64,000 nt of DNA from positions 1 through 64,000 of the forward strand of contig NZ_FWFY01000007.1 of the NCBI RefSeq assembly GCF_900172345.1, read 5' to 3'. The stretch comes from Limimaricola soesokkakensis. Its GTDB lineage: Bacteria; Pseudomonadota; Alphaproteobacteria; Rhodobacterales; Rhodobacteraceae. Position 1 is the stretch's first letter. Each line of letters begins with the position of its first letter. Made by a program: the position numbers and the translations under genes. Positions 1 to 64,000 of the stretch are shown here, one piece after another. Below the pieces are notes generated by a model that did not search any database, was not told where the DNA came from, and saw only the letters and a program-made list of their open reading frames with translations.

Positions 1-93
1 ACACCCGATCCCATTCCGAACTCGGCCGTTAAGTGCCGTCGCGCTGATGGTACTGCGTCTCAAGACGTGGGAGAGTAAGTCACCGCCAGACCT
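1..93 (+). rRNA. rrf: 5S ribosomal RNA, 3' part
   Basis: The window opens inside a 5S rRNA. The conserved run CCGATCCCATTCCGAACTCG and the downstream GATGGTACTGCGTC and CGTGGGAGAGTA segments are those of alphaproteobacterial 5S rRNA. The 5' 20-30 nucleotides lie outside the window. The 3' end is placed at CCGCCAGACCT by comparison with the usual end of the molecule and could be off by a few bases. It is followed by an initiator tRNA, the normal tail of an rRNA operon in this group. Confidence 0.93.
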
Positions 94-141
94 AGTAAAG
101 AACATCAAAACATTCTCTCTGAACGATGCAAAACATCCTGT

Positions 142-218
<77 letters not shown>

Positions 219-245
219 GATCCACCAGCATAGAGACAAACCGTG

Positions 246-358
246 CGTCAGGCGCATGACCTGAAGGGCCAAGGCCGCCTCGGAAACGCTCCACTGGAGC
301 GTTTCAGGCCGTGGCGGGCGGAGCCCAGGCGCAGGTTCAAATCCTGCCCCCGCAACCA
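246..358 (+). pseudogene. Broken second initiator tRNA, 3' half only
   Basis: Two segments match the intact tRNA-fMet just upstream: the anticodon arm TCAGG-loop-CCTGA at about 248-264, and the T arm plus acceptor 3' strand with CCA at 331-358. The acceptor 5' strand and D arm are missing. The anticodon loop is CGCATGA instead of CTCATAA, so the universally conserved U33 is G. About 63 nt of unrelated palindromic DNA separates the two segments where the variable loop should be. It cannot fold as a tRNA and reads as the remains of a tandem duplicate. Confidence 0.8.
268..330 (+). repeat. Palindromic insert inside the tRNA remnant
   Basis: The insert carries a near-perfect palindrome at 283-305: an 11-nt arm GAAACGCTCCA, one central base and its exact complement. 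Further flanking arms (GCCGCC near 273, GGCGGGCGG near 312) could extend the stem. This is the form of a REP-like or miniature hairpin element. I see no second copy in the window, so mobility is inferred only from its position inside a duplicated tRNA. Confidence 0.55.
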
Positions 359-370
359 ACTTCAGCGAAC

Positions 371-401
371 ACGCCGCAGCCTCATAGCTCGCGGCGTTTT
401 T
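371..401 (+). terminator. Rho-independent terminator after the rRNA/tRNA unit
   Basis: A 7-bp stem ACGCCGC / GCGGCGT with a 13-nt loop is followed directly by TTTT. It lies 13 nt beyond the tRNA remnant and is suitably placed to end the rRNA operon transcript. Confidence 0.65.
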
Positions 402-757
402 GCTTTCGGCGGCTCCCAGCATCGAAGCCAGCTTGCCCTGAAGCTCGACCGTATGGCCAAGCACTCGGAACTTTGTTGTCGAGGCTGATCTGCCAACTCG
501 ACGACCTGCCAGTATGCTCCGACACTGCGACACCGCTAGCTGGGCAGGGCGCCTGGTGGCAGGCCGAAGAGGTCGGTGTAGCTCGCCTGAGCCAACCATA
601 CGTCCTGCGGCAGCGGGTCATGCCGACGTCACGCGTTGGGGTTGAGGCTCGGCTGACACGATCGTGATAAAACTGCGGGCCGTGGCGGCGAAAGTTTGGC
701 GGCGTCTGGCGTCTGATGTTCAATCCGCTCAGAAAATTCCAACCCCGAAGGCTCCTC
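402..757. other. Intergenic stretch without a supported gene
   Basis: About 350 bp between the rRNA operon terminator and the next gene. Open frames exist on both strands but none has a ribosome binding site, a recognisable domain or a natural end. A decayed gene is possible but I cannot identify one. Confidence 0.5.
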
Positions 758-1246
758 ATGATCCGATCGCATCTGCTCACCGCGCTGTGCCTGTCGCTGG
801 CGCTCGCAACTCCTAGCTTGGCTCAGGAAACACCCGAAGCTGCCGATGAGCTGGTTTTGCAGGCCGAGGGCGGGGAGCCTGCGACCTTCGATCTCGAGGC
901 GCTCAAGGCAATGCCGGTGACAGAGTTCGAGACCAGCACCGTCTGGACCGACGGGGTGATCCGCTTTACCGGCGTGGCGCTCGCGGACCTGCTGGAGGAT
1001 GCCGATGCCGAGGGCACGGTGATCCGCGCCATGGCCCGCGACGGCTATGCGGTCGAGATTCCCGTAACCGACGCCGTGCCGGGCGGCCCGATCGTCGCCT
1101 ACCAGATGGATGGCGAGCCCTTGGACGTTGAGATGATGGGGCCCTACTGGATCATCTATCCCTATGACAGCGACGAGGCCTACAAGGCCAAGGAGTTCGA
1201 GGATCGCAGCATCTGGCAGCTGAAATCCCTGACCCTAACCGACTGA
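758..1246 (+). CDS. Exported molybdopterin-oxidoreductase-domain-like protein
   Basis: 162 residues. An N-terminal signal peptide (MIRSHLLTALCLSLALATP, likely cut near SLAQ) sends it to the periplasm. The rest resembles the small sulfite-oxidase/YedY-type fold without the full enzyme: FDLEALKAMP, the TVWTDGVIRFTGVALADLL strand-helix segment, and the C-terminal GPYWIIYPYD and SIWQLKSLTL motifs. Stand-alone versions of this domain are often coded beside sensor kinases, though none is present here. The start was chosen at MIRSH because the signal peptide begins there; an in-frame ATG 42 nt upstream would add an unlikely basic extension. Function is unknown; cofactor binding is not shown. Confidence 0.7.
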   Translation: MIRSHLLTALCLSLALATPSLAQETPEAADELVLQAEGGEPATFDLEALKAMPVTEFETSTVWTDGVIRFTGVALADLLEDADAEGTVIRAMARDGYAVEIPVTDAVPGGPIVAYQMDGEPLDVEMMGPYWIIYPYDSDEAYKAKEFEDRSIWQLKSLTLTD

Positions 1247-1261
1247 GCCTTCCAGGCTCAG
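1243..1261. terminator. Bidirectional hairpin that contains both stop codons
   Basis: An 8-bp perfect stem CTGAGCCT / AGGCTCAG with a 3-nt loop lies between two convergent genes. The TGA stop of the plus-strand gene (1244-1246) is in one arm and the TGA of the minus-strand gene (1258-1260) is in the other. There is no T-run, so termination is probable but not certain. Confidence 0.45.
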
Positions 1262-1668
1262 CTTGGCGAAAGGCCGAGTTTCTCGACGAAGCGCATCTCG
1301 GCCGCGGCGTCGGCCAGCGCATTTATTGCCATCATGGCCGCCATGAAGGCGGCCATGCATACGGCATGGTTCACACCCGTCTGGATCAGCCGCTTTCGAC
1401 GCGTATCGGCGCGGGCGAAGATCGGAATTTCGGGACGCAGCAGGAAGATCGAGGCGAGATAGGCGAAGAGAAGCGCCGACAGGACCCAGTGCAGCGCCTT
1501 GAAGCCCCATAGCCCGGTCTCCAGCGCGATCAGTCGCGCCAATCCGACGAGAAGCCCCCAGCGCAGCACGGTGAAGGTCTCGGTGGCGGCGGTCTCCAGT
1601 CGGTCACCGACGAAACGGCGCCACCGGTCATCGGAGAGCTGGTCCAGCCATCTTCGTAGGCGGCCCAT
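1258..1668 (-). CDS. Small multi-pass membrane protein of unknown function
   Basis: 136 residues. An amphipathic N-terminus (GRLRRWLDQLSDDRWRRFVG) is followed by about three hydrophobic helices: FTVLRWGLLVGLARLIALE, a segment around LHWVLSALLFAYLASIFLL, and a C-terminal one around AVCMAAFMAAMMAINALA. I do not recognise a named family. Two adjacent ATGs are possible; the second (1668) is preferred because it sits 5 nt after AGGGAGG, while the first leaves only 2 nt. It is convergent with the exported protein to its left. Confidence 0.6.
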   Translation of the reverse strand: MGRLRRWLDQLSDDRWRRFVGDRLETAATETFTVLRWGLLVGLARLIALETGLWGFKALHWVLSALLFAYLASIFLLRPEIPIFARADTRRKRLIQTGVNHAVCMAAFMAAMMAINALADAAAEMRFVEKLGLSPS

Positions 1669-1922
1669 CATCGCCTCCCTCGGAAAGGGGCGCTCTCATT
1701 GAACACCTTCAAAGGCCCGCTGCATAGGCTGCCGGTCAGTTTGGCTCGGGCATTAACTGAAACTTAACACATGTAGGGACTGGATATCACCGTTGGGGGC
1801 GATTTGATCGCCCACGGGCCGAGCGAGCGGCCGCACGCATCCGAGAGTTGTTGTCTGTACGGTATTGCTCTCTTTTCGCGGTGCGGCTGCCCGCTATCTC
1901 CGCCCGCAGGGAGGAATATGTC

Positions 1923-2312
1923 ATGACGGTGGACACGGGGAGTTCCCTTGCGAGGATCGAGATGCTCGACGCGGGCGAGGTCGCGGCTCGGCTCGGCCGG
2001 TGGGTTCCGCTCGGCGCAAGCCTGGCGCGGTCCTGGGCCGAAGCCGGGCGGATCGTCGGGGTGACGCAGGGCGCGAGGCGGCTCTACCCGGCCTGCCAGT
2101 TCGACGCGGTGGGCCTGCCTCTGCCGGTGATGCGCGACCTGATCCTGGTGCTGCGCCCGGGCATGTCGGACGCGGCCATCCTGTGCTGGCTCGGCACGGA
2201 CTGCCCAGCATTGCAGGAGGCACGACCCGCCGAGCTGTTGCCGGTCCGACCCGATGCGGTGCTGGATGCGGCGCGTCTCATGGCGACAGGGCGGGCGCCC
2301 GCCGCCGCCTGA
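1923..2312 (+). CDS. DUF2384 / Xre-MbcA-ParS antitoxin-like protein
   Basis: 129 residues. The core RRLYPACQFDAVGLPLP, a helix LILVLRPGMSDAAILCWLG, and the ending RPAELLPVRPDAVLDAARLM follow the layout of the C-terminal toxin-binding domain of Xre/MbcA/ParS antitoxins (YPAFQF, W-x-x-LW, RP-x-x-LL, A-x). In known systems the partner is a RES-domain toxin in the next gene. Here no RES gene flanks it; the next gene is a convergent methyltransferase 6 bp away. The start at 1923 follows GGGAGGA by about 7 nt. It may be an orphan antitoxin or a domesticated regulator. Confidence 0.6.
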   Translation: MTVDTGSSLARIEMLDAGEVAARLGRWVPLGASLARSWAEAGRIVGVTQGARRLYPACQFDAVGLPLPVMRDLILVLRPGMSDAAILCWLGTDCPALQEARPAELLPVRPDAVLDAARLMATGRAPAAA

Positions 2313-2318
2313 TCGGTG

Positions 2319-3470
2319 TCAGGTGATCGGCGGCGCGGTGAAGAGCGTAATCTTCAACCCGCCATGCGGCACCGGCGGTCCCCACGGGGTCACCGGAAGG
2401 CCCGTGGCACGGGCGAGCCCCGCCTCGCTGGTGACGATGCCGACGCGCCAGCCCCGGAAATTGCGGCGCAGCGTCTCGCCCAGCGCGCCATGCAGCCCGT
2501 ACAGCAGCTTCTTGTTGCCGATCCGCCCGCCATAGGGCGGGTTGACGATCACAAGGCCAGGCGGCCCCTCGAGCGGTGCAGCGTCGCTCACCGCCGCGTG
2601 GTGGAACGTGGCAAGATCGCCGAGCCTGGCGCGGGCGGCATTAGCGTTGGCGCCCGCGACCGCGCCGGCGTCGCGGTCCGAACCTGCAAAGCGCAGTTCC
2701 GGCGTCGCGGAGCCGCTCGCGGCGTCGCGAAGGGCCTGCCAGCGCGTCGCATCAAAGCTCGCCAGCCGCTCGAAGGCGAAGCCGCGCGACAGGCCGGGGG
2801 CGCGTCCGGCGGCGATCGACGCCGCTTCGAGCACGAAGGTGCCCGAGCCGCACATCGGGTCATAGACCGGCTCGCGGCCGTCATAGCCACAGGCGCGCAG
2901 GAACAGCGCCGCCAAGGTCTCGCGCATAGGCGCCTTGCCGACGAACTGCTTGGTGCCGCGCCGGTGCAGCGGCGCGCCGGAGCTGTCGAGGCTGAAGATC
3001 ACCTCGTTGTCCTCGATCCGCACCTTGAGCGTCAGCGCCTCGATCCCGGCCTCGGCGTCGCTCTCCTCGTCCTGCACCGTGTCGCCGGCGATCCGCGCGC
3101 CGAAGGCTTCGAGCGCCGTCTCGATCCGCTGCTTCGCGGCACCCGCGTGGTAGATCTTGGAGCGGCGGCAGCTCACATCGACGCGCACCGTCTCGCCGGG
3201 GCGCAGCAGTTCGGCCCATGGAAACTTGTGCGCCCGCTTGTCGAGCTGCGCGAGGTGGAAGGCCATGAAGGAGCCGATCCGCACCAACACCCGGCCCGCA
3301 CCGCGCAGTTCGAGATTGGCGCGCCAGACGTCCTCCCATCCGCCGCGCGTGGTGACGCCACCGGGTACGGGTGTGGGCGTCAAGAACCCCTTCTCGCGGG
3401 CCTCCTCGGCCAGTAGCGGCTCCAGCCCCGGCGGAGCCTGCAAGAAGATCTCGAATGTGCTGTCGGTCAT
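2319..3470 (-). CDS. THUMP-domain class I SAM-dependent RNA methyltransferase
   Basis: 383 residues. It has the ferredoxin-like/THUMP N-terminal half (EIFLQAPPGLEPLLAEEA, then RVDVSCRRSKIYHAGAAKQR) and a Rossmann methyltransferase half with the SAM loop DPMCGSGTFVLEAA and the catalytic motif NPPYG. This is the COG0116 family, which includes the N-terminal half of RlmL and YpsC and makes N2-methylguanosine in 23S rRNA. The exact target base is not readable from sequence. The start is at MTDSTFE; upstream codons are non-coding in character. It is divergent from amt. Confidence 0.85.
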   Translation of the reverse strand: MTDSTFEIFLQAPPGLEPLLAEEAREKGFLTPTPVPGGVTTRGGWEDVWRANLELRGAGRVLVRIGSFMAFHLAQLDKRAHKFPWAELLRPGETVRVDVSCRRSKIYHAGAAKQRIETALEAFGARIAGDTVQDEESDAEAGIEALTLKVRIEDNEVIFSLDSSGAPLHRRGTKQFVGKAPMRETLAALFLRACGYDGREPVYDPMCGSGTFVLEAASIAAGRAPGLSRGFAFERLASFDATRWQALRDAASGSATPELRFAGSDRDAGAVAGANANAARARLGDLATFHHAAVSDAAPLEGPPGLVIVNPPYGGRIGNKKLLYGLHGALGETLRRNFRGWRVGIVTSEAGLARATGLPVTPWGPPVPHGGLKITLFTAPPIT

Positions 3471-3714
3471 GCGCGTCCCATAGCTGTATCGGGCGGCTGC
3501 CGCGACGGGTTTCTCACTCTGGCGCAGCAGAGCGGGGAATTCCTTCGAAGCGGATATTCGGGACACTTGCCCGCAGAAGCGCACAAATATCGGGCAAAGC
3601 CCGTACTGCCCCCGAATTGCGCAGCGTCACGGGGCGATGCCGTTTATTTGGCCGCTTCCGTCAGCTTTCTCACGGCAACTTCCCCTCTCGTGGATCGTCG
3701 AAAGGAATCATCGA

Positions 3715-4896
3715 ATGAATGGAGCGGATACGGCGTGGATCATCACTGCCACGGCGCTTGTGCTGTTCATGACCCTGCCCGGGCTGGCGCTGTTCTATGG
3801 CGGGCTGGTGCGCGCCCGCAACGTGCTGAGCGTCTTCATGCATTGCTACGCCATCGCCTGCCTGATGAGCGTGCTTTGGTTCGCCTTCGGCTATTCCATC
3901 GCCTTCGGCCCCGACACGGGCGGGCTCTGGGGCGGCCTCGGCAAGGCGTTCCTTGCGGGTGTCGACGCGAACAGCCTGTCGGGAACGCTGCCCGAGATCC
4001 TGTTCTTCGCTTTCCAGATGACCTTCGCGATCATCACCCCGGCGCTGATCGTCGGTGCCTATGTGGAGCGGGCGGGCTTCGGCTTCGTGCTGCTGTTCTC
4101 CGCCCTGTGGATGCTCATTGTCTATGCGCCCGTGGTGCATTGGATCTGGGGCGGCGGCATGCTGACCGATGGCGGCATCTTCGGCGAAATCGGCGTGCGC
4201 GATTTCGCGGGCGGCATCGTGGTGCACGAGACCGCCGGTCTCGCGGCGCTGCTGTTAGCGCTGTTTCTCGGCCCGCGCCGCAGCACCACCACGCCGCCGC
4301 ACAACCCCGGCTACGTGATGATCGGGGCGGCGATGCTCTGGGTCGGCTGGTTCGGCTTCAACGGCGGCAGCCAGCTCGCCGCCGACGGCGGTGCCGCGAT
4401 GGCGATCACCGTCACCCATCTGTCGGCCGCCACCGCTTCACTCACTTGGGCATTGTGGGAGAAGTTCAAGTTCGGCAAGGCCTCTCTCGTCGGCCTCGTC
4501 ACCGGCACCATCGCGGGGCTCGCCTCGATCACCCCGGCCTCGGGCTTCGTGGGCCCGGTCGAGGCGCTGATCATCGGCGCGGTGGCGGGCGTTCTGTGCC
4601 AGGAGGCCGTGCACCTGTTCCGGGTGAAGCTGAAGATCGACGACTCGCTCGACGTCTTCGCGGTCCATGGCGTGGGCGGCATCTTCGGCACGATCATGAT
4701 CGCGGTCTTCGGCGCGGGCACGTGGGCCGCGCAGCTCGGCGGCCTAGCCGTGGTCGGTCTCTGGACCGTGGTGGCGACGGTGGTGCTGATCAAGTTGGTG
4801 GGTTTCGTGACGCCGCTCAGGGTCAGCCGCGACATCGAGACCGAGGGGCTCGACCTCGCGGTGCACGGCGAACGGGCCTACGACGCCGCCTCTTGA
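3715..4896 (+). CDS. amt: Ammonium transporter
   Basis: 393 residues of an Amt/Mep/Rh channel with about 11 hydrophobic helices. Family marks visible are FYGGLVRARN, VVHWIWGGGML, and both halves of the twin-histidine conduction pair: DFAGGIVVHETAG in the middle of the protein and VHGVGGIFGT near the C-terminus. It imports ammonium across the inner membrane. Bacterial amt genes are normally paired with the PII gene glnK; none is adjacent here, and no sigma-54 type GG-N10-GC element was found upstream. There is no cleavable signal peptide before the first helix. AAAGGA lies 8-10 nt before the ATG. Confidence 0.92.
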   Translation: MNGADTAWIITATALVLFMTLPGLALFYGGLVRARNVLSVFMHCYAIACLMSVLWFAFGYSIAFGPDTGGLWGGLGKAFLAGVDANSLSGTLPEILFFAFQMTFAIITPALIVGAYVERAGFGFVLLFSALWMLIVYAPVVHWIWGGGMLTDGGIFGEIGVRDFAGGIVVHETAGLAALLLALFLGPRRSTTTPPHNPGYVMIGAAMLWVGWFGFNGGSQLAADGGAAMAITVTHLSAATASLTWALWEKFKFGKASLVGLVTGTIAGLASITPASGFVGPVEALIIGAVAGVLCQEAVHLFRVKLKIDDSLDVFAVHGVGGIFGTIMIAVFGAGTWAAQLGGLAVVGLWTVVATVVLIKLVGFVTPLRVSRDIETEGLDLAVHGERAYDAAS

Positions 4897-4972
4897 GGGC
4901 GGCTCGGGACAGGCTAGATTTCGCGGCGCGGCACCCTCGGGAGTCGCGCCGTTTTCAACTCAGGGGGCATCC

Positions 4973-5344
4973 ATGAAGACCGCCAAGGACTATCTCGACG
5001 AGGCCAATGCGCAGGTCACGCGCATTCCGGCCAAGGAAGCCATCGGCAAGCACGGCGGCGACGCGCTGTTCGTAGATGTGCGCGACTCGGGCGCCATCGC
5101 CAAGACCGGCACCATCAAGGGCGCGCTGCGGGCGCCGCGTGGCTTCATCGAGTTCATGGCCGACGAGAACAGCCAGTTCCACGAGCCGAAATTCCGCAAG
5201 GATGCCGATATCCATCTCGTCTGTGGCGCTGGCGGGCAGGCCGCACTGGCGGGCAAAACGCTCAAGGAGATGGGCTTCGAGAAGGTCACCAATATCGGCG
5301 GCATCGGCGACTGGAAGGAAGCCGGCGGCCCGATGGAGGACTGA
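4973..5344 (+). CDS. Single-domain rhodanese-like protein
   Basis: 123 residues, about the size of one rhodanese domain, with no signal peptide. FVDVRDSG marks the N-terminal strand, and the active-site loop HLVCGAGGQAAL contains the catalytic Cys followed by a six-residue loop. The C-terminal GFEKVTNIGGIGDWKEAG is the usual end. It probably handles a persulfide sulfur in the cytoplasm, but the acceptor is unknown. It follows amt by 76 bp and may be read with it; the functional link is not evident. Confidence 0.85.
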   Translation: MKTAKDYLDEANAQVTRIPAKEAIGKHGGDALFVDVRDSGAIAKTGTIKGALRAPRGFIEFMADENSQFHEPKFRKDADIHLVCGAGGQAALAGKTLKEMGFEKVTNIGGIGDWKEAGGPMED

Positions 5345-5366
5345 ACCCTTCCTCGGTCGAGGAGCA

Positions 5367-5391
5367 GGGGCCGCGCCGAAGCCGCGGCCCC
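5367..5391. terminator. GC hairpin between convergent genes
   Basis: A 9-bp stem GGGGCCGCG / CGCGGCCCC, followed by TT, lies between the rhodanese gene and the convergent SDR gene. Its placement suits termination from either side. Confidence 0.5.
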
Positions 5392-5399
5392 TTCGCGCG

Positions 5400-6194
5400 T
5401 CAAATGTTCATCGTGCCGACGGAGCCGCCGTCGACCCGGTAGGCCGAACCCACGGTGAAGCTGGCACGATCCGAGCACAGCAGCGCGATGACCGGGGCGA
5501 CCTCCTCCACCTTGCCGCGACGGCCCAGCGTCAGGAACGGGCGCTCCTCCTTGAGGAAGCTCTCGATCGCCTCCTCCTTGGACACGCCCAGCTCCTTGGC
5601 GCGCTTTTCCATCATGCCGTCGGTCATCGGCGTTTCGATGAAGGCGGGCGAGACGGTGTTGAATAGCACGCCCTTGGGCGCATAGGGCATCGACACGCAT
5701 TTGGTAAAGTTCAGAAGTGCCGCCTTGGCGGCGTTGTAGACCGCCTCGTCGGCATAGGGCTGCACCGCGTTTTCCGACGTCACGAAGACGACCCGGCCCC
5801 AGCCCTTCTCGACCATACCCGGCACCAGCGCGCGGCTGAGACGGACGGCGGACATGAAGTCGATCTCCCAGGCCTCCATCCAGTCATCATCGGTCATCTC
5901 GAGCGGATCGCCCTTGGCGCCGGTGACGCCGGCGGCATGGACGAGGATGTCGCAGCTGCCTTGTTCCGCGAGCTTGTCCTTAAGCGCCGAGATCTGGGCG
6001 GTGTCGGTGAGGTCGGCCGCCATGTAGCCCGCGGTGCCGCCGATCTGCCTGTCCGCCTCGGCGAGCGCGTCCTCGTCGATATCGGTGAGGAAGGGATGTG
6101 CGCCTTCCTGTATCAGTAGTTTGGCCACTTCGATGCCCATGCCGCCAGAGCCGCCGGTGATGAGGGCGCGCTTGCCCTTGATGCCGAGATCCAT
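5400..6194 (-). CDS. Short-chain dehydrogenase/reductase
   Basis: 264 residues of a classical SDR. The cofactor loop is ITGGSGGMGIEVAK (T-G-x3-G-x-G), the structural motif is HAAG near residue 87, and the active site is VTSEN with YNAAK, so Ser, Tyr and Lys are all present. The acidic residue after the second strand (LTDID) favours NAD over NADP. The substrate is unknown. It stands alone on the minus strand, divergent from the trehalose operon, with 152 bp between the start codons. Confidence 0.85.
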   Translation of the reverse strand: MDLGIKGKRALITGGSGGMGIEVAKLLIQEGAHPFLTDIDEDALAEADRQIGGTAGYMAADLTDTAQISALKDKLAEQGSCDILVHAAGVTGAKGDPLEMTDDDWMEAWEIDFMSAVRLSRALVPGMVEKGWGRVVFVTSENAVQPYADEAVYNAAKAALLNFTKCVSMPYAPKGVLFNTVSPAFIETPMTDGMMEKRAKELGVSKEEAIESFLKEERPFLTLGRRGKVEEVAPVIALLCSDRASFTVGSAYRVDGGSVGTMNI

Positions 6195-6346
6195 GCCATG
6201 TTCCGTTCATTGCTGGGATCGGGCCCATGGACCCGTTGCTGGCCCAAGAGCCGCGAAACCCGGCTGGTTCCCCGACAGGATGTCGCGCCGGATGGAACCG
6301 GCAGGGGCGCCGGCCTGTTCGCGCTACAGGGGCAAAGAGGACCATC

Positions 6347-8110
6347 ATGACCAAGAACGACACGCCGCCGGCGGCAGGGGCGGCCGCATCTCGCAATCGC
6401 TGGGGCGCGCGGCCCGAAGGGAAGGGTCAGTGGCAATTCGGCCTATGGGCTCCCGCGGCCGAGAAGGTCGCACTCTGGCTCGACGGCTCCGAAACACCCA
6501 TGACCCAAGACGATGACGGCTTCTGGAGCCTCGCGGCCAAAGCCGATCCGGGTCTCGAATACGCCTTCGTCATCGACGGCGAACGCCGTCCCGATCCGGC
6601 CGCGCGGCAGCAGGCGGGCGACGTGCATGGCCCCTCACTGCTGGTCGATACCGCAGCCCGGAAGTGGCGCTCGGAATGGAGCGGACGCGCTTGGGACGAG
6701 GCGGTGATCTACGAGATGCATGTCGGCACCTTCACCGAGGAAGGCACATTCGCCGCCGCCGCGAAACGGATGCAGGAGCTGGCCGATCTCGGCATCACCG
6801 CGATCGAGCTGATGCCCGTTAGCCAGTGGCAGGGCGCGCGCGGCTGGGGATATGACGGCGTGCTGCCTTACGCGCCGCACCCGGCCTATGGCACCCCCGA
6901 GGACATGCAGAAATTCGTCGAGGCGGCGCAGGCCGCCGGGATGATGGTGATCCTCGACGTGGTCTACAACCACTTCGGCCCCGACGGCGCCTATCTCCAT
7001 GCCTATGCGCCCGAGTTCTTCGAGGAAGAGCGCCACACGCCCTGGGGTGCCGCGATCGACTTCACCGAACCGGCCGTGCGCGAGTACTTCATCGAGAACG
7101 CGATCTACTGGCTGCGCGACTACCGGCTCGACGGGCTCAGGCTCGACGCGGTGCACCAGATCATCGACCCCTCGCCGCATCATTTCCTCGTCGAACTGGG
7201 CGAGCGCGTGCAGGCGCTCGATCTCGATCGGCCGCTGCATCTGATTACCGAGGACGAGCGCAATGAGCCCGAACTGCGCGACACCGGCTGCTACGTCGCA
7301 AGCTGGAACGACGACTACCACCATTCGGTACACACCGCGCTCACCGGCGAGTCCGAGGGGTATTACGCCCCGTTCGCGCATGATCCGATCGGCGATCTGG
7401 TCCTGGCGCTGTCCCGGGGCCACGTCGAAGAAGGCCAGCCCCGCCACGGCAAGGAAACCCGCCGGGGCCGTCCGGCATCGCATTTGCCGTGGACCGGTTT
7501 CGTCAATTCCAACCAGACCCATGATCAGGTCGGCAACCGGGCCTTGGGCGAACGGCTGATCTCGCTCGCCGATCCGCGCGGGGTCGAGGTGGCGCATGCG
7601 ATGCTGCTGACCGCGCCATTCATCCCGATGCTGTTCATGGGCGAAGAGGTGGGCGAGACCGCCCCCTTCCTGTTCTTTTGCGACCACGATGGCGAACTGG
7701 CGCGGCTTACCCGCGAGGGGCGGCAGAGGGAGTTCAAGGATTTCCTGAGCTTTGGTGAAGAGGTGCCGGACCCGAACGCTCCGGAAACCTTCGAACGCTC
7801 GCGCCCGTTCCGAGGCGATCCTGCGCATATGGAGCATTGGCGCGATCTCACGCGGCGCTTGCTGTCGCTGCGCGCCGAGCGCATCGTACCCTTGATGAAA
7901 TCGGGCCGGGCAGGGCCCGCGCGCGTCACCCGCACCGGGCCGCGCGCGATCTCCGCCTGCTGGCCCTTCGCAGAGGGGCTCGTCGTGGCGCGTATCAATC
8001 TCGGTTCACCACCCGACACCCCGCCCACCGCCGAGCCCGAGGATTTCACCATCGGCGATCCCGCCGCCGATCCCTTTGCCTTTTCCCTGATCGTGAGCCC
8101 GCATAAATGA
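6347..8110 (+). CDS. treZ: Malto-oligosyltrehalose trehalohydrolase
   Basis: 587 residues, a GH13 enzyme that cuts trehalose from maltooligosyl trehalose. An N-terminal early-set/CBM48-like domain (FGLWAPAAEKVALWLDG) is followed by the barrel: MPVSQWQGARGWGYDGV, DVVYNHFGPDGAY, the nucleophile in LDGLRLDAVHQI near residue 263, the acid/base in ITEDERNEP near 300, and NQTHDQVGNR near 388. The start at MTKND follows AAAGAGG; the longer frame would add 40 residues without homology. It overlaps treY by ATGA, so the two are translationally coupled. Confidence 0.93.
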   Translation: MTKNDTPPAAGAAASRNRWGARPEGKGQWQFGLWAPAAEKVALWLDGSETPMTQDDDGFWSLAAKADPGLEYAFVIDGERRPDPAARQQAGDVHGPSLLVDTAARKWRSEWSGRAWDEAVIYEMHVGTFTEEGTFAAAAKRMQELADLGITAIELMPVSQWQGARGWGYDGVLPYAPHPAYGTPEDMQKFVEAAQAAGMMVILDVVYNHFGPDGAYLHAYAPEFFEEERHTPWGAAIDFTEPAVREYFIENAIYWLRDYRLDGLRLDAVHQIIDPSPHHFLVELGERVQALDLDRPLHLITEDERNEPELRDTGCYVASWNDDYHHSVHTALTGESEGYYAPFAHDPIGDLVLALSRGHVEEGQPRHGKETRRGRPASHLPWTGFVNSNQTHDQVGNRALGERLISLADPRGVEVAHAMLLTAPFIPMLFMGEEVGETAPFLFFCDHDGELARLTREGRQREFKDFLSFGEEVPDPNAPETFERSRPFRGDPAHMEHWRDLTRRLLSLRAERIVPLMKSGRAGPARVTRTGPRAISACWPFAEGLVVARINLGSPPDTPPTAEPEDFTIGDPAADPFAFSLIVSPHK

Positions 8111-10515
8111 ACGCTGCCCCGCTTCCCCGCGCCACTTATCGTCTGCAGCTGCGCGAGGGCGTCGATTTCGATACCGCGCGGCGGCTCGTGCCCTATCTGG
8201 CCGGGCTCGGCATCAGCCATCTCTACCTTTCGCCGATTTTCACCGCGGCCTCGGGGTCGACCCATGGCTACGACGTGACCAACCCGGCCGAGATAGATCC
8301 CTGCATCGGAGGCCGCGCGGGCTTCGAGGCGCTGGCCGAGGCAGCCCGGGCGGCGGGGCTCGGGATCATCCTCGACATCGTGCCCAACCACACCGCCTTC
8401 CATCTCGAGAACCCGTGGCTGCGCGACGTGCTGCGTCACGGCCAGGACAGCCGCTACGCGCGCCATTTCGACATCGACTGGGGCAAGGGGCGGCTGGTGC
8501 TGCCCTTCCTCGGCCAGCCCTTCGACGAGATGCTGGAGGCGGGCGCCTTCCGCCTCGAGGAAGGCGATGAGGGGCCGCAGCTCGCCACCGAGCATTTCGC
8601 GGTGCCGATGTCGCAGGGCACGCTGCCCTCGGAGGAGATGCGCCGCGATCCCGAGGCGATCCGCGACGCCCATGCCGCCCAGCCGTGGCGGCTGACTCAT
8701 TGGGAGTACGAGCGCGACGGCGTCACGCATCGCCGCTTCTTCAACGTCACCGGGCTGATCGGCATGCGGGTCGAGGACGAGGCGGTGTTCGAGGAGATGC
8801 ACGCGCTGCTGTTCGAACTGCTCGAAAAGGATCTGGTGCAGGGCATCCGGCTCGATCACATCGACGGGCTCGCCGATCCGGCGGCCTATCTGCGCCGCCT
8901 GCGCGAGCGCGTCGGCGATACACCGATCTGGATCGAGAAGATCCTCACCGGCGACGAGACCGTGCCGGCCTCATGGCCGATCCAGGGCACCACCGGCTAC
9001 GAGGCGGCGCGGGCGATCTCGCGCATCCTCACCGATGCCGATGGGCTGGCGCGGCTCGACGAAAGCTGGCGCCGCGAGACCGGGCGCGAGGGCAGCTTTC
9101 ACGACGCGCTCAAGACCGCCAAGCACGAGGTGATCCGGCAGGAGCTGGCAGCCGAGCTGCACCAGTTGATCGACATGGCGCGCACCGCCGTGGGTCCCGA
9201 GGATGCGCTGGAAATCGGCGACGAGGCGCTGCGCGAGGCGATCATCGCGCTGCTCGTGGCCTTTCCGCGCTACCGCACCTATTTCGCCGAAGGCGAAGCG
9301 CCCTCCGACGAAGAGCGCGCGCTGATGGACAGCGTGACCGCCGAGGCGGGCGAGGGGCTGCGCACGGACGCCACGGTCAAACGGATCGCGGGCCTCATCA
9401 CCGATCCTGAAACCCCCGAGGAGCGGGCCCTGCAGGTGCGTTTCCAGCAGGTGACCGGCGCGCTTCTGGCAAAGGCGCATGAGGACACGGCGGGTTTCCG
9501 TTGGAACCGCTACATCGCCGCCAACGAGGTCGGCGCCGATCCCGACGAGCCGACCATCACGCCGGAAGAGCTTTCTGGTTGGCTGCAGCGCCGCGCGCCC
9601 TCCGAGATGACGCTGACTTCGACCCACGACACCAAGCGTTCCGAAGATGCGCGGATGCGGCTTGTAGCAATCAGCCATTTGCCCGAGGCGTTTCTGGCGC
9701 TTTGGGAGCACAGCGAGGATGTCGACGGTGCACATGACATCGATCCGAACCTGCGCTGGTATATCCTGCAGACGCTGCTGGCGATGTGGGAGGCGGGGCG
9801 CGGCGACATCGCCGAGCGGCTGGGTCAGCATGTCGAGAAGGCGATGCGCGAGGCCAAGGAAGTCACGACCTGGACGCATCAGAACCAGGAGGCCGAGGCC
9901 GATGCTCAGCGCTTTGCCAAGGCGCTGGCGCTGAGCTGGGAGGGTGAGCTGCCCGCCGGTGCGGGCCAGCTGATGGCACGCGGCGAGGCGCTGTCACTGG
10001 CACAGGCCGGGCTCAAGCTCGTCATGCCGGGCATCCCCGACATCTATCAGGGCACCGAGCTGGGGGCGTTCCAGCTGACCGATCCGGACAACCGCATGGC
10101 CGTGGATTTCCGTGCCGTCGCGGATCTCGCGATCCGGGGCGCGCCCGACTGCTTCGAAGGGGAGCTGACGCTCGACGAGATCCCCGGTGCGGCCGATTCC
10201 GACGGGCCGGATCCCGAGCCGGCCCCCGATCTCGACAGCTTCGCGGGCCGCAAGGCGCGGCTGATCTGTCACGGGTTGGCGCTGCGCCGCCGGATGCCGG
10301 GCTTCTTCGAGCAGGCCGAAACCCGGCTCGAAACCTTCGGCGATGGCCATCTGGTGCTGACCCGGCAAAGCGGCGAGGGTCGGTTGGAGCTGCGCATCGA
10401 CCGCCAAGGCCACGGCCTGCCCGAAGCGGCGCGCGAAGCCGAGCGGATCTGGCCGCGGCACGAGGCCGATCTCGACGCACCGGTCTGCATCGATTGGATC
10501 GCGGCGGCGGGCTGA
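8107..10515 (+). CDS. treY: Malto-oligosyltrehalose synthase
   Basis: 802 residues, a GH13 isomerase that turns the reducing end of maltodextrins into an alpha,alpha-1,1 linkage. The opening RATYRLQLREGVDFDTAR and LYLSPIFTAASGSTHGYDV are diagnostic. The catalytic Asp is in GIRLDHIDGL near residue 249, the acid in IWIEKIL near 276, and the third carboxylate in TSTHDTKRSEDAR near 503. Its product is the TreZ substrate, and the genes overlap by 4 bp. Length and motif order are normal for the family. Confidence 0.94.
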   Translation: MNAAPLPRATYRLQLREGVDFDTARRLVPYLAGLGISHLYLSPIFTAASGSTHGYDVTNPAEIDPCIGGRAGFEALAEAARAAGLGIILDIVPNHTAFHLENPWLRDVLRHGQDSRYARHFDIDWGKGRLVLPFLGQPFDEMLEAGAFRLEEGDEGPQLATEHFAVPMSQGTLPSEEMRRDPEAIRDAHAAQPWRLTHWEYERDGVTHRRFFNVTGLIGMRVEDEAVFEEMHALLFELLEKDLVQGIRLDHIDGLADPAAYLRRLRERVGDTPIWIEKILTGDETVPASWPIQGTTGYEAARAISRILTDADGLARLDESWRRETGREGSFHDALKTAKHEVIRQELAAELHQLIDMARTAVGPEDALEIGDEALREAIIALLVAFPRYRTYFAEGEAPSDEERALMDSVTAEAGEGLRTDATVKRIAGLITDPETPEERALQVRFQQVTGALLAKAHEDTAGFRWNRYIAANEVGADPDEPTITPEELSGWLQRRAPSEMTLTSTHDTKRSEDARMRLVAISHLPEAFLALWEHSEDVDGAHDIDPNLRWYILQTLLAMWEAGRGDIAERLGQHVEKAMREAKEVTTWTHQNQEAEADAQRFAKALALSWEGELPAGAGQLMARGEALSLAQAGLKLVMPGIPDIYQGTELGAFQLTDPDNRMAVDFRAVADLAIRGAPDCFEGELTLDEIPGAADSDGPDPEPAPDLDSFAGRKARLICHGLALRRRMPGFFEQAETRLETFGDGHLVLTRQSGEGRLELRIDRQGHGLPEAAREAERIWPRHEADLDAPVCIDWIAAAG

Positions 10516-10692
10516 TCCCCGGCCCACGGAACCGGGCTGCCGTTGCCGCGTTGCTGCGGCAGCCTCCAATCCGTGCGGGGGCCGTTCACGCGTGCCCCGC
10601 ATCTCCAAGTTCCACCCCCTCCGGCGCATGCCCTCGCGCCGGTCAGCCGCGCCGCTCGTCTCCGAGCGCCGCCACGGAGTTCAGACATCCCG

Positions 10693-12858
10693 ATGGCCAA
10701 GGACATCCAACCGAACCTGCCCAGCTTCGATCTCGCAGCCTCGCGCTCGGATGAGCTGGGCGCGAATTACGACGGCTACGGCACCAATTTCGCGCTCTGG
10801 TCCGAGAACGCGACCCGGGTGCAGCTCTGCCTCTTCGACGACGAGGGCGAAGAGCAGATCGCCTGCCTCGACATGCCGCGCATGGAGGGCGGGATCTGGC
10901 ATGGCTACCTGCCCGATATCGGACCGGGCCAGGTCTATGGCTACCGGGTGCACGGGCCATGGGCGCCGGAAGAGGGGCACCGCTTCAATCCCAACAAGCT
11001 GCTGCTCGACCCCTATGCCCGCGAGCTCAAGGGCGACATCAAGTGGGACCCGGCGCTGTTCGGCTACACTCAGCCGGGCGATGACCTTCAGGGGCCCGAT
11101 CCGCGCGATTCCGCGCCCTTTATGCCCAAGGGCGTGGTGGTCGACACCGATTTCGACTGGGAGGCCGACAGCGCGCTGCGTCGCCGCTGGCAGAACGGGC
11201 TGATCTACGAGACCCACGTCAAGGGTGCGACGATGCGCCATCCGGACGTGCCCGTGGAGGATCGCGGCACCTTCGCGGGTCTTGCCTCGGACGCCTTCAT
11301 CGATCACCTGACCCGGATCGGCGCCAGCGCGGTCGAACTGCTACCGATCCATGCCTTCGCCAATGACGGTCATCTCGTCGACAAGGGGCTGTCGAACTAC
11401 TGGGGCTACAACACGCTGTCCTTCTTCGCGCCGCACAAGCCCTACTTGAAATCGGGCTTCTACCGCGAGGTGAAGCAGGCGGTGAAGAAGTTCCACGCCG
11501 CCGGCCTCGAGGTGATCCTCGACGTGGTCTACAACCACACCTGCGAAGGCAACGAGATGGGGCCGACCCTGTCGTTCCGCGGCATCGACAACGCCTCATA
11601 CTATCTGCTGTCGCCCGAGAACCCGCGCCACAGCTTCGACACCACCGGCACCGGCAACACGCTCAACGTGGCGCATCCGATGGTGCTGCGCATGGTGCTC
11701 GACAGCCTGCGCTACTGGGTGCAGGTGATGCATGTCGACGGCTTCCGCTTCGACCTTGCCTCGACGCTGGGCCGCGAGGCGCAGGGCTTCGAGCGCGAGG
11801 GGTCGTTCTTCGCGGCGATCCGTCAGGACCCCGTGCTCTCCAAGGTCAAGTTGATCGCCGAGCCTTGGGACATTGGCGATGGCGGCTATCAGGTCGGCGG
11901 CTTTCCCTGGCCGTTCCGCGAGTGGAACGACAAGGCGCGTGACGACATCCGCGCCTTCTGGCGCCGCGATCAGGGGCTGGTGCCAGCCATGGCGGAGCGG
12001 CTCTTGGGCTCGCCGGTGCAGTTCAACCACTCGCACCGCCCGGCCACGTCCTCGATCAACTTCATCGCCGCGCATGACGGCTTCACGCTGTGGGACACCG
12101 TCTCCTACAACGAGAAGCACAACGATGCGAATGGCGAGGACGGCAAGGACGGCCACTCCAACAACCTCTCCGACAATATGGGAGTCGAGGGCGCGACCGA
12201 CGACGAGACCGTCAACGAAAGCCGCGTCCGTCGTGTGAAGGCGATGCTCGCCACGCTGCTGATGAGCCAGGGCGTGCCGATGATCCTCGCCGGTGACGAT
12301 TTCGGCCAGACCCAAAACGGCAACAACAACGCCTATTGTCAGGACAACGAGATCACCTGGCTCGACTGGGAGAACAAGCGCGACGAGATCACCCGCGCGG
12401 TGGCCGACCTCATGGCGTTCCGCAAGGGCGAGGGCGGCCTGGCGCGGCTGCGCTTTGCCCGCGCGCCCGAGGATGCCCCCGATGGCGGCCCGACCGTCAC
12501 TTGGCGCCACCCCGAGGGGCGCCGGATGGAGTCCGGCGATTGGGAGAATCCCGAACTGAGCTGCTTCGGCATGCGGCTGGTGCCGCATAGCGAGGGGCGC
12601 GAGGTGATGGTGGTGCTGAACTCGGGCGATAATTGCGAGTTCAAGCTACCCAAGGGCGGCTGGCGTCGCGCCATCGACACCACGCTGGACCCGGTGAGCT
12701 GCGACACGCCCGAGCAAGGCGTGGTCGGCGTCGGCTGGCAATCGGTGGTGGTCTGGGTGCCTGATCCCGAGGCGGAGATCGAAGCCGAGGACGAGGACGA
12801 GGTCGCGGAGGCTGATGCCGCTGGCGAGAGCAAGGCCGCCAGCGCCGAAAAGGGCTGA
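10693..12858 (+). CDS. glgX: Glycogen debranching enzyme GlgX (TreX)
   Basis: 721 residues, an isoamylase-type GH13 enzyme that hydrolyses alpha-1,6 branches and supplies linear dextrins to TreY. An N-terminal CBM48 (GTNFALWSENATRVQLCLFD) precedes the barrel, with DVVYNHTCEGNE, nucleophile in VDGFRFDLAS near residue 350, acid in IAEPWDIGDGG near 388 and FIAAHDGFTL near 459. The long glycine/asparagine loop after YNEKHNDANGEDG is typical of GlgX. An acidic tail (EAEDEDEVAEADA) at the C-terminus is unusual and has no known role. It lies 177 bp after treY, so it may have its own promoter. The start at MAKDIQ is chosen on homology. Confidence 0.92.
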   Translation: MAKDIQPNLPSFDLAASRSDELGANYDGYGTNFALWSENATRVQLCLFDDEGEEQIACLDMPRMEGGIWHGYLPDIGPGQVYGYRVHGPWAPEEGHRFNPNKLLLDPYARELKGDIKWDPALFGYTQPGDDLQGPDPRDSAPFMPKGVVVDTDFDWEADSALRRRWQNGLIYETHVKGATMRHPDVPVEDRGTFAGLASDAFIDHLTRIGASAVELLPIHAFANDGHLVDKGLSNYWGYNTLSFFAPHKPYLKSGFYREVKQAVKKFHAAGLEVILDVVYNHTCEGNEMGPTLSFRGIDNASYYLLSPENPRHSFDTTGTGNTLNVAHPMVLRMVLDSLRYWVQVMHVDGFRFDLASTLGREAQGFEREGSFFAAIRQDPVLSKVKLIAEPWDIGDGGYQVGGFPWPFREWNDKARDDIRAFWRRDQGLVPAMAERLLGSPVQFNHSHRPATSSINFIAAHDGFTLWDTVSYNEKHNDANGEDGKDGHSNNLSDNMGVEGATDDETVNESRVRRVKAMLATLLMSQGVPMILAGDDFGQTQNGNNNAYCQDNEITWLDWENKRDEITRAVADLMAFRKGEGGLARLRFARAPEDAPDGGPTVTWRHPEGRRMESGDWENPELSCFGMRLVPHSEGREVMVVLNSGDNCEFKLPKGGWRRAIDTTLDPVSCDTPEQGVVGVGWQSVVVWVPDPEAEIEAEDEDEVAEADAAGESKAASAEKG

Positions 12859-12882
12859 TCCCCAGACGAGACCCTGTAAAGG

Positions 12883-12917
12883 AACGCCCCCGTGTCGCGA
12901 GACACGAGGGCGTTTTC
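12883..12917 (+). terminator. Terminator of the treZ-treY-glgX unit
   Basis: A 14-bp stem beginning AACGCCCCCGTGTC, with one mismatch and a GCGA tetraloop, ends in TTTTC. It lies 24 nt after the glgX stop and faces the convergent flavoprotein gene. Confidence 0.8.
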
Positions 12918-12939
12918 TCAATGTACCAGCAAAGGGGCC

Positions 12940-14244
12940 TCAGCCCATGGCTTCCTCGGAGGTCGAGGGGTGCACGCCCAGCGCCCGGCGTATCGTCGCG
13001 CGGTCGGGACGGTGCAGCAACATCTGCGCGGCCCAACCGATCGCTTCATGCGCGCCCTCGGCCACGAGCGAGACCGAGGTGACCGCCGCTTCGGAGCCGC
13101 CCAGCCCCCAATAGTCCTGCGCTGCATCCGAGCGCAGCGCCGCCGATAGCGGAGACAGCGTGTTCTCCTCGAAGATATCTTCCTTCGAGGGCTGTCCGAC
13201 CTCGGCCACCGGCGGCAGCACATAGGCGGACGTAGCGACATGGCGCAGATCGACCGGGGAGCGGTAGTCCCCGAAGAGCTGCAGCGCCAGCGTCTCGCCA
13301 TCGCTTGAGGCGACCGGCGTCAGCGGCAACCGGTCGGCACAGTCGCCCACCGCATGCAGGCCGGGGAGCGAGGTCTCGAACCGCTCGTCGATCCGGATCA
13401 CCCCTTTTTCGGTAAGCGCCACGCGCGCCTTCAGATCGCCCAGCGCCTCGAGGTTCGGCGCCCGCCCGGTGGCGGCCACGACCTTGTCGACCGACAGCAC
13501 GCTATCGGCATCGAGCACGAGCTCCAGCCCGTCATCGCCGCGCCGCACCGCCTCGGGCGTGCAGGAGGTGACGATCCGGATCCCCTGCGCCTGCATGTTG
13601 GCCTGACCGACCAGAGCGGCTTTCTCAGAGAACTCGGTCAGCACGCGCTCGGTATCCGTCACCAGCGTCACGCGCACCCCCATCGCGGCATGGATCGCCG
13701 CCATCTCGCAGCCGATATAGCCGCCGCCGATGATCGCCATGGCGCGCGGCAGCTCGGTCCAGTTCAGCACTTCGTCGCTGTCGCAGGCCAGCTCGGCGCC
13801 GGGCATGTCGGGCTTGATCGGGTGGCCGCCCGTTGCCAGCACGATGCGGGGTGCCCGCAGACGCTGGCCCTGGATCGTGACCTCGCCCGGCGCGGTCAAC
13901 TCCGCCGTCTCCTCGATCAGCGTGACACCCGCCTCGTGCAGCTTGTCGCGGTAGCTCTGGCGGATGTCTTCGAGCTTGGCGGCACGCGCGGCGCAGAGCC
14001 GCGGCATGTCGACTTGCGGGGTCGGACCAAGAAGCCCGGCGCGGGTCAGCCCGGTGCCCCGGTGCAGCGAGTCGGCCACGGTCCAGAGCATCTTCTTTGG
14101 CACGCAGCCGCGATTGACGCAGGTGCCGCCCAGCTTGTCGCGCTCGATCAGCGCGATCTTGCGCCCGTGCCCCGCCGCGTGGCGCGCAAAGGACAGCCCG
14201 GCGGAGCCGCCTCCGATGACGATCGCGTCGTAGTCCGTATCCAT
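12940..14244 (-). CDS. Glutathione-reductase-like flavoprotein disulfide reductase
   Basis: 434 residues of the class I pyridine nucleotide-disulfide oxidoreductase family. The FAD loop is VIGGGSAGLSFARHAA, the redox disulfide is GGTCVNRGCVPKK (Cys42/Cys47), the NADPH-binding loop is IIGGGYIGCEMAAIHAAMG, and a second FAD site is GLHAVGDCAD. The C-terminal HPSTSEE carries the catalytic His of glutathione reductase type enzymes. Glutathione-disulfide reductase is the best call, but mycothione or other thiol reductases of the same fold cannot be excluded from motifs. It is convergent with the glgX unit and divergent from the next SDR. Confidence 0.75.
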   Translation of the reverse strand: MDTDYDAIVIGGGSAGLSFARHAAGHGRKIALIERDKLGGTCVNRGCVPKKMLWTVADSLHRGTGLTRAGLLGPTPQVDMPRLCAARAAKLEDIRQSYRDKLHEAGVTLIEETAELTAPGEVTIQGQRLRAPRIVLATGGHPIKPDMPGAELACDSDEVLNWTELPRAMAIIGGGYIGCEMAAIHAAMGVRVTLVTDTERVLTEFSEKAALVGQANMQAQGIRIVTSCTPEAVRRGDDGLELVLDADSVLSVDKVVAATGRAPNLEALGDLKARVALTEKGVIRIDERFETSLPGLHAVGDCADRLPLTPVASSDGETLALQLFGDYRSPVDLRHVATSAYVLPPVAEVGQPSKEDIFEENTLSPLSAALRSDAAQDYWGLGGSEAAVTSVSLVAEGAHEAIGWAAQMLLHRPDRATIRRALGVHPSTSEEAMG

Positions 14245-14434
14245 GGGCGCTCCTCCTGCGGGTCAGGTTGGCAACCGAAGGGCAGGGGCGCGGGTTCCGG
14301 ATCGGCAAGGGCGGCGGATCGCCGCGCGACGGCCCCGAGGACGTCCCCCGACCGGGAACCCCGTCTTCCCGCTGCCGTTGTCGACATGAATACCCCCCAC
14401 CCCGAAAACGACACTCCGAACCGGGAGATCGATC

Positions 14435-15289
14435 ATGACCGAACCCAAGGACATGCCCGCGCAGAGCCAGGATCACATGCCGGGCGACGAGCACGAGATG
14501 CATCCCGCCCCCGACTACCGCCCGCGCCATCCCGGCGTCGGCAAGCTCAAGGGCAAGGTCGCCCTCGTGACCGGTGGCGACAGCGGTATTGGCCGCGCCG
14601 TCTCGGTGCTCTTCGCGCGCGAGGGCGCGAGGCTCGCCATCGCCTATCTCGAAGAGGACCGGGACGCCGAGGAAACCAAGCGGCTGGTCGAGGAAGAGGG
14701 CTCCGAGGCGCTGCTGATCCGCGGCGATCTGGGCCAGAAGGGGCATTGCGAAAGCGCCGTCGCCAAAACTGTGGAGCGATACGGCCAGCTCGACGTGCTG
14801 ATCGTCAACGCCGCGCAGCAATGGCTCGATGACGGGCTCGAGGACATCTCGGAGGAGCGGCTGCGCCGCACCATCGACAGCAACATCATGCACCCGATGT
14901 TCATCACCCAGGCCGCGCTGCCGCATCTGAAGGAGGGCGACGCGGTGGTCTACACGACCTCCGTCAACGCCTTCAAAGGCAATGCCGGTCTCGTCACCTA
15001 TTCGACCACGCGCGGCGCGACGTTGGCGCTGTCGCGCTCCATGTCCTCGGCACTGGCCGAGAAGGGCATCCGCGTGAACGCCGTGGCACCGGGGCCGATC
15101 TGGACCCCCTTCATCCCGGGTTCGATGCCGCCCGACAAAGTCGAGGGCTTTGGCAAGAACACGCCCTTGGGCCGGCCCGGGCAGCCTTGGGAGGTGGCCA
15201 CCTCCTACCTGTTCCTCGCCTCGTCCGACGGCAACTACTTCACCGGCCAGACGCTGCACCCCAATGGCGGCAAGATCGTCGGGGCCTGA
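14435..15289 (+). CDS. SDR oxidoreductase of the YhdF/GS39 stress type, with Arg in place of the catalytic Lys
   Basis: 284 residues. A 35-residue polar lead with MPGDEHEMHPAPDY precedes a Rossmann domain typical of the general-stress SDR group (YhdF, YdaD, glucose/ribitol dehydrogenase-like): VTGGDSGIGRA, VNAAQQ, VYTTSVNAF and GIRVNAVAPGPIWTPFIPGS. The active-site motif reads YSTTR at residues 189-193, where the family has YSATK. The codon is CGC (15011-15013), so the Lys that lowers the Tyr pKa is Arg. The enzyme may be impaired or work differently. It stands alone between a divergent flavoprotein and a convergent GNAT gene. Confidence 0.82.
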   Translation: MTEPKDMPAQSQDHMPGDEHEMHPAPDYRPRHPGVGKLKGKVALVTGGDSGIGRAVSVLFAREGARLAIAYLEEDRDAEETKRLVEEEGSEALLIRGDLGQKGHCESAVAKTVERYGQLDVLIVNAAQQWLDDGLEDISEERLRRTIDSNIMHPMFITQAALPHLKEGDAVVYTTSVNAFKGNAGLVTYSTTRGATLALSRSMSSALAEKGIRVNAVAPGPIWTPFIPGSMPPDKVEGFGKNTPLGRPGQPWEVATSYLFLASSDGNYFTGQTLHPNGGKIVGA

Positions 15290-15308
15290 GGATCGGCGAT
15301 CGACACGG

Positions 15309-15334
15309 ACAGGGGCGCCGGCGGGTGCCCCTGT
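15309..15334. terminator. Hairpin between convergent SDR and GNAT genes
   Basis: An 8-bp stem ACAGGGGC / GCCCCTGT around a GC-rich loop fills most of the 45-bp space between two convergent genes. Only two T residues follow, so it may act as a weak bidirectional terminator. Confidence 0.4.
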
Positions 15335-15835
15335 TCAGATCGAGTCGTAGCGCTTGCGGATCCTGTCCACCGGCGTGCCGTCCGAGAGCGGCACGGCGCT
15401 CAGCAGGTCCCAGTCGTCGAAGCCCATCGCCGCGTAGTAGCGCAGCCCAGCCGGGTTGTCGGCGCGGATCGTGGCATCCATCGCGACGACCCTGGCGGCT
15501 TTCGCCGCCACCCGCGTCGCCTCGAACATCGCCCGTCCGATACCTAGACCGGTCAATCCCCGCTGCACGAAGCTGGCGATCACCGCCCAGCCCTCCGGAA
15601 GCGGGTCCTCGGGATCGTCCGCCCATACGAGGGACTGGAACCCCACCACGCGCCCATCGAGTTCGGCCACCACGCAGCTGACCAGTTCGTCGGGGGCAAG
15701 ATAGTGATGCAGCATCCGCGTCGCGTCGAAGGGCCGGCGATGCGCGGTACTGCCGCCCGCTGCGATCAGCGGGTTGAGGATGGCGCACATGGCATCGGCA
15801 TCATCGGGCCGCGCCGGGCGGATCGATGGCGCCAT
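15335..15835 (-). CDS. GNAT N-acetyltransferase, phosphinothricin-acetyltransferase-like
   Basis: 166 residues with the GNAT fold. IRPARPDDADAMCAILNPLI is the usual opening strand and helix, and RGLTGLGIGRAMFEATRVAA is the acetyl-CoA pyrophosphate-binding loop (Q/R-x-x-G-x-G/A). The layout resembles the Pat/Bar/YncA subgroup that acetylates amino-acid-like amines, but the substrate is not known. Its ATG overlaps the mipZ stop as TGATG, so it is probably translated by termination-reinitiation on the mipZ message. A link to cell division is not evident. Confidence 0.8.
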   Translation of the reverse strand: MAPSIRPARPDDADAMCAILNPLIAAGGSTAHRRPFDATRMLHHYLAPDELVSCVVAELDGRVVGFQSLVWADDPEDPLPEGWAVIASFVQRGLTGLGIGRAMFEATRVAAKAARVVAMDATIRADNPAGLRYYAAMGFDDWDLLSAVPLSDGTPVDRIRKRYDSI

Positions 15836-16644
15836 CAGAACTCCACCTCGACACCGGGCAGGTCGAGCGCGCGCATCAGGTCGCGCAGTTCCTGGCGCGC
15901 CGCGACGTTGGAGATGTTGAGATTGCTCACCCCGACATCGCGCAGGTCCAGAAGCGTCAGCCCGCGCGGGAACAGTTCACGGAAGATCACCCGTTCGTTG
16001 AAGCCCGGGGCCGAGCGGAAGCCGATCCGCTCCGATAGCCGCGACAGCGCGCTTTCCATCTTCTGCTTGTTGACCATCTGCTGCGCACCGAGCCGGTTGC
16101 GCAGCACCACCCAGTCGATCGGGTCGAGACCGGCTTGCGCACGCAGCTGCCGCGCGCTCCAGACCATTTCGGAATAGACCGAAGGCCCGAGGATCGTCTC
16201 CCCGTCATTGTCGATCTTAGCCAGCAGGTCGAAGTCGATGAAGCTGTCATTAAGCGGGGTGAGCAGCGTATCGGCTAGCGAATGCGCCACTTGGCTGAGA
16301 CGGGTATGGCTGCCGGGGCAGTCGATCAGGATGAAATCGCTGTCGTCCTCGAGCTGTGCCACCGCGGCCGAGAGCCGGTGATCCGAGGCGTTCTCGCCCG
16401 GCTGCAAGGCCGAGGCGTCGATCTCGGGCAGTTCGACATGGGCGGGCGAGGGCAACTCCAGCCCCGCGCGTTCGCAGTAGCGGCGGCGGTTCTCGATATA
16501 GCGCCCCAGCGATTTCTGCCGCAGATCGAGGTCGAGCGTGCCGATCTTGTGGCCCATTCGCGCGAGCGCGGTCGCGACATGCATCGCCACGGTGGATTTT
16601 CCGGCTCCGCCCTTCTCGTTGCCGACGACGATGATATGCGCCAC
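15835..16644 (-). CDS. mipZ: Division-plane positioning ATPase MipZ
   Basis: 269 residues from the GTG start. The deviant Walker A GNEKGGAGKSTVAMHVATAL, GTLDLDLRQKSLGRYIENR and FILIDCPGSHTRLSQVAHS place it in the MipZ branch of ParA-like ATPases. In Caulobacter MipZ forms a gradient from the ParB-origin complexes at the poles and inhibits FtsZ, so that division occurs at midcell. The GTG at 16644 follows GGAGGGG by about 8 nt; a TTG 24 nt upstream keeps the frame open but has no comparable site. The GNAT gene follows with a one-base overlap. Confidence 0.9.
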   Translation of the reverse strand: MAHIIVVGNEKGGAGKSTVAMHVATALARMGHKIGTLDLDLRQKSLGRYIENRRRYCERAGLELPSPAHVELPEIDASALQPGENASDHRLSAAVAQLEDDSDFILIDCPGSHTRLSQVAHSLADTLLTPLNDSFIDFDLLAKIDNDGETILGPSVYSEMVWSARQLRAQAGLDPIDWVVLRNRLGAQQMVNKQKMESALSRLSERIGFRSAPGFNERVIFRELFPRGLTLLDLRDVGVSNLNISNVAARQELRDLMRALDLPGVEVEF

Positions 16645-17018
16645 GTGTTCCGTCCCCTCCGGCCGCAAGGGGCCGTTCCCGCACTGCTTTCCGGGGTAGG
16701 GGATGGCGCCTTACCGCGCAAGTCCCACGCGGCGCGCGAGGGCCCTGCCCATTGACTTGTGCGGCTTTCGGGTCCATCTGCCAGTCCAAGACCGAAGCGC
16801 TTGGCCCGCGTGAGCAGCCGCGCCGCCCCCGCAGGATCTGCGCTGGCGCCCGCACCGCTTCGGATCTCAGGTTCCCATTTCACGCAAGGGGCCGCGTCCT
16901 GTCGGCGCGTGGGCATTCGGCCCCGCGTGAGTGCAAGGGCGCAACCCGACCGTCGACCCGCATGCCGCGGGTCTGCGCCCATGCCGCGGTGCGTTTCGCG
17001 CCGCTTACAAGGATGCAC
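16645..17018. other. Long intergenic leader between mipZ and the DEAD-box helicase gene
   Basis: A divergent 374-bp region without a gene. Open frames crossing it lack a ribosome binding site and homology. It must hold both promoters, but I cannot place either with confidence. DEAD-box helicase messages often have long structured 5' leaders in cold-regulated genes; several short GC hairpins could form here, for example CCAAG/CTTGG around 16786-16804. No riboswitch class is recognised. Confidence 0.4.
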
Positions 17019-18293
17019 ATGGATTTCGACATGCTGGGGCTGGCGCCCCGTCTCGTTACCGCCCTCGCCGAGCAGGGCATCACCGATCCGACCCCCATTC
17101 AGACCCAGGCGATCCCGCACGCCATGAACGGCCGCGACGTGATGGGCCTCGCCCAGACCGGCACCGGCAAGACCGCGGCCTTTGGCCTGCCGATGATCGA
17201 CCGGCTGATGAAATCGGGCGGCAAGCCCGCGCCGAAATCGGCCCGCGCGCTGGTGCTCGCGCCGACGCGCGAGCTGGCCAAGCAGATCGCCGACAACCTG
17301 ACCGCCTATACCGCCGGCAGCCATCTCAAGACCGTTCTGGTCGTGGGTGGTGCTGGCATCAATGGCCAGATCAAGCGCATGGAAGGCGGCTGCAGCCTGC
17401 TTGTCGCCACGCCGGGCCGCCTGATTGACCTTCTCGACCGCCGCGCCGTGAACCTGAGCCAGACCGAGTTCCTGGTGCTCGACGAGGCCGACCAGATGCT
17501 CGACATGGGCTTCATTCATGCGCTGCGCCGGATCGCGCCCTTGCTGCCGAAGGAGCGTCAGACGATGCTGTTCTCGGCCACCATGCCCAAGCAGATGGAA
17601 GAGCTGGCCTCGGCCTATCTCACCGATGCGGTGCGGGTGCAGGTGAACCCCCCGGGTAAGGCCGCCGACAAGATCGACCAGTCGATCCATTTCGTCGCCA
17701 AGGCTGCCAAGACCGAGGTACTGGTCGAGCTTCTCGACCAGCACCGCGACGAACTTGCGCTGGTCTTCGGCCGCACCAAGCATGGCATGGAAAAGCTTTC
17801 CAAGCAGCTCGCTGCCGCTGGCTTCGCCGCCTCGGCGATCCATGGCAACAAGAGCCAGGGCCAGCGCGAACGGGCGATCCGCGATTTCCGCGAAGGCAAG
17901 ATCCGGGTGCTGGTCGCCACCGATGTCGCCGCGCGCGGCATCGACATCCCGGGCGTGCGGCACGTCTATAACTACGAGCTGCCGAACGTGGCAGAGAACT
18001 ATGTTCACCGGATCGGCCGCACCGCGCGTGCCGGTGCCGATGGCCGCGCCGTGGCGCTCTGCGCGCCCGACGAGATGGGTGAGCTGAAGGACATCGAAAA
18101 GGCGATGAAGGCGGCGATCCCGGTCGCCTCTGGCACCCGCTGGGACCCGGTCGAGCCCGAGAAGAAGGGCCGTCGCGGTGGTGGCGGCGGGGGTGGTCGC
18201 CGGTTCGGCGGCGGCGCGCCCAAGCCCGAGGGCGTGGCCAAGCCGGGCGGTCGCCCGGCCCGGCGTCGCAGGCCCGCACGCAAGGCCGCCTGA
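17019..18293 (+). CDS. DEAD-box ATP-dependent RNA helicase
   Basis: 424 residues. All helicase motifs are present in order: the Q motif with GITDPTPIQTQAIP, AQTGTGKT, PTRELAKQI, TPGRLIDLL, DEAD in LVLDEADQMLDMGF, SAT in LFSATMP, ATDVAARGIDIPGV and HRIGRTARAG. The C-terminus is glycine/arginine rich (GGGGGGRRFGGG), a common RNA-contacting tail of RhlE/DbpA-like helicases in ribosome assembly or cold growth. The ATG at 17019 sits 5 nt after AAGGA; the ATG 6 nt upstream overlaps that site and is less likely. Confidence 0.9.
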   Translation: MDFDMLGLAPRLVTALAEQGITDPTPIQTQAIPHAMNGRDVMGLAQTGTGKTAAFGLPMIDRLMKSGGKPAPKSARALVLAPTRELAKQIADNLTAYTAGSHLKTVLVVGGAGINGQIKRMEGGCSLLVATPGRLIDLLDRRAVNLSQTEFLVLDEADQMLDMGFIHALRRIAPLLPKERQTMLFSATMPKQMEELASAYLTDAVRVQVNPPGKAADKIDQSIHFVAKAAKTEVLVELLDQHRDELALVFGRTKHGMEKLSKQLAAAGFAASAIHGNKSQGQRERAIRDFREGKIRVLVATDVAARGIDIPGVRHVYNYELPNVAENYVHRIGRTARAGADGRAVALCAPDEMGELKDIEKAMKAAIPVASGTRWDPVEPEKKGRRGGGGGGGRRFGGGAPKPEGVAKPGGRPARRRRPARKAA

Positions 18294-18298
18294 AGACG

Positions 18299-18325
18299 AA
18301 AACGCCGCCCCTCGGGGCGGCGTTT
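18299..18325. terminator. Strong bidirectional terminator after the helicase gene
   Basis: A 9-bp GC stem CGCCGCCCC / GGGGCGGCG is flanked by AAAA on the left and TTTTT on the right, so it can terminate transcription in both directions between convergent genes. Confidence 0.85.
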
Positions 18326-18352
18326 TTCATTTCCGGAAGCTGTTGGAAGCGA

Positions 18353-18865
18353 TCAGACGTCGAGATCGACGCGCGCCCGTGGTTGGGTCGCGCCCAGAAG
18401 CCGCGCCCGGAGCGCGGCGCACTGCTCGGCAGTGACGATGTCGAAGCCGCCCGAGGCCGCCCGTGCGCGGTGTTTCTCGGCCAGCGCGCCATGCGGCCGG
18501 GCGGCGTGCGCCGCGCCGAATGCGGCCGCGATCTCCGACCAAGGCGCGATGCGGCTCAGCTCGTCCCACTGTGCCACCAGCGCAGGGCCGCGACCTTGGG
18601 CGAGCGCATCGGAGACCAGCCGGGCATTGGGCACCAGCATCCAGACCTCGCGGCGGGTTTGGCGGATCGGGCTCGCCTCCTCCCACCGCATGGCACGGGG
18701 ACGCGCGGCGGCCTTGTGCATGCCATAGGCGGCCCGGCCCATCGTGGCTTTTTCGTGGCGCCCGCGCGGCTCGATCGGGGGCACCCGGCCGAGGATACGC
18801 ATCATTTCATGATGATCGATCAGGTGGGCCTTGTCGGCGAAGGAACGGGCGCCGGAATGTTGCAT
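18353..18865 (-). CDS. Hypothetical soluble protein, no family recognised
   Basis: 170 residues from MQHSGARSF; a start upstream in the same frame is possible but has no ribosome binding site, whereas CAGGGGC lies about 9 nt before this ATG. It has no signal peptide or membrane segment. The first half is rich in His, Met and Arg (DHHEMMRILGRV, RGRHEKATMGRAAYG). The second half looks helical (SRIAPWSEIAAAFGAAHAAR, TAEQCAALRARLLGATQ). The coding look is normal for the region. It lies alone between two near-identical terminators (18299-18325 and 19064-19089), which may mark it as an inserted block. Confidence 0.5.
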   Translation of the reverse strand: MQHSGARSFADKAHLIDHHEMMRILGRVPPIEPRGRHEKATMGRAAYGMHKAAARPRAMRWEEASPIRQTRREVWMLVPNARLVSDALAQGRGPALVAQWDELSRIAPWSEIAAAFGAAHAARPHGALAEKHRARAASGGFDIVTAEQCAALRARLLGATQPRARVDLDV

Positions 18866-19063
18866 CGAAAAAGCCCCTGAAATGACATATTTGTCATGGT
18901 CTAGCAGGGTCGAACGCATTGCGACACAATTAGGTGCCGATTGTTGCCCGCAAAACGCCATATTTCGACATCGCCTCGCCATTGTTGTGCGATGCAGGGG
19001 CAAATCGGGCGGGTTTTCGGGTCAGGACGGGCGCAGCGTCGCCGCAATTGCGCCACAAATGCA

Positions 19064-19089
19064 AAACGCCGCCCCGAAGGGCGGCGTTT
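19064..19089 (-). terminator. Terminator of the ribosomal/secretion operon
   Basis: An 11-bp stem AAACGCCGCCC / GGGCGGCGTTT with a 4-nt loop lies 23 nt past the rpmE stop; read on the minus strand it ends in TTTTGC. Its stem sequence is nearly identical to the terminator at 18299-18325. Confidence 0.8.
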
Positions 19090-19112
19090 CCGATTCGCAG
19101 AGGCCGGGGCTA

Positions 19113-19334
19113 TCAGAAGCCGAGGCCGGCGTACTTGTTCTTGAACTTCGAGACGCGGCCGCCGGCATCCATCAGGCGCGAGGAGCCGCCGGTCCAGGCC
19201 GGGTGCACGGAGGGGTCGATGTCGAGCGACAGCTGGTCGCCTTCCTTGCCCCAGGTCGACTTCATCTTGACGACGGTGCCGTCGGTCATCTTGACGTCGA
19301 TGACGTGGTAGTCGGGGTGGATGTCCGCTTTCAT
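19113..19334 (-). CDS. rpmE: 50S ribosomal protein bL31
   Basis: 73 residues. [19 protein letters not shown] and the ending HPAWTGG...[14 protein letters not shown] match bL31. The CxxC zinc-ribbon cysteines of the zinc-binding form are absent, so this is the zinc-independent version common in alphaproteobacteria. It starts 11 bp after the rplS stop and is the last gene of the operon, followed by a clear terminator. Confidence 0.93.
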
Positions 19335-19345
19335 GTCGGCGCTCC

Positions 19346-19738
19346 TCAGGCCTGGGCCGCGGCCGTGTCGGCCTTGGGCTTGTAGTTGCTGACTTCGGCG
19401 ATACGGGCCGACTTGCCGCGACGCGAACGCAGGTAGTAGAGCTTCGCGCGGCGCACGCGGCCACGACGCACCACCTCGATCGAATCGATGTTGGTCGCAT
19501 AGAGCGGGAAGACGCGCTCGACGCCCTCGCCGAACGAGATCTTGCGCACGGTGAACGAGCCGGCGATGCCGGAGCCGTTCTTGCGGCTGATGCAGACGCC
19601 TTCGTACATCTGGACGCGGGTCCGGGTGCCCTCGGTCACCTTGTAGCCGACGCGCACGGTGTCACCGGCCTTGAAGTCGGGAATGGTCTTTCCCAGCGAA
19701 GCGATCTGCTCCGCTTCGAGCTGTGCGATCAGGTCCAT
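19346..19738 (-). CDS. rplS: 50S ribosomal protein bL19
   Basis: 130 residues from [11 protein letters not shown], with GGAGTG upstream. Family marks are [53 protein letters not shown] and [20 protein letters not shown]. bL19 sits at the 30S-50S interface near bridges B6 and B8. The C-terminus has a short Ala-rich extension (KADTAAAQA). It follows trmD by 52 bp, the conserved gene pair. Confidence 0.95.
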
Positions 19739-19790
19739 GCCTGTCACTCCTTGATTGCTCGCGGTTATCTCCGCGAAGTTGCTCGCAACC

Positions 19791-20621
19791 TCAGAGCTCT
19801 CGGTCTTCATCCGGGTCCATACCGCGCGCCGCGCAATATGCCCGCCAGAGATCAGGTCGCCGTTCTTTCGTCAGCCTCTCGGCCATTTCCCGGCGCCAGT
19901 CGGTGATCTTCGCGTGATGGCCCGAGAGAAGAACCTCGGGGATCGCACGACCCTTCCAGAGCGCGGGCTTGGTGTACTGCGGGTGTTCGAGGAGGCCGTG
20001 GGAGAAGGATTCCTCCTCCGTGGACGCCTGATTCCCGAGCACGCGGGGTATAAGGCGGACCGTCGCGTCGATCAAGGCCTGCGCCGCGATCTCGCCGCCG
20101 GTCAACACGAAATCTCCGAGCGAAACCTCGAGGATGCTGTGTTCCTCGATCACCCGCTCGTCCACCCCCTCGAAGCGGCCGCAAAGCAGGATCACCCCGT
20201 CCGCCTGCGCCAGTTCCCGCGCCAGTGCCTGATCGAAGCGGCGACCGCGCGGCGAAAGGTAGATCACCGGCGTCACGCCCTTGGCGCGCGCCTTGGCGTC
20301 GTCGATGGCGCGGCCGACGATGTCGGGGCGCAGCACCATGCCGGCACCGCCGCCCGCGGGCGTGTCGTCGACATTGCGATGCTTGCCCTCGCCGTAGGGG
20401 CGCAGGTCGATCGGCTGTAGCTGCCACAGCCCGTCCTTCAGCGCCTTGCCGGTCAGGCTTTCGCCCAGCACACCGGGGAAGGCCTGCGGAAACAGGGTGA
20501 CGACCTGCGCGGTCCAGGCCCCGGCCAGGTCCGGAGTGTCGGTCATCAGCTCGCGCGGCTGCGCCGAGGGGCGGGCGCTCAGCCGACCTGCGGCGCGGGA
20601 GGGGGGAGGGGTATCGCTCAT
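19791..20621 (-). CDS. trmD: tRNA (guanine-37-N1)-methyltransferase TrmD
   Basis: 276 residues. It methylates G37 next to the anticodon of tRNAs reading CNN codons. [20 protein letters not shown], the knot segments [18 protein letters not shown] and [15 protein letters not shown], and [17 protein letters not shown] are typical of this SPOUT knot enzyme. The N-terminus has about 25 extra residues before [11 protein letters not shown]; neither start has a good ribosome binding site, so the start could be 20546. It is the usual rimM-trmD-rplS order, here with UPF0391 between rimM and trmD. Confidence 0.93.
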
Positions 20622-20643
20622 GGCGACGGCTCTAGCGGATCAC

Positions 20644-20671
20644 GGGCCGCCGGGAAAGATCCCGGCGGCCC
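20644..20671. terminator. Strong hairpin between UPF0391 and trmD genes
   Basis: A perfect 12-bp stem GGGCCGCCGGGA / TCCCGGCGGCCC with an AAGA loop. No T-run follows on the minus strand, so it may slow transcription, protect the upstream mRNA or tune trmD output rather than fully terminate. Confidence 0.5.
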
Positions 20672-20687
20672 GGAGCTTGCTGCGCGA

Positions 20688-20852
20688 TCAGGCCGCGAGG
20701 CCGATGATCCCGAACAGCACCAGCAGGAACAGCACCAGCGCGATGATGGCGAGCCACTTGGCCCCGGTAAGCGCGGCGCCGGAGATCCGGCCCATGCCCA
20801 GAAGACCGGCGACGGCGGCGATGGCGAGGAGGATCAGAATCCATTCGATCAT
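20688..20852 (-). CDS. Small UPF0391/DUF1328 membrane protein
   Basis: 54 residues, nearly all membrane: MIEWILILLAIAAVAGLLGM, then a short GRISGAA turn, and AKWLAIIALVLFLLVLFGII. This pattern and length are those of the YtjA/UPF0391 family, found in many proteobacteria and of unknown role, sometimes stress-linked. The longer frame starting at 20939 is rejected because the hydrophobic core begins at this ATG with AAAGG upstream. It lies inside the rimM-trmD interval, which is usually gene-free. Confidence 0.8.
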   Translation of the reverse strand: MIEWILILLAIAAVAGLLGMGRISGAALTGAKWLAIIALVLFLLVLFGIIGLAA

Positions 20853-20935
20853 GTCATAGCCTTTCGGTCTGCGCCCGGAAAAACTCCGGTGCTTCAAGGG
20901 CTCAACACGGATGGGTAAGGCGGGTTCCGGGGCGT

Positions 20936-21445
20936 TCAACCCTCGAACAGGCCCTCCGGCGGATCGGCCACGATGCGCCCCGCCGCGAGATCGACGGTCG
21001 GCACGGCGGCGAGCGTGAAGGGCAGCAGAACCGTGGCCTGACCCTGCGGTGGCAGCACCTCCAGCAGGTCGCCGGCCCCGTGGTTGAGCACCGCGCGCAC
21101 CGTGCCCAAGAGCGCGCCGCCGGTGTCGTGCACCGCGAGACCGATCAGGTCGGCGTGGTAGTATTCGTCGTCGGGCAGGGCCGGCAGCCGGTCGCGCGGC
21201 GCGAAGAGATCGGCGCCCTTGAGCGCGTCGGCCTCCTCCTTGGTGGTGATGCCGTCGACCCGGGCGGTATAGGCGCCCGAGCCCTGACCGGTCAGCACGA
21301 TCTGCCGGAATTCGCGGCCATTGGCGGTGCTGAGCGGCACGTAGTCGACGATCGCCTCGGGGTCGGCGCAGAAGCTCTTGAGCCGCACCTCGCCGCGCAC
21401 CCCGAAGGCGCCCGCCAGCCGCCCCACGCAGATCATGTCGCGCAT
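20936..21445 (-). CDS. rimM: 16S rRNA processing protein RimM
   Basis: 169 residues from [12 protein letters not shown], 8 nt after GGAGG. The N-terminal beta-barrel ([14 protein letters not shown]) and the C-terminal PRC-barrel half ([15 protein letters not shown], then [20 protein letters not shown]) are complete. RimM binds S19 and the 30S head during maturation. An open frame continues far upstream to 21949 but crosses bluB out of frame and is not real. Confidence 0.93.
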
Positions 21446-21506
21446 GTCATGTCCTCCAAGCCTGTTCTCGCGCGTTGGAACAACAGCCCGGCCCCGAAGG
21501 CAAGGC

Positions 21507-22160
21507 TCAGCGCGTCTCGATGGGCAGGTGGCCGCGCCGGACTTCCCAGCCCTCGGCCTCGAGTTCGGGCACCCGGTCGAGCGCACGGGCGTAACCGACG
21601 CAGAGATAGCCCACCAGCGCCCAGCCGGGCGGGATGTCCAGGTCCCGCGCCAGCCGCTCGGGGTCGATGATCGAAACCCAGCCGGTGCCCAGCCCCTCGG
21701 CGCGCGCGGTGAGCCAGAACTGGGTGATCGCGGCGACGACCGAGTAGCGCCGCATCTCGGGCATGGTGGCCGCACCGAGGCCGTGGCCCTTGCCAGTGGT
21801 CTCGTCGCAATAGACGGCAAGCTGCACCGGCGCGTCGCGCATACCCGACAGCTTGAGCCGCGCATAGAGCGTAGCGCGGTCGCGCGGCTGCCCCGCGAGG
21901 GCTTCGGCATTGGCCGTCTCGAAATTGGCGAGCGCCGCGGCGCGGGCACTCTCGCTTTCGACCCGGATCACCCGCCACGGCTCCGACAGCCCGACCGAGG
22001 GGGCGGTTAGAAACGAATCGAGGCAGCGCGTCAGCGCTGCCTCGTCCACCGGATCGGTGCGGAACCGGCGCACGTCGCGCCGGCGGTCCATCAGCCGGGC
22101 CAGTTCGGCCCGGAACTCCGGCGCGAAGGCGCCGGGGCGTTCCGGGCCATCGCCGATCAC
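21507..22160 (-). CDS. bluB: 5,6-dimethylbenzimidazole synthase BluB
   Basis: 217 residues of the flavin-destroying nitroreductase family that converts FMNH2 and O2 into the lower ligand of vitamin B12. [33 protein letters not shown] and [24 protein letters not shown] are BluB-specific features. No ATG fits the N-terminus; the GTG at 22160 overlaps the rpsP TGA as GTGA, giving [12 protein letters not shown], so it is translationally coupled to a ribosomal protein gene. No other cobalamin gene and no cobalamin riboswitch is nearby. This placement is unusual. Confidence 0.9.
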
Positions 22161-22519
22161 TCGGCGCTCTCTTCGGCCGGGGCGGCCTCGCGGGCAGCGC
22201 GCTTCTCGGCACGCTCCTTGGCGGCCTTGCCCGGCTCGCCCTTCTTGGGGTTGGAGCGGGTCTTCTTCTCGGAGACGCCGGCGGCTTCGAGCATGCGCGC
22301 AACGCGGTCGGTCGGCTGGGCGCCCTTGGCGATCCATTCCTGGATGCGCTCGATGTCCATCTTCACGCGGTCCTCGCTGTCCTTCGGGAGCAGCGGGTTG
22401 TAGGTGCCGAGCTTCTCGAGGAAGCGGCCGTCACGCGGCATGCGCGAGTCGGTGGCGACGATCGAGTAGTGGGGGCGCTTCTTGGAACCGCCGCGGGCGA
22501 GCCGGATCTTCATGGCCAT
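22157..22519 (-). CDS. rpsP: 30S ribosomal protein bS16
   Basis: 120 residues. [34 protein letters not shown] and [20 protein letters not shown] are the bS16 core. A Lys/Ala/Glu-rich C-terminal tail of about 35 residues ([20 protein letters not shown]) is longer than in enterobacteria but common in alphaproteobacteria. The stop overlaps the GTG start of bluB. It lies in the ffh-rpsP-rimM-trmD block. Confidence 0.95.
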
Positions 22520-22561
22520 GGGAGTATCTCCTTGGGTATGGCTGGTGACGGGGACGTCCCG

Positions 22562-22858
22562 TCAGGATTGATGTTTTTCGTGGTGCTTGATGACTTCCTG
22601 GATGATGAAGGCCAGGAATTTCTTGGCGAATTCGGGGTCGAGATCGGCCTCCTTCGCAAGATCGGTGAGCCGGGCGATCTGCGCTTCCTCGCGGATCGGA
22701 TCGGCCGGGGGCAGGTCGTGCTCGGCCTTGAGCCGGCCGACCGCCTGGGTGTGCTTGAACCTTTCGCCCAGCGTGTAGACGAGGATCGCGTCGAGCCGGT
22801 CGATGCTCTCGCGGTGTTCGCGCAGAAGCTGCGCGGCACGGTTGCTGGCCTCGGTCAT
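22562..22858 (-). CDS. Chorismate mutase, AroQ class
   Basis: 98 residues, the size of a stand-alone AroQ mutase that turns chorismate into prephenate for Phe and Tyr synthesis. The three-helix pattern has RESIDRLDAILVYTLGER, then KHTQAVGRLKAEHDLPPADP with REEAQIARL, and FIIQEVIKHHE at the end; the Arg, Lys, Arg/Glu and Gln residues that line the active site can be matched. Its ATG overlaps the stop of the GNAT gene (22855-22858). It is common in this gene block in Rhodobacterales. Confidence 0.87.
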   Translation of the reverse strand: MTEASNRAAQLLREHRESIDRLDAILVYTLGERFKHTQAVGRLKAEHDLPPADPIREEAQIARLTDLAKEADLDPEFAKKFLAFIIQEVIKHHEKHQS

Positions 22859-23373
22859 GGGCGCTCTCCCGTCAGGTCGTGGCGCCAGATCTCGACGGCG
22901 GGGCCGTCGGGATCGGCGCGAAATTCGCGGCCCGTGTTCTCGGCGCCGAGGCGGCGTGCGACCGACTGGCTCGCCGCGTTTGCCGGCGCGATCATCGAGG
23001 CCAGCTCGCGCATCCCGAGCCGGTCGCGCGCGAAATCGAGAACCGCCCGCCCGGCCTCTGTGGCATAGCCCTTGCCTTCGGCCTCCTCGTAGAGGTGGTA
23101 GGCCAGCTCAGGCATCGGCCAGGGTTCGGGACCCCAGAGACCGACGAGCCCGACCGGCGCGCCGCTATCGCGCTCGATCGCGGCCCACATGCCGTAGCCG
23201 AGGATCTGCCAGTGGCCCAGATGCAGCGCGATCACCCGCCACGCCTTGTGCCGGGGTGCCGGGCCGCCGACGAAGCTCGACCGCTCGGAGGCGAAGAACT
23301 CGCGCTCCGCCGGCAGCACCGACAGCGAAGGCGGCACGAGGTGCAGCCGGTCCGTGGCGAGCGACGGGATCAT
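22855..23373 (-). CDS. GNAT acetyltransferase, RimJ/RimL type
   Basis: 172 residues. LATDRLHLVPPS is the opening of the acetyltransf_3 group, and AYHLYEEAEGKGYATEAGRAVLDFA contains the acetyl-CoA loop E-x-x-G-K-G-Y-A-T-E-A. A second mark is APANAASQSVARRLG. The target may be a protein N-terminus or a small molecule; sequence does not decide. It overlaps ffh and the chorismate mutase gene by 4 bp each (ATGA), so the three are one translational unit. Confidence 0.85.
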   Translation of the reverse strand: MIPSLATDRLHLVPPSLSVLPAEREFFASERSSFVGGPAPRHKAWRVIALHLGHWQILGYGMWAAIERDSGAPVGLVGLWGPEPWPMPELAYHLYEEAEGKGYATEAGRAVLDFARDRLGMRELASMIAPANAASQSVARRLGAENTGREFRADPDGPAVEIWRHDLTGERP

Positions 23374-24866
23374 TTCTTCTTGCCGAAACCGGAGAGGCCC
23401 GAGGGCAGGCCCATGCCGCCGCCCATTCCCGGCATCTTGCCCATGCCCGGCGGCAGTTGCTTGCCGAGCATCTTGGCGGCCTTTTCCATCGCCGCGGGGT
23501 CGTTCATGTCGGGCATCTCGCCGCCCTTGCCGAACATGCCCTTCATGGCCTGTTTCAGCATGCCGCCCTTGCCCATTTTCTTCATGACATCGGCCATCTG
23601 CTTTTGCTGCTTGAGCAGCTTGTTCAGCTCCGACACCTCAAGCCCCGCGCCCTTGGCGATGCGCTTCTTGCGGCTGGCCTGAAGCAGGTCGGGGTTGGCG
23701 CGCTCCTTCTTGGTCATGGAGTTGATCAGCGCGATCTGCCGCTTGAGCATGGTGTCGTCGAAGCCCGCGGCCGAAGCCTGCTTGGCCATCTTGCCCATGC
23801 CGGGCAGCATGCCCATCAGGCTTTCCATGCCGCCCATCTTGAGCATCTGCTCGAGCTGCATCTTCAGGTCGTTCATGTTGAAGCGGCCCTTCTGGAACCG
23901 CTTCATCATCCGCTCGGCCTGTTCGGCCTCGATCGTCTGCTGCGCCTTTTCCACGAGGGCGACGATGTCGCCCATGCCAAGGATCCGGCCCGCGATGCGC
24001 TCGGCCTCGAAGGTCTCGATCGCGTCCATCTTCTCGCCGAGACCGACGAAGCGAATGGGCTTGCCGGTCACTTTGCGCATCGACAGCGCCGCACCGCCGC
24101 GCCCGTCGCCGTCCATCCGGGTCAGAATGACGCCCGAGACGCCGATCTTGTCGTCGAACTCGGTGGCGACGTTGACCGCGTCCTGACCGGTCAGGCCGTC
24201 GACCACGAGCAGCGTCTCGCGCGGGGTGACCGCGTCGCGCACGGCCGCCGCCTGGGCGATCAGTTCCTGATCGATATGCAGGCGTCCGGCGGTATCAAGC
24301 ATGTAGACGTCATAGCCACCCAAGGACGCCTGCGTCTTGGCGCGCTTGGCAATGGCCACCGGGTCCTCGCCCCTGACGATCGGCAGCGTGTCGACGCCGA
24401 TCTGGCGGCCGAGAATCTCCAGCTGCTCCATCGCGGCGGGGCGGTTCACGTCGAGCGAGGCCATCAGCACCCGCTTGCCCTCGCGCTCGGTGAGCCGCTT
24501 GGCGAGCTTGGCGGTGGTGGTGGTCTTGCCCGAGCCCTGCAGGCCGACCATCAGGATCGGCGCGGGCGGGCTGTCGATCTTGAGCTTGCCCGGGTCGCTG
24601 TCGCCGGTGAGCACCGAGACCAGCTCGTCATGCACGATCTTCACGACCTGCTGGCCCGGCGTAATCGACTTGGTCACCGCCTGGCCGGTGGCCTTTTCCT
24701 GCACGGCGGCGACGAAATCGCGCGCCACGCTGAGCGATACGTCGGCCTCCAGCAGTGCCACGCGCACTTCGCGCAGCGCGGTACGCACGTCCTCGTCGGA
24801 GAGGGCGCCCTGCTTGGTGAGCCTGTCGAAGACGCCTGAGAGGCGGTCTGAGAGCGATTCGAACAT
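23370..24866 (-). CDS. ffh: Signal recognition particle protein Ffh
   Basis: 498 residues. The NG GTPase part has VGLQGSGKTTTTAKLAKRL (P loop), DVNRPAAMEQLE, DTAGRLHID, TRMDGDGRGGAALSM and GLGEKMDAIETFEAERIAGR. The Met-rich M domain follows (GRFNMNDLKMQLEQMLKMGG, then SMTKKERANPDLL) and ends in a Gly/Met/Lys tail. It binds 4.5S RNA and signal sequences; no 4.5S RNA gene was seen nearby. The start at MFESLSDRLSGVFD is standard. It heads the minus-strand operon that runs to rpmE. Confidence 0.96.
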   Translation of the reverse strand: MFESLSDRLSGVFDRLTKQGALSDEDVRTALREVRVALLEADVSLSVARDFVAAVQEKATGQAVTKSITPGQQVVKIVHDELVSVLTGDSDPGKLKIDSPPAPILMVGLQGSGKTTTTAKLAKRLTEREGKRVLMASLDVNRPAAMEQLEILGRQIGVDTLPIVRGEDPVAIAKRAKTQASLGGYDVYMLDTAGRLHIDQELIAQAAAVRDAVTPRETLLVVDGLTGQDAVNVATEFDDKIGVSGVILTRMDGDGRGGAALSMRKVTGKPIRFVGLGEKMDAIETFEAERIAGRILGMGDIVALVEKAQQTIEAEQAERMMKRFQKGRFNMNDLKMQLEQMLKMGGMESLMGMLPGMGKMAKQASAAGFDDTMLKRQIALINSMTKKERANPDLLQASRKKRIAKGAGLEVSELNKLLKQQKQMADVMKKMGKGGMLKQAMKGMFGKGGEMPDMNDPAAMEKAAKMLGKQLPPGMGKMPGMGGGMGLPSGLSGFGKKK

Positions 24867-25100
24867 GGCGGTCCTTTCCGACCGTTGCGTCAGTCCCGGT
24901 TGCCCCATGCGGTTGCGCGCCCGTGGGCGCAACGCGCTGACGGACGGCGATCCCCGCAATGGCCGGGGACCGGAAAGCCTGAGCTTCCGGGTTTGGGGCT
25001 CGCAATTACGGCGGATCGCGCTTCCGGTCAAGAGGCGGGAGTCGCTTGGAGGCGGCGGAAATGCATCCTAGAAGAGGGTCCCACCCCCGAGGAGAGCCGC

Positions 25101-25976
25101 ATGGACAACTGGGACGAAATCCGCACCGCCTTTCACGTGGCCCGCATGGGCACGGTCTCGGGTGCCGCCGACGTGCTGGGCGTGCATCATGCGACGGTGA
25201 TCCGCCATGTCGACGCGCTCGAGACGCGGCTCGGGGTGAAGCTGTTCCAGCGCCACCCGCGCGGCTACACCGCGACCGAGGCGGGGCGCGACCTCTTGCA
25301 GGTGGCGCAGGCCACGGACGACCAGTTCGCGCAGCTGGTCAGCCGTCTCAAGGGGCAGGGCGACGGGGTCGAGGGCGAGCTGGCGGTGACCACGCTCGAC
25401 ACCTTGGCCGATCTGGTGACGCCGCTGCTGATCGATTTCCAGACCGAGTACCCATCCGTGATCGTGCGGCTGCTCACCGGCACCCGGCTGTTCCGGCTCG
25501 AATATGGCGAGGCGCATGTCGCGATCCGCGCGGGCGCCGCGCCGGACCAGCCCGACAACGTGGTGCAGCCGCTGCTGCGGATGCAGGTCGTGCTGGTGGC
25601 CTCGCGCAGCTATATCGCGCGCCACGGCCTGCCACGCGGGGTCGAGGATCTGGCCGAGCACCGTTTCGTGTGCTCCGACGATCTCGAAAGCCGGGCCCCC
25701 TTCTATCGCTGGCTGCGCGAGACCGTGCCGCTCGACCGGATCGCCTTTCGCGCCTTCGGCGAGCGCAACCAGCGCGACGCGGTGCTGGCCGGGGCGGGCT
25801 TAGGCTTCGTGCCGCTGCACGAGGCACAGACGCGCGACGATCTGGAGATCGTTCATGGGCCGCTGCCGGAATGGGAAGTGCCGATCTGGGTCGTCACCCA
25901 TGTGGACCTGCACCGGACGCCCAAGGTGCAGGCCTTTCTCAAGGCTTTGAAGGACCGCGCGAAAAGCTGGAGCTAG
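25101..25976 (+). CDS. LysR-family transcriptional regulator
   Basis: 291 residues. The N-terminal winged HTH is WDEIRTAFHVARMGTVSGAA with HHATVIRHVDALETRLGVKL; the rest is a periplasmic-binding-like effector domain (GELAVTTLDTLADLVTPLLI, AGLGFVPLHEAQ). The ATG follows GAGGAGAG by 5 nt. It is divergent from ffh, but a housekeeping ffh is an unlikely target. No neighbouring metabolic gene hints at the inducer. Confidence 0.88.
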   Translation: MDNWDEIRTAFHVARMGTVSGAADVLGVHHATVIRHVDALETRLGVKLFQRHPRGYTATEAGRDLLQVAQATDDQFAQLVSRLKGQGDGVEGELAVTTLDTLADLVTPLLIDFQTEYPSVIVRLLTGTRLFRLEYGEAHVAIRAGAAPDQPDNVVQPLLRMQVVLVASRSYIARHGLPRGVEDLAEHRFVCSDDLESRAPFYRWLRETVPLDRIAFRAFGERNQRDAVLAGAGLGFVPLHEAQTRDDLEIVHGPLPEWEVPIWVVTHVDLHRTPKVQAFLKALKDRAKSWS

Positions 25977-26047
25977 GTCGAGGAACGATTTCGTGAGCGC
26001 GGCGTTGGCCCGACAGCTTCTTACTTAATTCATCTTGAAGGGCAGCC

Positions 26048-26122
26048 ATGCGCAACATCATCTACATCATCGGTCTCGTCGTCGTCGTCATCGCCGTTCT
26101 CTCGCTGATCGGCCTGGTCTGA
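26048..26122 (+). CDS. 24-residue single-pass membrane peptide
   Basis: The frame ATG CGC AAC ... GTC TGA encodes MRNIIYIIGLVVVVIAVLSL followed by IGLV. A short positively charged start is followed by one hydrophobic helix that spans a membrane. GAAGGG lies about 6 nt before the ATG, a fitting ribosome binding site. It ends 2 bp before the stop of the convergent ArsR gene. The sequence is a well-formed membrane helix rather than chance coding, but expression is not proven. It is too short for ordinary gene callers. Confidence 0.65.
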   Translation: MRNIIYIIGLVVVVIAVLSLIGLV

Positions 26123-26124
26123 GA

Positions 26125-26490
26125 TCAACCCTCCGCCGCTGCCGGGTCTTCGGAACCCTCCGCGGCGGACGCCCCCAGTTCCCGCGCGAGGAACCTCTCG
26201 AAGGCGTCGAGATCGATGCCTTCCATCTGCCCGAACCCCTGCATCCAGACCGAGGCCTCGCGCAGCCCGTCGGGCTCCAGCTGGCACCAGGTCACGCGGC
26301 CCCGGCGGTCGCGCGAGATCAGCCCCGCCTCGGCCAGAACCCCCAGATGCTTAGAGATCGCCGCGAGCGACATCTCGAACGGCTCCGCCACGTCGGTCAC
26401 CGCCATGTCATCCTCAAGCAGCAGTGCGAGGATCGCGCGCCGGGTCGGGTCGGCAAGGGCGGAAAAGACGAGATCGAGAGATGCGGCCAT
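26125..26490 (-). CDS. ArsR/SdpR-type winged-helix repressor
   Basis: 121 residues from MAASLDLVFSALADPTRRAI. The HTH is DVAEPFEMSLAAISKHLGVL, followed by the wing RDRRGRVTWCQLEP. The metal-binding CxC or similar Cys sites of ArsR/SmtB sensors are absent, so it fits the SdpR-like branch that usually sits with an AHSA1/SRPBCC gene; none is adjacent. A perfect 16-bp palindrome lies 31 bp upstream of its start and is a likely autoregulatory operator. Confidence 0.85.
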   Translation of the reverse strand: MAASLDLVFSALADPTRRAILALLLEDDMAVTDVAEPFEMSLAAISKHLGVLAEAGLISRDRRGRVTWCQLEPDGLREASVWMQGFGQMEGIDLDAFERFLARELGASAAEGSEDPAAAEG

Positions 26491-26521
26491 GGCGCGACCT
26501 GACCCCGGGTCGGGGCAAACG

Positions 26522-26537
26522 TCAACCGCGCGGTTGA
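26522..26537. promoter_or_regulatory. Perfect palindromic operator upstream of the ArsR gene
   Basis: TCAACCGCGCGGTTGA is its own reverse complement. It lies 31 bp before the ArsR start codon, in the spacer shared with the divergent atp operon. Sites of the form TCAACC-N4-GGTTGA are known to me for ArsR/SdpR regulators paired with AHSA1 proteins, which supports the assignment. Binding is inferred. Confidence 0.6.
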
Positions 26538-26710
26538 ATGTCGCAACCACTGTTCCCACGGCCCCAACGCCGGGCCCTGCATGGCACGTTTCCGGAAATA
26601 TCCAGCAATAACAGGGTGTAGGCTCGCTATCCCTCGTGGATTTCGCCTGCTTGACCAATCCGGCCCCGCGCTATAGCACCCTCCTCGACCGATGAGGGGG
26701 CCGACCCGGA

Positions 26711-27049
26711 GTGTCCGACAGCAACAACGACGACGATCACGAGGCGCGGTTGCGCGCGCTGGACGAGCGTCTCGCCAAGTTGAAGGGCAAGCCAGAGGAA
26801 GCCGCTCATCAGGAGAGCCATTACAGCCAGGCACAGGTCGCCTGGCGGATGGTGATCGAGCTTGTGGCCGGTCTCGGGATCGGCTTCGGGGTCGGGTACG
26901 GCTTGGACACCCTCTTCGGGACCATGCCGATATTCCTGATCCCGTTCATATTCCTGGGCCTCGCGGCGGGCGTGAAGACGATGCTGCGCACGGCCAAGGA
27001 GCTGCAGGTTAAACAGCAGGCCGATCAGGCCGGCGACGACGAGGGCTGA
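26711..27049 (+). CDS. atpI: ATP synthase protein I
   Basis: 112 residues starting at GTG. A charged N-terminal half ([20 protein letters not shown]) precedes two membrane helices: [20 protein letters not shown] and [20 protein letters not shown]. AtpI helps assemble the c-ring. It is the first gene of the F0 operon, 4 bp before atpB. The GAGGGG about 10 nt upstream is the only plausible ribosome binding site, so the GTG start is somewhat uncertain. Confidence 0.88.
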
Positions 27050-27053
27050 GAGA

Positions 27054-27830
27054 ATGGCGACAGAAGCGGTGGCGTTGGTCGAGGGTGAAGAGCCGGGCGG
27101 TCTGGTGTTCCACCCGTTCGACCAGTTCGAGATCAAGCCGCTCTTCGGCGAGATCGGCGACCCGGTGTCCTGGTACACCATCTCCAATGCCACCTTCTGG
27201 ATGGCGATGGCCGCGCTTTGCGTGATCGGGCTGCTGGTGATCGGCACCCGCGGCCGCGCCGTGATCCCGAGCCGGGTCCAGTCGGCCGCCGAGCTGGTAT
27301 ATGGCTTCGTCTACAAGATGGTCGAGGACGTCACCGGCAAGGAAGGTCTCAAATACTTCCCCTGGATCATGACGCTGTTCCTGTTCATCCTGTTCTCGAA
27401 CTATCTCGGACTGCTGCCGCTGGCCTTCACGCCCACTTCGCACATCGCCGTCACCGCGGTGCTGGCGCTTGGCGTGTTCATCACCGTCACCGTGATCGGC
27501 TTCGTGAAGAACGGCATGGCTTTCCTCGGGCTGTTCTGGATGAAGGAAGCGCCGCTCTTCCTGCGCCCGGTCATCGCGATCATCGAGGTGATCTCGTATT
27601 TCGTGCGCCCGGTCAGCCACTCCATCCGTCTTGCCGGCAACCTCGTCGCCGGTCACGCGATGATCAAGGTGTTCGCGGGCTTTGCCGCCATCGCCGCGCT
27701 GTCGCCGCTCTCGGTCGTGGCGATCACCGCGATCTACGGGCTCGAAGTGCTCGTGGCCGGCATTCAGGCCTACGTGTTCACCATCCTCACCTGCATCTAC
27801 CTCAAGGACGCGCTGCACCCGTCGCACTGA
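27054..27830 (+). CDS. atpB: ATP synthase F0 subunit a
   Basis: 258 residues with six hydrophobic helices. The essential helix [20 protein letters not shown] carries the Arg that faces the c-ring carboxylate, and [20 protein letters not shown] is the conserved C-terminal helix. It forms the proton half-channels of F0 in the inner membrane. It lies between atpI and atpE. Confidence 0.95.
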
Positions 27831-27901
27831 GACGGGGCGCGATCCGCCGAGGTCGGTTCACCCTTCACCAAACACGCAATTCCAAATCAGGAGATACCCC
27901 C

Positions 27902-28138
27902 ATGGAAGGCGATATCGCACAATTCGGTCAGTTCATCGGCGCCGGCCTCGCGGCCATCGGCTCGGGCCTCGCGGCCATCGGTGTGGGCTCGGTCGCGGCG
28001 AACTACCTGGGCGGCGCGCTGCGCAACCCCTCGGCTGCTGCCTCGCAGACCGCCACGCTGTTCATCGGCCTGGCCTTCGCCGAAGCGCTCGGGATCTTCT
28101 CGTTCCTCGTCGCCCTGCTGCTGATGTTCGCGGTCTGA
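27902..28138 (+). CDS. atpE: ATP synthase F0 subunit c
   Basis: 78 residues, two helices joined by a polar loop ([10 protein letters not shown]). The proton-binding Glu is in [13 protein letters not shown]. The first helix holds two near-identical GLAAIG turns, coded by perfect 17-nt direct repeats (27944-27960 and 27965-27981). The ATG follows GGAGA by 8 nt. A strong hairpin lies just after the gene, which may raise the stability of this high-copy subunit message. Confidence 0.95.
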
Positions 28139-28160
28139 TCCAGACCTCGATCTCCTGACC

Positions 28161-28186
28161 GGCGGCGCGGGCAATCCCGCGCCGCC
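28161..28186 (+). promoter_or_regulatory. Stem-loop between atpE and the b' gene
   Basis: A perfect 11-bp stem GGCGGCGCGGG / CCCGCGCCGCC with a CAAT loop. ATTT follows but not a full T-run. In an operon where subunit c is needed at about ten copies, such a hairpin can act as a 3' mRNA stabiliser or partial terminator. That role is inferred. Confidence 0.55.
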
Positions 28187-28202
28187 ATTTCCTTAGGGCT
28201 CG

Positions 28203-28772
28203 ATGGAGGACGCCGTGGCGACCGAAACCATTACCGCCGAAGAAGCACTGGCGGTGCACGGAGCCGAAGCCGCTGGGCCGGGCATGCCCCAGCTCGACGT
28301 CTCCAGCTTCCCGAACCAGATTTTCTGGCTCCTGGTCACGCTCGGCGTGATCTATTTCGTCCTGTCCCGCTTTGCCCTGCCGCGCATCGGCGCGGTGCTG
28401 GCCGAGCGCGCGGGCACGATCACCAACGACATCGCCGCCGCCGAGGAGCTGCGGCATCGCGCCCGCGAGGCCGAGACCGCCTATGACAAGGCGCTGGCCG
28501 ATGCGCGAGCCGAGGCCAACCGGATCGTCGCCGAGACCAAGGCGCAGATCCAGGCTGATCTCGATACCGAGATCGAAAAGGCCGATGCGCAGATCGCCGC
28601 GAAGACCGCCGAAAGCCAGGCGGCGATCGACGAGATCCGCGAAAGTGCCGCGCGCAACGTGAGCGAGGTCGCCCGCGACGTCGCCCGCGAGATCGTCGCC
28701 GCCTTCGGCGCCGATGCCGATGCCGCGAAGGTCGATGCCGCGGTCGACGCCAAGCTGGGAGAGCGCGCATGA
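28203..28772 (+). CDS. atpG: ATP synthase F0 subunit b'
   Basis: 189 residues. A 35-residue polar lead with [20 protein letters not shown] is followed by one membrane helix ([20 protein letters not shown]) and a long charged coiled coil of Ala/Glu/Arg repeats that forms half of the peripheral stalk. The lead and the [13 protein letters not shown] motif mark the b' form found in photosynthetic and many other alphaproteobacteria. It overlaps the b gene by ATGA, fitting a heterodimer made in equal amounts. The symbols atpX and atpF2 are also used. Confidence 0.9.
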
Positions 28773-29329
28773 AACTCGTTCTCGCAACCCTGGCCCTGAG
28801 CCTGACCGCCGCCCCGGCGATGGCCGCGACCGGGCCGTTCTTCTCGCTCCGCAACACCGACTTCATCGTGCTGCTGGCGTTCCTGCTCTTCGTCGGCGTG
28901 CTGCTCTACTTCCGCGTCCCGCGCGAAGTGGGCAAGCTGCTCGACAAGCGGGCCGATGGCATCCGTGCCGAACTCGACGAGGCCCGCGGGCTGCGCGAGG
29001 AAGCGCAATCGCTGCTGGCCTCCTACGAGCGCAAGCAGAAGGACGTGCAGACCCAGGCCGATCGCATCGTGTCGAACGCGCGCGAAGAGGCCAACCGCTC
29101 GGCCGAGCAGGCCAAGGTCGACATCGCGAAGTCGATCCAGCGCCGCCTGACCGCCGCCGAGGAGCAGATCCAGTCGGCTCAGGACAAGGCCGTCAAGGAG
29201 GTCCGCGACCAAGCCGTGGCCGTGGCCGTGGCCGCCGCGCGCCAGGTCATCGCCGAGCAGATGACCGCCCAGCGCGCCGACAAGATGATCGACGAGTCGA
29301 TCCAGACGGTGGGCGCCAAGCTGCACTGA
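28769..29329 (+). CDS. atpF: ATP synthase F0 subunit b
   Basis: 186 residues. A hydrophobic N-terminus ([20 protein letters not shown]) looks like a signal peptide and is followed by [20 protein letters not shown], the membrane anchor, and then a long Ala/Glu/Gln-rich coiled coil. The Ala-x-Ala site suggests that the leader may be processed, as proposed for some alphaproteobacterial b subunits. The gene ends the F0 operon; F1 genes are elsewhere, as is usual in this family. Confidence 0.92.
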
Positions 29330-29355
29330 TCGGATCGTCGAGACGACAGCGATGC

Positions 29356-29389
29356 GAAAGGCCCGGCCGCGACAGCGACCGGGCCTTTC
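29356..29389 (+). terminator. Terminator of the F0 operon
   Basis: An 11-bp stem GAAAGGCCCGG / CCGGGCCTTTC with a smaller inner hairpin lies 26 nt after atpF. The A/T-bearing stem base gives a weak U-tract, adequate for a bidirectional terminator. Confidence 0.7.
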
Positions 29390-29408
29390 CACTTTCGGAT
29401 TATTCGCT

Positions 29409-29648
29409 TCAGCGGGGAGTGCTCGCGGCCTCGCTCGGCAGCGCGCCATCCAGCAGCGCCAGGAGATCGATCGAGGGGGCGGGGGTCTCGACGGGGGAGG
29501 CCGATGCCATCTCGCTGCTTTCGGGGAGGGAGCGGTCCTGCATGGCGTCGGCGGTGACATTGTGCCGATCACCGCAGCCGCCGGGCCCGGCCATCGCCGT
29601 GGAGGCCATCAGGAGCGCGGCGCAGGCCGCGGCCAGAAGTCGTGTCAT
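29409..29648 (-). CDS. Small exported protein of unknown function
   Basis: 79 residues. A clear signal peptide (MTRLLAAACAALLMASTAMA, cut before GPGGC) is followed by a short polar mature part of about 59 residues rich in Ser, Ala and Pro, with one Cys (GGCGDRHN). AGGAGG lies 8 nt upstream of the ATG. No family is recognised. It probably resides in the periplasm. Confidence 0.6.
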   Translation of the reverse strand: MTRLLAAACAALLMASTAMAGPGGCGDRHNVTADAMQDRSLPESSEMASASPVETPAPSIDLLALLDGALPSEAASTPR

Positions 29649-29708
29649 CGCGTATCCTCCTGTGGTGCGATACGCGATCCTAGCATGGATCGGGTCTTCC
29701 GTCGCGCC

Positions 29709-30482
29709 TCAGCGGCCGGTTTCGCGGCTGAGCCTCCGCCGCGCGATCTCCTCGTTGCGATCGGCCTGCCGCTGATCGCTGAGGGCGCCTTGCACGTAGT
29801 CGAGATGCGCCGCAACGGCGGCGCGGGCGGCGGCAGGATCGCGCGCCTGCAGCGCCTCGTTGATCGCGCGGTGCTGTTCCAGCACCGAGGCCCGCGTGAT
29901 GCGCTGGCGGAACATGACCTGGCGGTTGTAGAACACGCCCTCGCGCAGCAGGTCGTAGATCGAGCGCATCATGTGCAGCATGACGACGTTATGGCTCGCC
30001 TCGACGATGGCGAGGTGGAATTCGGCATCGAGCGCGGCCTCGGCCTCGGCATCGGCGGTGGGCTTGGACTGCGCCGCTTCCATCCGTGCGAAGACCGCGC
30101 CGATTACCGCGAGGTCGCTGTCGGAGCCGAGCTTGGCCGCGCGCTCCGCCGCCAGCCCCTCGATGTCGCGCCGGAACGCGACCATGTCCGATACCGCCTC
30201 CTCATGGGTGGCGAAGAGCCGTACGAGGGCGGGGGAAAAAGCCGAGCCGATGACGTTCGAGACATAGACGCCGGCACCGGCCCGAGTCTCTACCAGACCC
30301 CGTGTCTGCAACTCGGCCAGCGCTTCGCGAAGGCTCGGTCGCGACACGCCCAGTCGCTCGGCCAGCTCGCGCTCGGGCGGCAGCCGGTCGCCGGGGCGCA
30401 ATATGCCGCGCAGCACCAGCTCCTCGATCTGGCGCACCACGCCATGCGAAAGCTTTTCGGGCTGGATCGGCTTGAAAGGCAT
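29709..30482 (-). CDS. GntR-family regulator with FCD domain, candidate GlcC
   Basis: 257 residues. The N-terminal winged HTH is GDRLPPERELAERLGVSRPS with LREALAELQTRGLVETR, and the C-terminal all-helical FCD domain has the metal/effector-binding pattern DAEFHLAIVEAS and EQHRAINEAL. Members of this FadR subfamily sense organic acids (PdhR, LldR, GlcC). A palindrome with TGGTAA arms lies 16 nt before the start, and the same motif with the same spacing lies before glcDEF. On that basis it may control glycolate oxidation; the effector is not shown by sequence. Confidence 0.85.
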   Translation of the reverse strand: MPFKPIQPEKLSHGVVRQIEELVLRGILRPGDRLPPERELAERLGVSRPSLREALAELQTRGLVETRAGAGVYVSNVIGSAFSPALVRLFATHEEAVSDMVAFRRDIEGLAAERAAKLGSDSDLAVIGAVFARMEAAQSKPTADAEAEAALDAEFHLAIVEASHNVVMLHMMRSIYDLLREGVFYNRQVMFRQRITRASVLEQHRAINEALQARDPAAARAAVAAHLDYVQGALSDQRQADRNEEIARRRLSRETGR

Positions 30483-30497
30483 GGTTTGCTCCGCGAT

Positions 30498-30516
30498 TGG
30501 TAAATTTCTATTACCA
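30498..30516. promoter_or_regulatory. TGGTAA-N7-TTACCA operator before the GntR/FCD gene
   Basis: Perfect 6-bp inverted arms with a 7-nt AT-rich spacer, 16 nt upstream of the start codon, the expected place for autoregulation. The same half-site and spacer recur at 49232-49250. Confidence 0.65.
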
Positions 30517-30547
30517 CGTGCGGCGGGGCTCAACCGAAAATAAAATA

Positions 30548-30570
30548 GGGCCGCCCTTCGTGGGCGGCCC
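30548..30570 (-). terminator. Terminator of the OmpA-like gene
   Basis: A 9-bp stem GGGCCGCCC / GGGCGGCCC with a TTCGT loop; read on the minus strand it runs into TATTTTATTTTC. It lies 24 nt after the OmpA-like stop. Confidence 0.8.
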
Positions 30571-30593
30571 CATCCTGTCCGATGTGATCCGGA

Positions 30594-31253
30594 TCAGCTG
30601 TTCGGGGTGATGATGATCTCGACCCGACGGTTCTGGCGACGACCCTCGGGGCTCAGGTTCGAGGCGATGGGCTGGTCCTCGCCACGGCCGATGGCGCGGA
30701 CGCGCGACGGCGACACACCGGCCGAGGTCAGCACCGAGGCGACGGCCTGGGCGCGGCGCTCGGAGAGCTGCTGGTTATAAGCGGCCGAGCCGGTGTTGTC
30801 GGCATGACCCACCACGTTGACCGTGGTGTTGGGATAGTTGTTGAGCGAGCCGGCGATGGCGCGCAGGTCGGTTTGCAGCGATCCGGTCAGCTGGGCGCTG
30901 TCGGTGGCGAACAGGATGTCCTGCGGCAGGGTCACGACCAGCTGTTCGCCGGTGTTGACGATGCCCACATTCGAGCCGAGCTGGTTGCGCAGTTCGGCTT
31001 CCTGACGGTCGAGCAGGGCACCGGTACCGGCACCGGCGGCACCGCCGATCGCCGCGCCGACGGCGGCGCGCTGCAGCCGCTCGTCGCTGTCATCGGCGGT
31101 CAGCGCGCCCACGGCCGCGCCGAGACCGGCACCGACGAGGGCGCCGCGGCGGGTGTTGGCGTTCGGGTCGGGGTTGTTCGGGGTGACGGGCTGGCAGGCG
31201 GCCACGGCAAGGGCCGACACGGTGACGAGCGCGAGGGGAAGCTTGGTGATCAT
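30594..31253 (-). CDS. OmpA-family lipoprotein with glycine-zipper domain
   Basis: 219 residues. The lipobox VAAC-Q at Cys20 after a short signal peptide marks lipidation. A glycine-zipper part (RRGALVGAGLGAAVGAL, then AIGGAAGAGTGALL) is followed by the peptidoglycan-binding OmpA C-terminal domain: VVGHADNTGSAAYNQQLSER and SPEGRRQNRRVEI. This is the YiaD layout and tethers the outer membrane to the cell wall. An open frame runs upstream to 32372 but is a shadow of the repair gene; the lipobox fixes the start. Confidence 0.9.
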   Translation of the reverse strand: MITKLPLALVTVSALAVAACQPVTPNNPDPNANTRRGALVGAGLGAAVGALTADDSDERLQRAAVGAAIGGAAGAGTGALLDRQEAELRNQLGSNVGIVNTGEQLVVTLPQDILFATDSAQLTGSLQTDLRAIAGSLNNYPNTTVNVVGHADNTGSAAYNQQLSERRAQAVASVLTSAGVSPSRVRAIGRGEDQPIASNLSPEGRRQNRRVEIIITPNS

Positions 31254-31405
31254 CGGTTTATCCAATTCTTGCGAGTCGCGCGGGAAGTGATGCCCGCGCC
31301 TGTCCCGGTTTGATAGAGGCCGCGTGCGGCTGCTATGCAATAACGTAGCCTTGATAGGCGGGTTCCAGCCTTTTCGGGAACCAAACCGGCTGTTGCGCGG
31401 GGGCA

Positions 31406-32236
31406 TCATGCCTCGCCCCGCGCAGCCTCCCATGCCAGCATCGCCCGCTTCACCGGCAGACCCCAGTGATAGCCCCCCAACTCGCCCGATTTGCGCAGCG
31501 CCCGGTGGCAGGGGATGAGCCACGAAACCGGGTTGCGCCCGACCGCCGTGGCGGCGGCGCGGATGGCGCGGGGCGCGCCGATCCGCGCGGCGATGTCGGA
31601 ATAGGTGGTGACATGGCCCGAAGGCACCTCGAGCAGCGCCTGCCAGACCTTGATCGCGAAGGGGGCGCCGATGAGCGCGACCCGCGCCTCGCCCCGGCCT
31701 GCGAAGGCCGCCTCGACCCAGGGCGCGATGGCATGAGGCGCCTCCGAGAACCGCGCGGCGGGCCAGCGGTCGCACAGGTCCCTGAGCGTCGCATCCGTCC
31801 CGGTCTCGGCGGCGAAGCCGAGACCGCAAAGGCCGCGCTCCGTGCCCATGGCCACGACCGGACCGAACGGGCTGTCGAAATTGCCATAACGAATGTCGAG
31901 GCCGGCACCGCCGGCGCCATAATCGCCCGGGCTCATCGCTTCCCAGCGCAGGAACAGGTCGTGCAGCCGGCCCGTGCCGGATAGCCCCACCTCCTGCGCC
32001 GTCTCCAGTGTCGTGCGCCGCGCCCGCAATAGCGCCTTGGCGTGTCCGAGCGCCAGATATTGCTGATAGCGCTTGGGCGAGACGCCGACCCATGCGGAAA
32101 ACACCCGCTGGAAATGGGCGGGCGACATCTCCATCCGTGCCGCAAGATCCTCGAGCGCGAGCGGGGCGGGCGCGGCGTCTATCGCCTCGATCGCGCGGCG
32201 CATGACGCCGTAATGATATGAATGGGTCTGGTCCAT
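31406..32236 (-). CDS. AraC-HTH / O6-methylguanine-DNA methyltransferase fusion (Ada-like)
   Basis: 276 residues. The N-terminal half is an AraC-type HTH (LEDLAARMEMSPAHFQRVFS, SPKRYQQYLALGHAKALL) and the C-terminal half an alkyltransferase with the acceptor Cys in SWLIPCHRALR near residue 247, plus VPSGHVTTYSDIAARIG and GGYHWGLPVKRAML. The Ada N-terminal phosphotriester-sensing Cys domain is missing, so it can repair O6-alkylguanine but cannot sense damage in the Ada way. The start is set at MDQTHSYHYG. Confidence 0.88.
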   Translation of the reverse strand: MDQTHSYHYGVMRRAIEAIDAAPAPLALEDLAARMEMSPAHFQRVFSAWVGVSPKRYQQYLALGHAKALLRARRTTLETAQEVGLSGTGRLHDLFLRWEAMSPGDYGAGGAGLDIRYGNFDSPFGPVVAMGTERGLCGLGFAAETGTDATLRDLCDRWPAARFSEAPHAIAPWVEAAFAGRGEARVALIGAPFAIKVWQALLEVPSGHVTTYSDIAARIGAPRAIRAAATAVGRNPVSWLIPCHRALRKSGELGGYHWGLPVKRAMLAWEAARGEA

Positions 32237-32320
32237 GGGTCGAGAATAGGCCGCCGCCGACGGCCGTGCGACCCGGAAGCTGCGCATCCGGGCAAACCGC
32301 GCGCGTCACCGAAGCGGCAG

Positions 32321-32393
32321 GCCATGCGTATTTAGGGAAAGATGAACGGGGCGGCGCGTGTCCTTGGTTCATCTTTCTTCAAATACGCATGGC
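32321..32393. repeat. Inverted repeat, copy 1 (GCGTATTT outward)
   Basis: The arms GCCATGCGTATTT and AAAGATGAAC are repeated in inverted order as GTTCATCTTT and AAATACGCATGGC; the 4-nt links between them differ (AGGG and CTTC). Total pairing is 23 bp around a 19-nt loop. It lies between the divergent alkyltransferase and nth genes. The same unit occurs at 50027-50088 and 60191-60278. Confidence 0.8.
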
Positions 32394-32457
32394 GCCCGTG
32401 ATCGACCCTCGGGGCGGCGGCCTTGTGAGCACGCCTTTGGCCGGGCATAGAGGCGTG

Positions 32458-33102
32458 ATGACCCGACAGCTCGACTATCATGAGATCGACGCGATCTTCG
32501 CCCGCCTGCATGCCGCCGAGCCCGAGCCCAAGGGCGAGCTCGAGCATGTCAACGCCTACACGCTGCTCGTCGCCGTCGCGCTTTCGGCGCAAGCCACCGA
32601 TGTGGGGGTGAACAAGGCCACCCGGAAGCTCTTCGAAATCGCCGATACGCCGCAGAAGATGCTCGACCTCGGCGAGGAGGGGCTGATTGAGCATATCAAG
32701 ACGATCGGCCTTTACCGCAACAAGGCCAAGAACGTGATCCGGATGAGCGAGATCCTCGTTGAGCGTTTCGGCGGCGAGGTGCCCTCGTCGCGGGCCGCGC
32801 TGGTGTCGCTGCCGGGCGTCGGCCGCAAGACCGCCAATGTCGTGCTCAACATGTGGTGGAAGCATCCGGCGCAGGCGGTCGACACGCATATCTTCCGCGT
32901 CTGCAACCGCACGGGCATCGCGCCCGGCAAGGACGTCGACGCGGTCGAGCGCGGCATCGAGGACCACGTACCCGCACGCTGGCAGGGCCATGCGCATCAC
33001 TGGCTGATCCTGCACGGGCGCTACATCTGCGTGGCGCGGAAGCCCAAATGCCCGGCCTGCCCGATCCGCGAATACTGTCTCTTCGAGGAGAAGACCGCAT
33101 GA
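32458..33102 (+). CDS. nth: Endonuclease III (DNA glycosylase/AP lyase)
   Basis: 214 residues. The helix-hairpin-helix LPGVGRKTANVVL holds the catalytic Lys, and VDTHIFRVCNR the catalytic Asp. The C-terminal iron-sulfur loop has Cys spaced 6-2-5 (CVARKPKCPACPIREYC). It removes oxidised pyrimidines. The start at MTRQLDYHEID is standard. Its stop overlaps the next kinase gene by ATGA, so they are co-translated. Confidence 0.95.
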   Translation: MTRQLDYHEIDAIFARLHAAEPEPKGELEHVNAYTLLVAVALSAQATDVGVNKATRKLFEIADTPQKMLDLGEEGLIEHIKTIGLYRNKAKNVIRMSEILVERFGGEVPSSRAALVSLPGVGRKTANVVLNMWWKHPAQAVDTHIFRVCNRTGIAPGKDVDAVERGIEDHVPARWQGHAHHWLILHGRYICVARKPKCPACPIREYCLFEEKTA

Positions 33103-34082
33103 GCATTCCCCGCATCCTCGGCATCGGCAACGCCATCGTCGACGTCTTCGCGCAGGCCGATGACAGCTTTCTCGACCTGATGGGCATCGAGAAGGGCATC
33201 ATGCAGCTGGTCGAGCGCGAGCGCGGCGAGATGCTCTACGGCGCCATGGAGGAGCGGCGGCAGGCGCCCGGCGGCTCCGTCGCCAACACGTTGGCGGGTT
33301 TGGGCAATCTCGGACTCGAGACGAGCTTCATCGGGCGGGTGCGCGACGACGCGCTGGGGCGCTTCTATGCCGCGAGCATGGAGGAGGGCGGTACCCGCTT
33401 TCCCAACCCGCCGGTTTCGGGCGGCGAACTGCCGACCTCGCGCTCGATGATCTTCGTGAGCCCGGATGGCGAGCGTTCGATGAACACCTATCTCGGCATC
33501 TCCGCCGAGCTCGGCCCCGACGACGTCTCCGATACGGTGGCGGGGCAGGCAGGGCTGCTTTATCTTGAGGGGTATCTCTACGACAAGCCCAAAGGCAAAC
33601 AGGCCTTCGAACGCGCGGCGCGGCTGACCCAGAAGGGCGGCGGCATGGCCGGGATCGCGCTGTCGGACCCGTTCTGCGCTGACCGGCACCGCGCCGACTT
33701 CCAGAAGCTGGTGCGCGAGCTCGATTTCGTCATCGGCAACGAGCATGAATGGGAAAGCCTCTACGAATGCCGCCTTGACGAGGCGCTGACCCGCGCCGCC
33801 GCCGAGTGCCGGCTCGTGGTCTGCACCCGTTCCGGCGCGGACGTGGTGCTGATCCGGGGCGAGGAGCGGGTCGTGGTCCCGGTGCGCAAGGTGACACCGG
33901 TCGATGCTACCGGGGCGGGCGACCTGTTCGCCGCCGGATTCCTTTACGGTATCGCCACGGATCGGGATCTGGAGACGGCGGGACGCATGGGCTGCGTCGC
34001 CGCCGCCGAGGTGATCTCGCATTTCGGAGCGCGACCCGAGACGGATCTCAAGGCGCTCTTCGCTCAGGCCAGGCTGCTCTAG
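33099..34082 (+). CDS. PfkB-family carbohydrate/adenosine kinase
   Basis: 327 residues. ILGIGNAIVDVFAQADDSFL, the GGSVANTLAGLGNLGL sugar-binding stretch and the C-terminal signature VDATGAGDLFAAGFLYG with the catalytic Asp place it in the ribokinase family. Alphaproteobacterial members like this are usually named adenosine kinase; the natural substrate is unproven. It overlaps nth by 4 bp. Its TAG stop lies in CTAG, shared with the convergent phosphatase stop. Confidence 0.87.
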   Translation: MSIPRILGIGNAIVDVFAQADDSFLDLMGIEKGIMQLVERERGEMLYGAMEERRQAPGGSVANTLAGLGNLGLETSFIGRVRDDALGRFYAASMEEGGTRFPNPPVSGGELPTSRSMIFVSPDGERSMNTYLGISAELGPDDVSDTVAGQAGLLYLEGYLYDKPKGKQAFERAARLTQKGGGMAGIALSDPFCADRHRADFQKLVRELDFVIGNEHEWESLYECRLDEALTRAAAECRLVVCTRSGADVVLIRGEERVVVPVRKVTPVDATGAGDLFAAGFLYGIATDRDLETAGRMGCVAAAEVISHFGARPETDLKALFAQARLL

Positions 34083-34804
34083 TCCTTGGCGTCTTCCGCA
34101 GGCTCGATCTGGCCCCGGCGCTGCAGCCATTGCGCGATCAGCAGGCACAGCACGGCCCAGCCCGCGCCCGCGGTCCAGCCGGCGATCACGTCGGTGGGCC
34201 AATGCACCCCGAGATAGACCCGGCTGGCACCGACGAGCCCGGTCAGGATGATCGCACAGGTCATGATGTAGACCTTGATGATGCGGCGCGGCTCGAGCCG
34301 CGACAGCATCACCGCGAGCGTCAGGTAGGTTACCGCCGAAAGCATGGTGTGCCCGGAGGGAAAACTCGCCGTGTAGACATAGGAGCCATGCGGCACGAGG
34401 TCGGGGCGGGCGCGCTCGAAGAAGATCTTGGCGGTGCGGCTGAGCAGCGTGCCGCTGCCGATCGCGATCAGCAGGAACCACATGGTGCGGGTATGGCGCG
34501 ACAGCGCGAGGTAGCCCGCCACGCCGGCCGTCAGCAGGCTCAGCCAAGCCACGCCGCCCAGCGCCGTCATGTCGCGTGCCATCTCCTCGACCCAGTGCGA
34601 GCCGATCGGGTCGCTTAGATCGGCCGGGTTGCGCAGCGCCAGCAGAATCGCTTCGTCGAATGACGCCGTATCGCCCTCGACCACCTCGCCGGCGAGCAGG
34701 AAGAAGCCCAGCGCGGCCAGCGATACGAGAAACAGCAGCACCATCCACAGTTCGGGACGGCGCCGCAGCCGGGCGGGGATGTCTGTGGCAGCGGGATCAG
34801 GCAT
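34079..34804 (-). CDS. PAP2-superfamily membrane phosphatase
   Basis: 241 residues with about six membrane helices. The three phosphatase motifs are present: KIFFERARPD, the FPSGHTM loop, and SRVYLGVHWPTDVIAGW with the catalytic His. The active site would face the periplasm. Substrates in this family include phosphatidic acid, PGP and undecaprenyl pyrophosphate; the choice is open. GAGGGAAC precedes the ATG. Confidence 0.87.
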   Translation of the reverse strand: MPDPAATDIPARLRRRPELWMVLLFLVSLAALGFFLLAGEVVEGDTASFDEAILLALRNPADLSDPIGSHWVEEMARDMTALGGVAWLSLLTAGVAGYLALSRHTRTMWFLLIAIGSGTLLSRTAKIFFERARPDLVPHGSYVYTASFPSGHTMLSAVTYLTLAVMLSRLEPRRIIKVYIMTCAIILTGLVGASRVYLGVHWPTDVIAGWTAGAGWAVLCLLIAQWLQRRGQIEPAEDAKD

Positions 34805-34849
34805 GTCGTTCCCTCAACAACGGGGTCGGGGCAGGGTTCCGGAGCCGCC

Positions 34850-35668
34850 TCATGCGCCGAGCTTCGCATGCACAGCGTCGAGATCGATCTCGCGTCTCGG
34901 CGCGCGCCGCGACGGGTCGTCGATGTCATAGCCGAACAGCTCGAAGTCGCGGCCATAGACCTCCCTCACGAGATGCATCGACAGGTCGTCGAAGAACGCC
35001 TCGACCGGGTGGGCGCGCTTGGGCCCATGCCCCTCGCTTTCGTTGAAACGCGGCATCGCGCCGAGATCGACCGGATGGCGCAGCGGTGCGCACGCCAGAA
35101 CCCCGGCCATGCCGGCCTCGAAATCCTCGACATGCAGGATCACATCGTAACGCCCGCCCCCCTTGATCAGGGTCGAGACATGGCCCGACATCGCCGACCA
35201 GTGGATGTCGGGATCCATCGGCCTGTTGAAGCGGATCGTGTCGCGGACAAAGAGCAGGAACCGGCGAAAGCTGCGGATCTGGTCGAACTCGAAGCCGGTA
35301 TCGGGATCGCCCACCTCGACCCCGTATGTCTCCATCAGCTTCGGAACGAGATTGCCGCGATAGCGTCGCCCGTTGCGCTGGATGCCGCAGATCTTGTCGA
35401 AGAAGGAGGACAGGATGCGCTCATAGGGATTGCGCACGCAGCTGAAGACGAGGCTCTTATGCGCGGTGACGTTATCCGAAATGGGGCCCCGGCTGTGGTC
35501 GAGGCCCCATTTGTGCAGCCCTTCCTGCGCGTCGTGGATGTCGCCGTCGAAGAACCGGCCGTGATCCGAGCGGTACATGATCTGGCCGATGGTCGAGCAG
35601 GCGCATTTCGGCACCACCCGATAGACCATGCTTTCGCTCTCGGTCATCCAGGTGCCCGGAAACCCCAT
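34850..35668 (-). CDS. Sulfotransferase family 2-like protein
   Basis: 272 residues. VYRVVPKCACSTIGQIMYRS is the 5'-phosphosulfate loop of PAPS-dependent sulfotransferases (PKCACS-x-x), and FSCVRNPYERILSSFFDKI is the 3'-phosphate loop. This is the carbohydrate-type sulfotransferase family (chondroitin/dermatan-like). It has no membrane segment. The start at MGFPGT follows GGGAGAG. It is divergent from a glycosyltransferase with 142 bp between them, which suggests that both work on one surface glycan. Confidence 0.78.
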   Translation of the reverse strand: MGFPGTWMTESESMVYRVVPKCACSTIGQIMYRSDHGRFFDGDIHDAQEGLHKWGLDHSRGPISDNVTAHKSLVFSCVRNPYERILSSFFDKICGIQRNGRRYRGNLVPKLMETYGVEVGDPDTGFEFDQIRSFRRFLLFVRDTIRFNRPMDPDIHWSAMSGHVSTLIKGGGRYDVILHVEDFEAGMAGVLACAPLRHPVDLGAMPRFNESEGHGPKRAHPVEAFFDDLSMHLVREVYGRDFELFGYDIDDPSRRAPRREIDLDAVHAKLGA

Positions 35669-35810
35669 GCGTGCTCTCCCATTCCTGCGTTGACGCGCCC
35701 GCGCCACAAGGGACGGCGAAATCCCCGCAGCCCTGTTTAGGGGAGGGTCGGACGGGCTATCAAGGCGCAAACCGCCGCCAGTTCCGGCGCGTGGCGCAGC
35801 GGAAACGGAC

Positions 35811-37382
35811 ATGACGCGCATCGCCTTCATCCTGCTGGTTCACAAGGACCCCGAGGCGGTCGTCCGACAGGCGCGCGGGCTCGCCGCCTCGGGTGACGCG
35901 GTGGCGGTTCATCTCGACGCCCGCGCCCCGGCCGAGGCCTGGCGGATCCTGCAGAATGGGTTGTGCGCCGAACCCGGCGTGGTGCTGGTCGAACGGCGCC
36001 GGCGCTGCGGCTGGGGCGGCTGGAGCCTCGTCGCCGCCACCATCTCGGCGCTGCGTCTCGCGCTCGCGCGGTTTCCCGATGCCACGCACTTCTACCTGCT
36101 GTCGGGCGACTGCATGGCAATCAAGTCTGCGGCCCATGCGCATGAGCTGTTGGCACGCGAGGATGCCGACTGGATCGAGAGCGTCGACTTCTTCGACGGC
36201 GGCTGGATCAAGACCGGCATGCAGGAGGAGCGGCTGACGCGCTGGCATCTCTTCAACGAGCGCGAGCGCAAGGGGTTGTTCTATGCCAGTCTCGGCCTGC
36301 AGCGACGGCTGGGGCTGCGCCGCCGGCTGCCCGCCGACATCCGGCTGATGATCGGCTCGCAATGGTGGTGCCTGCGCCGTGCCACGGTGGAGGCAGTGCT
36401 GCGTCTGCTGGACGAACGGCCCGATCTGCGGCGGCTGTTCCGCTGGAGCTGGATCCCCGACGAAACGCTGTTCCAGACGCTGGTGCGCCACCTCGTGCCC
36501 CGCGAAGAGATCCGATCGCGCAGCCCGACCTTTCTCGCCTTCACCGATTACGGCATGCCCGCGAGCTTCCACGACGACCATCACGAGATGCTGCTGGCAC
36601 AGAACGCGCTCTTTGCACGCAAGATCAGCCCGTGCGCGACGCGGCTGCGGGCGCGGCTTTCGGAGCTGTGGGCATCGCAGCGACGCGATTTTCCACGCGG
36701 CGGCGACGGGCGGCGGCTGCATGACTACCTGACCGGGCGCGGCCGGATCGGGGAAAGATACGGGCCACGGGCGTGGGAGGTCGGCGGCAGGGTCGGGGTC
36801 GGGCGCGAGCTTTTGCTGATCGTCGCGCATAAGCGGCACGTGGCCAAGCGGCTGGTGGGCATGATCAGGCAGCTGGGCGATCCCGCCGTGTTCGACTACG
36901 TCTTCGACGAGGAGGGGGCGGCGTTGCCTCCGCTGGGCGGCTTCGAGCGTGGCCTTGCCAAGCGATCGCGGCACCCCCGGGCGATGCTGCGGGTGCTGTT
37001 CGAGGCACAGGACCTGGCGCGGCTGGCGATTTGTATCGATCCCTGCCGTCTCGACCTGGTCCAAGAGCTTACGGAAGACCGCACCGATCTGCGCGTTCTC
37101 GAGATCGCGACGCGGATCGACGACGCCTATCTGCGCCTGCATGCGCAGCGCCTGAAGCTTGCGGATACCGACGAGGCGGGGCTCGATCTGCTGATGCCGA
37201 CGCTGCGCCGGCAGTTCGATGGCGAGAGCCGCGCCTTGGGCGAGGCGGGCATCGCGCGTCATTACCGGCTTGTCGAGGGCGCGCCCGCGGAGGACAACGC
37301 GAAGGCGTTGCAGGCGTTTCTCGACATCCCGGCGGATACTGCGCTGGGCATCGCGCGGACGCCGCACTTGTTCGACGACTGA
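35811..37382 (+). CDS. GT14-like beta-1,6-GlcNAc-type glycosyltransferase with long C-terminal domain
   Basis: 523 residues. The N-terminal half matches the core-2/I-branching enzyme fold: IAFILLVHKDPEAV, VVLVERRRRCGWGGWSLV, THFYLLSGDCMAIKS, IGSQWWCLRRATVEAVL and SWIPDETLFQTLV. The C-terminal 230 residues have no clear catalytic features and resemble the DUF5928-type extension seen in Rhodobacterales homologues. It has no signal or membrane segment. With the divergent sulfotransferase it may make a sulfated surface polymer. The ATG overlaps no neighbour; HIT follows by 10 bp. Confidence 0.75.
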   Translation: MTRIAFILLVHKDPEAVVRQARGLAASGDAVAVHLDARAPAEAWRILQNGLCAEPGVVLVERRRRCGWGGWSLVAATISALRLALARFPDATHFYLLSGDCMAIKSAAHAHELLAREDADWIESVDFFDGGWIKTGMQEERLTRWHLFNERERKGLFYASLGLQRRLGLRRRLPADIRLMIGSQWWCLRRATVEAVLRLLDERPDLRRLFRWSWIPDETLFQTLVRHLVPREEIRSRSPTFLAFTDYGMPASFHDDHHEMLLAQNALFARKISPCATRLRARLSELWASQRRDFPRGGDGRRLHDYLTGRGRIGERYGPRAWEVGGRVGVGRELLLIVAHKRHVAKRLVGMIRQLGDPAVFDYVFDEEGAALPPLGGFERGLAKRSRHPRAMLRVLFEAQDLARLAICIDPCRLDLVQELTEDRTDLRVLEIATRIDDAYLRLHAQRLKLADTDEAGLDLLMPTLRRQFDGESRALGEAGIARHYRLVEGAPAEDNAKALQAFLDIPADTALGIARTPHLFDD

Positions 37383-37392
37383 GGAGGAAGCG

Positions 37393-37758
37393 ATGCGCTT
37401 CGACTATGACGACCAGAACATCTTCGCGAAGATCCTGCGCGGTGAGATTCCCAACAAGACCGTGCTCGAGACCGAGCACACGCTCGCCTTCGAGGACATC
37501 GCGCCGCAGGCGCCGGTGCATGTGCTGGTGATCCCGAAGGGGGCCTATGTCAGCTACGACCACTTCGCGCGCGATGCCTCGGACGCGGAGATCCTCGACT
37601 TCACCCGCGCGGTGGCACGGATCTGCGAGGAGGCGGATGTCGAGGCCGGCTTCCGCGCGATCTCCAATGCCCGTGCCCATGGCGTGCAGGAGGTGCCGCA
37701 TTTCCACGTGCACATCCTCGGCGGTCGGCCCTTGGGCCGGATGCTGGAGCGCGTCTGA
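37393..37758 (+). CDS. HIT-family nucleotide hydrolase
   Basis: 121 residues. NIFAKILRGEIPNKTVLETE and the HFHVHILGGRPLG active site (His-x-His-x-His) are typical of the HinT branch, which cleaves nucleoside phosphoramidates. GAGGAGGAAG precedes the ATG. It lies 10 bp after the glycosyltransferase gene and is likely read with it, without an obvious shared task. Confidence 0.9.
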   Translation: MRFDYDDQNIFAKILRGEIPNKTVLETEHTLAFEDIAPQAPVHVLVIPKGAYVSYDHFARDASDAEILDFTRAVARICEEADVEAGFRAISNARAHGVQEVPHFHVHILGGRPLGRMLERV

Positions 37759-37822
37759 GACCGGCAGGCGGCGCGACCCTGACATGGGGGTTTGCGCCGT
37801 CACCGGGGAGGGGTGCAGGGGA

Positions 37823-38830
37823 TCAGGGCTTCTGCGAGGCGGCAGTGCGGATCGCATCGGCGATACGGCGCGGCTCAGGGCTGTCGCCCTTGGCGGGCCA
37901 GCCTTCGCGCTGGGCGGTACGGTCGCCGTCGGTTGCCTCCGTCTGGTCGTGGAACAGCACCATCCGGGTCGGGTAGGGCAGATCGACGCCCTTCTCGTTC
38001 AGCGCGTTGTAGGTGTCGCGGATCACCCGGCCCCAGACGTGCACCACGTTCGCACGGGCGGGTTCGGTCCACCAGCGCAGGCGGATCGTGTTGCCGTCGG
38101 CGTCCATGCCCCACGGGATCGCCTCGGGTGCGGGATCGGACAGCACGCCGTCGCAGCGGCTCGCGGCCTCGACCATGATCGCGCAGGCCCCGTCGATATC
38201 GTCGGAGCATCCGATCAGCACGTCGTACTGCGAGCGCCGCTTGTCGAAGGCCGTGTTGACCACCACCGCGTCGGTGTAGATGTCCGAGTTCGGGATCACC
38301 ACGCGGCGGCCGTCATAGGTCTTGATGAGCGTGGCGCGGGTCTCGATCCGCTCGACCGTGCCTTCGTGCCCGCCTGAAACGATCTGGTCGCCCACCTCGA
38401 AGGGCTGGCGGATCAGGATCAGGATGCCCGCCAGCATGTTCTGCAGGATGTCCTTGAAGGCGAAGCCGATCGCGACCGAGCCGATCCCGAGGCCGGCGAA
38501 GAGATCGCCCGGCGAGATGGAGGGCGCGACGATGGTGACGGCGAGCATGATGCCGAGGATCGTCACCAGCCAGCGCAGCAGGCTCGCACCGACGTCCCCG
38601 AGGTTGTCGCGGCCGCGCTTCCTGCCGGAGCGGCGCACCAGCGCCGCCGCGCCGCGTGCGAGAAACCAGAAGAGGACCAGAAGCACGAGCGCCACGGCGA
38701 TATTCGGCAGCAGCCGGAAGAAACCGTCGGCCCATGCGTCGATCTTCTCGAATATGTTGCCGGTGTCTGCCTCGACACCGGCGAAGCTGTCGATGTCCTC
38801 GCGCGGGGCGGTCTGCGTTTCTTCTTCCAT
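37823..38830 (-). CDS. Small-conductance mechanosensitive channel (MscS family)
   Basis: 335 residues. Three helices (IAVALVLLVLFWFLARGAAA, WLVTILGIMLAVTIV, and the pore helix GLGIGSVAIGFAFKDILQNM) are followed by the beta domain IRQPFEVGDQIVSGGHEGTV and RRVVIPNSDIYTDAV. A soluble C-terminal cage follows with a polar tail. It releases solutes on hypo-osmotic shock. GGAGGG lies before the ATG. It is convergent with the HIT gene. Confidence 0.92.
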   Translation of the reverse strand: MEEETQTAPREDIDSFAGVEADTGNIFEKIDAWADGFFRLLPNIAVALVLLVLFWFLARGAAALVRRSGRKRGRDNLGDVGASLLRWLVTILGIMLAVTIVAPSISPGDLFAGLGIGSVAIGFAFKDILQNMLAGILILIRQPFEVGDQIVSGGHEGTVERIETRATLIKTYDGRRVVIPNSDIYTDAVVVNTAFDKRRSQYDVLIGCSDDIDGACAIMVEAASRCDGVLSDPAPEAIPWGMDADGNTIRLRWWTEPARANVVHVWGRVIRDTYNALNEKGVDLPYPTRMVLFHDQTEATDGDRTAQREGWPAKGDSPEPRRIADAIRTAASQKP

Positions 38831-38860
38831 GCGGTCCCTCCTGTCGGCGGAGGGGCAACC

Positions 38861-39811
38861 TCAGGCGGCGGAGACGGGTTCCTTGGCCTTGGAGGTCAGC
38901 TGCAGGAACACGTCCTCCAGATCCGCCTCCTCGGTCTTCACGTCCGAAAGCCGCATGCCGCCTGCGCGGATCGCGTCGAGCACCGTGCCCGCGCCCATCT
39001 TCGACGCGTCATAGCTGAAGGCCAGCGCCCCGCCCGGCCGCTCGGTAACGCTGACGCCCTCGGGCAGGGCCGGGATCGCGGCGGGGCCCTCGGGGGTCAC
39101 CACCAGCGTCTTGCCGCTGACCCGGCCCACGAGGTTCGCGGTGGTGTCGCGGGTGATGACGCGGCCCTGGTCGATGATCGCGATCTCGTCGCACATCTCC
39201 TGCGCCTCTTCGAGGTAATGCGTCGTCAGGATGATCGTCGTGCCCTGCTCGTTGAGCTTGCGGACGTTGCGCCACAGCATGTTGCGCAGTTCGATGTCGA
39301 CGCCCGCCGTCGGCTCGTCGAGCACCAGCACGCGGGGGGAGTGCACCAGCGCCTTGGCAAGCAGCAGCCGCCGCCGCATGCCGCCCGAGAGCGAACGGGC
39401 ATAGGCATCGGCCTTGTCGGCAAGCCCCACGAGGTCGAGAAGCTCCATGGTGCGACGCTGGGATTTCGGCACGCCCCAGAGCCCCGCCTGCACGTCGAGC
39501 GCGCCCCGCGGTGTGAAGAACGGGTCGAGGACGAGTTCCTGCGGCATCACGCCGATCGCCGCGCGCGACTGGCGCGGGTTCACATCCTGATCGAAGCCCC
39601 AGATCTTCACCCGCCCTTCGGATTTGAGCACCAAGCCGGCCATGATGTTGATCATCGTCGACTTGCCGGCGCCGTTGGGGCCCAGGAGGCCGAAGATCGA
39701 CCCCGCCGGGATCGACAGGTCGACGCCGTCGAGCGCCAGCTTGGCCGGAGATCTGGCGCTGGGTGCATAGGTCTTCTTCAGGCCGGTGATCTCGATGGCG
39801 GCGTCGGTCAT
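38861..39811 (-). CDS. ABC transporter ATP-binding protein
   Basis: 316 residues. Walker A GPNGAGKST, signature LSGGMRRRL, Walker B VLVLDEPTAGVD and the His-switch TTHYLEEAQEM are complete. The C-terminal 90-residue extension is seen in the DrrA/YadG group of exporters. Its usual partner is an ABC-2 permease in the next gene; here MscS follows and a zinc-finger gene is divergent, so the permease must be elsewhere. The cargo is unknown. Confidence 0.88.
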   Translation of the reverse strand: MTDAAIEITGLKKTYAPSARSPAKLALDGVDLSIPAGSIFGLLGPNGAGKSTMINIMAGLVLKSEGRVKIWGFDQDVNPRQSRAAIGVMPQELVLDPFFTPRGALDVQAGLWGVPKSQRRTMELLDLVGLADKADAYARSLSGGMRRRLLLAKALVHSPRVLVLDEPTAGVDIELRNMLWRNVRKLNEQGTTIILTTHYLEEAQEMCDEIAIIDQGRVITRDTTANLVGRVSGKTLVVTPEGPAAIPALPEGVSVTERPGGALAFSYDASKMGAGTVLDAIRAGGMRLSDVKTEEADLEDVFLQLTSKAKEPVSAA

Positions 39812-39919
39812 GGCTCGTGTCCTTTCGCGTCTTGTCCCTGCGGGCGGGGCGGCTAGAATGTAGCGCGATCAGGGCCGGGTCCATGCCCGGCCGCTCCCGT
39901 TTGCAAGGCAAGGCCCCTC

Positions 39920-40162
39920 ATGACACTTCCCGCGCCCGAGACCAAGATCGTCGACACCTGGCGCATCGCCTGCGACGGCGGCAGCGCGGGGCTCGGCCAT
40001 CCGCGCGTCTGGCTGATGATCCCGCACGATACCGGCTGGGTCGACTGCTCCTATTGCGACGCGCGCTACATCCACCGTGACTTCGCCGAGAAGGGCGCGG
40101 AGGGGCTGGACGACATCACCCGCGGGCAGGATCGCTCGGGCCAGGAGAACGAAACCCGCTGA
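39920..40162 (+). CDS. CHCC zinc-finger domain protein
   Basis: 80 residues. [18 protein letters not shown] and [12 protein letters not shown] supply the C-x(8)-H ... C-x2-C zinc site of the zf-CHCC family, related to mitochondrial NDUFS6. A role in a respiratory complex is known only for the mitochondrial form. The C-terminus is a short polar tail. It stands alone before polA. Confidence 0.82.
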
Positions 40163-40179
40163 GGCGGGCGCTCCGGCCC

Positions 40180-40225
40180 CAATTTCCTTGCAAAGGAAAT
40201 TGCCCGAATTCTTGCAAGAATTCGG
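40180..40225. repeat. Two tandem palindromes in the polA leader
   Basis: The first has 10-bp arms CAATTTCCTT / AAGGAAATTG around GCA (40180-40202). The second is a perfect 22-bp palindrome, CCGAATTCTTGCAAGAATTC plus GG (40204-40225). They share the core CTTGCAA, are separated by one base, and end 36 bp before the polA start. They could be protein-binding sites or paired hairpins in the leader. Confidence 0.75.
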
Positions 40226-40260
40226 TTTGAATTGACACGACATCGCGAAAGAGGGCGGGC

Positions 40261-43056
40261 ATGACGCAATTCGGCAAGGGGTGCCACCTGCACCTGATCG
40301 ACGGCTCGGCCTTCATTTTCCGCGCCTATCACGCGCTGCCACCGCTGACCCGCAAATCGGACGGTTTGCCGGTCGGCGCGGTGTCGGGCTTCGTCAACAT
40401 GCTGCAGCGCTATATCGACGGCAACACTGGCCCCGACGCCGCCACCCATGTCGCGGTGATCTTCGACAAGGGCTCCCACACCTTCCGCAACGATCTCTAC
40501 GACCTCTACAAGGCCAATCGCGAGGCGATGCCCGAGGATCTGCGGCCGCAGATCCCGCTGACGCGTCGCGCCACCGAGGCGTTCAATATCGCCTGCAAGG
40601 AGAAGGAAGGCTTCGAGGCCGACGACATCATCGCAGCACTTTCCTGCCAAGCCCGGGACGCCGGCGGCCGCGTCACCATTATCTCATCCGACAAGGACCT
40701 GATGCAACTCGTCGGCGACGGGGTTGAAATGCTCGACCCGATGAAGAGCCGCCGCATCGACCGCGACGGCGTATTCGAGAAATTCGGCGTCTGGCCCGAC
40801 CGTGTCGTCGACGTGCAGGCGCTCGCGGGCGATTCGGTCGATAACGTTCCGGGCGCGCCCGGCATCGGCATCAAGACGGCGGCGCTCCTGATCAACGAGT
40901 TCGGCGATCTCGAGACGCTTCTGGAGCGCGCCGGCGAAATCAAGCAGCCCAAGCGACGCCAGACGCTGATCGAGCACGAAAAACAAATCCGGCTCTCGAA
41001 GCAGCTGGTGGCGCTGGATTGCGACTGCCCGCTCGACTTCACGCTCGACGATCTCGAGATCCGCGAGCCGGACCCCGAGGCGCTGTTGGGCTTTCTCGCC
41101 GAGATGGAGTTCCGAACCATCACCCGCCGCGTCGCCGAGAAACTGGGGCAGGAGGCGCCGGTGGTGCCCGAGGTGGCCGCGACCGAGGCGGTCGAGCCCG
41201 AGCCTGAGGTCCCCTTCGATCATGCCGGCTACCAGAAGGTGACGACGGCCGAGGAGCTGCAGGTCTGGATCGACGCGATCCGCGAGCTGGGCCATGTCGC
41301 GGTCGACACCGAGACCACCAGCCTCGACGAAATGCGTGCCGAGCTCGTCGGCATCTCGCTGGCGCTGACACCGGGTCATGCCTGCTACATCCCGCTGTGC
41401 CACAGCGAGGGCGGCGACGATCTGTTCGGGGGTGCCCAGCTCTGCGCGGGGCAGATGCCGATGGAGGAGGCGCTGGCGATGCTGAAGCCGGTGCTGGAGG
41501 ACACCTCGATCCTCAAGATCGGCCAGAACATGAAATACGACCTGAAGATATTCGCCGGTCTCGGAATCGACGTGGCGCCCTTCGACGACACGATGCTCCT
41601 GAGCTACGCGATGCATGCGGGGCTGCATGGGCACGGCATGGATACGCTCAGCGAACGCTATCTCGGCCATCTGCCGATCCCGATCAAGCAAGTGATCGGC
41701 ACCGGCAAGTCGGCGGTGACATTCGATCGGGTCGGCATCGACGAGGCGGTGAAATACGCGGCCGAGGACGCCGACATCACGCTGCGCCTGTGGAAGCGGT
41801 TCAAGCCGGAACTGCATCGCAACCGCGTCACCACCGTCTACGAGACGCTGGAGCGCCCGCTGGTGCCGGTACTGGCGCGGATGGAGCGGGCGGGCGTCGA
41901 GGTCGACCGCGAGGTGCTGTCGCGCATGTCCAACGCCTTCGCGCAGAAGATGGCGGGGCTGGAGGCCGAAATCCACGAGAAGGCCGGACGCCCCTTCAAT
42001 GTCGGGAGCCCCAAGCAACTGGGCGAGATCCTGTTCGACGACCTCGGCCTGCCCGGCGGCAAGAAGGGCAAGACCGGGGCCTATGCGACGGGAGCCGACA
42101 TCCTCGAAGATCTCGCCACCGAGCACGAGCTACCGCGCCTCGTGCTCGACTGGCGGCAGATCTCGAAGCTGAAATCGACCTATACCGACAGCCTGCAGGA
42201 GCACATCCACCCCGAGACCGGGCGGGTGCACACCTCGTATTCGATCGCGGGCGCCAACACCGGCCGCCTCGCTTCGACCGACCCGAATCTGCAGAACATC
42301 CCGATCCGCACCGACGAAGGCCGCCGCATCCGCGAGGCCTTCGTCGCGCCCAAGGGCCGGGTGCTGGTCTCGCTCGACTACAGCCAGATCGAGCTGCGTA
42401 TCCTTGCCCACATGGCGGGGATCGAGGAGCTGAAACAGGCGTTCCGCGAGGGGCAGGACATCCACGCCGCCACCGCGTCGGAGATGTTCAACGTGCCCCT
42501 CGAGGAGATGACGCCCGAGATCCGGCGGCAGGCCAAGGCGATCAATTTCGGCGTGATCTACGGCATCTCGGGCTTCGGCCTCGCCCGCAACCTGCGGATT
42601 CCGCGCGAGCAGGCGCAGGGCTTCATCGACCGCTACTTCGAGCGTTTCCCAGGCATCCGCACTTACATGGACGAGACCACCGCCTTCGCGAAGGCCAATG
42701 GCTATGTCCAGACGCTGTTCGGGCGGCGCATCAACACGCCCGAGATCAACGCCAAGGGGCCGGGGGCGGGGTTCGCCAAGCGCGCCGCGATCAACGCGCC
42801 GATCCAGGGCACGGCGGCCGACATCATCCGCCGTGCGATGATCCGCATGGACGATGCCATCGCCGCCGTGCCTTCGGCGCGGATGCTGTTGCAGGTGCAT
42901 GACGAATTGCTGTTTGAGGTCGACGAGGCCGAGGCCGATGCGCTGATCCCCATCGCCCGCGAGGTGATGGAAAACGCCGCGCGGCCCGCGGTGCATCTCG
43001 ACGTGCAGCTGCTGGCCGAGGGCGGGCAGGGTCGGACCTGGGCCGAGGCGCACTGA
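40261..43056 (+). CDS. polA: DNA polymerase I
   Basis: 931 residues with all three activities. The 5' nuclease domain opens with HLHLIDGSAFIFRAYHALPP and has ADDIIAALS. A 3'-5' exonuclease with the DEDD acid pair VAVDTETTSLDEM and IGQNMKYDLKIF near residue 425 appears intact. The polymerase has motifs A (VSLDYSQIELRILAHMAG), B (RRQAKAINFGVIYG) and C (QVHDELLFEV). It fills repair gaps and removes Okazaki primers. The frame is undisturbed. Confidence 0.96.
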   Translation: MTQFGKGCHLHLIDGSAFIFRAYHALPPLTRKSDGLPVGAVSGFVNMLQRYIDGNTGPDAATHVAVIFDKGSHTFRNDLYDLYKANREAMPEDLRPQIPLTRRATEAFNIACKEKEGFEADDIIAALSCQARDAGGRVTIISSDKDLMQLVGDGVEMLDPMKSRRIDRDGVFEKFGVWPDRVVDVQALAGDSVDNVPGAPGIGIKTAALLINEFGDLETLLERAGEIKQPKRRQTLIEHEKQIRLSKQLVALDCDCPLDFTLDDLEIREPDPEALLGFLAEMEFRTITRRVAEKLGQEAPVVPEVAATEAVEPEPEVPFDHAGYQKVTTAEELQVWIDAIRELGHVAVDTETTSLDEMRAELVGISLALTPGHACYIPLCHSEGGDDLFGGAQLCAGQMPMEEALAMLKPVLEDTSILKIGQNMKYDLKIFAGLGIDVAPFDDTMLLSYAMHAGLHGHGMDTLSERYLGHLPIPIKQVIGTGKSAVTFDRVGIDEAVKYAAEDADITLRLWKRFKPELHRNRVTTVYETLERPLVPVLARMERAGVEVDREVLSRMSNAFAQKMAGLEAEIHEKAGRPFNVGSPKQLGEILFDDLGLPGGKKGKTGAYATGADILEDLATEHELPRLVLDWRQISKLKSTYTDSLQEHIHPETGRVHTSYSIAGANTGRLASTDPNLQNIPIRTDEGRRIREAFVAPKGRVLVSLDYSQIELRILAHMAGIEELKQAFREGQDIHAATASEMFNVPLEEMTPEIRRQAKAINFGVIYGISGFGLARNLRIPREQAQGFIDRYFERFPGIRTYMDETTAFAKANGYVQTLFGRRINTPEINAKGPGAGFAKRAAINAPIQGTAADIIRRAMIRMDDAIAAVPSARMLLQVHDELLFEVDEAEADALIPIAREVMENAARPAVHLDVQLLAEGGQGRTWAEAH

Positions 43057-43137
43057 ACGGAACCGCGCCCCTCGCGCATCGTTGCCTTGCCGAAGCGGGC
43101 GGCGGCAACGTGGCCGCCCGTCCAGCACGAGGATTCA

Positions 43138-43632
43138 ATGATGGGCGAGCACAGCCAAGAGAAGCGCGTGGAAATGTTCTGGAAGCGGATCGATGGTCTG
43201 CATGCCGGGCTGATCGGGCTGAAGGGCACCGACCGGCTGATTCCGATGGCGCATTACACCGACCCCGAAGCGGGCTGCCTGTGGTTCATCGGCCATGACG
43301 GCACCGAACTGGCGGAGCGGGCCGAGACCGGTCCGCAGGACGCGGTCTTCGCGGTGACCAGCGACGAACATGGCATCTACACCCATGTCCACGGCACGCT
43401 GACGCTGAGCCATGACGAGCAGAAGCTCGACGAGCTGTGGTCGAAGGTGGCCGCGAGCTGGTTCGAGGATGGGCGCCGCGATCCCGACATCCGGCTGCTA
43501 TGCCTGACGCTGAACTCGGCCGAGGTCTGGACCTCGACCACCTCCGCCGCGCGGTTCCTCTACGAGACCGCCAAGGGCAACCTGTCGGAGAACAAGCCCG
43601 ACGTGGGCGACAAGTATTCGCTGACGTTCTGA
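43138..43632 (+). CDS. Pyridoxamine 5'-phosphate oxidase-like (general stress 26 type) protein
   Basis: 164 residues. FWKRIDGLHAGLIGLKG, RLIPMAHYTDPEAGCLWFIG and LWSKVAASWFEDGRRDPDIR follow the split-barrel flavin-binding fold of the GS26-like PNPOx group. It probably binds FMN or a related cofactor; a PLP-synthesis role is unlikely because the family is divergent from PdxH. CGAGGA precedes two adjacent ATGs, so the start could be 43141. It is followed by a strong terminator. Confidence 0.82.
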   Translation: MMGEHSQEKRVEMFWKRIDGLHAGLIGLKGTDRLIPMAHYTDPEAGCLWFIGHDGTELAERAETGPQDAVFAVTSDEHGIYTHVHGTLTLSHDEQKLDELWSKVAASWFEDGRRDPDIRLLCLTLNSAEVWTSTTSAARFLYETAKGNLSENKPDVGDKYSLTF

Positions 43633-43652
43633 AACAAGGCGTCCATGATACG

Positions 43653-43687
43653 GGAAGGGCGGCCTTGGGGCCGCCCTTCCTTTATTT
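43653..43687 (+). terminator. Rho-independent terminator
   Basis: A 12-bp stem GGAAGGGCGGCC / GGCCGCCCTTCC with a TTGG loop is followed by TTTATTT, 20 nt after the PNPOx-like stop. Confidence 0.88.
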
Positions 43688-43727
43688 GCCGGCCCGGACG
43701 CGCTCTGTCTGATGTATACCGCGCCAC

Positions 43728-43757
43728 GAAAAAGACGCGGGCCCTTGCGGACCCGCG
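43728..43757 (-). terminator. Terminator of the hsp20 gene
   Basis: Read on the minus strand, an 8-bp stem with one mismatch (CGCGGGTCC / GGGCCCGCG, GCAA loop) is followed by TCTTTTT. It lies about 80 nt past the hsp20 stop. Confidence 0.7.
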
Positions 43758-43838
43758 CCCTCGCGCGGTGCGGTCACGACCGGCGCCTCACCGACCGACC
43801 GCGTCGCGCACGGCCGGCTGGAGTGCCCGACCGTATTC

Positions 43839-44312
43839 TCAGTTGACCGATTTCTCCTCGATCAGGTTCGCGTCCTGCGGCTTCTGGCTCGAGATCTCGA
43901 TGCGGCGCGGCTTCAACGCTTCGGGCACCTCGCGGACCAAGTCGATATGCAACATGCCGTCGAGATGGCTGGCGCCCGTCACCTTCACGTGGTCGGCAAG
44001 GTGGAAGCGGCGCTCGAAGGCGCGCGTCGCGATGCCGCGATGCAGGAAAGTGCGGCCTTCCTGATCGTCCTCGGCCTTGCGCGCGGTCACGATCAGGGCG
44101 TTCTCGCGGACCTCGACGGCGAGGTCGTCGGCACCAAAGCCGGCAACGGCGATCGAGATGCGCCAGGCGCTCTCGTCGGTCTTCTCGATGTTGTAGGGCG
44201 GGTAGTTGTTCTGCGTGGTCTCGCCGGCAAGCACGCGGTCCATCAGGTCGGCAACCTGATCGAAGCCCACGGTGGCACGGTAGAGCGGGGCAAGATCGAA
44301 CGTACGCATCAT
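43839..44312 (-). CDS. Hsp20/alpha-crystallin small heat-shock chaperone
   Basis: 157 residues. The alpha-crystallin domain runs from YNIEKTDESAWRISIAVAGF to HIDLVREVPEALKPRRIEI, with the loop RGIATRAFERRFHLADHVKV typical of the IbpA/HspA class. The N-terminus MRTFDLAPLYRATVGFDQV is also class-typical. Two ATGs are adjacent (44312, 44309). The leader carries a probable ROSE-type RNA thermometer that hides the AGGA ribosome binding site, and a heat-shock-type promoter lies further up. It binds unfolding proteins in the cytoplasm. Confidence 0.92.
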   Translation of the reverse strand: MMRTFDLAPLYRATVGFDQVADLMDRVLAGETTQNNYPPYNIEKTDESAWRISIAVAGFGADDLAVEVRENALIVTARKAEDDQEGRTFLHRGIATRAFERRFHLADHVKVTGASHLDGMLHIDLVREVPEALKPRRIEISSQKPQDANLIEEKSVN

Positions 44313-44313
44313 G

Positions 44314-44400
44314 GTCATCCTCTGTCTCAAAGCGATAACGTCGTGATGGCCCTCCCGACGGGGGACGGGCCGGAGATCCGGAGCCCGGTCTGGCGCTCCG
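44314..44400 (-). promoter_or_regulatory. Probable ROSE-type RNA thermometer in the hsp20 leader
   Basis: The 87-nt leader can fold into three hairpins. Hairpin 1 is CGGAGC/GCTCCG (44379-44400). Hairpin 2 is GGCCC with inner CCC / GGG and GGGCC (44348-44371). Hairpin 3 pairs GUUAUCGCU (44331-44339) with AGGAUGAC (44314-44321), leaving the G of UCGCU unpaired. UYGCU opposite the AGGA Shine-Dalgarno with an odd G is the hallmark of ROSE thermometers in alphaproteobacterial small heat-shock genes. Melting at high temperature would free the ribosome site. Folding was judged by hand. Confidence 0.68.
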
Positions 44401-44407
44401 TAACTGC

Positions 44408-44437
44408 AATGTGGGTGGGGATTTTCGGGCTTTCAAG
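44408..44437 (-). promoter_or_regulatory. Candidate sigma-32-type promoter of hsp20
   Basis: On the minus strand CTTGAAA (44431-44437) and CCCACATT (44408-44415) are 15 nt apart, close to the heat-shock sigma consensus CTTGAAA-N14-CCCCATNT. Transcription would begin near 44401, which makes the leader start at hairpin 1 of the thermometer. Confidence 0.55.
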
Positions 44438-44455
44438 AGCCCCGCGGTCGCGATC

Positions 44456-45274
44456 TCAGGGGCGGATGAAGCGGGCGCCGATCTCGGTTCTCTGGCCGGC
44501 GCCGACCACCCGGACCTGACCCGTGGACAGGCCGCCGAAGGCGCCGGTGCCGCTCTCCATGCGGGCCCGCAGATCGGGCAGGGGCCGGTCGAGCGCGACG
44601 CCGATGGCAACGTTGCGGCCATCCATCTCGGCCTTGGCCGAGATCACAGAAACGATCCGCGCCCGGCCGCCCTCGAAGCTGAAGACAGGCGAACCCGAGG
44701 AGCCGTAATCGACATCGCAGCCCATCACCAGAAGGCCGTTCTCCTCGCCCAGCACGTCGCAGGTCTCCTGCAGCGACGGTGCCTCGGCTCGGTCATGCGC
44801 GTAGGAGACCACGCCGACCTCGGCGCCCGCGACCACCCCTTCCAACGTCTCGAACGGGGTGATGCGGGCCGAGCGGATCGGCTGCGCGAGTTCGAGAAGT
44901 GCCACGTCCTCGGCGCTGGCCGCGCCGGATCCGGTGCCGACGAAGGCGTATCCTTCCGGGGCCAGTGCCCGGCGCACCGAGCGGTAGGCCAGAGCCCGGC
45001 CGCCCCGCATCCCGGCCTTGAACTCGATCTCGGACGGATCGATCCGATCGCCGCTGTCGCGGTCGTAAAGACAATGCGCGGCGGTGAGCACGAGGTCGGG
45101 TGCGATCAGCGCCCCCGTGCAGAAGCCGCGGCCTCCGAGATCGAGACGCCCCACAGCCTCCCAGCCGCGCGCGTCATCGCCCGTCACCATCTCGACGAGA
45201 TCGTGACGATCCGCGCGCACCGGCAGCGACAGCGCCACCAGAACCAGCAAGGCGACCGCGATGGCCTGCCGCAT
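44456..45274 (-). CDS. Secreted trypsin-like serine protease
   Basis: 272 residues. A signal peptide (MRQAIAVALLVLVALSLPVR, cut near ADR) precedes an S1 domain: LTAAHCLY with the His, EDVALLEL with the Asp, and DYGSSGSPVFSF with the Ser in GSSGSP rather than GDSGGP. The His-Asp-Ser triad is complete. It is V8/glutamyl-endopeptidase-like in some respects. GGAGG precedes the ATG. The target is unknown; it is probably periplasmic or secreted. Confidence 0.85.
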   Translation of the reverse strand: MRQAIAVALLVLVALSLPVRADRHDLVEMVTGDDARGWEAVGRLDLGGRGFCTGALIAPDLVLTAAHCLYDRDSGDRIDPSEIEFKAGMRGGRALAYRSVRRALAPEGYAFVGTGSGAASAEDVALLELAQPIRSARITPFETLEGVVAGAEVGVVSYAHDRAEAPSLQETCDVLGEENGLLVMGCDVDYGSSGSPVFSFEGGRARIVSVISAKAEMDGRNVAIGVALDRPLPDLRARMESGTGAFGGLSTGQVRVVGAGQRTEIGARFIRP

Positions 45275-45356
45275 CTGCCCTCCTTCGGGTCGCCGGGCAG
45301 GGAGCACCCGGTTCGCAGGCGAGACTAGGCCAGACGGCGATGGCTTCAAAGGGCAA

Positions 45357-46646
<1,290 letters not shown>

Positions 46647-46656
46647 GTGGTCTCCG

Positions 46657-47766
46657 TCAGGCGGCGAGGATGCCGCGCGGGTCGAATGTCTCGCGCAGGC
46701 CGCGGGTCAGCGCCTGTACCGCCAGCGGCTCGGGCTGCAGCGTGTGCAGCTTCGCGTGGGTTTCCGGGGCGGCGCGCACCAGCGTCGCATGGCCGTCATA
46801 GCGGCCGAGCCGCGCCCGCAGGTCGTCTCCCTCGGCGCAGCGCAGCCAGATCAGACCGCCGCCCCAGTCGTAGAAGGCTTGCTCGGCCCCGGCGCGGGCC
46901 ACGAGCTCGGCGGCTTGGCTCGGGCGTACCGAGACGCGCCAGACATCGCCGGCGGTACCGTGGAAGGGGGCGACGTCGCGGATGCCGCGCCAATCGACGC
47001 GCACCGCCTCGCGGTCGGTCTCGACCTCCCAGGCGCCGTGCGACGCCAGCCGCTCGGCCAGCGCCCGGCAACGATATTCTACCGAGGGAGCAAAGCCCTC
47101 GATCCGCAGCACCGTGCGCGCCCCGCCTTGCGCCTGCGGGTCATGCGCGGCGCCCGACACCTCGAAGGGCGTGCCCAGCGCCTCGGACATCGCCCGAACC
47201 GCCGTGGCATCGTCGAGGCCGCGGATCACCAAGCTGGCAGCGGTTTCGGTCCCCGGCAGCACCTTGAGCGCGACCTCGGTGATCACGCCCAGCGCGCCGC
47301 GGCTGCCCGCGACGAGGCGGGCGAGATCGTAGCCGGTAACGTTCTTCATCACCCGGCCGCCATTCTTGACCACCGTGCCCTCGCCATCGACGAAGCGCAG
47401 CCCGAGCAAGTGGTCGCGCGCCGCACCGACCTGCATCCGGCGCGGACCCGACACGTTGGCCGCGACGACGCCGCCGATGGTCGGGGTGCCGGTTGTGCCC
47501 AGCAGCGCGCGATGATCCATCGGCTCGAAGGCAAGCCGCTGGTTGGCCTTGGCCAGCGCCGCGTCGATCTCCTCCACCGGCGTGCCCGCCAGTGCCACCA
47601 GCGTCAGCGCCGCCGGGTCGTGCAGGGTGATGCCCGACAGGGCCGAGGTGGAGAGAGGCGTGCCATCGGGCAGCAGCCCGCGCGTGCCGCCGCCGCGCAC
47701 CGAGAGCGGACCGGTCGCGTCGCGCAGCGCTTCGGCCAACTCGGCCTCTGATCCGGGGCGGATCAT
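46657..47766 (-). CDS. glcE: Glycolate oxidase FAD-binding subunit GlcE
   Basis: 369 residues of an FAD-binding PCMH-type fold. RGGGTRGLL and the GTTGTPTIGGVVAANVSGPR loop bind FAD; KNVTGYDLARLVAGSRGALG is also typical. It forms the dehydrogenase with GlcD. The first 19 residues of the open frame (upstream ATG region) overlap glcD; the true start at 47766 overlaps its TGA as ATGA. Confidence 0.92.
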   Translation of the reverse strand: MIRPGSEAELAEALRDATGPLSVRGGGTRGLLPDGTPLSTSALSGITLHDPAALTLVALAGTPVEEIDAALAKANQRLAFEPMDHRALLGTTGTPTIGGVVAANVSGPRRMQVGAARDHLLGLRFVDGEGTVVKNGGRVMKNVTGYDLARLVAGSRGALGVITEVALKVLPGTETAASLVIRGLDDATAVRAMSEALGTPFEVSGAAHDPQAQGGARTVLRIEGFAPSVEYRCRALAERLASHGAWEVETDREAVRVDWRGIRDVAPFHGTAGDVWRVSVRPSQAAELVARAGAEQAFYDWGGGLIWLRCAEGDDLRARLGRYDGHATLVRAAPETHAKLHTLQPEPLAVQALTRGLRETFDPRGILAA

Positions 47767-49193
47767 GCCCGGCGTCCTTCGCTGGCCGCCAGCGGAAACA
47801 CCTTGGCGGGGTTCAGCAGCCATTTCGGGTCGAACACGTCCTTCACCTTCATCTGCGCCTCGAGATCCTGCGGTTCGAACTGCACCGTCATCAGGTCGCG
47901 CTTTTCCACGCCGACTCCGTGCTCACCGGTCAGGCAGCCGCCGACCTCGACGCAAAGCCGCAGGATGTCGGCGCCCATCTCCTCGCATTTCTCCAGATCG
48001 CCTTCCTTGTTCGCGTCGAACAGGATCAGCGGATGCATGTTGCCGTCGCCCGCGTGGAACACGTTGGCGACGCCAAGCCCGTACTGGTCGCTCAACTCGC
48101 CGATGCGCTTGAGCACCTCGGGCAGGGCCGAGACCGGGATCGTGCCGTCGAGGCACATGTAGTCGTTAATCTGGCCCATCGCGCCGAAGGCGGATTTGCG
48201 CCCCAGCCAGATCCGCGCCGCCTCGTCGGCGTCTTGCGCCGCGCGGATCTCGACCGGGTCGTGGTCGCGGGCGATCTTCAGGATCGTCTCGAGCTGATGG
48301 TTGATCTCATCGGCCGAGCCCTCGACCTCGACGATTAAAAGCGCCTCGCAATCGGGGTAGCCCGCCTTGGCGAAGGCTTCGCAGGCGCGGATGCAGGGAC
48401 GGTCCATGTATTCGATCGCCACCGGCAGAACGCCCGCCTTGATGATGTCGGCGACGCAGGCGCCCGCCGCCTCGGCGCTGTCGTAGCCCATCAGCACGGG
48501 CAGCGCGCCCTCGGGCTTGGGCAGGATGCGCAGCGTCGCCTCGGTGACGACGCCGAGCTGTCCCTCGGAGCCGCAGATCACGCCCAGGAGGTCGAGCCCG
48601 CCCGCATCCATATGCGCGCCGCCGATCTCGACCACGGTGCCGTCCATCTGCACCATGGTGACGCCGAGCAGGTTGTTGGTGGTCACCCCGTATTTCAGGC
48701 AATGCGCGCCGCCGGAATTCATCGCGATGTTGCCGGCGATGGCGCAGGCAAGCTGCGAGGAGGGGTCGGGGGCATAGAAGAAGCCCAACTCCTCCACCGC
48801 GCCGGTAACGCTCAGATTCGTGCGCCCGGTCTGCACCCGGATGATCCGGTCGGCGGTATCGGTTTCGAGCACCCGGTTCATCCGCGACACGCCCAGGATC
48901 ACGGAATCGGCGGTCGGCAGCGCGCCCCCCGCGAGCGAGGTGCCGGAGCCGCGCGGCACCACCGGCACGTTCTCCTCGTGACAGATCCTGAGCGCCGCCG
49001 AGACCTCCTCGGTGGTCGAGGGCAGCACCACGCAAAGCGGCGGGCAGCGATAGGCGGTGAGCGCATCGCATTCATAGGCGCGGGTTTCGGAAGGATCGTG
49101 AATCACGCCCCTCTCGCCCAACGCCTCGGTCAGGCGCTGCACGACCTGTGCCTTCCGGGCCATGATGCGGGCGTCGGGAGATGGCATCTGCAT
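47763..49193 (-). CDS. glcD: Glycolate oxidase catalytic subunit GlcD
   Basis: 476 residues. FAD-binding PCMH domain with VPRGSGTSLAGGALP, NIAMNSGGAHCLKYG and CGSEGQLGVVTEATLRI, and the FAD-oxidase C-terminal domain with NVFHAGDGNMHPLIL and GGCLTGEHGVGVEKR. With GlcE and GlcF it oxidises glycolate to glyoxylate. The start at MQMPSPDARIM follows GGAGG by 7 nt; a TTG 15 nt upstream is unlikely. The promoter holds a TGGTAA-N7-TAACCA site. Confidence 0.94.
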   Translation of the reverse strand: MQMPSPDARIMARKAQVVQRLTEALGERGVIHDPSETRAYECDALTAYRCPPLCVVLPSTTEEVSAALRICHEENVPVVPRGSGTSLAGGALPTADSVILGVSRMNRVLETDTADRIIRVQTGRTNLSVTGAVEELGFFYAPDPSSQLACAIAGNIAMNSGGAHCLKYGVTTNNLLGVTMVQMDGTVVEIGGAHMDAGGLDLLGVICGSEGQLGVVTEATLRILPKPEGALPVLMGYDSAEAAGACVADIIKAGVLPVAIEYMDRPCIRACEAFAKAGYPDCEALLIVEVEGSADEINHQLETILKIARDHDPVEIRAAQDADEAARIWLGRKSAFGAMGQINDYMCLDGTIPVSALPEVLKRIGELSDQYGLGVANVFHAGDGNMHPLILFDANKEGDLEKCEEMGADILRLCVEVGGCLTGEHGVGVEKRDLMTVQFEPQDLEAQMKVKDVFDPKWLLNPAKVFPLAASEGRRA

Positions 49194-49231
49194 GGCTCGC
49201 GCCTCCAATCTCGCAAGGGTCTGTCAGGGAT

Positions 49232-49250
49232 TGGTAAGGAAATATAACCA
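49232..49250. promoter_or_regulatory. TGGTAA-N7-TAACCA operator before glcDEF
   Basis: A 6-bp arm, a 7-nt spacer and the complementary arm with one mismatch, 38 nt before the glcD start. Arm and spacer match the operator of the GntR/FCD gene at 30498-30516. It sits between glcD and the divergent DUF599 gene, which could also be affected. Confidence 0.6.
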
Positions 49251-49297
49251 AAACTGCCCCATGGCAAGCGCCCTGCAGCGTCGCTAGGTTGCGCGGC

Positions 49298-49990
49298 ATG
49301 GATCCGCTTGCCAGCCTGCCGCATCTCACCTTGTTCGATACCCTCGGGCTCGCGCTTATGCTGGTGGGCTACTGGCTCATTGGCTGGCGCATCGAGCATC
49401 CGGGACGGCGCCCCTCGGTGACGGTGCTGATGGCCGAGCACCGGCGTGAGTGGATGCGCGAATTCGTGCTGCGCGGAAACCGGATCTTCGACGCGACGAT
49501 CATGGGCAGCTTGCGGCAGGGCACCTCCTTCTTCGCCTCGACCTGCCTTCTGGCGGTGGGCGGCGTGTTGGCGCTGATCGGCAATACCGAGCCATTGCAG
49601 GGTGTGGCAGAGGGCTTCGGCCAGGACCGCCAGCCGGATGTGCTATGGCAGATCAAGCTGCTGCCGGTGGCACTGTTGCTGACGCATGCCTTCCTGAAAT
49701 TCGTCTGGGCCCATCGGATCTTCGGCTATTGCTCGGTGCTGATGGCTTCGGTGCCCAACGCCGCCGAGGACCCGCGCGCCCTTCCACGCGCGATGCAGGC
49801 GGCGGAGCTTAACATCCGCGCGGCGTGGAACTTCAATCGCGGCTTGAGGGCCATGTATTTCGCGCTCGGCGCGCTGGCCTGGTTGCTGGGCGGCTGGGCG
49901 CTGATCCTCGCCATGGCGGCGGTATTGTGGGTGTTGTGGAGCCGGGAGTTCGCCTCGGTTCCCCGCGCGGTGCTTCTGGAACAAAGCTGA
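49298..49990 (+). CDS. DUF599 membrane protein
   Basis: 230 residues with four to five hydrophobic helices (FDTLGLALMLVGYWLIGW, FFASTCLLAVGGVLALIG, LLPVALLLTHAFLKFVWAH, and a C-terminal pair). ILRGNRIFD-like REFVLRGNRIFDATIMGSLRQ is the DUF599 core. No function is known. It is divergent from glcD with 104 bp between starts. The chosen ATG at 49298 begins MDPLASLPH; an alternative start lies 9 nt upstream. Confidence 0.8.
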   Translation: MDPLASLPHLTLFDTLGLALMLVGYWLIGWRIEHPGRRPSVTVLMAEHRREWMREFVLRGNRIFDATIMGSLRQGTSFFASTCLLAVGGVLALIGNTEPLQGVAEGFGQDRQPDVLWQIKLLPVALLLTHAFLKFVWAHRIFGYCSVLMASVPNAAEDPRALPRAMQAAELNIRAAWNFNRGLRAMYFALGALAWLLGGWALILAMAAVLWVLWSREFASVPRAVLLEQS

Positions 49991-50026
49991 GGGGGCTGCC
50001 GCCCCCGCCGCTGCGCGGCCCCTCGC

Positions 50027-50088
50027 GCGTATTTGGGAAAGATGAAGCAGAGGGTGCGCCAGTCCGGCTCATCTTTCTCCAAATACGC
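50027..50088. repeat. Inverted repeat, copy 2 (GCGTATTT outward)
   Basis: GCGTATTT-GGG-AAAGATGAAGC is followed 18 nt later by GCTCATCTTT-CTCC-AAATACGC. The outer arms pair fully; the inner arms pair with one extra A. It lies between the convergent DUF599 and glutamine-amidotransferase-like genes, so it may act as a bidirectional terminator. Confidence 0.8.
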
Positions 50089-50106
50089 AAATCCCGAATT
50101 TTCGGA

Positions 50107-52182
50107 CTAGCGCCGCGCCTCGCGCAGCCAAGCGCCCAGCATCAGCGCCGCCGCCAGCAGCAGCAATGCCCAGGCGGGGACGAGCGGGATCACCGTGAGA
50201 TCAAGCGTGCGGTAGGCGCCGCGCGGGGTCAGCCCGATCCATCCGCGTCCCGCGGCCGGTCGACCGGGGCGCACGTCCCGCAGCGCCGGCATTCCGTCCT
50301 CCATCGCCACGATGCCGCCGCGCGTTTTCGACACGGTGTCCTCCAGCGCCACGGCGCTGGCGATGGTGTCCTCGAACTCGCGCGGCGCGGCCGGACCGAG
50401 CGCGATCACCGCCTCCTGCTCGCCTTCCGACAGGCGGTAGAGCCCCATGCGCGGCGCGCCCCACAGCGCCTCGAAACGCCCTGGCTCGACCTCCTCGAGC
50501 TCGACCTCGGTTTCGCTGCCATCCGGGGCGGTCACCGTGACGGGGCCGATCTCCTGGGCGAGCGAGCGGCGCACGATGCGCATGACGAGCCCCGAGGGCT
50601 CCGCCCAGAGCGCCTCTTCCTCGAGCTCGGGCTCCTTCATCATCCAGTGCGCGAGACGGCGCAGCAGGTCGAGCTGCGGGCCGCCGCCATCATAGCCGCG
50701 CCCCCAGAGCCAAACCTGATCCGAGGCCAGGAGCGCGACGCGACCCTCGCCGACCCGATCAAGCGCCAGAAGCGGCCGCTCGCCCGGCCCGGTCAGGGCG
50801 ATGGTGGCGCTCTGGGTCGGCTCGATCTCGATCTGCCGGAACCAGCGGCCCCAGTCGGGGGCGAGCGGATCGGCCCCGGCCTCGAGCCACGGGTCGGCGA
50901 GGCCGGAGGTGACGGGATGGCGCGCACCCAGCTCGGTCAACTCGGGGCGAAAGGCGCGCTCGACCACGCGGGCGCTGGGCATGCCGGGCAGGACGAAGCC
51001 CAGCGGGCTGCGATAGATGCTGTCGGCGCCCGCATATTCCGGCCCGGCGGTGACCAGCACCGCGCCGCCCTCTTCGACGTAGCGCGCGACGTTGGCGAAG
51101 TAGTCGGAGGGCAGGATGCCGCGTCTGCGGTAGCGGTCGAAGACGATCAGGTCGAACTCGTCGATCTTCTCGATGAACAGCTCGCGGGTCGGAAAGGCGA
51201 TCAGCGACAGCTCCTCGACCGGCACCCCGTCCTGTTTCTCGGGCGGGCGCAGGATGGTGAAATGCACCAGATCGACCGAAGGGTCGGATTTCAGAAGGTT
51301 GCGCCAGGTCCGTTCGCCCGCATAGGGCTCGCCCGAGACCAGAAGCACGCGCAGCCGGTCGCGCACGCCGTTGATCTGCACGACGCTTTCGTTGTTGCGC
51401 ACGGTCAGTTCGCCCTCGACCTCCGGCGTGGCGAATTGCAGCACGTTCATGCCGCCATGCGGCAGCGCGACCGGAAGCCGGATGTCGCGCCCGAGCGGTA
51501 CTTCGAAACGCATCGGCTCGCCGCCGTCGATGGCGATGGTGAGCGGCACCGGCCCGGCGCTCTGTGGCGCCGCGCCGCTATCCTCGACCCGCAGGGTCAG
51601 CTCCACCTCCTCGCCGAGAATCGCGAAGGCCGGGGCGTTGCGCACCACGACGCGGCGGTCCCAGTCGCTGTCGCGCCCCGACAGCAGCACATGCGCGGGG
51701 GCGGGCAGGTCGGGGGCACGGGCGGCGTCGTGCAGCCGCCCGTCGGTCAGCATGACGATGCCCGCGACCCGACCCGCGGGCTCTTCGGCCAAGGCCTCGG
51801 AGAGCGCGGTCATCAGCTTGGTGCCGCCATCCTCCGGGGCGTCGCCGAGGCGCACCACGCGCAGCTCGGTGTTCTCGCGTGCCGCGATCCGGCCCTGCAG
51901 CGCCTCGAGTGCGGCCTCGGTCTGCTCGGCGCGATCCGACAGGGTCTGGCTCGCGCTTTCGTCCACGACGGCGATCACGATGTCCGAGAGCGGCTGGCGC
52001 TCCTCGCGCTGCAGCGCCGGGTTGGCGAGACCCGCCAGCAGAGCGAGCCCGGCGAGCGCCCGCAGCCACCATCCCGGCAGGCCGCGCCACAGCGCCAGCG
52101 CGACCACGAGAACGGTCAGCGCCGCAAGCGCCCAAAGCGCAGGCCATGGCAGCAGCGGGTCGAAGATCACCGTGCCGTTCAC
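50107..52182 (-). CDS. Membrane protein with glutamine-amidotransferase-like domain (MoxR-DUF58 locus)
   Basis: 691 residues. Two or three N-terminal helices (LWALAALTVLVVALALWRG, WLRALAGLALLAGLANPA), a vWA-like region (IVIAVVDESASQTLS, GRVAGIVMLTDGRLHD), a class I amidotransferase-like region (YVEEGGAVLVTAGPEYAG) and a C-terminal helix (LVPAWALLLLAAALMLGAWL). The vWA-like part lacks a clean MIDAS. It overlaps the upstream DUF4159 gene by ATGA. It is the last gene of the envelope operon; function unknown. Confidence 0.72.
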   Translation of the reverse strand: MNGTVIFDPLLPWPALWALAALTVLVVALALWRGLPGWWLRALAGLALLAGLANPALQREERQPLSDIVIAVVDESASQTLSDRAEQTEAALEALQGRIAARENTELRVVRLGDAPEDGGTKLMTALSEALAEEPAGRVAGIVMLTDGRLHDAARAPDLPAPAHVLLSGRDSDWDRRVVVRNAPAFAILGEEVELTLRVEDSGAAPQSAGPVPLTIAIDGGEPMRFEVPLGRDIRLPVALPHGGMNVLQFATPEVEGELTVRNNESVVQINGVRDRLRVLLVSGEPYAGERTWRNLLKSDPSVDLVHFTILRPPEKQDGVPVEELSLIAFPTRELFIEKIDEFDLIVFDRYRRRGILPSDYFANVARYVEEGGAVLVTAGPEYAGADSIYRSPLGFVLPGMPSARVVERAFRPELTELGARHPVTSGLADPWLEAGADPLAPDWGRWFRQIEIEPTQSATIALTGPGERPLLALDRVGEGRVALLASDQVWLWGRGYDGGGPQLDLLRRLAHWMMKEPELEEEALWAEPSGLVMRIVRRSLAQEIGPVTVTAPDGSETEVELEEVEPGRFEALWGAPRMGLYRLSEGEQEAVIALGPAAPREFEDTIASAVALEDTVSKTRGGIVAMEDGMPALRDVRPGRPAAGRGWIGLTPRGAYRTLDLTVIPLVPAWALLLLAAALMLGAWLREARR

Positions 52183-55010
52183 TGGCCAAGCCTCTCGAGC
52201 AGCGCCGGCACGTGGACCTGATCGGATTTGTAGTTGCCGGTGAGCACATGCATCACGAGGTTCACCCCGAAGCGATAGGCCATCTCGCGCTGGCGCTCGC
52301 CTGCCATGCCGCGCCCGACCGGGTAGAGCGGCATGCCGATCTCGTCCATCGCCCAGGCCGAGGCCCAGTCATTGCCACCGATCACCACAGGGGTCACGTT
52401 GTCGTTGAGGTTGCGGAACGGCATTCCGGGGGTCGGCTCCTCGTCCGGCGCCGCCTCGACCCAGACGTCGCGGCCCTGATGGCGGCCCGGGAAATCCTGC
52501 AGCAGGTAGAAGGTGCGCGTGAGCACGTGGTCCTCTGGCACCGGCGAGAGCGGCGGCACGTCGAGCGGGCGGGCGATGGCCTGGAGGCGGCGGCCCTCGG
52601 GCGTGGTCGTGCCGAGCCCCGCGATTCCGGCGTCGCGCGTGTCGAAGACGATCATCCCGCCGCCGCGCAGATAGGCGTTGAGCTTGTCATAGGCAGCCCC
52701 CGAAGGAATGGGCGTCGTAGCAGTGATCGGCCAGTAGAGTAGGGGGAAGAAGGCCAGCTCGTCGGTCTCGGGATCGACCGCCATCGGGGCGGCGGGCTCG
52801 ACCGAGGTGCGCTGCCACAGCGTTCGGCCGAGCCCTTCGAGCCCAGCGCGGGCAATATCGTCCACGGCCGGATCGCCGGACAGGATGTGCCCCAGCACGA
52901 CGGAGCCGGTGGCGGCTTGGGCAAAGTCTTCGGCCTGCGGGTCCATCGGTGGTTCGGCGGCGGCGGAGCCGGAAGGGGGCGTGTTGACCGGCGGCGTTGC
53001 GGGGGCGGTGCCCTCCTGTGCCTCGGCCGGCGGGACCGGCGCCAGCAGCAGTGCCAGCACCACGGATGCGGCCCGCAGGCCGCGCAGCCGGCCGCCGACC
53101 AGCAGCGAGGCGACGGCGTCGATGGCCATCAGCGCCACGGCCAGCGCCAGCAGCAGCCCGCCCAGCGGCCGTTCGGCCGGGCGGTCGAGCCCCTCGACCG
53201 CGATGCGGGCGGGCCAGCGGGCCGGCGCGAGCGTGGTGTCGGCACGGGTGACGTTGAGCGCGTAGCGCCCAGCCTCGCCCTCGTAGAGGCCCGGCGGCAA
53301 TTCGGAACCCAGATCGCCCTTCGCGAGATCCTCGCCCGCCACGGCGGCGCGGGTGTCGGTCCCGGTCAGGCGGCCCTCGGCGTCCATCACCTCGACCGGC
53401 TGCCAGGTCGTCCCCGCGAGGTCCGCGCCGGCGTCCGCATCGGCCCGGGCCGAGATGGCGAGCCGCTCGAGCATCGACACGAACAGCCCCGACAGTGGCA
53501 GCGATGACCACTCGGCATTGGCGGTGACATGCATCAGCACCACCTGACCGTCGCCGAGCGGCTTGCGGGTGACCAGTGGCGTGCCGTCCGAAAGCTGGGC
53601 GATGACGCGGGCGGCCAGATCGGGGCCAGGCTGGGCAACGACCTGCGCGCGTACGGTCACGTCGTCGGGCACGGCGAGGCCATGGAACGGGCTGTCGGCC
53701 GCGAAGGGGGCGATGGTCTTGGGCTCGCCCCAGCTCATGCTGCCGCCGACCGAGCGGCCGCCAGCGCGCAGCCGCACCGGCATCAGGGGATCGTCGCCGT
53801 CGCGGCCCGCATCCGAGGCGGCGAGCCTAGGCCCGGCAAAGCGCAGCAGCAGCCCGCCATCCTCCACCCATGCCTGCAGCGCCTCGGCCTCGGCGGGCGG
53901 CAGGCTGCCGGCATCCGCGAGGACGATCACGTCCGGATTGGCGGGGATCAGCGCCGGCAGGTCGCCCGAGACAAGATCGGCCTGCGGCTCCAAGGCCACG
54001 CGCAGGTAATGCAGCGGCGACATCAGCTCGGTGGATTCGCGCGACTCGCGGCTTTCGACGAGGCCGATCTCGCGCCGCCGGAGCGCATCGTCGGTGAGCG
54101 CCACCGCGGCGGCGGAGCGCGCGCCATCGATCTCGAAGCGGGTGACGCGGTTGCGCAGTTCCGGCGGCAGCGACAGATCGGCTCGCGCCACCGCATTGCC
54201 GGGTGCGAAGTCGAGCGTAGCGGCGGCGAGGCGGCGCTCGATCCCGGCCGGGTCGAGACCATGCGCGGCGACGGTCACGCTCTCGGCGCCGCCGCTTGGC
54301 GTGCGCACGGCCTCCAGCGCGATGGCGGTGCCGTCGAGTTGCGGCGGCCGCAGCGCCGCGATCCGGCGCGGGGTCTGGATCACTCGGACCGGGCCATGCG
54401 TTTCAAGCACGGTCAGAAGGGTGTCGCGGCTGCCACGGGCGAGACCGTCGGAGAGCCAGACCGTCTCGAACCGCCCCTCCAGCGTTTCGGCCCAGTCAGC
54501 GAGCGCGGCCGGATCGGGTTGCCATGGCCGCGGCGCGACGCCGGGCAGGCTGGCCAGCACCGCTTCCGCGGGATCGAATCGCGTCTCGGGCGGCGGATCG
54601 GTCAGCGCCACCAAAGCGGCGGGGCGACCGGCGCGGCGCGCCTCGCCCAGCAGCGCTTCGATCCGGGCCGCGCGGGCCGGCCAGTCACGCGCATCGGCCC
54701 ATGTGGCGTCGGCGAGGATCAGCAGCGGACCGCTGCCCGGCGCGGCGCGCTCGGACGGGTTCAGCACCGGCCCCGCGAAACCGATGATCGCGGCGGCGAC
54801 GGCAAGGATGCGCAGCAGCAGGAGCCACCACGGCGTGCGGTCGGACTGGCTCTCGCGGTCGTCGAGGCCCAGAAGCAGCGCGACCCCCGGGAAACGGCGG
54901 CGCAGCGGCGCGGGCGGCACGGCGCGCAGGATCAGCCACAGCACCGGCAACAGCACCAGCCCTGCCAGCAGCCAGGGCGAGAGAAAGCCGACCGGGCCGA
55001 GGCTCCACAT
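52179..55010 (-). CDS. BatA-N / DUF4159 membrane protein
   Basis: 943 residues. The N-terminus MWSLGPVGFLSPWLLAGLVL with two helices is the Aerotolerance/BatA N-terminal segment; a long periplasmic or vWA-like middle follows, then a central pair of helices near LGGLLLALAVALMAIDAVAS, and a C-terminal DUF4159 part (AFFPLLYWPITATTPIPSGA, NAYLRGGGMIVFDTRDAG). It is the scaffold-like partner of MoxR/DUF58 loci. ATG overlaps the DUF58 stop as TGATG. Confidence 0.82.
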   Translation of the reverse strand: MWSLGPVGFLSPWLLAGLVLLPVLWLILRAVPPAPLRRRFPGVALLLGLDDRESQSDRTPWWLLLLRILAVAAAIIGFAGPVLNPSERAAPGSGPLLILADATWADARDWPARAARIEALLGEARRAGRPAALVALTDPPPETRFDPAEAVLASLPGVAPRPWQPDPAALADWAETLEGRFETVWLSDGLARGSRDTLLTVLETHGPVRVIQTPRRIAALRPPQLDGTAIALEAVRTPSGGAESVTVAAHGLDPAGIERRLAAATLDFAPGNAVARADLSLPPELRNRVTRFEIDGARSAAAVALTDDALRRREIGLVESRESRESTELMSPLHYLRVALEPQADLVSGDLPALIPANPDVIVLADAGSLPPAEAEALQAWVEDGGLLLRFAGPRLAASDAGRDGDDPLMPVRLRAGGRSVGGSMSWGEPKTIAPFAADSPFHGLAVPDDVTVRAQVVAQPGPDLAARVIAQLSDGTPLVTRKPLGDGQVVLMHVTANAEWSSLPLSGLFVSMLERLAISARADADAGADLAGTTWQPVEVMDAEGRLTGTDTRAAVAGEDLAKGDLGSELPPGLYEGEAGRYALNVTRADTTLAPARWPARIAVEGLDRPAERPLGGLLLALAVALMAIDAVASLLVGGRLRGLRAASVVLALLLAPVPPAEAQEGTAPATPPVNTPPSGSAAAEPPMDPQAEDFAQAATGSVVLGHILSGDPAVDDIARAGLEGLGRTLWQRTSVEPAAPMAVDPETDELAFFPLLYWPITATTPIPSGAAYDKLNAYLRGGGMIVFDTRDAGIAGLGTTTPEGRRLQAIARPLDVPPLSPVPEDHVLTRTFYLLQDFPGRHQGRDVWVEAAPDEEPTPGMPFRNLNDNVTPVVIGGNDWASAWAMDEIGMPLYPVGRGMAGERQREMAYRFGVNLVMHVLTGNYKSDQVHVPALLERLGQ

Positions 55011-55900
55011 CAGCGCCGCTCCAGCGCGGCATAGAGCCACAGCAGCGCCGAGGCGGCGCTATCGGATGTGCGGTGGGTCGAGAATTGCCAGCCGGTGGCG
55101 CGGGCCAGATCGGCCAGCCGGTCACGACGCTCGGCCAGCCGCTGGAGATAGCGGTCGCGCAGATCGCCAGCCTTCAGGGTCTCGTGGCGCAGCGCGCCCG
55201 ACATGCTTTCGAAGATGGTACGGCCATCATAGGGAAACGCCTCTTCGGCGGGGTCGAGCACCTGAAGGAGCGCGCCGCGCACGCCGCGATCGGCCGCGGC
55301 GGTAAGCATCGTCTCGACCGGCTCGACCGGCCCGAGAAAATCCGAGACCAGCACCGCCCGGCTTTGCGGCGCGAGGCCTTTCGCCTCGGGGGCACCGTGA
55401 TCCTCGGCCGTGTCCTGCGACAGGAGTTGCGCCAGCCGCGACAGCTGTCCGCGGCCACGGCGCGGCGGCAGCCGCGCATCGGCGAGGCCCACCCGCTCGC
55501 CGCCGCGGGTCAGCACTACCGCGATGGCCAGCGCGATGAGCCGGGCGCGGTCGCTTTTGGGGGGCAGCTTCGGCGTCGAGGCAAAGCCCATCGAGGCCCC
55601 GTCATCGACCCAGAGCGCGACGCTCTGCGCGATCTGCCATTCCTTCTCCTGTACGAAGGCCTGATCGGCCCGGCCCGAGCGACGCCAGTCGATGGCGCGC
55701 GCGGTGTCGTACGGCTGCGCCGCGCGGTATTGCCAGAAATTGCTGCCCGCGCCGGCCCGCCTGCGGCCATGCTCGCCCATCAGCACGGTCTGGGCCAGCT
55801 GTTCGGCCTCGGCCAGGAGCGGCGGCAGCGGGCTCGCGAGGTCCTCCGCCCGGCCGCGCAGGCCGAGAGGGGCCGTGGTCGTGGCGGGGCTGGCGCTCAC
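55010..55900 (-). CDS. DUF58 domain protein
   Basis: 296 residues, soluble. The DUF58 core is GSNFWQYRAAQPYDTARAID with WRRSGRADQAFVQEKEW, followed by a vWA-like region WVDDGASMGFAS. It starts at GTG (55900), which overlaps the MoxR TGA as GTGA. DUF58 proteins act with MoxR ATPases and BatA-like proteins at the envelope; substrates are unknown. Confidence 0.85.
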   Translation of the reverse strand: MSASPATTTAPLGLRGRAEDLASPLPPLLAEAEQLAQTVLMGEHGRRRAGAGSNFWQYRAAQPYDTARAIDWRRSGRADQAFVQEKEWQIAQSVALWVDDGASMGFASTPKLPPKSDRARLIALAIAVVLTRGGERVGLADARLPPRRGRGQLSRLAQLLSQDTAEDHGAPEAKGLAPQSRAVLVSDFLGPVEPVETMLTAAADRGVRGALLQVLDPAEEAFPYDGRTIFESMSGALRHETLKAGDLRDRYLQRLAERRDRLADLARATGWQFSTHRTSDSAASALLWLYAALERR

Positions 55901-56913
55901 GCGGCCGCCTCGGCCCGCGTCACCCTCTCCGCCACGCTCTCGATCAATGCGGGCAGGTTTTCGCCCCGCGCCCGGGCGGCGAAGCCCAGCGCCATGCGGT
56001 GCTCCAGCACCGGCACCGCCAGCCGCGCCACGTCCTGCGGTCCCGGCGCCAGGCGGCCGTCGAGCAGTGCTTCGGCGCGCACCGCGAGCATCAGGGCCTG
56101 CGCCGCGCGCGGCCCCGGCCCCCAGCTCACCGATTGCCGCAACTCCGGCAGCGCCTCGGGCTCGTCTGGACGGCAGGCGCGCACCAGGTCGAGGATCAGC
56201 TCCATCACGCCTTCGCCCACCGGCATGCGGCGCAGCAGGCGCTGCGCCTCCAGCAATTCCTGCGCGGTGAAGACCGGCTCGGCCTCGGCCTCCTCGATGC
56301 CGGTGGTGGCCAGAAGGATCGCGCGCTCCGTGTCGCGGGTCGGGTAGGGCACGTCGATCTGGAACAGGAACCGGTCGAGCTGCGCCTCGGGCAGCGGGTA
56401 GGTGCCCTCCTGCTCCAGCGGGTTCTGCGTGGCCAGAACGTGGAACGGGCGGCCCAGCGGCCGGTGCTGCCCGGCGATCGTCACCTCGCGCTCCTGCATC
56501 GCCTGAAGGAGCGCCGACTGGGTGCGGGGCGAGGCACGGTTGATCTCATCGGCCATCAGCAGTTGGCAGAACACCGGACCCTCGATGAAGCGGAAGGCGC
56601 GGCTGCCGTCGGCGCCGGTCTCAAGAACCTCGGAGCCGAGGATGTCGGCGGGCATCAGGTCGGGGGTGAACTGGATTCGGCTTTCCGCGAGCCCCATTAC
56701 CGTCGAGAGCGCGTCGACAAGCCGGGTCTTGCCCAAGCCAGGCAGGCCGACAAGCAGCGCGTGGCCGCCGCACAATAGCGCCGAAAGCGTCAGCCCGACC
56801 ACGCGTTCCTGCCCGACGAAGCGCCGCGCCACGCTGTCGCGGGCCTGCGCGAGACGGTCGCCGAGGCGCTCGATTTCGGCGAGAAGATCGGCGTCGCTCA
56901 CCTGCTCTGGCAT
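55897..56913 (-). CDS. MoxR-family AAA+ ATPase
   Basis: 338 residues. Walker A is GLPGLGKTRLVDALSTVMGL, Walker B VFCQLLMADEINRASPRTQS, sensor 1 is in VLATQNPLEQEGTYPLPEAQ, and the lid follows. It is a chaperone-like ATPase that matures metal-loaded or envelope complexes in known cases. Start at MPEQVSDADL follows GGGAG by 8 nt; an ATG 27 nt upstream is a weaker choice. It heads the minus-strand four-gene operon. Confidence 0.9.
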   Translation of the reverse strand: MPEQVSDADLLAEIERLGDRLAQARDSVARRFVGQERVVGLTLSALLCGGHALLVGLPGLGKTRLVDALSTVMGLAESRIQFTPDLMPADILGSEVLETGADGSRAFRFIEGPVFCQLLMADEINRASPRTQSALLQAMQEREVTIAGQHRPLGRPFHVLATQNPLEQEGTYPLPEAQLDRFLFQIDVPYPTRDTERAILLATTGIEEAEAEPVFTAQELLEAQRLLRRMPVGEGVMELILDLVRACRPDEPEALPELRQSVSWGPGPRAAQALMLAVRAEALLDGRLAPGPQDVARLAVPVLEHRMALGFAARARGENLPALIESVAERVTRAEAAA

Positions 56914-56972
56914 GACAGCACTCCCGTCCTGGTCTAGCATTGCAGTCCCAGCAGATACCGTGGCGGGTCGCG

Positions 56973-57560
56973 ATGGCAAACACAAAGAACAGTGAGACGA
57001 CCGAAGCGCCTTCGGCGGAAAACCTCGCATCGGCGGCAAGCCGCGCCGGCGCGCGCGGCCCGGCGCCGGTACATTTGTGGGATCCGCCCTATTGCGGCGA
57101 TCTCGACATGCGGATCGCGCGCGACGGCACCTGGTTTCACGAGGGCACTCCGATCGGCCGCGAACGCATGGTCAAGCTTTTCGCCTCGATCCTCAAGCGC
57201 GAGGGCGACAGGCACTACCTCGTCACCCCGGTCGAAAAGGTGGGCATCACCGTCGACGACGCGCCCTTCGTCGCGGTCGATGTCGCGCGGGAGGGAGAGG
57301 GGCTGCGCTTCACCACCAATCTCGACGAGACGGCGGTGGCGGGGCCTGAGCATCCGATCCGGGTGGCCCGCGACCCGGAAACGGGGGAGCCCGCGCCCTA
57401 TATCGAGATCCGGTCGGGGCTGGAGGCGCTGATCGACCGCAAGAGCTTCTACCGGCTGGTGGAACTGGGCGAAACCGCGCCGCATGAGGGCGAGGACTGG
57501 TTCGGCGTGCGGTCGAACGGCATGTTCTTTCCGATCATCCCGGCGGCGGAACTTCCCTGA
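56973..57560 (+). CDS. DUF1285 protein
   Basis: 195 residues. After a polar lead (SETTEAPSAENLASAASRAG) the core VHLWDPPYCGDLDMRIARDG with TWFHEGTPIGRERMVKLFAS, HYLVTPVEKVGITVDDAPFV and FGVRSNGMFFPII is DUF1285. Its function is unknown. It is divergent from the MoxR operon, with 59 bp between starts; this pairing recurs in the family and suggests shared regulation. Confidence 0.85.
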   Translation: MANTKNSETTEAPSAENLASAASRAGARGPAPVHLWDPPYCGDLDMRIARDGTWFHEGTPIGRERMVKLFASILKREGDRHYLVTPVEKVGITVDDAPFVAVDVAREGEGLRFTTNLDETAVAGPEHPIRVARDPETGEPAPYIEIRSGLEALIDRKSFYRLVELGETAPHEGEDWFGVRSNGMFFPIIPAAELP

Positions 57561-57570
57561 CGTGATGGCA

Positions 57571-57599
57571 CGCGGAAGCCCGAAGACCGGGCTTCCGCG
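57571..57599 (+). terminator. Hairpin after the DUF1285 gene
   Basis: A perfect 12-bp stem CGCGGAAGCCCG / CGGGCTTCCGCG, 10 nt after the stop codon. No T-run follows. Confidence 0.6.
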
Positions 57600-57730
57600 C
57601 CACGCGTTACCAAGGTCACTCGTCAAGACGACGCCACGGGGCCGCATCGGGCGTCATCTCGTATGGTGCCGAAGAACTACGACATTGACGCGACGGCAAT
57701 GTGTGGCAGGCGGGCCCCTTCGCTAAAGTT

Positions 57731-57799
57731 CGGGCATCCGCGCGAGGAAGTGGCACGGATGCCCGGCAAGCAGGCGGCATCTGCATCGCGATGCCGCCT
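57731..57799. terminator. Two adjacent hairpins between convergent genes
   Basis: CGGGCATCCG / CGGATGCCCG (57731-57765) and AGGCGGCATC / GATGCCGCCT (57772-57799) stand side by side before the aldehyde dehydrogenase stop. With the hairpin at 57571 they fill much of the 250-bp space between convergent genes. Their order fits termination of minus-strand transcription. Confidence 0.5.
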
Positions 57800-57810
57800 T
57801 CTCGGACGGA

Positions 57811-59289
57811 TCAGATCGAGCTGCAGATGTATTTCATCTCCAGATAGTCGTCGATTCCATGCCGCGAGCCCTCGCGGCCCAGCCCCGACTGCTTGACCCC
57901 GCCAAAGGGCGCGACCTCGGTCGAGATGATGCCGGTGTTCACCCCGACGATGCCGTATTCCAGCGCCTCGGCCACCTTGGTCACGCGGCTCAGATCCTTG
58001 GCGTAGAAATACGAGGCGAGGCCGAAGATCGTGTCGTTCGCCATCTCGATCACCTCTGCCTCATCCTCGAAGGCGAATAGCGGCGCAAAGGGACCGAAGG
58101 TTTCCTCATGGGCGACCTTCATGCCTTGTTTCGCGCCGGTGACGACGGTGGGCTGGAAGAACTGGCCGCCGAGATCATGCGCCTCGCCGCCGGTGAGCAG
58201 CGTCGCGCCGTGATCGAGCGCGTCCTTCAGGTGATCGCGCACCTTGTCGATGGCCGAGGGCTCGATCAGCGGTCCGAGATCGGTGCCTTCGGACAGCCCG
58301 TCGCCTACGCGCAGCTTCTCGACCGCGACCTTCAGGCGCTTGGCGAACTCGTCATAGACGCCCTTCTGGACGTAGATCCGGTTGGCGCAGACGCAGGTCT
58401 GGCCGTTGTTGCGGAACTTACACTGGATCGCGCCCTCGACCGCCGCGTCGAGATCGGCGTCGTCGAACACGATGAAGGGCGCGTTGCCGCCCAACTCCAT
58501 CGAGCACTTCATCACTTGGTCGGCGGCTTGGCGCAGCAGGATGCGGCCGACCTCGGTGGAGCCGGTGAAGGTCAGCTTGCGGACCTTGGGGTTCTCGCAG
58601 AACTCCTTGCCCACTTCCGAGGCAGCGGAGGAGGTGGCCACCGAGAACACGCCCTCGGGCACGCCGGCCTCCTCGGCCAGCACCGCCATGGCGAGCGCCG
58701 AGAGCGGGGTGAGCGAGGCGGGGCGGATCACGAAAGAGCAGCCCGCGGCCAGCGCCGGGGCCACCTTGCGCGCGATCATCGCGTTGGGGAAGTTCCACGG
58801 CGTGATCCCGGCGGCGACGCCGATCGGCTGGCGGATCACGGTGATCCGCTTGTCGGGCATGTGGCCGGGGATGGTTTCGCCATAAACCCGCTTGGCCTCC
58901 TCGCCGAACCATTCGACGAAGCTGGCGCCATAGGCCACCTCGCCCCGGCTCTCGGCCAAGGGTTTGCCCTGCTCTGCGGTCATCAGGATCGCCAGATCCT
59001 CCTGATGCTCCATCATCAGGTCGTACCAGCGGCGCAGGATCTTGGCGCGGTCCTTGCCGGTCCTGGCGGCCCAGGGTTTTTGCGCCTCGTGGGCGATGTC
59101 GATGGCCTGCGCGATCTCGGCCCGGCTCAGATCGGCGACCGAGGCGAGAACGTCGCCGCGCGCCGGGTTGGTGACGTCGAAGGTCTTGCCGTCCTTGGCG
59201 GCGACCCACTTGCCGCCGAGAAAGGCGCGGTCGCGAACGAGATCGGGGCGGCGGAGCAGTGACTTGATGTCGGTGCGGTCGTCGAGCAT
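57811..59289 (-). CDS. gabD: NAD(P)-dependent succinate-semialdehyde dehydrogenase-like ALDH
   Basis: 492 residues. GITPWNFPNAMIARKVAPAL, FTGSTEVGRILLRQAADQVM, MELGGNAPFIVFDDAD with the Glu near residue 265, and NNGQTCVCANRIYV with the nucleophile Cys299 define the ALDH fold; the sequence is closest in look to GabD. The cofactor Lys of the usual KPA motif is Arg here (FVIRPASLTP, residue 189, codon CGC). GGAGG precedes the ATG. No gabT is adjacent, so the substrate is inferred. Confidence 0.82.
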   Translation of the reverse strand: MLDDRTDIKSLLRRPDLVRDRAFLGGKWVAAKDGKTFDVTNPARGDVLASVADLSRAEIAQAIDIAHEAQKPWAARTGKDRAKILRRWYDLMMEHQEDLAILMTAEQGKPLAESRGEVAYGASFVEWFGEEAKRVYGETIPGHMPDKRITVIRQPIGVAAGITPWNFPNAMIARKVAPALAAGCSFVIRPASLTPLSALAMAVLAEEAGVPEGVFSVATSSAASEVGKEFCENPKVRKLTFTGSTEVGRILLRQAADQVMKCSMELGGNAPFIVFDDADLDAAVEGAIQCKFRNNGQTCVCANRIYVQKGVYDEFAKRLKVAVEKLRVGDGLSEGTDLGPLIEPSAIDKVRDHLKDALDHGATLLTGGEAHDLGGQFFQPTVVTGAKQGMKVAHEETFGPFAPLFAFEDEAEVIEMANDTIFGLASYFYAKDLSRVTKVAEALEYGIVGVNTGIISTEVAPFGGVKQSGLGREGSRHGIDDYLEMKYICSSI

Positions 59290-59368
59290 GACTTTTCCTC
59301 CAGGAGTTCGGGCGCATCCTTCACCGCGAGGGTAGGGCGGGTCCAGCCCCCTGACAGGGAGGAACGAA

Positions 59369-60178
59369 ATGACCGAGAACCGCACCGGGGCGCATGGGCA
59401 GAGCCGTGCCGAAATCGATGAAGCCTATGCCAATGCCAGCCACATCCCCGGCGGCATGGAATACCCCGCGCGCTGGGCCGCCGCCGCCGCCGCGTTCCGC
59501 GAAAACCACCCGCCGCAGGAGATCGCCTATGGCGATGGGGCGCGGCAACGGCTCGACCTGTTTCGGCCCGAAGGCGAGGCGCAGGGCGCGGTGGTCTTCG
59601 TGCATGGCGGTTTCTGGAGGGCGTTCGACAAGAGCGCTTGGTCGCATCTGGCGGCGGGCGCATTGGCGCGGGGCTGGGCCGTGGCGATGCCCTCATACAC
59701 GCTGGCGCCCGAGGCACGGATCGGCGCGATGACGCGCGAGATCGAGGCTGCCATCGGCGCGGTGGCCGATGCCGTGCCGGGACCGCTCAGGCTCACCGGG
59801 CATTCGGCGGGCGGGCATCTGGTGGCGCGGATGGCCTGCGCCGATCTCACCCCCGGCTGGCGCGGCCGGGTGACGCGGATCGTACCGATCTCGCCCCTGT
59901 CGGATCTGCGCCCGCTCATGGGGGCCACGATGAACGAGGATCTGCGGCTCGACGAAGAGGAGGCCGTGGCCGAGAGCCCGGCGTTGCTGGATCAGGTCGA
60001 TCTGCCTATGACGGTCTGGGTCGGCGCGGCCGAACGCCCTGCCTTCATCGATCAAGCACGCTGGCTCGCCGAGCGGCGCGACTGCGACTTGGTCGAGGCA
60101 CCGGACCGGCACCATTTCGACGTGATCGAGGAACTGGCCGACCCGGCGGCTCCGCTGGTGGACAGGCTGCTGCGCTAG
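59369..60178 (+). CDS. Alpha/beta hydrolase, arylformamidase-like
   Basis: 269 residues. VFVHGGFWRAFDKSAWSHLA holds the oxyanion HGG-x-W, LTGHSAGGHLVARMA the nucleophile elbow G-H-S-A-G, and HHFDVIEEL the His. The HGGFW form and the N-terminal DEAYANASHIPGG resemble kynurenine formamidases, but no other tryptophan-degradation gene is nearby. GGGAGG lies before the ATG. It is divergent from the aldehyde dehydrogenase. Confidence 0.75.
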   Translation: MTENRTGAHGQSRAEIDEAYANASHIPGGMEYPARWAAAAAAFRENHPPQEIAYGDGARQRLDLFRPEGEAQGAVVFVHGGFWRAFDKSAWSHLAAGALARGWAVAMPSYTLAPEARIGAMTREIEAAIGAVADAVPGPLRLTGHSAGGHLVARMACADLTPGWRGRVTRIVPISPLSDLRPLMGATMNEDLRLDEEEAVAESPALLDQVDLPMTVWVGAAERPAFIDQARWLAERRDCDLVEAPDRHHFDVIEELADPAAPLVDRLLR

Positions 60179-60190
60179 GCGCGTCTCCTA

Positions 60191-60278
60191 GTTCATCTTT
60201 CCGAAAATACGCATCGCTCCACCCGCCACCGTGCGCCCCGCATCGGAGCCGGGATCTGCGTATTTGAAGAAAGATGAA
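60191..60278. repeat. Inverted repeat, copy 3 (arms in the opposite order)
   Basis: GTTCATCTTT-CCGA-AAATACGC opens the element and GCGTATTT-GAAG-AAAGATGAA closes it, 45 nt apart. The same 20-21 nt unit as in copies 1 and 2 is used, but here the AAAGATGAA ends face outward. It lies between convergent genes. Confidence 0.78.
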
Positions 60279-60283
60279 AGGGG

Positions 60284-61267
60284 TCAGGGCCCGAACCGCT
60301 CCTGCCAGCAGGGTTGTGGGCCGCCCGGGGCGGCGTGGAACACGGCGCGCGCGATGGCGCGGGCAAGGCAGGTCGCCGCGGCATGACCGATCCAGAGCGC
60401 GTCGCCGACCGGTTCCGTGAGCGGGCGGGCCCCCGTCGCGGCGGCAAAGACCAGATCGCCGTCGAGCGGCGTGTGCGAAGGCAGAAGCGCCCGGGCGATC
60501 CCATCCTGCGCCGCCACCGCCATGCGGCGGCAACCGGGTTTGTCGAGCGCGGCATTGGTGGCGACGATGGCGATGGTGGTGCTCTCTCCCGCGCGGGCCA
60601 GCTTGGTGGGCGGCTGCCCGCCGGGCGGCATCGCGAGACCGCGCCCGCCGAACTCGGCGCCGATCTCCCAGGGCGCGGCCCAGAACTCCGCACCGTCGCC
60701 GATCGTGGCCGACCCGACCGCGTTCACCGCCACCAGCGCGCCGACCATGTGGCCGCTCTCCAGCATCAGCGAGGCCGTGCCGATGCCACCGCGCAGCGTT
60801 GCGGTGGTGGCGCCGTATCCCGCGCCGTGGCTGCCCAGCGCCACTTCCGTGCCCGCCGCTTCGAACGCTGCGCGGCCCAGCGCGGCATAGGGGTTGGTGC
60901 TCCAGCCCTTGTCGCCGCCATTGCCGAGGTCGAACAGGATCGCGGCAGGGACGATCGGCACGCGCTGCCCCGCCGCCTCGAAGCCGCGCCCGGCGGCGCG
61001 CAGCGCATCGGCCACGCCCGAGGCCGCGTCGAGACCGAAGGCCGAGCCGCCTGAGAGCACCAGCGCATCGACCGCCTGCACCAGCCGGTCCGGCGCGAGC
61101 AGATCGGTTTCCCGTGTGCCCGGCGCGCCGCCCATTACATCGACCGAGGCGGTGAAGGGCGCAGCGCCCGTCAGCACCGTGACGCCCGAGCGCAGCGCCG
61201 CATCCTGCGCCTGACCGACCAGAAGACCGCTAACATCGGTGATGGCATTGCGCGGACCCGGCCTCAT
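60284..61267 (-). CDS. P1-family (DmpA-type) peptidase
   Basis: 327 residues. NAITDVSGLLVGQAQD, LVLSGGSAFGLDAASGVADA and VAVNAVGSATIGDGAE are typical of the DmpA/L-aminopeptidase fold, where the chain self-cleaves before a Ser (here probably in NAVGSAT) to make an Ntn-like hydrolase. It lacks a signal peptide. It may cut N-terminal residues from peptides or beta-peptides; the substrate is unknown. It is convergent with the hydrolase gene. Confidence 0.83.
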   Translation of the reverse strand: MRPGPRNAITDVSGLLVGQAQDAALRSGVTVLTGAAPFTASVDVMGGAPGTRETDLLAPDRLVQAVDALVLSGGSAFGLDAASGVADALRAAGRGFEAAGQRVPIVPAAILFDLGNGGDKGWSTNPYAALGRAAFEAAGTEVALGSHGAGYGATTATLRGGIGTASLMLESGHMVGALVAVNAVGSATIGDGAEFWAAPWEIGAEFGGRGLAMPPGGQPPTKLARAGESTTIAIVATNAALDKPGCRRMAVAAQDGIARALLPSHTPLDGDLVFAAATGARPLTEPVGDALWIGHAAATCLARAIARAVFHAAPGGPQPCWQERFGP

Positions 61268-61477
61268 CGCGCCGCGCTCAAGCAGAATTTACTCTGCTTT
61301 GCGGCAAGGCCGTTCGTGCCATCGGACCTGTCGCGTGTCCAAGGCCCTGCCGAAATTGACATATTCCTCACCCTCGTCCTGATTGCCTTACCCTAGGCGG
61401 TGCGCGAGCCGGCCTCATTGCGGTTCCGGCCCGTGATGATAGGTTGCCGCGAAACCTTGCGTCAAAGGCTGCCATTG

Positions 61478-62323
61478 ATGATGTCCCATTCTTCCGCGCT
61501 GACGCGCCGCCGTCTGCTGACCGGTGCGGCCGCGCTGACCGTGCTTCCTGCCTGCGCCGCGCAGGTCCCGTCCTCCTCCATCGCCACCAGCTCCGAGCAG
61601 GAAATCGGTGGCGTGCCGTTGAGCCAGATCGTCGATGGCTACGGGCTGATCGAGGATGCGGGCTACCGCCTGCCGCCGGTGCCGCCGAAATACCTGCAGG
61701 GTATGAATCGCCGCGCCTATGTGCCCTATCGGGGCTATGAGCCCGCCGGCACGATCGAGGCCGACCTGCACGCCAAGCTGCTCTACTGGATCGAGCCGGG
61801 CGGCATGGCCTGGCGCTTTCCCGTCGGCGTCGGCCGGCAGGGCCTGTCGATGAGCTACGACACCACGATCAAGCGCAAGGAGCAGTGGCCGAGCTGGACC
61901 CCGACCCAGAACATGCTGCGCCGCGAGCCGGAGATCTACGGCGAATACGCGGGCGGGGTTCCGGGCGGTCTCGCCAACCCGCTGGGGGCGCGCGCGCTCT
62001 ACCTCTACCAGGGCAACCGCGACACCTATTACCGGATCCATGGCACCAACGACCTCGCCTCGATCGGCAATTCGGGCTCGGCCGGCTGTATCCGCATGTT
62101 CAATCACGACGTGATCTTCCTGTTCCCCAAGGTGCCGCTCGGCACCAAGGTGGTGATCCGCGACTACGAGGATTCGGTCGCGATCGAGGGGGCTGCCGTG
62201 GCGAACCGGGGTAGCGAGCTGCCGCCGACCTACGTGCCGCCCGAGGAACTCTACACGGCCGCCGCCGAGAGCGGCCCGCCGCAGTTCGGCACCGCCCCGA
62301 ACGTCGAGAGCTTCGGCTACTGA
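61478..62323 (+). CDS. L,D-transpeptidase (YkuD domain), probable Tat lipoprotein
   Basis: 281 residues. RRRLLTGAAALTVLPAC-A combines a twin-Arg start and a lipobox Cys, so it may be a Tat-exported lipoprotein. The catalytic part has YRIHGTNDLASIG and SGSAGCIRMFNHD, with His, Ser/Gly and the nucleophile Cys. It forms 3-3 cross-links or attaches proteins to peptidoglycan. The chosen ATG (61478) follows a plain leader; the next codon is also ATG. A small membrane gene follows by 1 bp. Confidence 0.88.
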   Translation: MMSHSSALTRRRLLTGAAALTVLPACAAQVPSSSIATSSEQEIGGVPLSQIVDGYGLIEDAGYRLPPVPPKYLQGMNRRAYVPYRGYEPAGTIEADLHAKLLYWIEPGGMAWRFPVGVGRQGLSMSYDTTIKRKEQWPSWTPTQNMLRREPEIYGEYAGGVPGGLANPLGARALYLYQGNRDTYYRIHGTNDLASIGNSGSAGCIRMFNHDVIFLFPKVPLGTKVVIRDYEDSVAIEGAAVANRGSELPPTYVPPEELYTAAAESGPPQFGTAPNVESFGY

Positions 62324-62324
62324 G

Positions 62325-62657
62325 ATGTGGTGGGGCCTCGTCCTGCCGGCGCTGGGCCTCGGCCTGGCCGGCTGGGCGGTGCCTTTGCTGCTGGCACGGG
62401 TCTGGCCCGAGGGGGTGGGTCCTCTGATCTGGCTCGGGCTGACGGCGACGGTCTTGATGCTGGCCCTGTCGATGGCGCTGTTTCTTGGCCTCTACATGGC
62501 GCAGGGCGTGCCGCTGGCCACGCTGGCGCGGCCCGGACCCGGTGCGCTGGCGCTGCACCTGCTTCGGCTCGGCATAGGGGCGGCGCTGATCTGGGGACCG
62601 GTGCAGGTGCTGACGATCGCGAGCTTGCCACGGCGCTGGCGACGCGCGACATGGTAG
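62325..62657 (+). CDS. Small membrane protein of unknown function
   Basis: 110 residues with three hydrophobic helices (LVLPALGLGLAGWAVPLLL, IWLGLTATVLMLALSMALFL, ALHLLRLGIGAALIWGPVQV) and a basic C-terminus (RRWRRATW). It starts 1 bp after the L,D-transpeptidase stop, so it is co-translated and may be its membrane partner. No family is recognised. Confidence 0.65.
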   Translation: MWWGLVLPALGLGLAGWAVPLLLARVWPEGVGPLIWLGLTATVLMLALSMALFLGLYMAQGVPLATLARPGPGALALHLLRLGIGAALIWGPVQVLTIASLPRRWRRATW

Positions 62658-62703
62658 GTCACGGGGCGTGCGGCCGAATGCGCCGGGGCCCCACAGGAAA
62701 GGG

Positions 62704-63351
62704 ATGAACGCGATGCGCTGGGTCGGCTGGATCTTCTGGGGGGTGGTGCTGGCGCTCGTCGCCGCGCTGCTGCACTACAATCTGCCGCGTCGCGAGATCG
62801 TCCGCATCACCGGCGTCGAGATCAAGCTCGAGCGGATCGACCCGAACTCGGTGTTCTGGGCCGCCTCCGAGAACGCCGCCACCGCCACCGGACTCGTGGA
62901 GCGCGACGTGCGCTTCATCGACACGGTACGCGCCGATGGCGGTGTCATGGTGTTTCGCAACGAGGACACGGGCGGCGGCTGGCCGCCCTATTTCAAGTTC
63001 GACAGCGCCAACTTGCAGGCCGAAGCGCGCAACCTCGTCTCCACCGCCAGCGATCCGCAATGGGTCGCGGTCCGTTATTACGGCTGGCGGCTGCCATTGC
63101 TCTCGGTCTACCCGAACGCGCTGTCGGTCCGGCCGGTCGAGGGGCCCGATACCCGGCTGATCCCCTGGTTCAACATCGTCTTCCTGACGGTGCTGCTCGC
63201 CGTGGTCTGGGCCGTCGGCGTGCGGCTGCGGCGCTGGTCGCGCCGCCATGTCTCGCCATGGCTCGACCGGGGCGACAGGCGTGTCGCGATCTGGACCGAT
63301 GCGATTCGCCGCCGCCGCGATGCCCGCGCCGGACGCCGCGACGACAGCTAG
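62704..63351 (+). CDS. DUF1523 membrane protein
   Basis: 215 residues. One helix at each end (WVGWIFWGVVLALVAALLHY and FNIVFLTVLLAVVWAVGV) frames a periplasmic part with VRITGVEIKLERIDPNSVFW, VRFIDTVRADGGVMVFRNED and ARNLVSTASDPQWVAVRYYG, which is the DUF1523 core. The function is unknown. The start could also be 62713. Its TAG stop lies in CTAG, shared with the convergent AraC gene. Confidence 0.8.
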   Translation: MNAMRWVGWIFWGVVLALVAALLHYNLPRREIVRITGVEIKLERIDPNSVFWAASENAATATGLVERDVRFIDTVRADGGVMVFRNEDTGGGWPPYFKFDSANLQAEARNLVSTASDPQWVAVRYYGWRLPLLSVYPNALSVRPVEGPDTRLIPWFNIVFLTVLLAVVWAVGVRLRRWSRRHVSPWLDRGDRRVAIWTDAIRRRRDARAGRRDDS

Positions 63352-64000
63352 CCGGGTTGCACCACGTCGCGCTGGCGGGCGCGGCGAAAGCGCTGCGGCG
63401 TTTCGCCATGCGCCTGGCGGAACAGCTTGTGGAAATGCGACAGGTTCGGCACGCCGCATTCGGCGGCAATCTCGGCGAGGCTGTCGGCGCTCCCTAGGAG
63501 CCGCCGCGCCGCGTAATCCATGCGCTGCGCGTTGATCCAGTCCGAGGGCGACATGTCGAGAAAGCGCCGCATGGAGCGGCTGACATGCGGATGCGCCTTG
63601 CCCGCGACGCGGGCAAAGCCCGAGGCCCCGTCCTGAAACACCTCCGGCGCGCGCGAGGCGGCGCAGGCGCGCGCCAACCAGTCGGGGGCGCCGCCGGGCA
63701 ACGGCGCGGCCTCCTCGGCCAGCCCGCACAGCAGAGGCAGCAGGAAGGCCTCGGCGCCGAGCCGGTTGCGCCGGCCCCGCTCGAGCCGCAGCGCGGCGCG
63801 GTTCAGCTCGGCCATCTGGCGGCTGTCGCGCGACAGCCGCAGCGGCGCCGTGGCGCCGGCCCAGAACAGCCGCCCGGCAAGGTCGGGATGCCGCTCTCCG
63901 AGATCTGCGATCAACTCGGGATGCAGCGTTACCGAGACCAGCAGCGCGTCAGCGCCGCGACCCTGCAGCCCGTGCGAATGACCCGGCGCCACGAAGATCA
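63348..64000 (-). CDS. AraC-family transcriptional regulator, 5' end cut by the window
   Basis: The last 217 residues are visible and run off the window edge in frame. The end of a cupin-like sensor domain (FVAPGHSHGLQG) comes first, then two HTH motifs: SRSMRRFLDMSPSDWINAQR and DSLAEIAAECGVPNLSHFHK with LFRQAHGETPQRFRRA. The layout is that of ChbR-like sugar regulators. The regulated gene lies outside the window or is unknown. The stop overlaps the DUF1523 stop in CTAG. Confidence 0.82.
   Translation of the reverse strand, partial: IFVAPGHSHGLQGRGADALLVSVTLHPELIADLGERHPDLAGRLFWAGATAPLRLSRDSRQMAELNRAALRLERGRRNRLGAEAFLLPLLCGLAEEAAPLPGGAPDWLARACAASRAPEVFQDGASGFARVAGKAHPHVSRSMRRFLDMSPSDWINAQRMDYAARRLLGSADSLAEIAAECGVPNLSHFHKLFRQAHGETPQRFRRARQRDVVQPG

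Follow-up and report, generated by a model that had tools for sequence, protein, structure and literature searches.

How does the leader in front of a small heat-shock gene control its expression, and does it do so by sensing heat? This question is raised by a leader of about 90 nt which ends at the hsp20 gene on the minus strand of a 64,000-nucleotide stretch of Limimaricola soesokkakensis DNA (hereafter the window). From the comparison of related sequences and their predicted folds we conclude, with considerable confidence, that this leader is an RNA thermometer of the ROSE type placed behind an RpoH-type promoter. The features on which the argument rests are listed below in the order of transcription; covariance model R1 is introduced in the section on conservation.

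44432..44437, minus strand: -35 element CTTGAA of an RpoH (sigma-32)-type promoter (read directly; 12/12 together with the -10 element)
44409..44415, minus strand: -10 element CCCACAT (read directly; consensus scoring)
44310..44403, minus strand: ROSE-type leader, predicted 5' UTR (match to covariance model R1 at 44403-44307, 59.8 bits)
44379..44400, minus strand: hairpin 1, CGGAGC-(bulged G)-CC ... GG-GCUCCG (fold and covariation; RNAalifold finds the same bulge without imposed structure)
44348..44371, minus strand: hairpin 2, GGCCC-(bulged G)-UCCC ... GGGA-GGGCC (fold and covariation; its counterpart is CCUGUCCA...GGAAGG of E. coli ibpA)
44314..44339, minus strand: hairpin 3, the proposed thermosensing hairpin with Shine-Dalgarno (SD) and anti-SD sequences (fold, covariation and raw pair counts)
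44331..44335, minus strand: anti-SD UCGCU, the ROSE motif U(U/C)GCU (UCGCU in 101/102 leaders, UUGCU in 1)
44318..44323, minus strand: SD sequence AGAGGA (position from the fold; AGGA in 101/102 leaders)
43839..44309, minus strand: hsp20, IbpA-type small heat-shock protein, most likely starting with ATGCGT at 44309 (Pfam HSP20; start by comparison)

Anatomy of the hsp20 leader

In the minimum-energy fold the leader forms three hairpins (44400-44379, 44371-44348 and 44339-44314), as the original prediction had it. The last of them places the terminal stem GUUAUC-G-CU / AG-GAUGAC over the SD and leaves the G of UCGCU (position 44333) unpaired; this arrangement, too, had been proposed beforehand, and it is found both in the sequence and in the fold, where hairpin 3 as a whole reads GUUAUC-G-CUUUG / CAGAG-GAUGAC with the SD AGAGGA inside. 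An extra helix of four pairs, which is absent from the conserved model, encloses hairpin 3 in the minimum-energy fold up to 50 °C. Taken alone, the stability of the whole leader exceeds chance only modestly: the folding energy of the stretch 44402-44303 is -41.5 kcal/mol, compared with -34.9 ± 3.67 kcal/mol for shuffled sequences (z = -1.80), 8 of the 200 shuffles being equally or more stable. When 12 leaders were folded together by RNAalifold with the structure left free, hairpins 1 and 3 were recovered with identical unpaired Gs and hairpin 2 in part.

Conservation and covariation across relatives

For the comparison, 124 loci were reduced to 102 distinct ortholog leaders by discarding paralogs (matches with less than 65% identity) and any leader that duplicated another over 90 nt. 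Two short motifs are almost universal in this set: UCGCU occurs in 101/102 leaders, the remaining one carrying UUGCU, and AGGA likewise in 101/102, the exception (L122) being AGGT. The gap between the two motifs (44335-44318) measures 9 nt in the window strain and in one further Limimaricola (G006), and 8 nt in the six other Limimaricola leaders.

A first alignment (A1, 34 rows) mixed different registers of the hairpin-1 loop, so that 15 single-register rows were chosen by eye for a second one (A2); covariance model R1 rests on 15 leaders, all of them from genera outside Limimaricola. Within the window, the hsp20 leader is its sole significant match (59.8 bits, E 2e-10), the next having an E-value of 9.5. 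All of the 102 distinct leaders except L123 and L124 were searched with R1, which matched every one of these 100 loci, 14 of which are rows of the model and 86 of which are unused in it. A search of the window strain's own genome returned the hsp20 leader with an E-value of 1.3e-8 and, up to E 10, only one other match, which lies in the fusA-tufA gap (L126, contig 22, 68271-68333; 20.7 bits, E 0.945) and which we take as chance.

At E 0.01, R1 finds a single match per genome in 91 of 100 sampled Rhodobacteraceae genomes. Among the nine others, one (G026) is without any hsp20 match, and four (G037, G040, G097 and G102) hold only a distant hsp20 with best E-values of 2.6e-28 to 3.1e-32. The remaining four (G015, G024, G036 and G052) hold a fairly close hsp20 (E 7.1e-47 to 1.3e-62) yet give no R1 match, so that the element may have been lost or have diverged there. 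Across the class, a search at E 0.1 with stricter filters matched 24/142 genomes, the own genome and one of the same family counted; an hsp20 gene stands at 26 of the 27 matched loci, L162 being without one, and the gene start at L165 was not resolved.

Covariation was assessed in a third alignment (A3) of 100 rows, which is fitted to R1 and in which 96.4% of the cells pair and two-sided changes occur in 18 of the 25 pairs. Its covariation score is 0.429, compared with 0.190 in shuffles, none of 500 reaching 0.429, and with at most 0.103 when the pairing partners are slid against each other. To count independent changes, Fitch parsimony was applied to a tree built from the hsp20 coding sequences. 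By this count, the six outer pairs of hairpin 1 underwent 23, 16, 19, 12, 12 and 21 two-sided changes, the outermost also 20 changes to unpaired, and the pairs of hairpin 2 between 2 and 17 each. Within hairpin 3, the pair above the SD core changed on both sides seven times and never to unpaired, and the outermost pair shows 9 two-sided changes and 10 to unpaired; the A-U pair directly below the core has a single two-sided change, and the next pair has none and 11 changes to unpaired. The two lower pairs of hairpin 3 are unpaired in 13/100 and 12/92 rows of A3. The four innermost SD/anti-SD pairs are uninformative because they hardly vary (in 0 to 1 of the 100 rows).

Independently of R1, the raw letters of 101 leaders can be read on either side of UYGCU and AGGA. 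The letter after UYGCU and the letter before AGGA form C-G in 70 leaders, U-A in 18 and U-G in 13, and are never mismatched (Fisher p 5.5e-12 for C-G/U-A/U-G, relatedness ignored). The letter before UYGCU and the letter after AGGA form A-U in 87, G-U in 10, G-C in 3 and U-U in 1 (p 0.002); the window itself has U-G above the core and A-U below it. Covariation in the terminal stem, for which the original prediction had suggested looking among relatives, is thus found. With covariation in all three hairpins, we regard the hairpin structure of the leader as well supported by comparison.

Relation to known ROSE elements

ROSE elements are described as 60 to over 100 nt long with two to four stem-loops (PMC10474464), and their motif is given as U(U/C)GCU (PMC3669281, PMC12857270). 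The present leader, with its roughly 90 nt and three hairpins, falls within this range; it precedes a small heat-shock gene, as ROSE elements do in alpha- and gammaproteobacteria, and its relatives belong to the Rhodobacteraceae. The 3'-proximal hairpin sets a conserved UCGCU against AGGA with an unpaired G, in agreement with the earlier claim of a ROSE-type UYGCU anti-SD with a non-canonical G.

The curated Rfam models, proposed originally as a check, did not bear this out at their cut-offs. ROSE_2 (RF01832) scores 20.9 bits at the window leader (E 0.041 in 351 bases) against a cut-off of 65, and the leader site is absent from the matches of this model in the whole genome. Rfam RF00435 (cut-off 45 bits), which we take to be the model of ROSE1 in front of Bradyrhizobium japonicum hspA, has no match at the leader in the genome-wide search and none at the cut-off in the window, its best match elsewhere having an E-value of 2.13; ROSE1 shares with our element that it is the leader of an alphaproteobacterial small heat-shock gene (PMC3669281), but differs in that its model finds no match here. 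At 20 loci of relatives (19 orthologs and one paralog), the Rfam ROSE models gave no match at their cut-offs.

We attribute this miss to a limit of the Rfam models because R1, built from Rhodobacteraceae, matches the E. coli ibpA leader over positions 1-93 with 32.3 bits and, in the 23 kb searched, an E-value of 2.5e-5; the ibpA leader itself scores 100.4 bits with ROSE_2. In the same 23 kb the E. coli ibpB leader is matched weakly (13.3 bits, E 0.17), and nothing else appears up to E 10. This cross-match strengthens the assignment. The E. coli ibpA element (RF01832, ROSE_2) likewise precedes an IbpA-type small heat-shock gene, has a hairpin 2 with a bulged G (CCUGUCC/GGAAGG) and ends with UCGCU opposite AGGA; it differs in hairpin 1, in the spacers and in GC content (0.52 as compared with 0.64 here). 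By anatomy and likeness, the hsp20 leader is thus a ROSE element, though below the curated cut-offs of Rfam, whose entries RF01832 and RF00435 look too narrow. The R1 distribution indicates that hsp20 is preceded, in 91 of the 100 family genomes sampled, by a ROSE element that can still be recognised on both sides of the alpha/gamma divide, and a model wider than those of Rfam would annotate these Rhodobacteraceae leaders.

Two further systems invite comparison. The short ROSE element of Pseudomonas ibpA combines a sigma-32-type promoter with a U(U/C)GCU anti-SD hairpin, as seen here, and is thermoresponsive by experiment; it has two hairpins in contrast to the three of the window leader (PMC3669281), and two is also the number in the paralog leader of our genome. 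In Nautella sp. R11, a related marine bacterium of the Roseobacter clade, ROSE-like motifs are mentioned before ibpA and hspD (PMC3230580), so that two small heat-shock genes carry them, and the Limimaricola genome also has two such leaders; in the portion of that article available, however, the motifs are given in one sentence, without alignment or test. ROSE-like motifs in the Roseobacter clade are consequently already known, and by analogy the window leader is a further example. A survey of the literature on ROSE elements or RNA thermometers and Rhodobacter or Roseobacter, based on titles and the beginnings of abstracts and covering subscription journals thinly, yielded nothing on the window element itself.

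Promoter and translation start

A heat-shock promoter written as CTTGAAA-N15-CCCACATT had been placed just upstream of the leader, and it can be read directly on the minus strand as CTTGAA (44437-44432), 16 nt and CCCACAT (44415-44409). Scored with CTTGAA-N16-CCCANAT, a motif drawn up after sight of the window sequence, the site reaches 12/12. The same score is attained in 65 of the 102 ortholog leaders and at least 10/12 in 100 of them, as compared with 5 of 510 mononucleotide shuffles at 10/12 or more; the spacing is 16 in 81 of these 100 leaders. The sigma-32 promoter of E. coli is given as NNCTTGAA-N(13-18)-CNCCATAT (PMC3669281). For Rhodobacter sphaeroides, the TTG of the -35 element is reported to matter for both RpoH factors, and a C at -37 and a T at -9 to be over-represented in RpoHI promoters (PMC3441632). 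From the position of the -10 element, transcription would start near 44402-44400, and a single consensus scan of 43700-44600 found no sigma-70-like promoter, which bears on a start inside the leader, named originally as an argument against a thermometer.

Upstream on the same strand, a gene for a trypsin-like protease (Pfam; 44456-45349, minus strand) ends 18 nt before the -35 element, and no terminator-like site was found between the two. An inverted repeat over the -35 element of the window strain (GGGCT..AGCCC) was dropped as weak: its length is between 3 and 5 bases among the eight Limimaricola, and 11 of 97 leaders have 5 bases or more.

The product of the downstream gene, translated from 44312, matches Pfam HSP20 with an E-value of 1.1e-17, and its identity to seven named Limimaricola matches is 92-99%. 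The wording "one base before the AUG" in the original prediction takes the AUG at 44318, which overlaps the SD, as the start codon. This AUG is in frame in all eight Limimaricola leaders including the window strain; as a start codon it is doubtful. Of 101 leaders, 32 have it in frame, 40 have it out of frame and 29 lack it, whereas an ATG matching that at 44309 (ATGCGT) is kept in 102/102. Because of this difference, translation most likely starts at 44309 and not at the SD-overlapping AUG, a choice that the Limimaricola leaders alone leave not settled. With the start at 44309, the SD AGAGGA (44323-44318) sits 8 nt upstream.

Predicted temperature response and proposed mechanism

The mechanism that we propose for the hsp20 leader, a ROSE-type thermometer, runs as follows. 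At growth temperature, hairpin 3 would hold the AGGA of the SD against UCGCU with one G unpaired, a pairing supported by comparison, and ribosomes would thereby be unable to start. Upon heating, RpoH would make more transcript, and the G-bulged helix would open locally and free the SD, while hairpins 1 and 2, judging from ROSE elements that have been studied, would stay folded; Hsp20 would then be produced in a burst. As in the original prediction, we infer a double heat control of hsp20 by sigma-32 and by RNA melting.

Folding calculations agree with the closed state. ViennaRNA puts the cost of opening all four AGGA bases at 3.48 kcal/mol at 25 °C, corresponding to about 0.3% open, so that the AGGA is predicted closed at this temperature, an open one having been named beforehand as an argument against a thermometer. 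The cost falls to 2.75 kcal/mol at 42 °C and 2.43 kcal/mol at 48 °C, and the predicted SD hairpin stays shut up to this temperature, which speaks against a thermometer. By this measure the window is mid-ranked among the 102 leaders, two of which are over half open at each temperature tried. In a temperature sweep of a 101-nt leader stretch, the pairing of each SD base remains at 87% or more even at 60 °C. The same calculations are equally flat for the established thermometer of E. coli ibpA, with opening costs of 1.59 kcal/mol at 25 °C and 1.84 kcal/mol at 42 °C and a flat sweep as well; for this reason the ViennaRNA sweep does not distinguish a thermometer from a permanently closed lock. A further point against a thermometer is that in Pseudomonas putida, changing a U-G to a C-G at the place where the window leader has C-G is reported to have largely removed the response (PMC3669281), but E. 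coli ibpA also carries UCGCU.

A bulged G in each hairpin and competing explanations

Each of the three hairpins has one unpaired G in its 5' arm, which follows a pyrimidine and precedes pyrimidines. In the model-fitted alignment, the letter at this place is G in 99/100 rows for hairpin 1 and in 100/100 for hairpins 2 and 3 alike; in hairpin 2, the letter following it is a G in 13 rows. Masking of the SD accounts for the unpaired G of hairpin 3 only. Because the G is near-invariant in hairpins away from the SD while the surrounding stems covary, the module might be read by something. We offer the tentative and rather doubtful idea that one and the same recognition module (a stem with a single unpaired G, Y-G-Y-Y facing purines) is repeated in all three hairpins and most likely read by Hsp20 through its equivalent of Arg93, so that the leader would be a thermometer and a sensor of chaperone level at once, and hairpins 1 and 2 would be putative binding sites rather than spacers. 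That the protein bound by this repeated module is Hsp20 is our guess. Should a protein bind the bulged-G module, a role open to experiment would emerge for the upstream hairpins of ROSE elements.

The same observations bear on a different reading, in which the leader works chiefly as a switch operated by a protein: Hsp20 would bind its own leader and repress translation, and release would come from titration of Hsp20 by unfolded protein, not from melting. E. coli IbpA is reported to repress its own translation via its 5' UTR, for which Arg93 is needed, and R93 and Y34 are described as well conserved in alphaproteobacterial IbpAs (PMC10474464). Equivalents of both residues are present in 100/100 ortholog proteins, the window's included, and in the paralog, and the near-invariant bulged G of hairpins 1 and 2 is left unexplained by SD masking. 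Binding of Hsp20 to the leader is nevertheless putative, and conservation of the two residues may have other causes. Moreover, the RNA on which the IbpA feedback was discovered is itself a thermometer, so that both are compatible and self-repression may act on top of melting. As a replacement for melting, we consider self-repression unlikely.

It is less likely still that the main role of the hairpins is to shield the transcript's 5' end or to adjust translation whatever the temperature, with no heat sensing. Hairpin 1 starts approximately at the predicted transcript start, the SD hairpin is predicted to be stable, and a 5' stem-loop can stabilise mRNA, a possibility raised for Pseudomonas ibpA (PMC3669281); however, the family as a whole conserves the ROSE-specific anti-SD with its bulged G and the covarying SD helix, and R1 also matches the counterpart in E. 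coli. Chance hairpins without function would fit the modest stability of the whole-leader fold, but can be dismissed with near certainty because of the specificity of R1, the covariation and the near-universal UCGCU/AGGA.

A second hsp20 leader and further sites

The genome holds a second hsp20 (contig 38, 65456-65898; L139, L166), whose leader carries GUCGCU...AGGAC. We examined 35 leaders of this paralog (30 and five further ones from Limimaricola). All 35 have UCGCU, together with AGGA in 31 and AGGG in 4, and all show the hairpin-1 pattern YGCC..GGG, the hairpin-2 pattern occurring in none; R1 gave no match at the four Limimaricola paralog loci searched (L002, L010, L014 and L016). Judged by these patterns, the paralog leader is a two-hairpin form of ROSE. 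Of the 31 motif-matching leaders, 30 have G-C as the pair flanking UCGCU/AGGA and one has A-U, whereas orthologs mostly have A-U, which amounts to covariation between the paralogs.

Searching the genome for the patterns ATCGCT..AGGAT..ATG and GTCGCT..AGGAC..ATG returned the two hsp20 leaders and four other sites, for which the frames downstream were translated. One of these (L138, contig 35, 25831-25851) reads GUCGCUUCGGAGGAC and stands immediately upstream of a 164-codon ORF that contains a CxxCH haem motif; judging from its pattern it could be a ROSE-like hairpin over an SD outside the heat-shock genes, or could have arisen by chance. Elsewhere in the window, the left end (1-215) holds the end of a 5S rRNA and a tRNA, and 24910-24961 on the minus strand matches the Rfam family named ffh.
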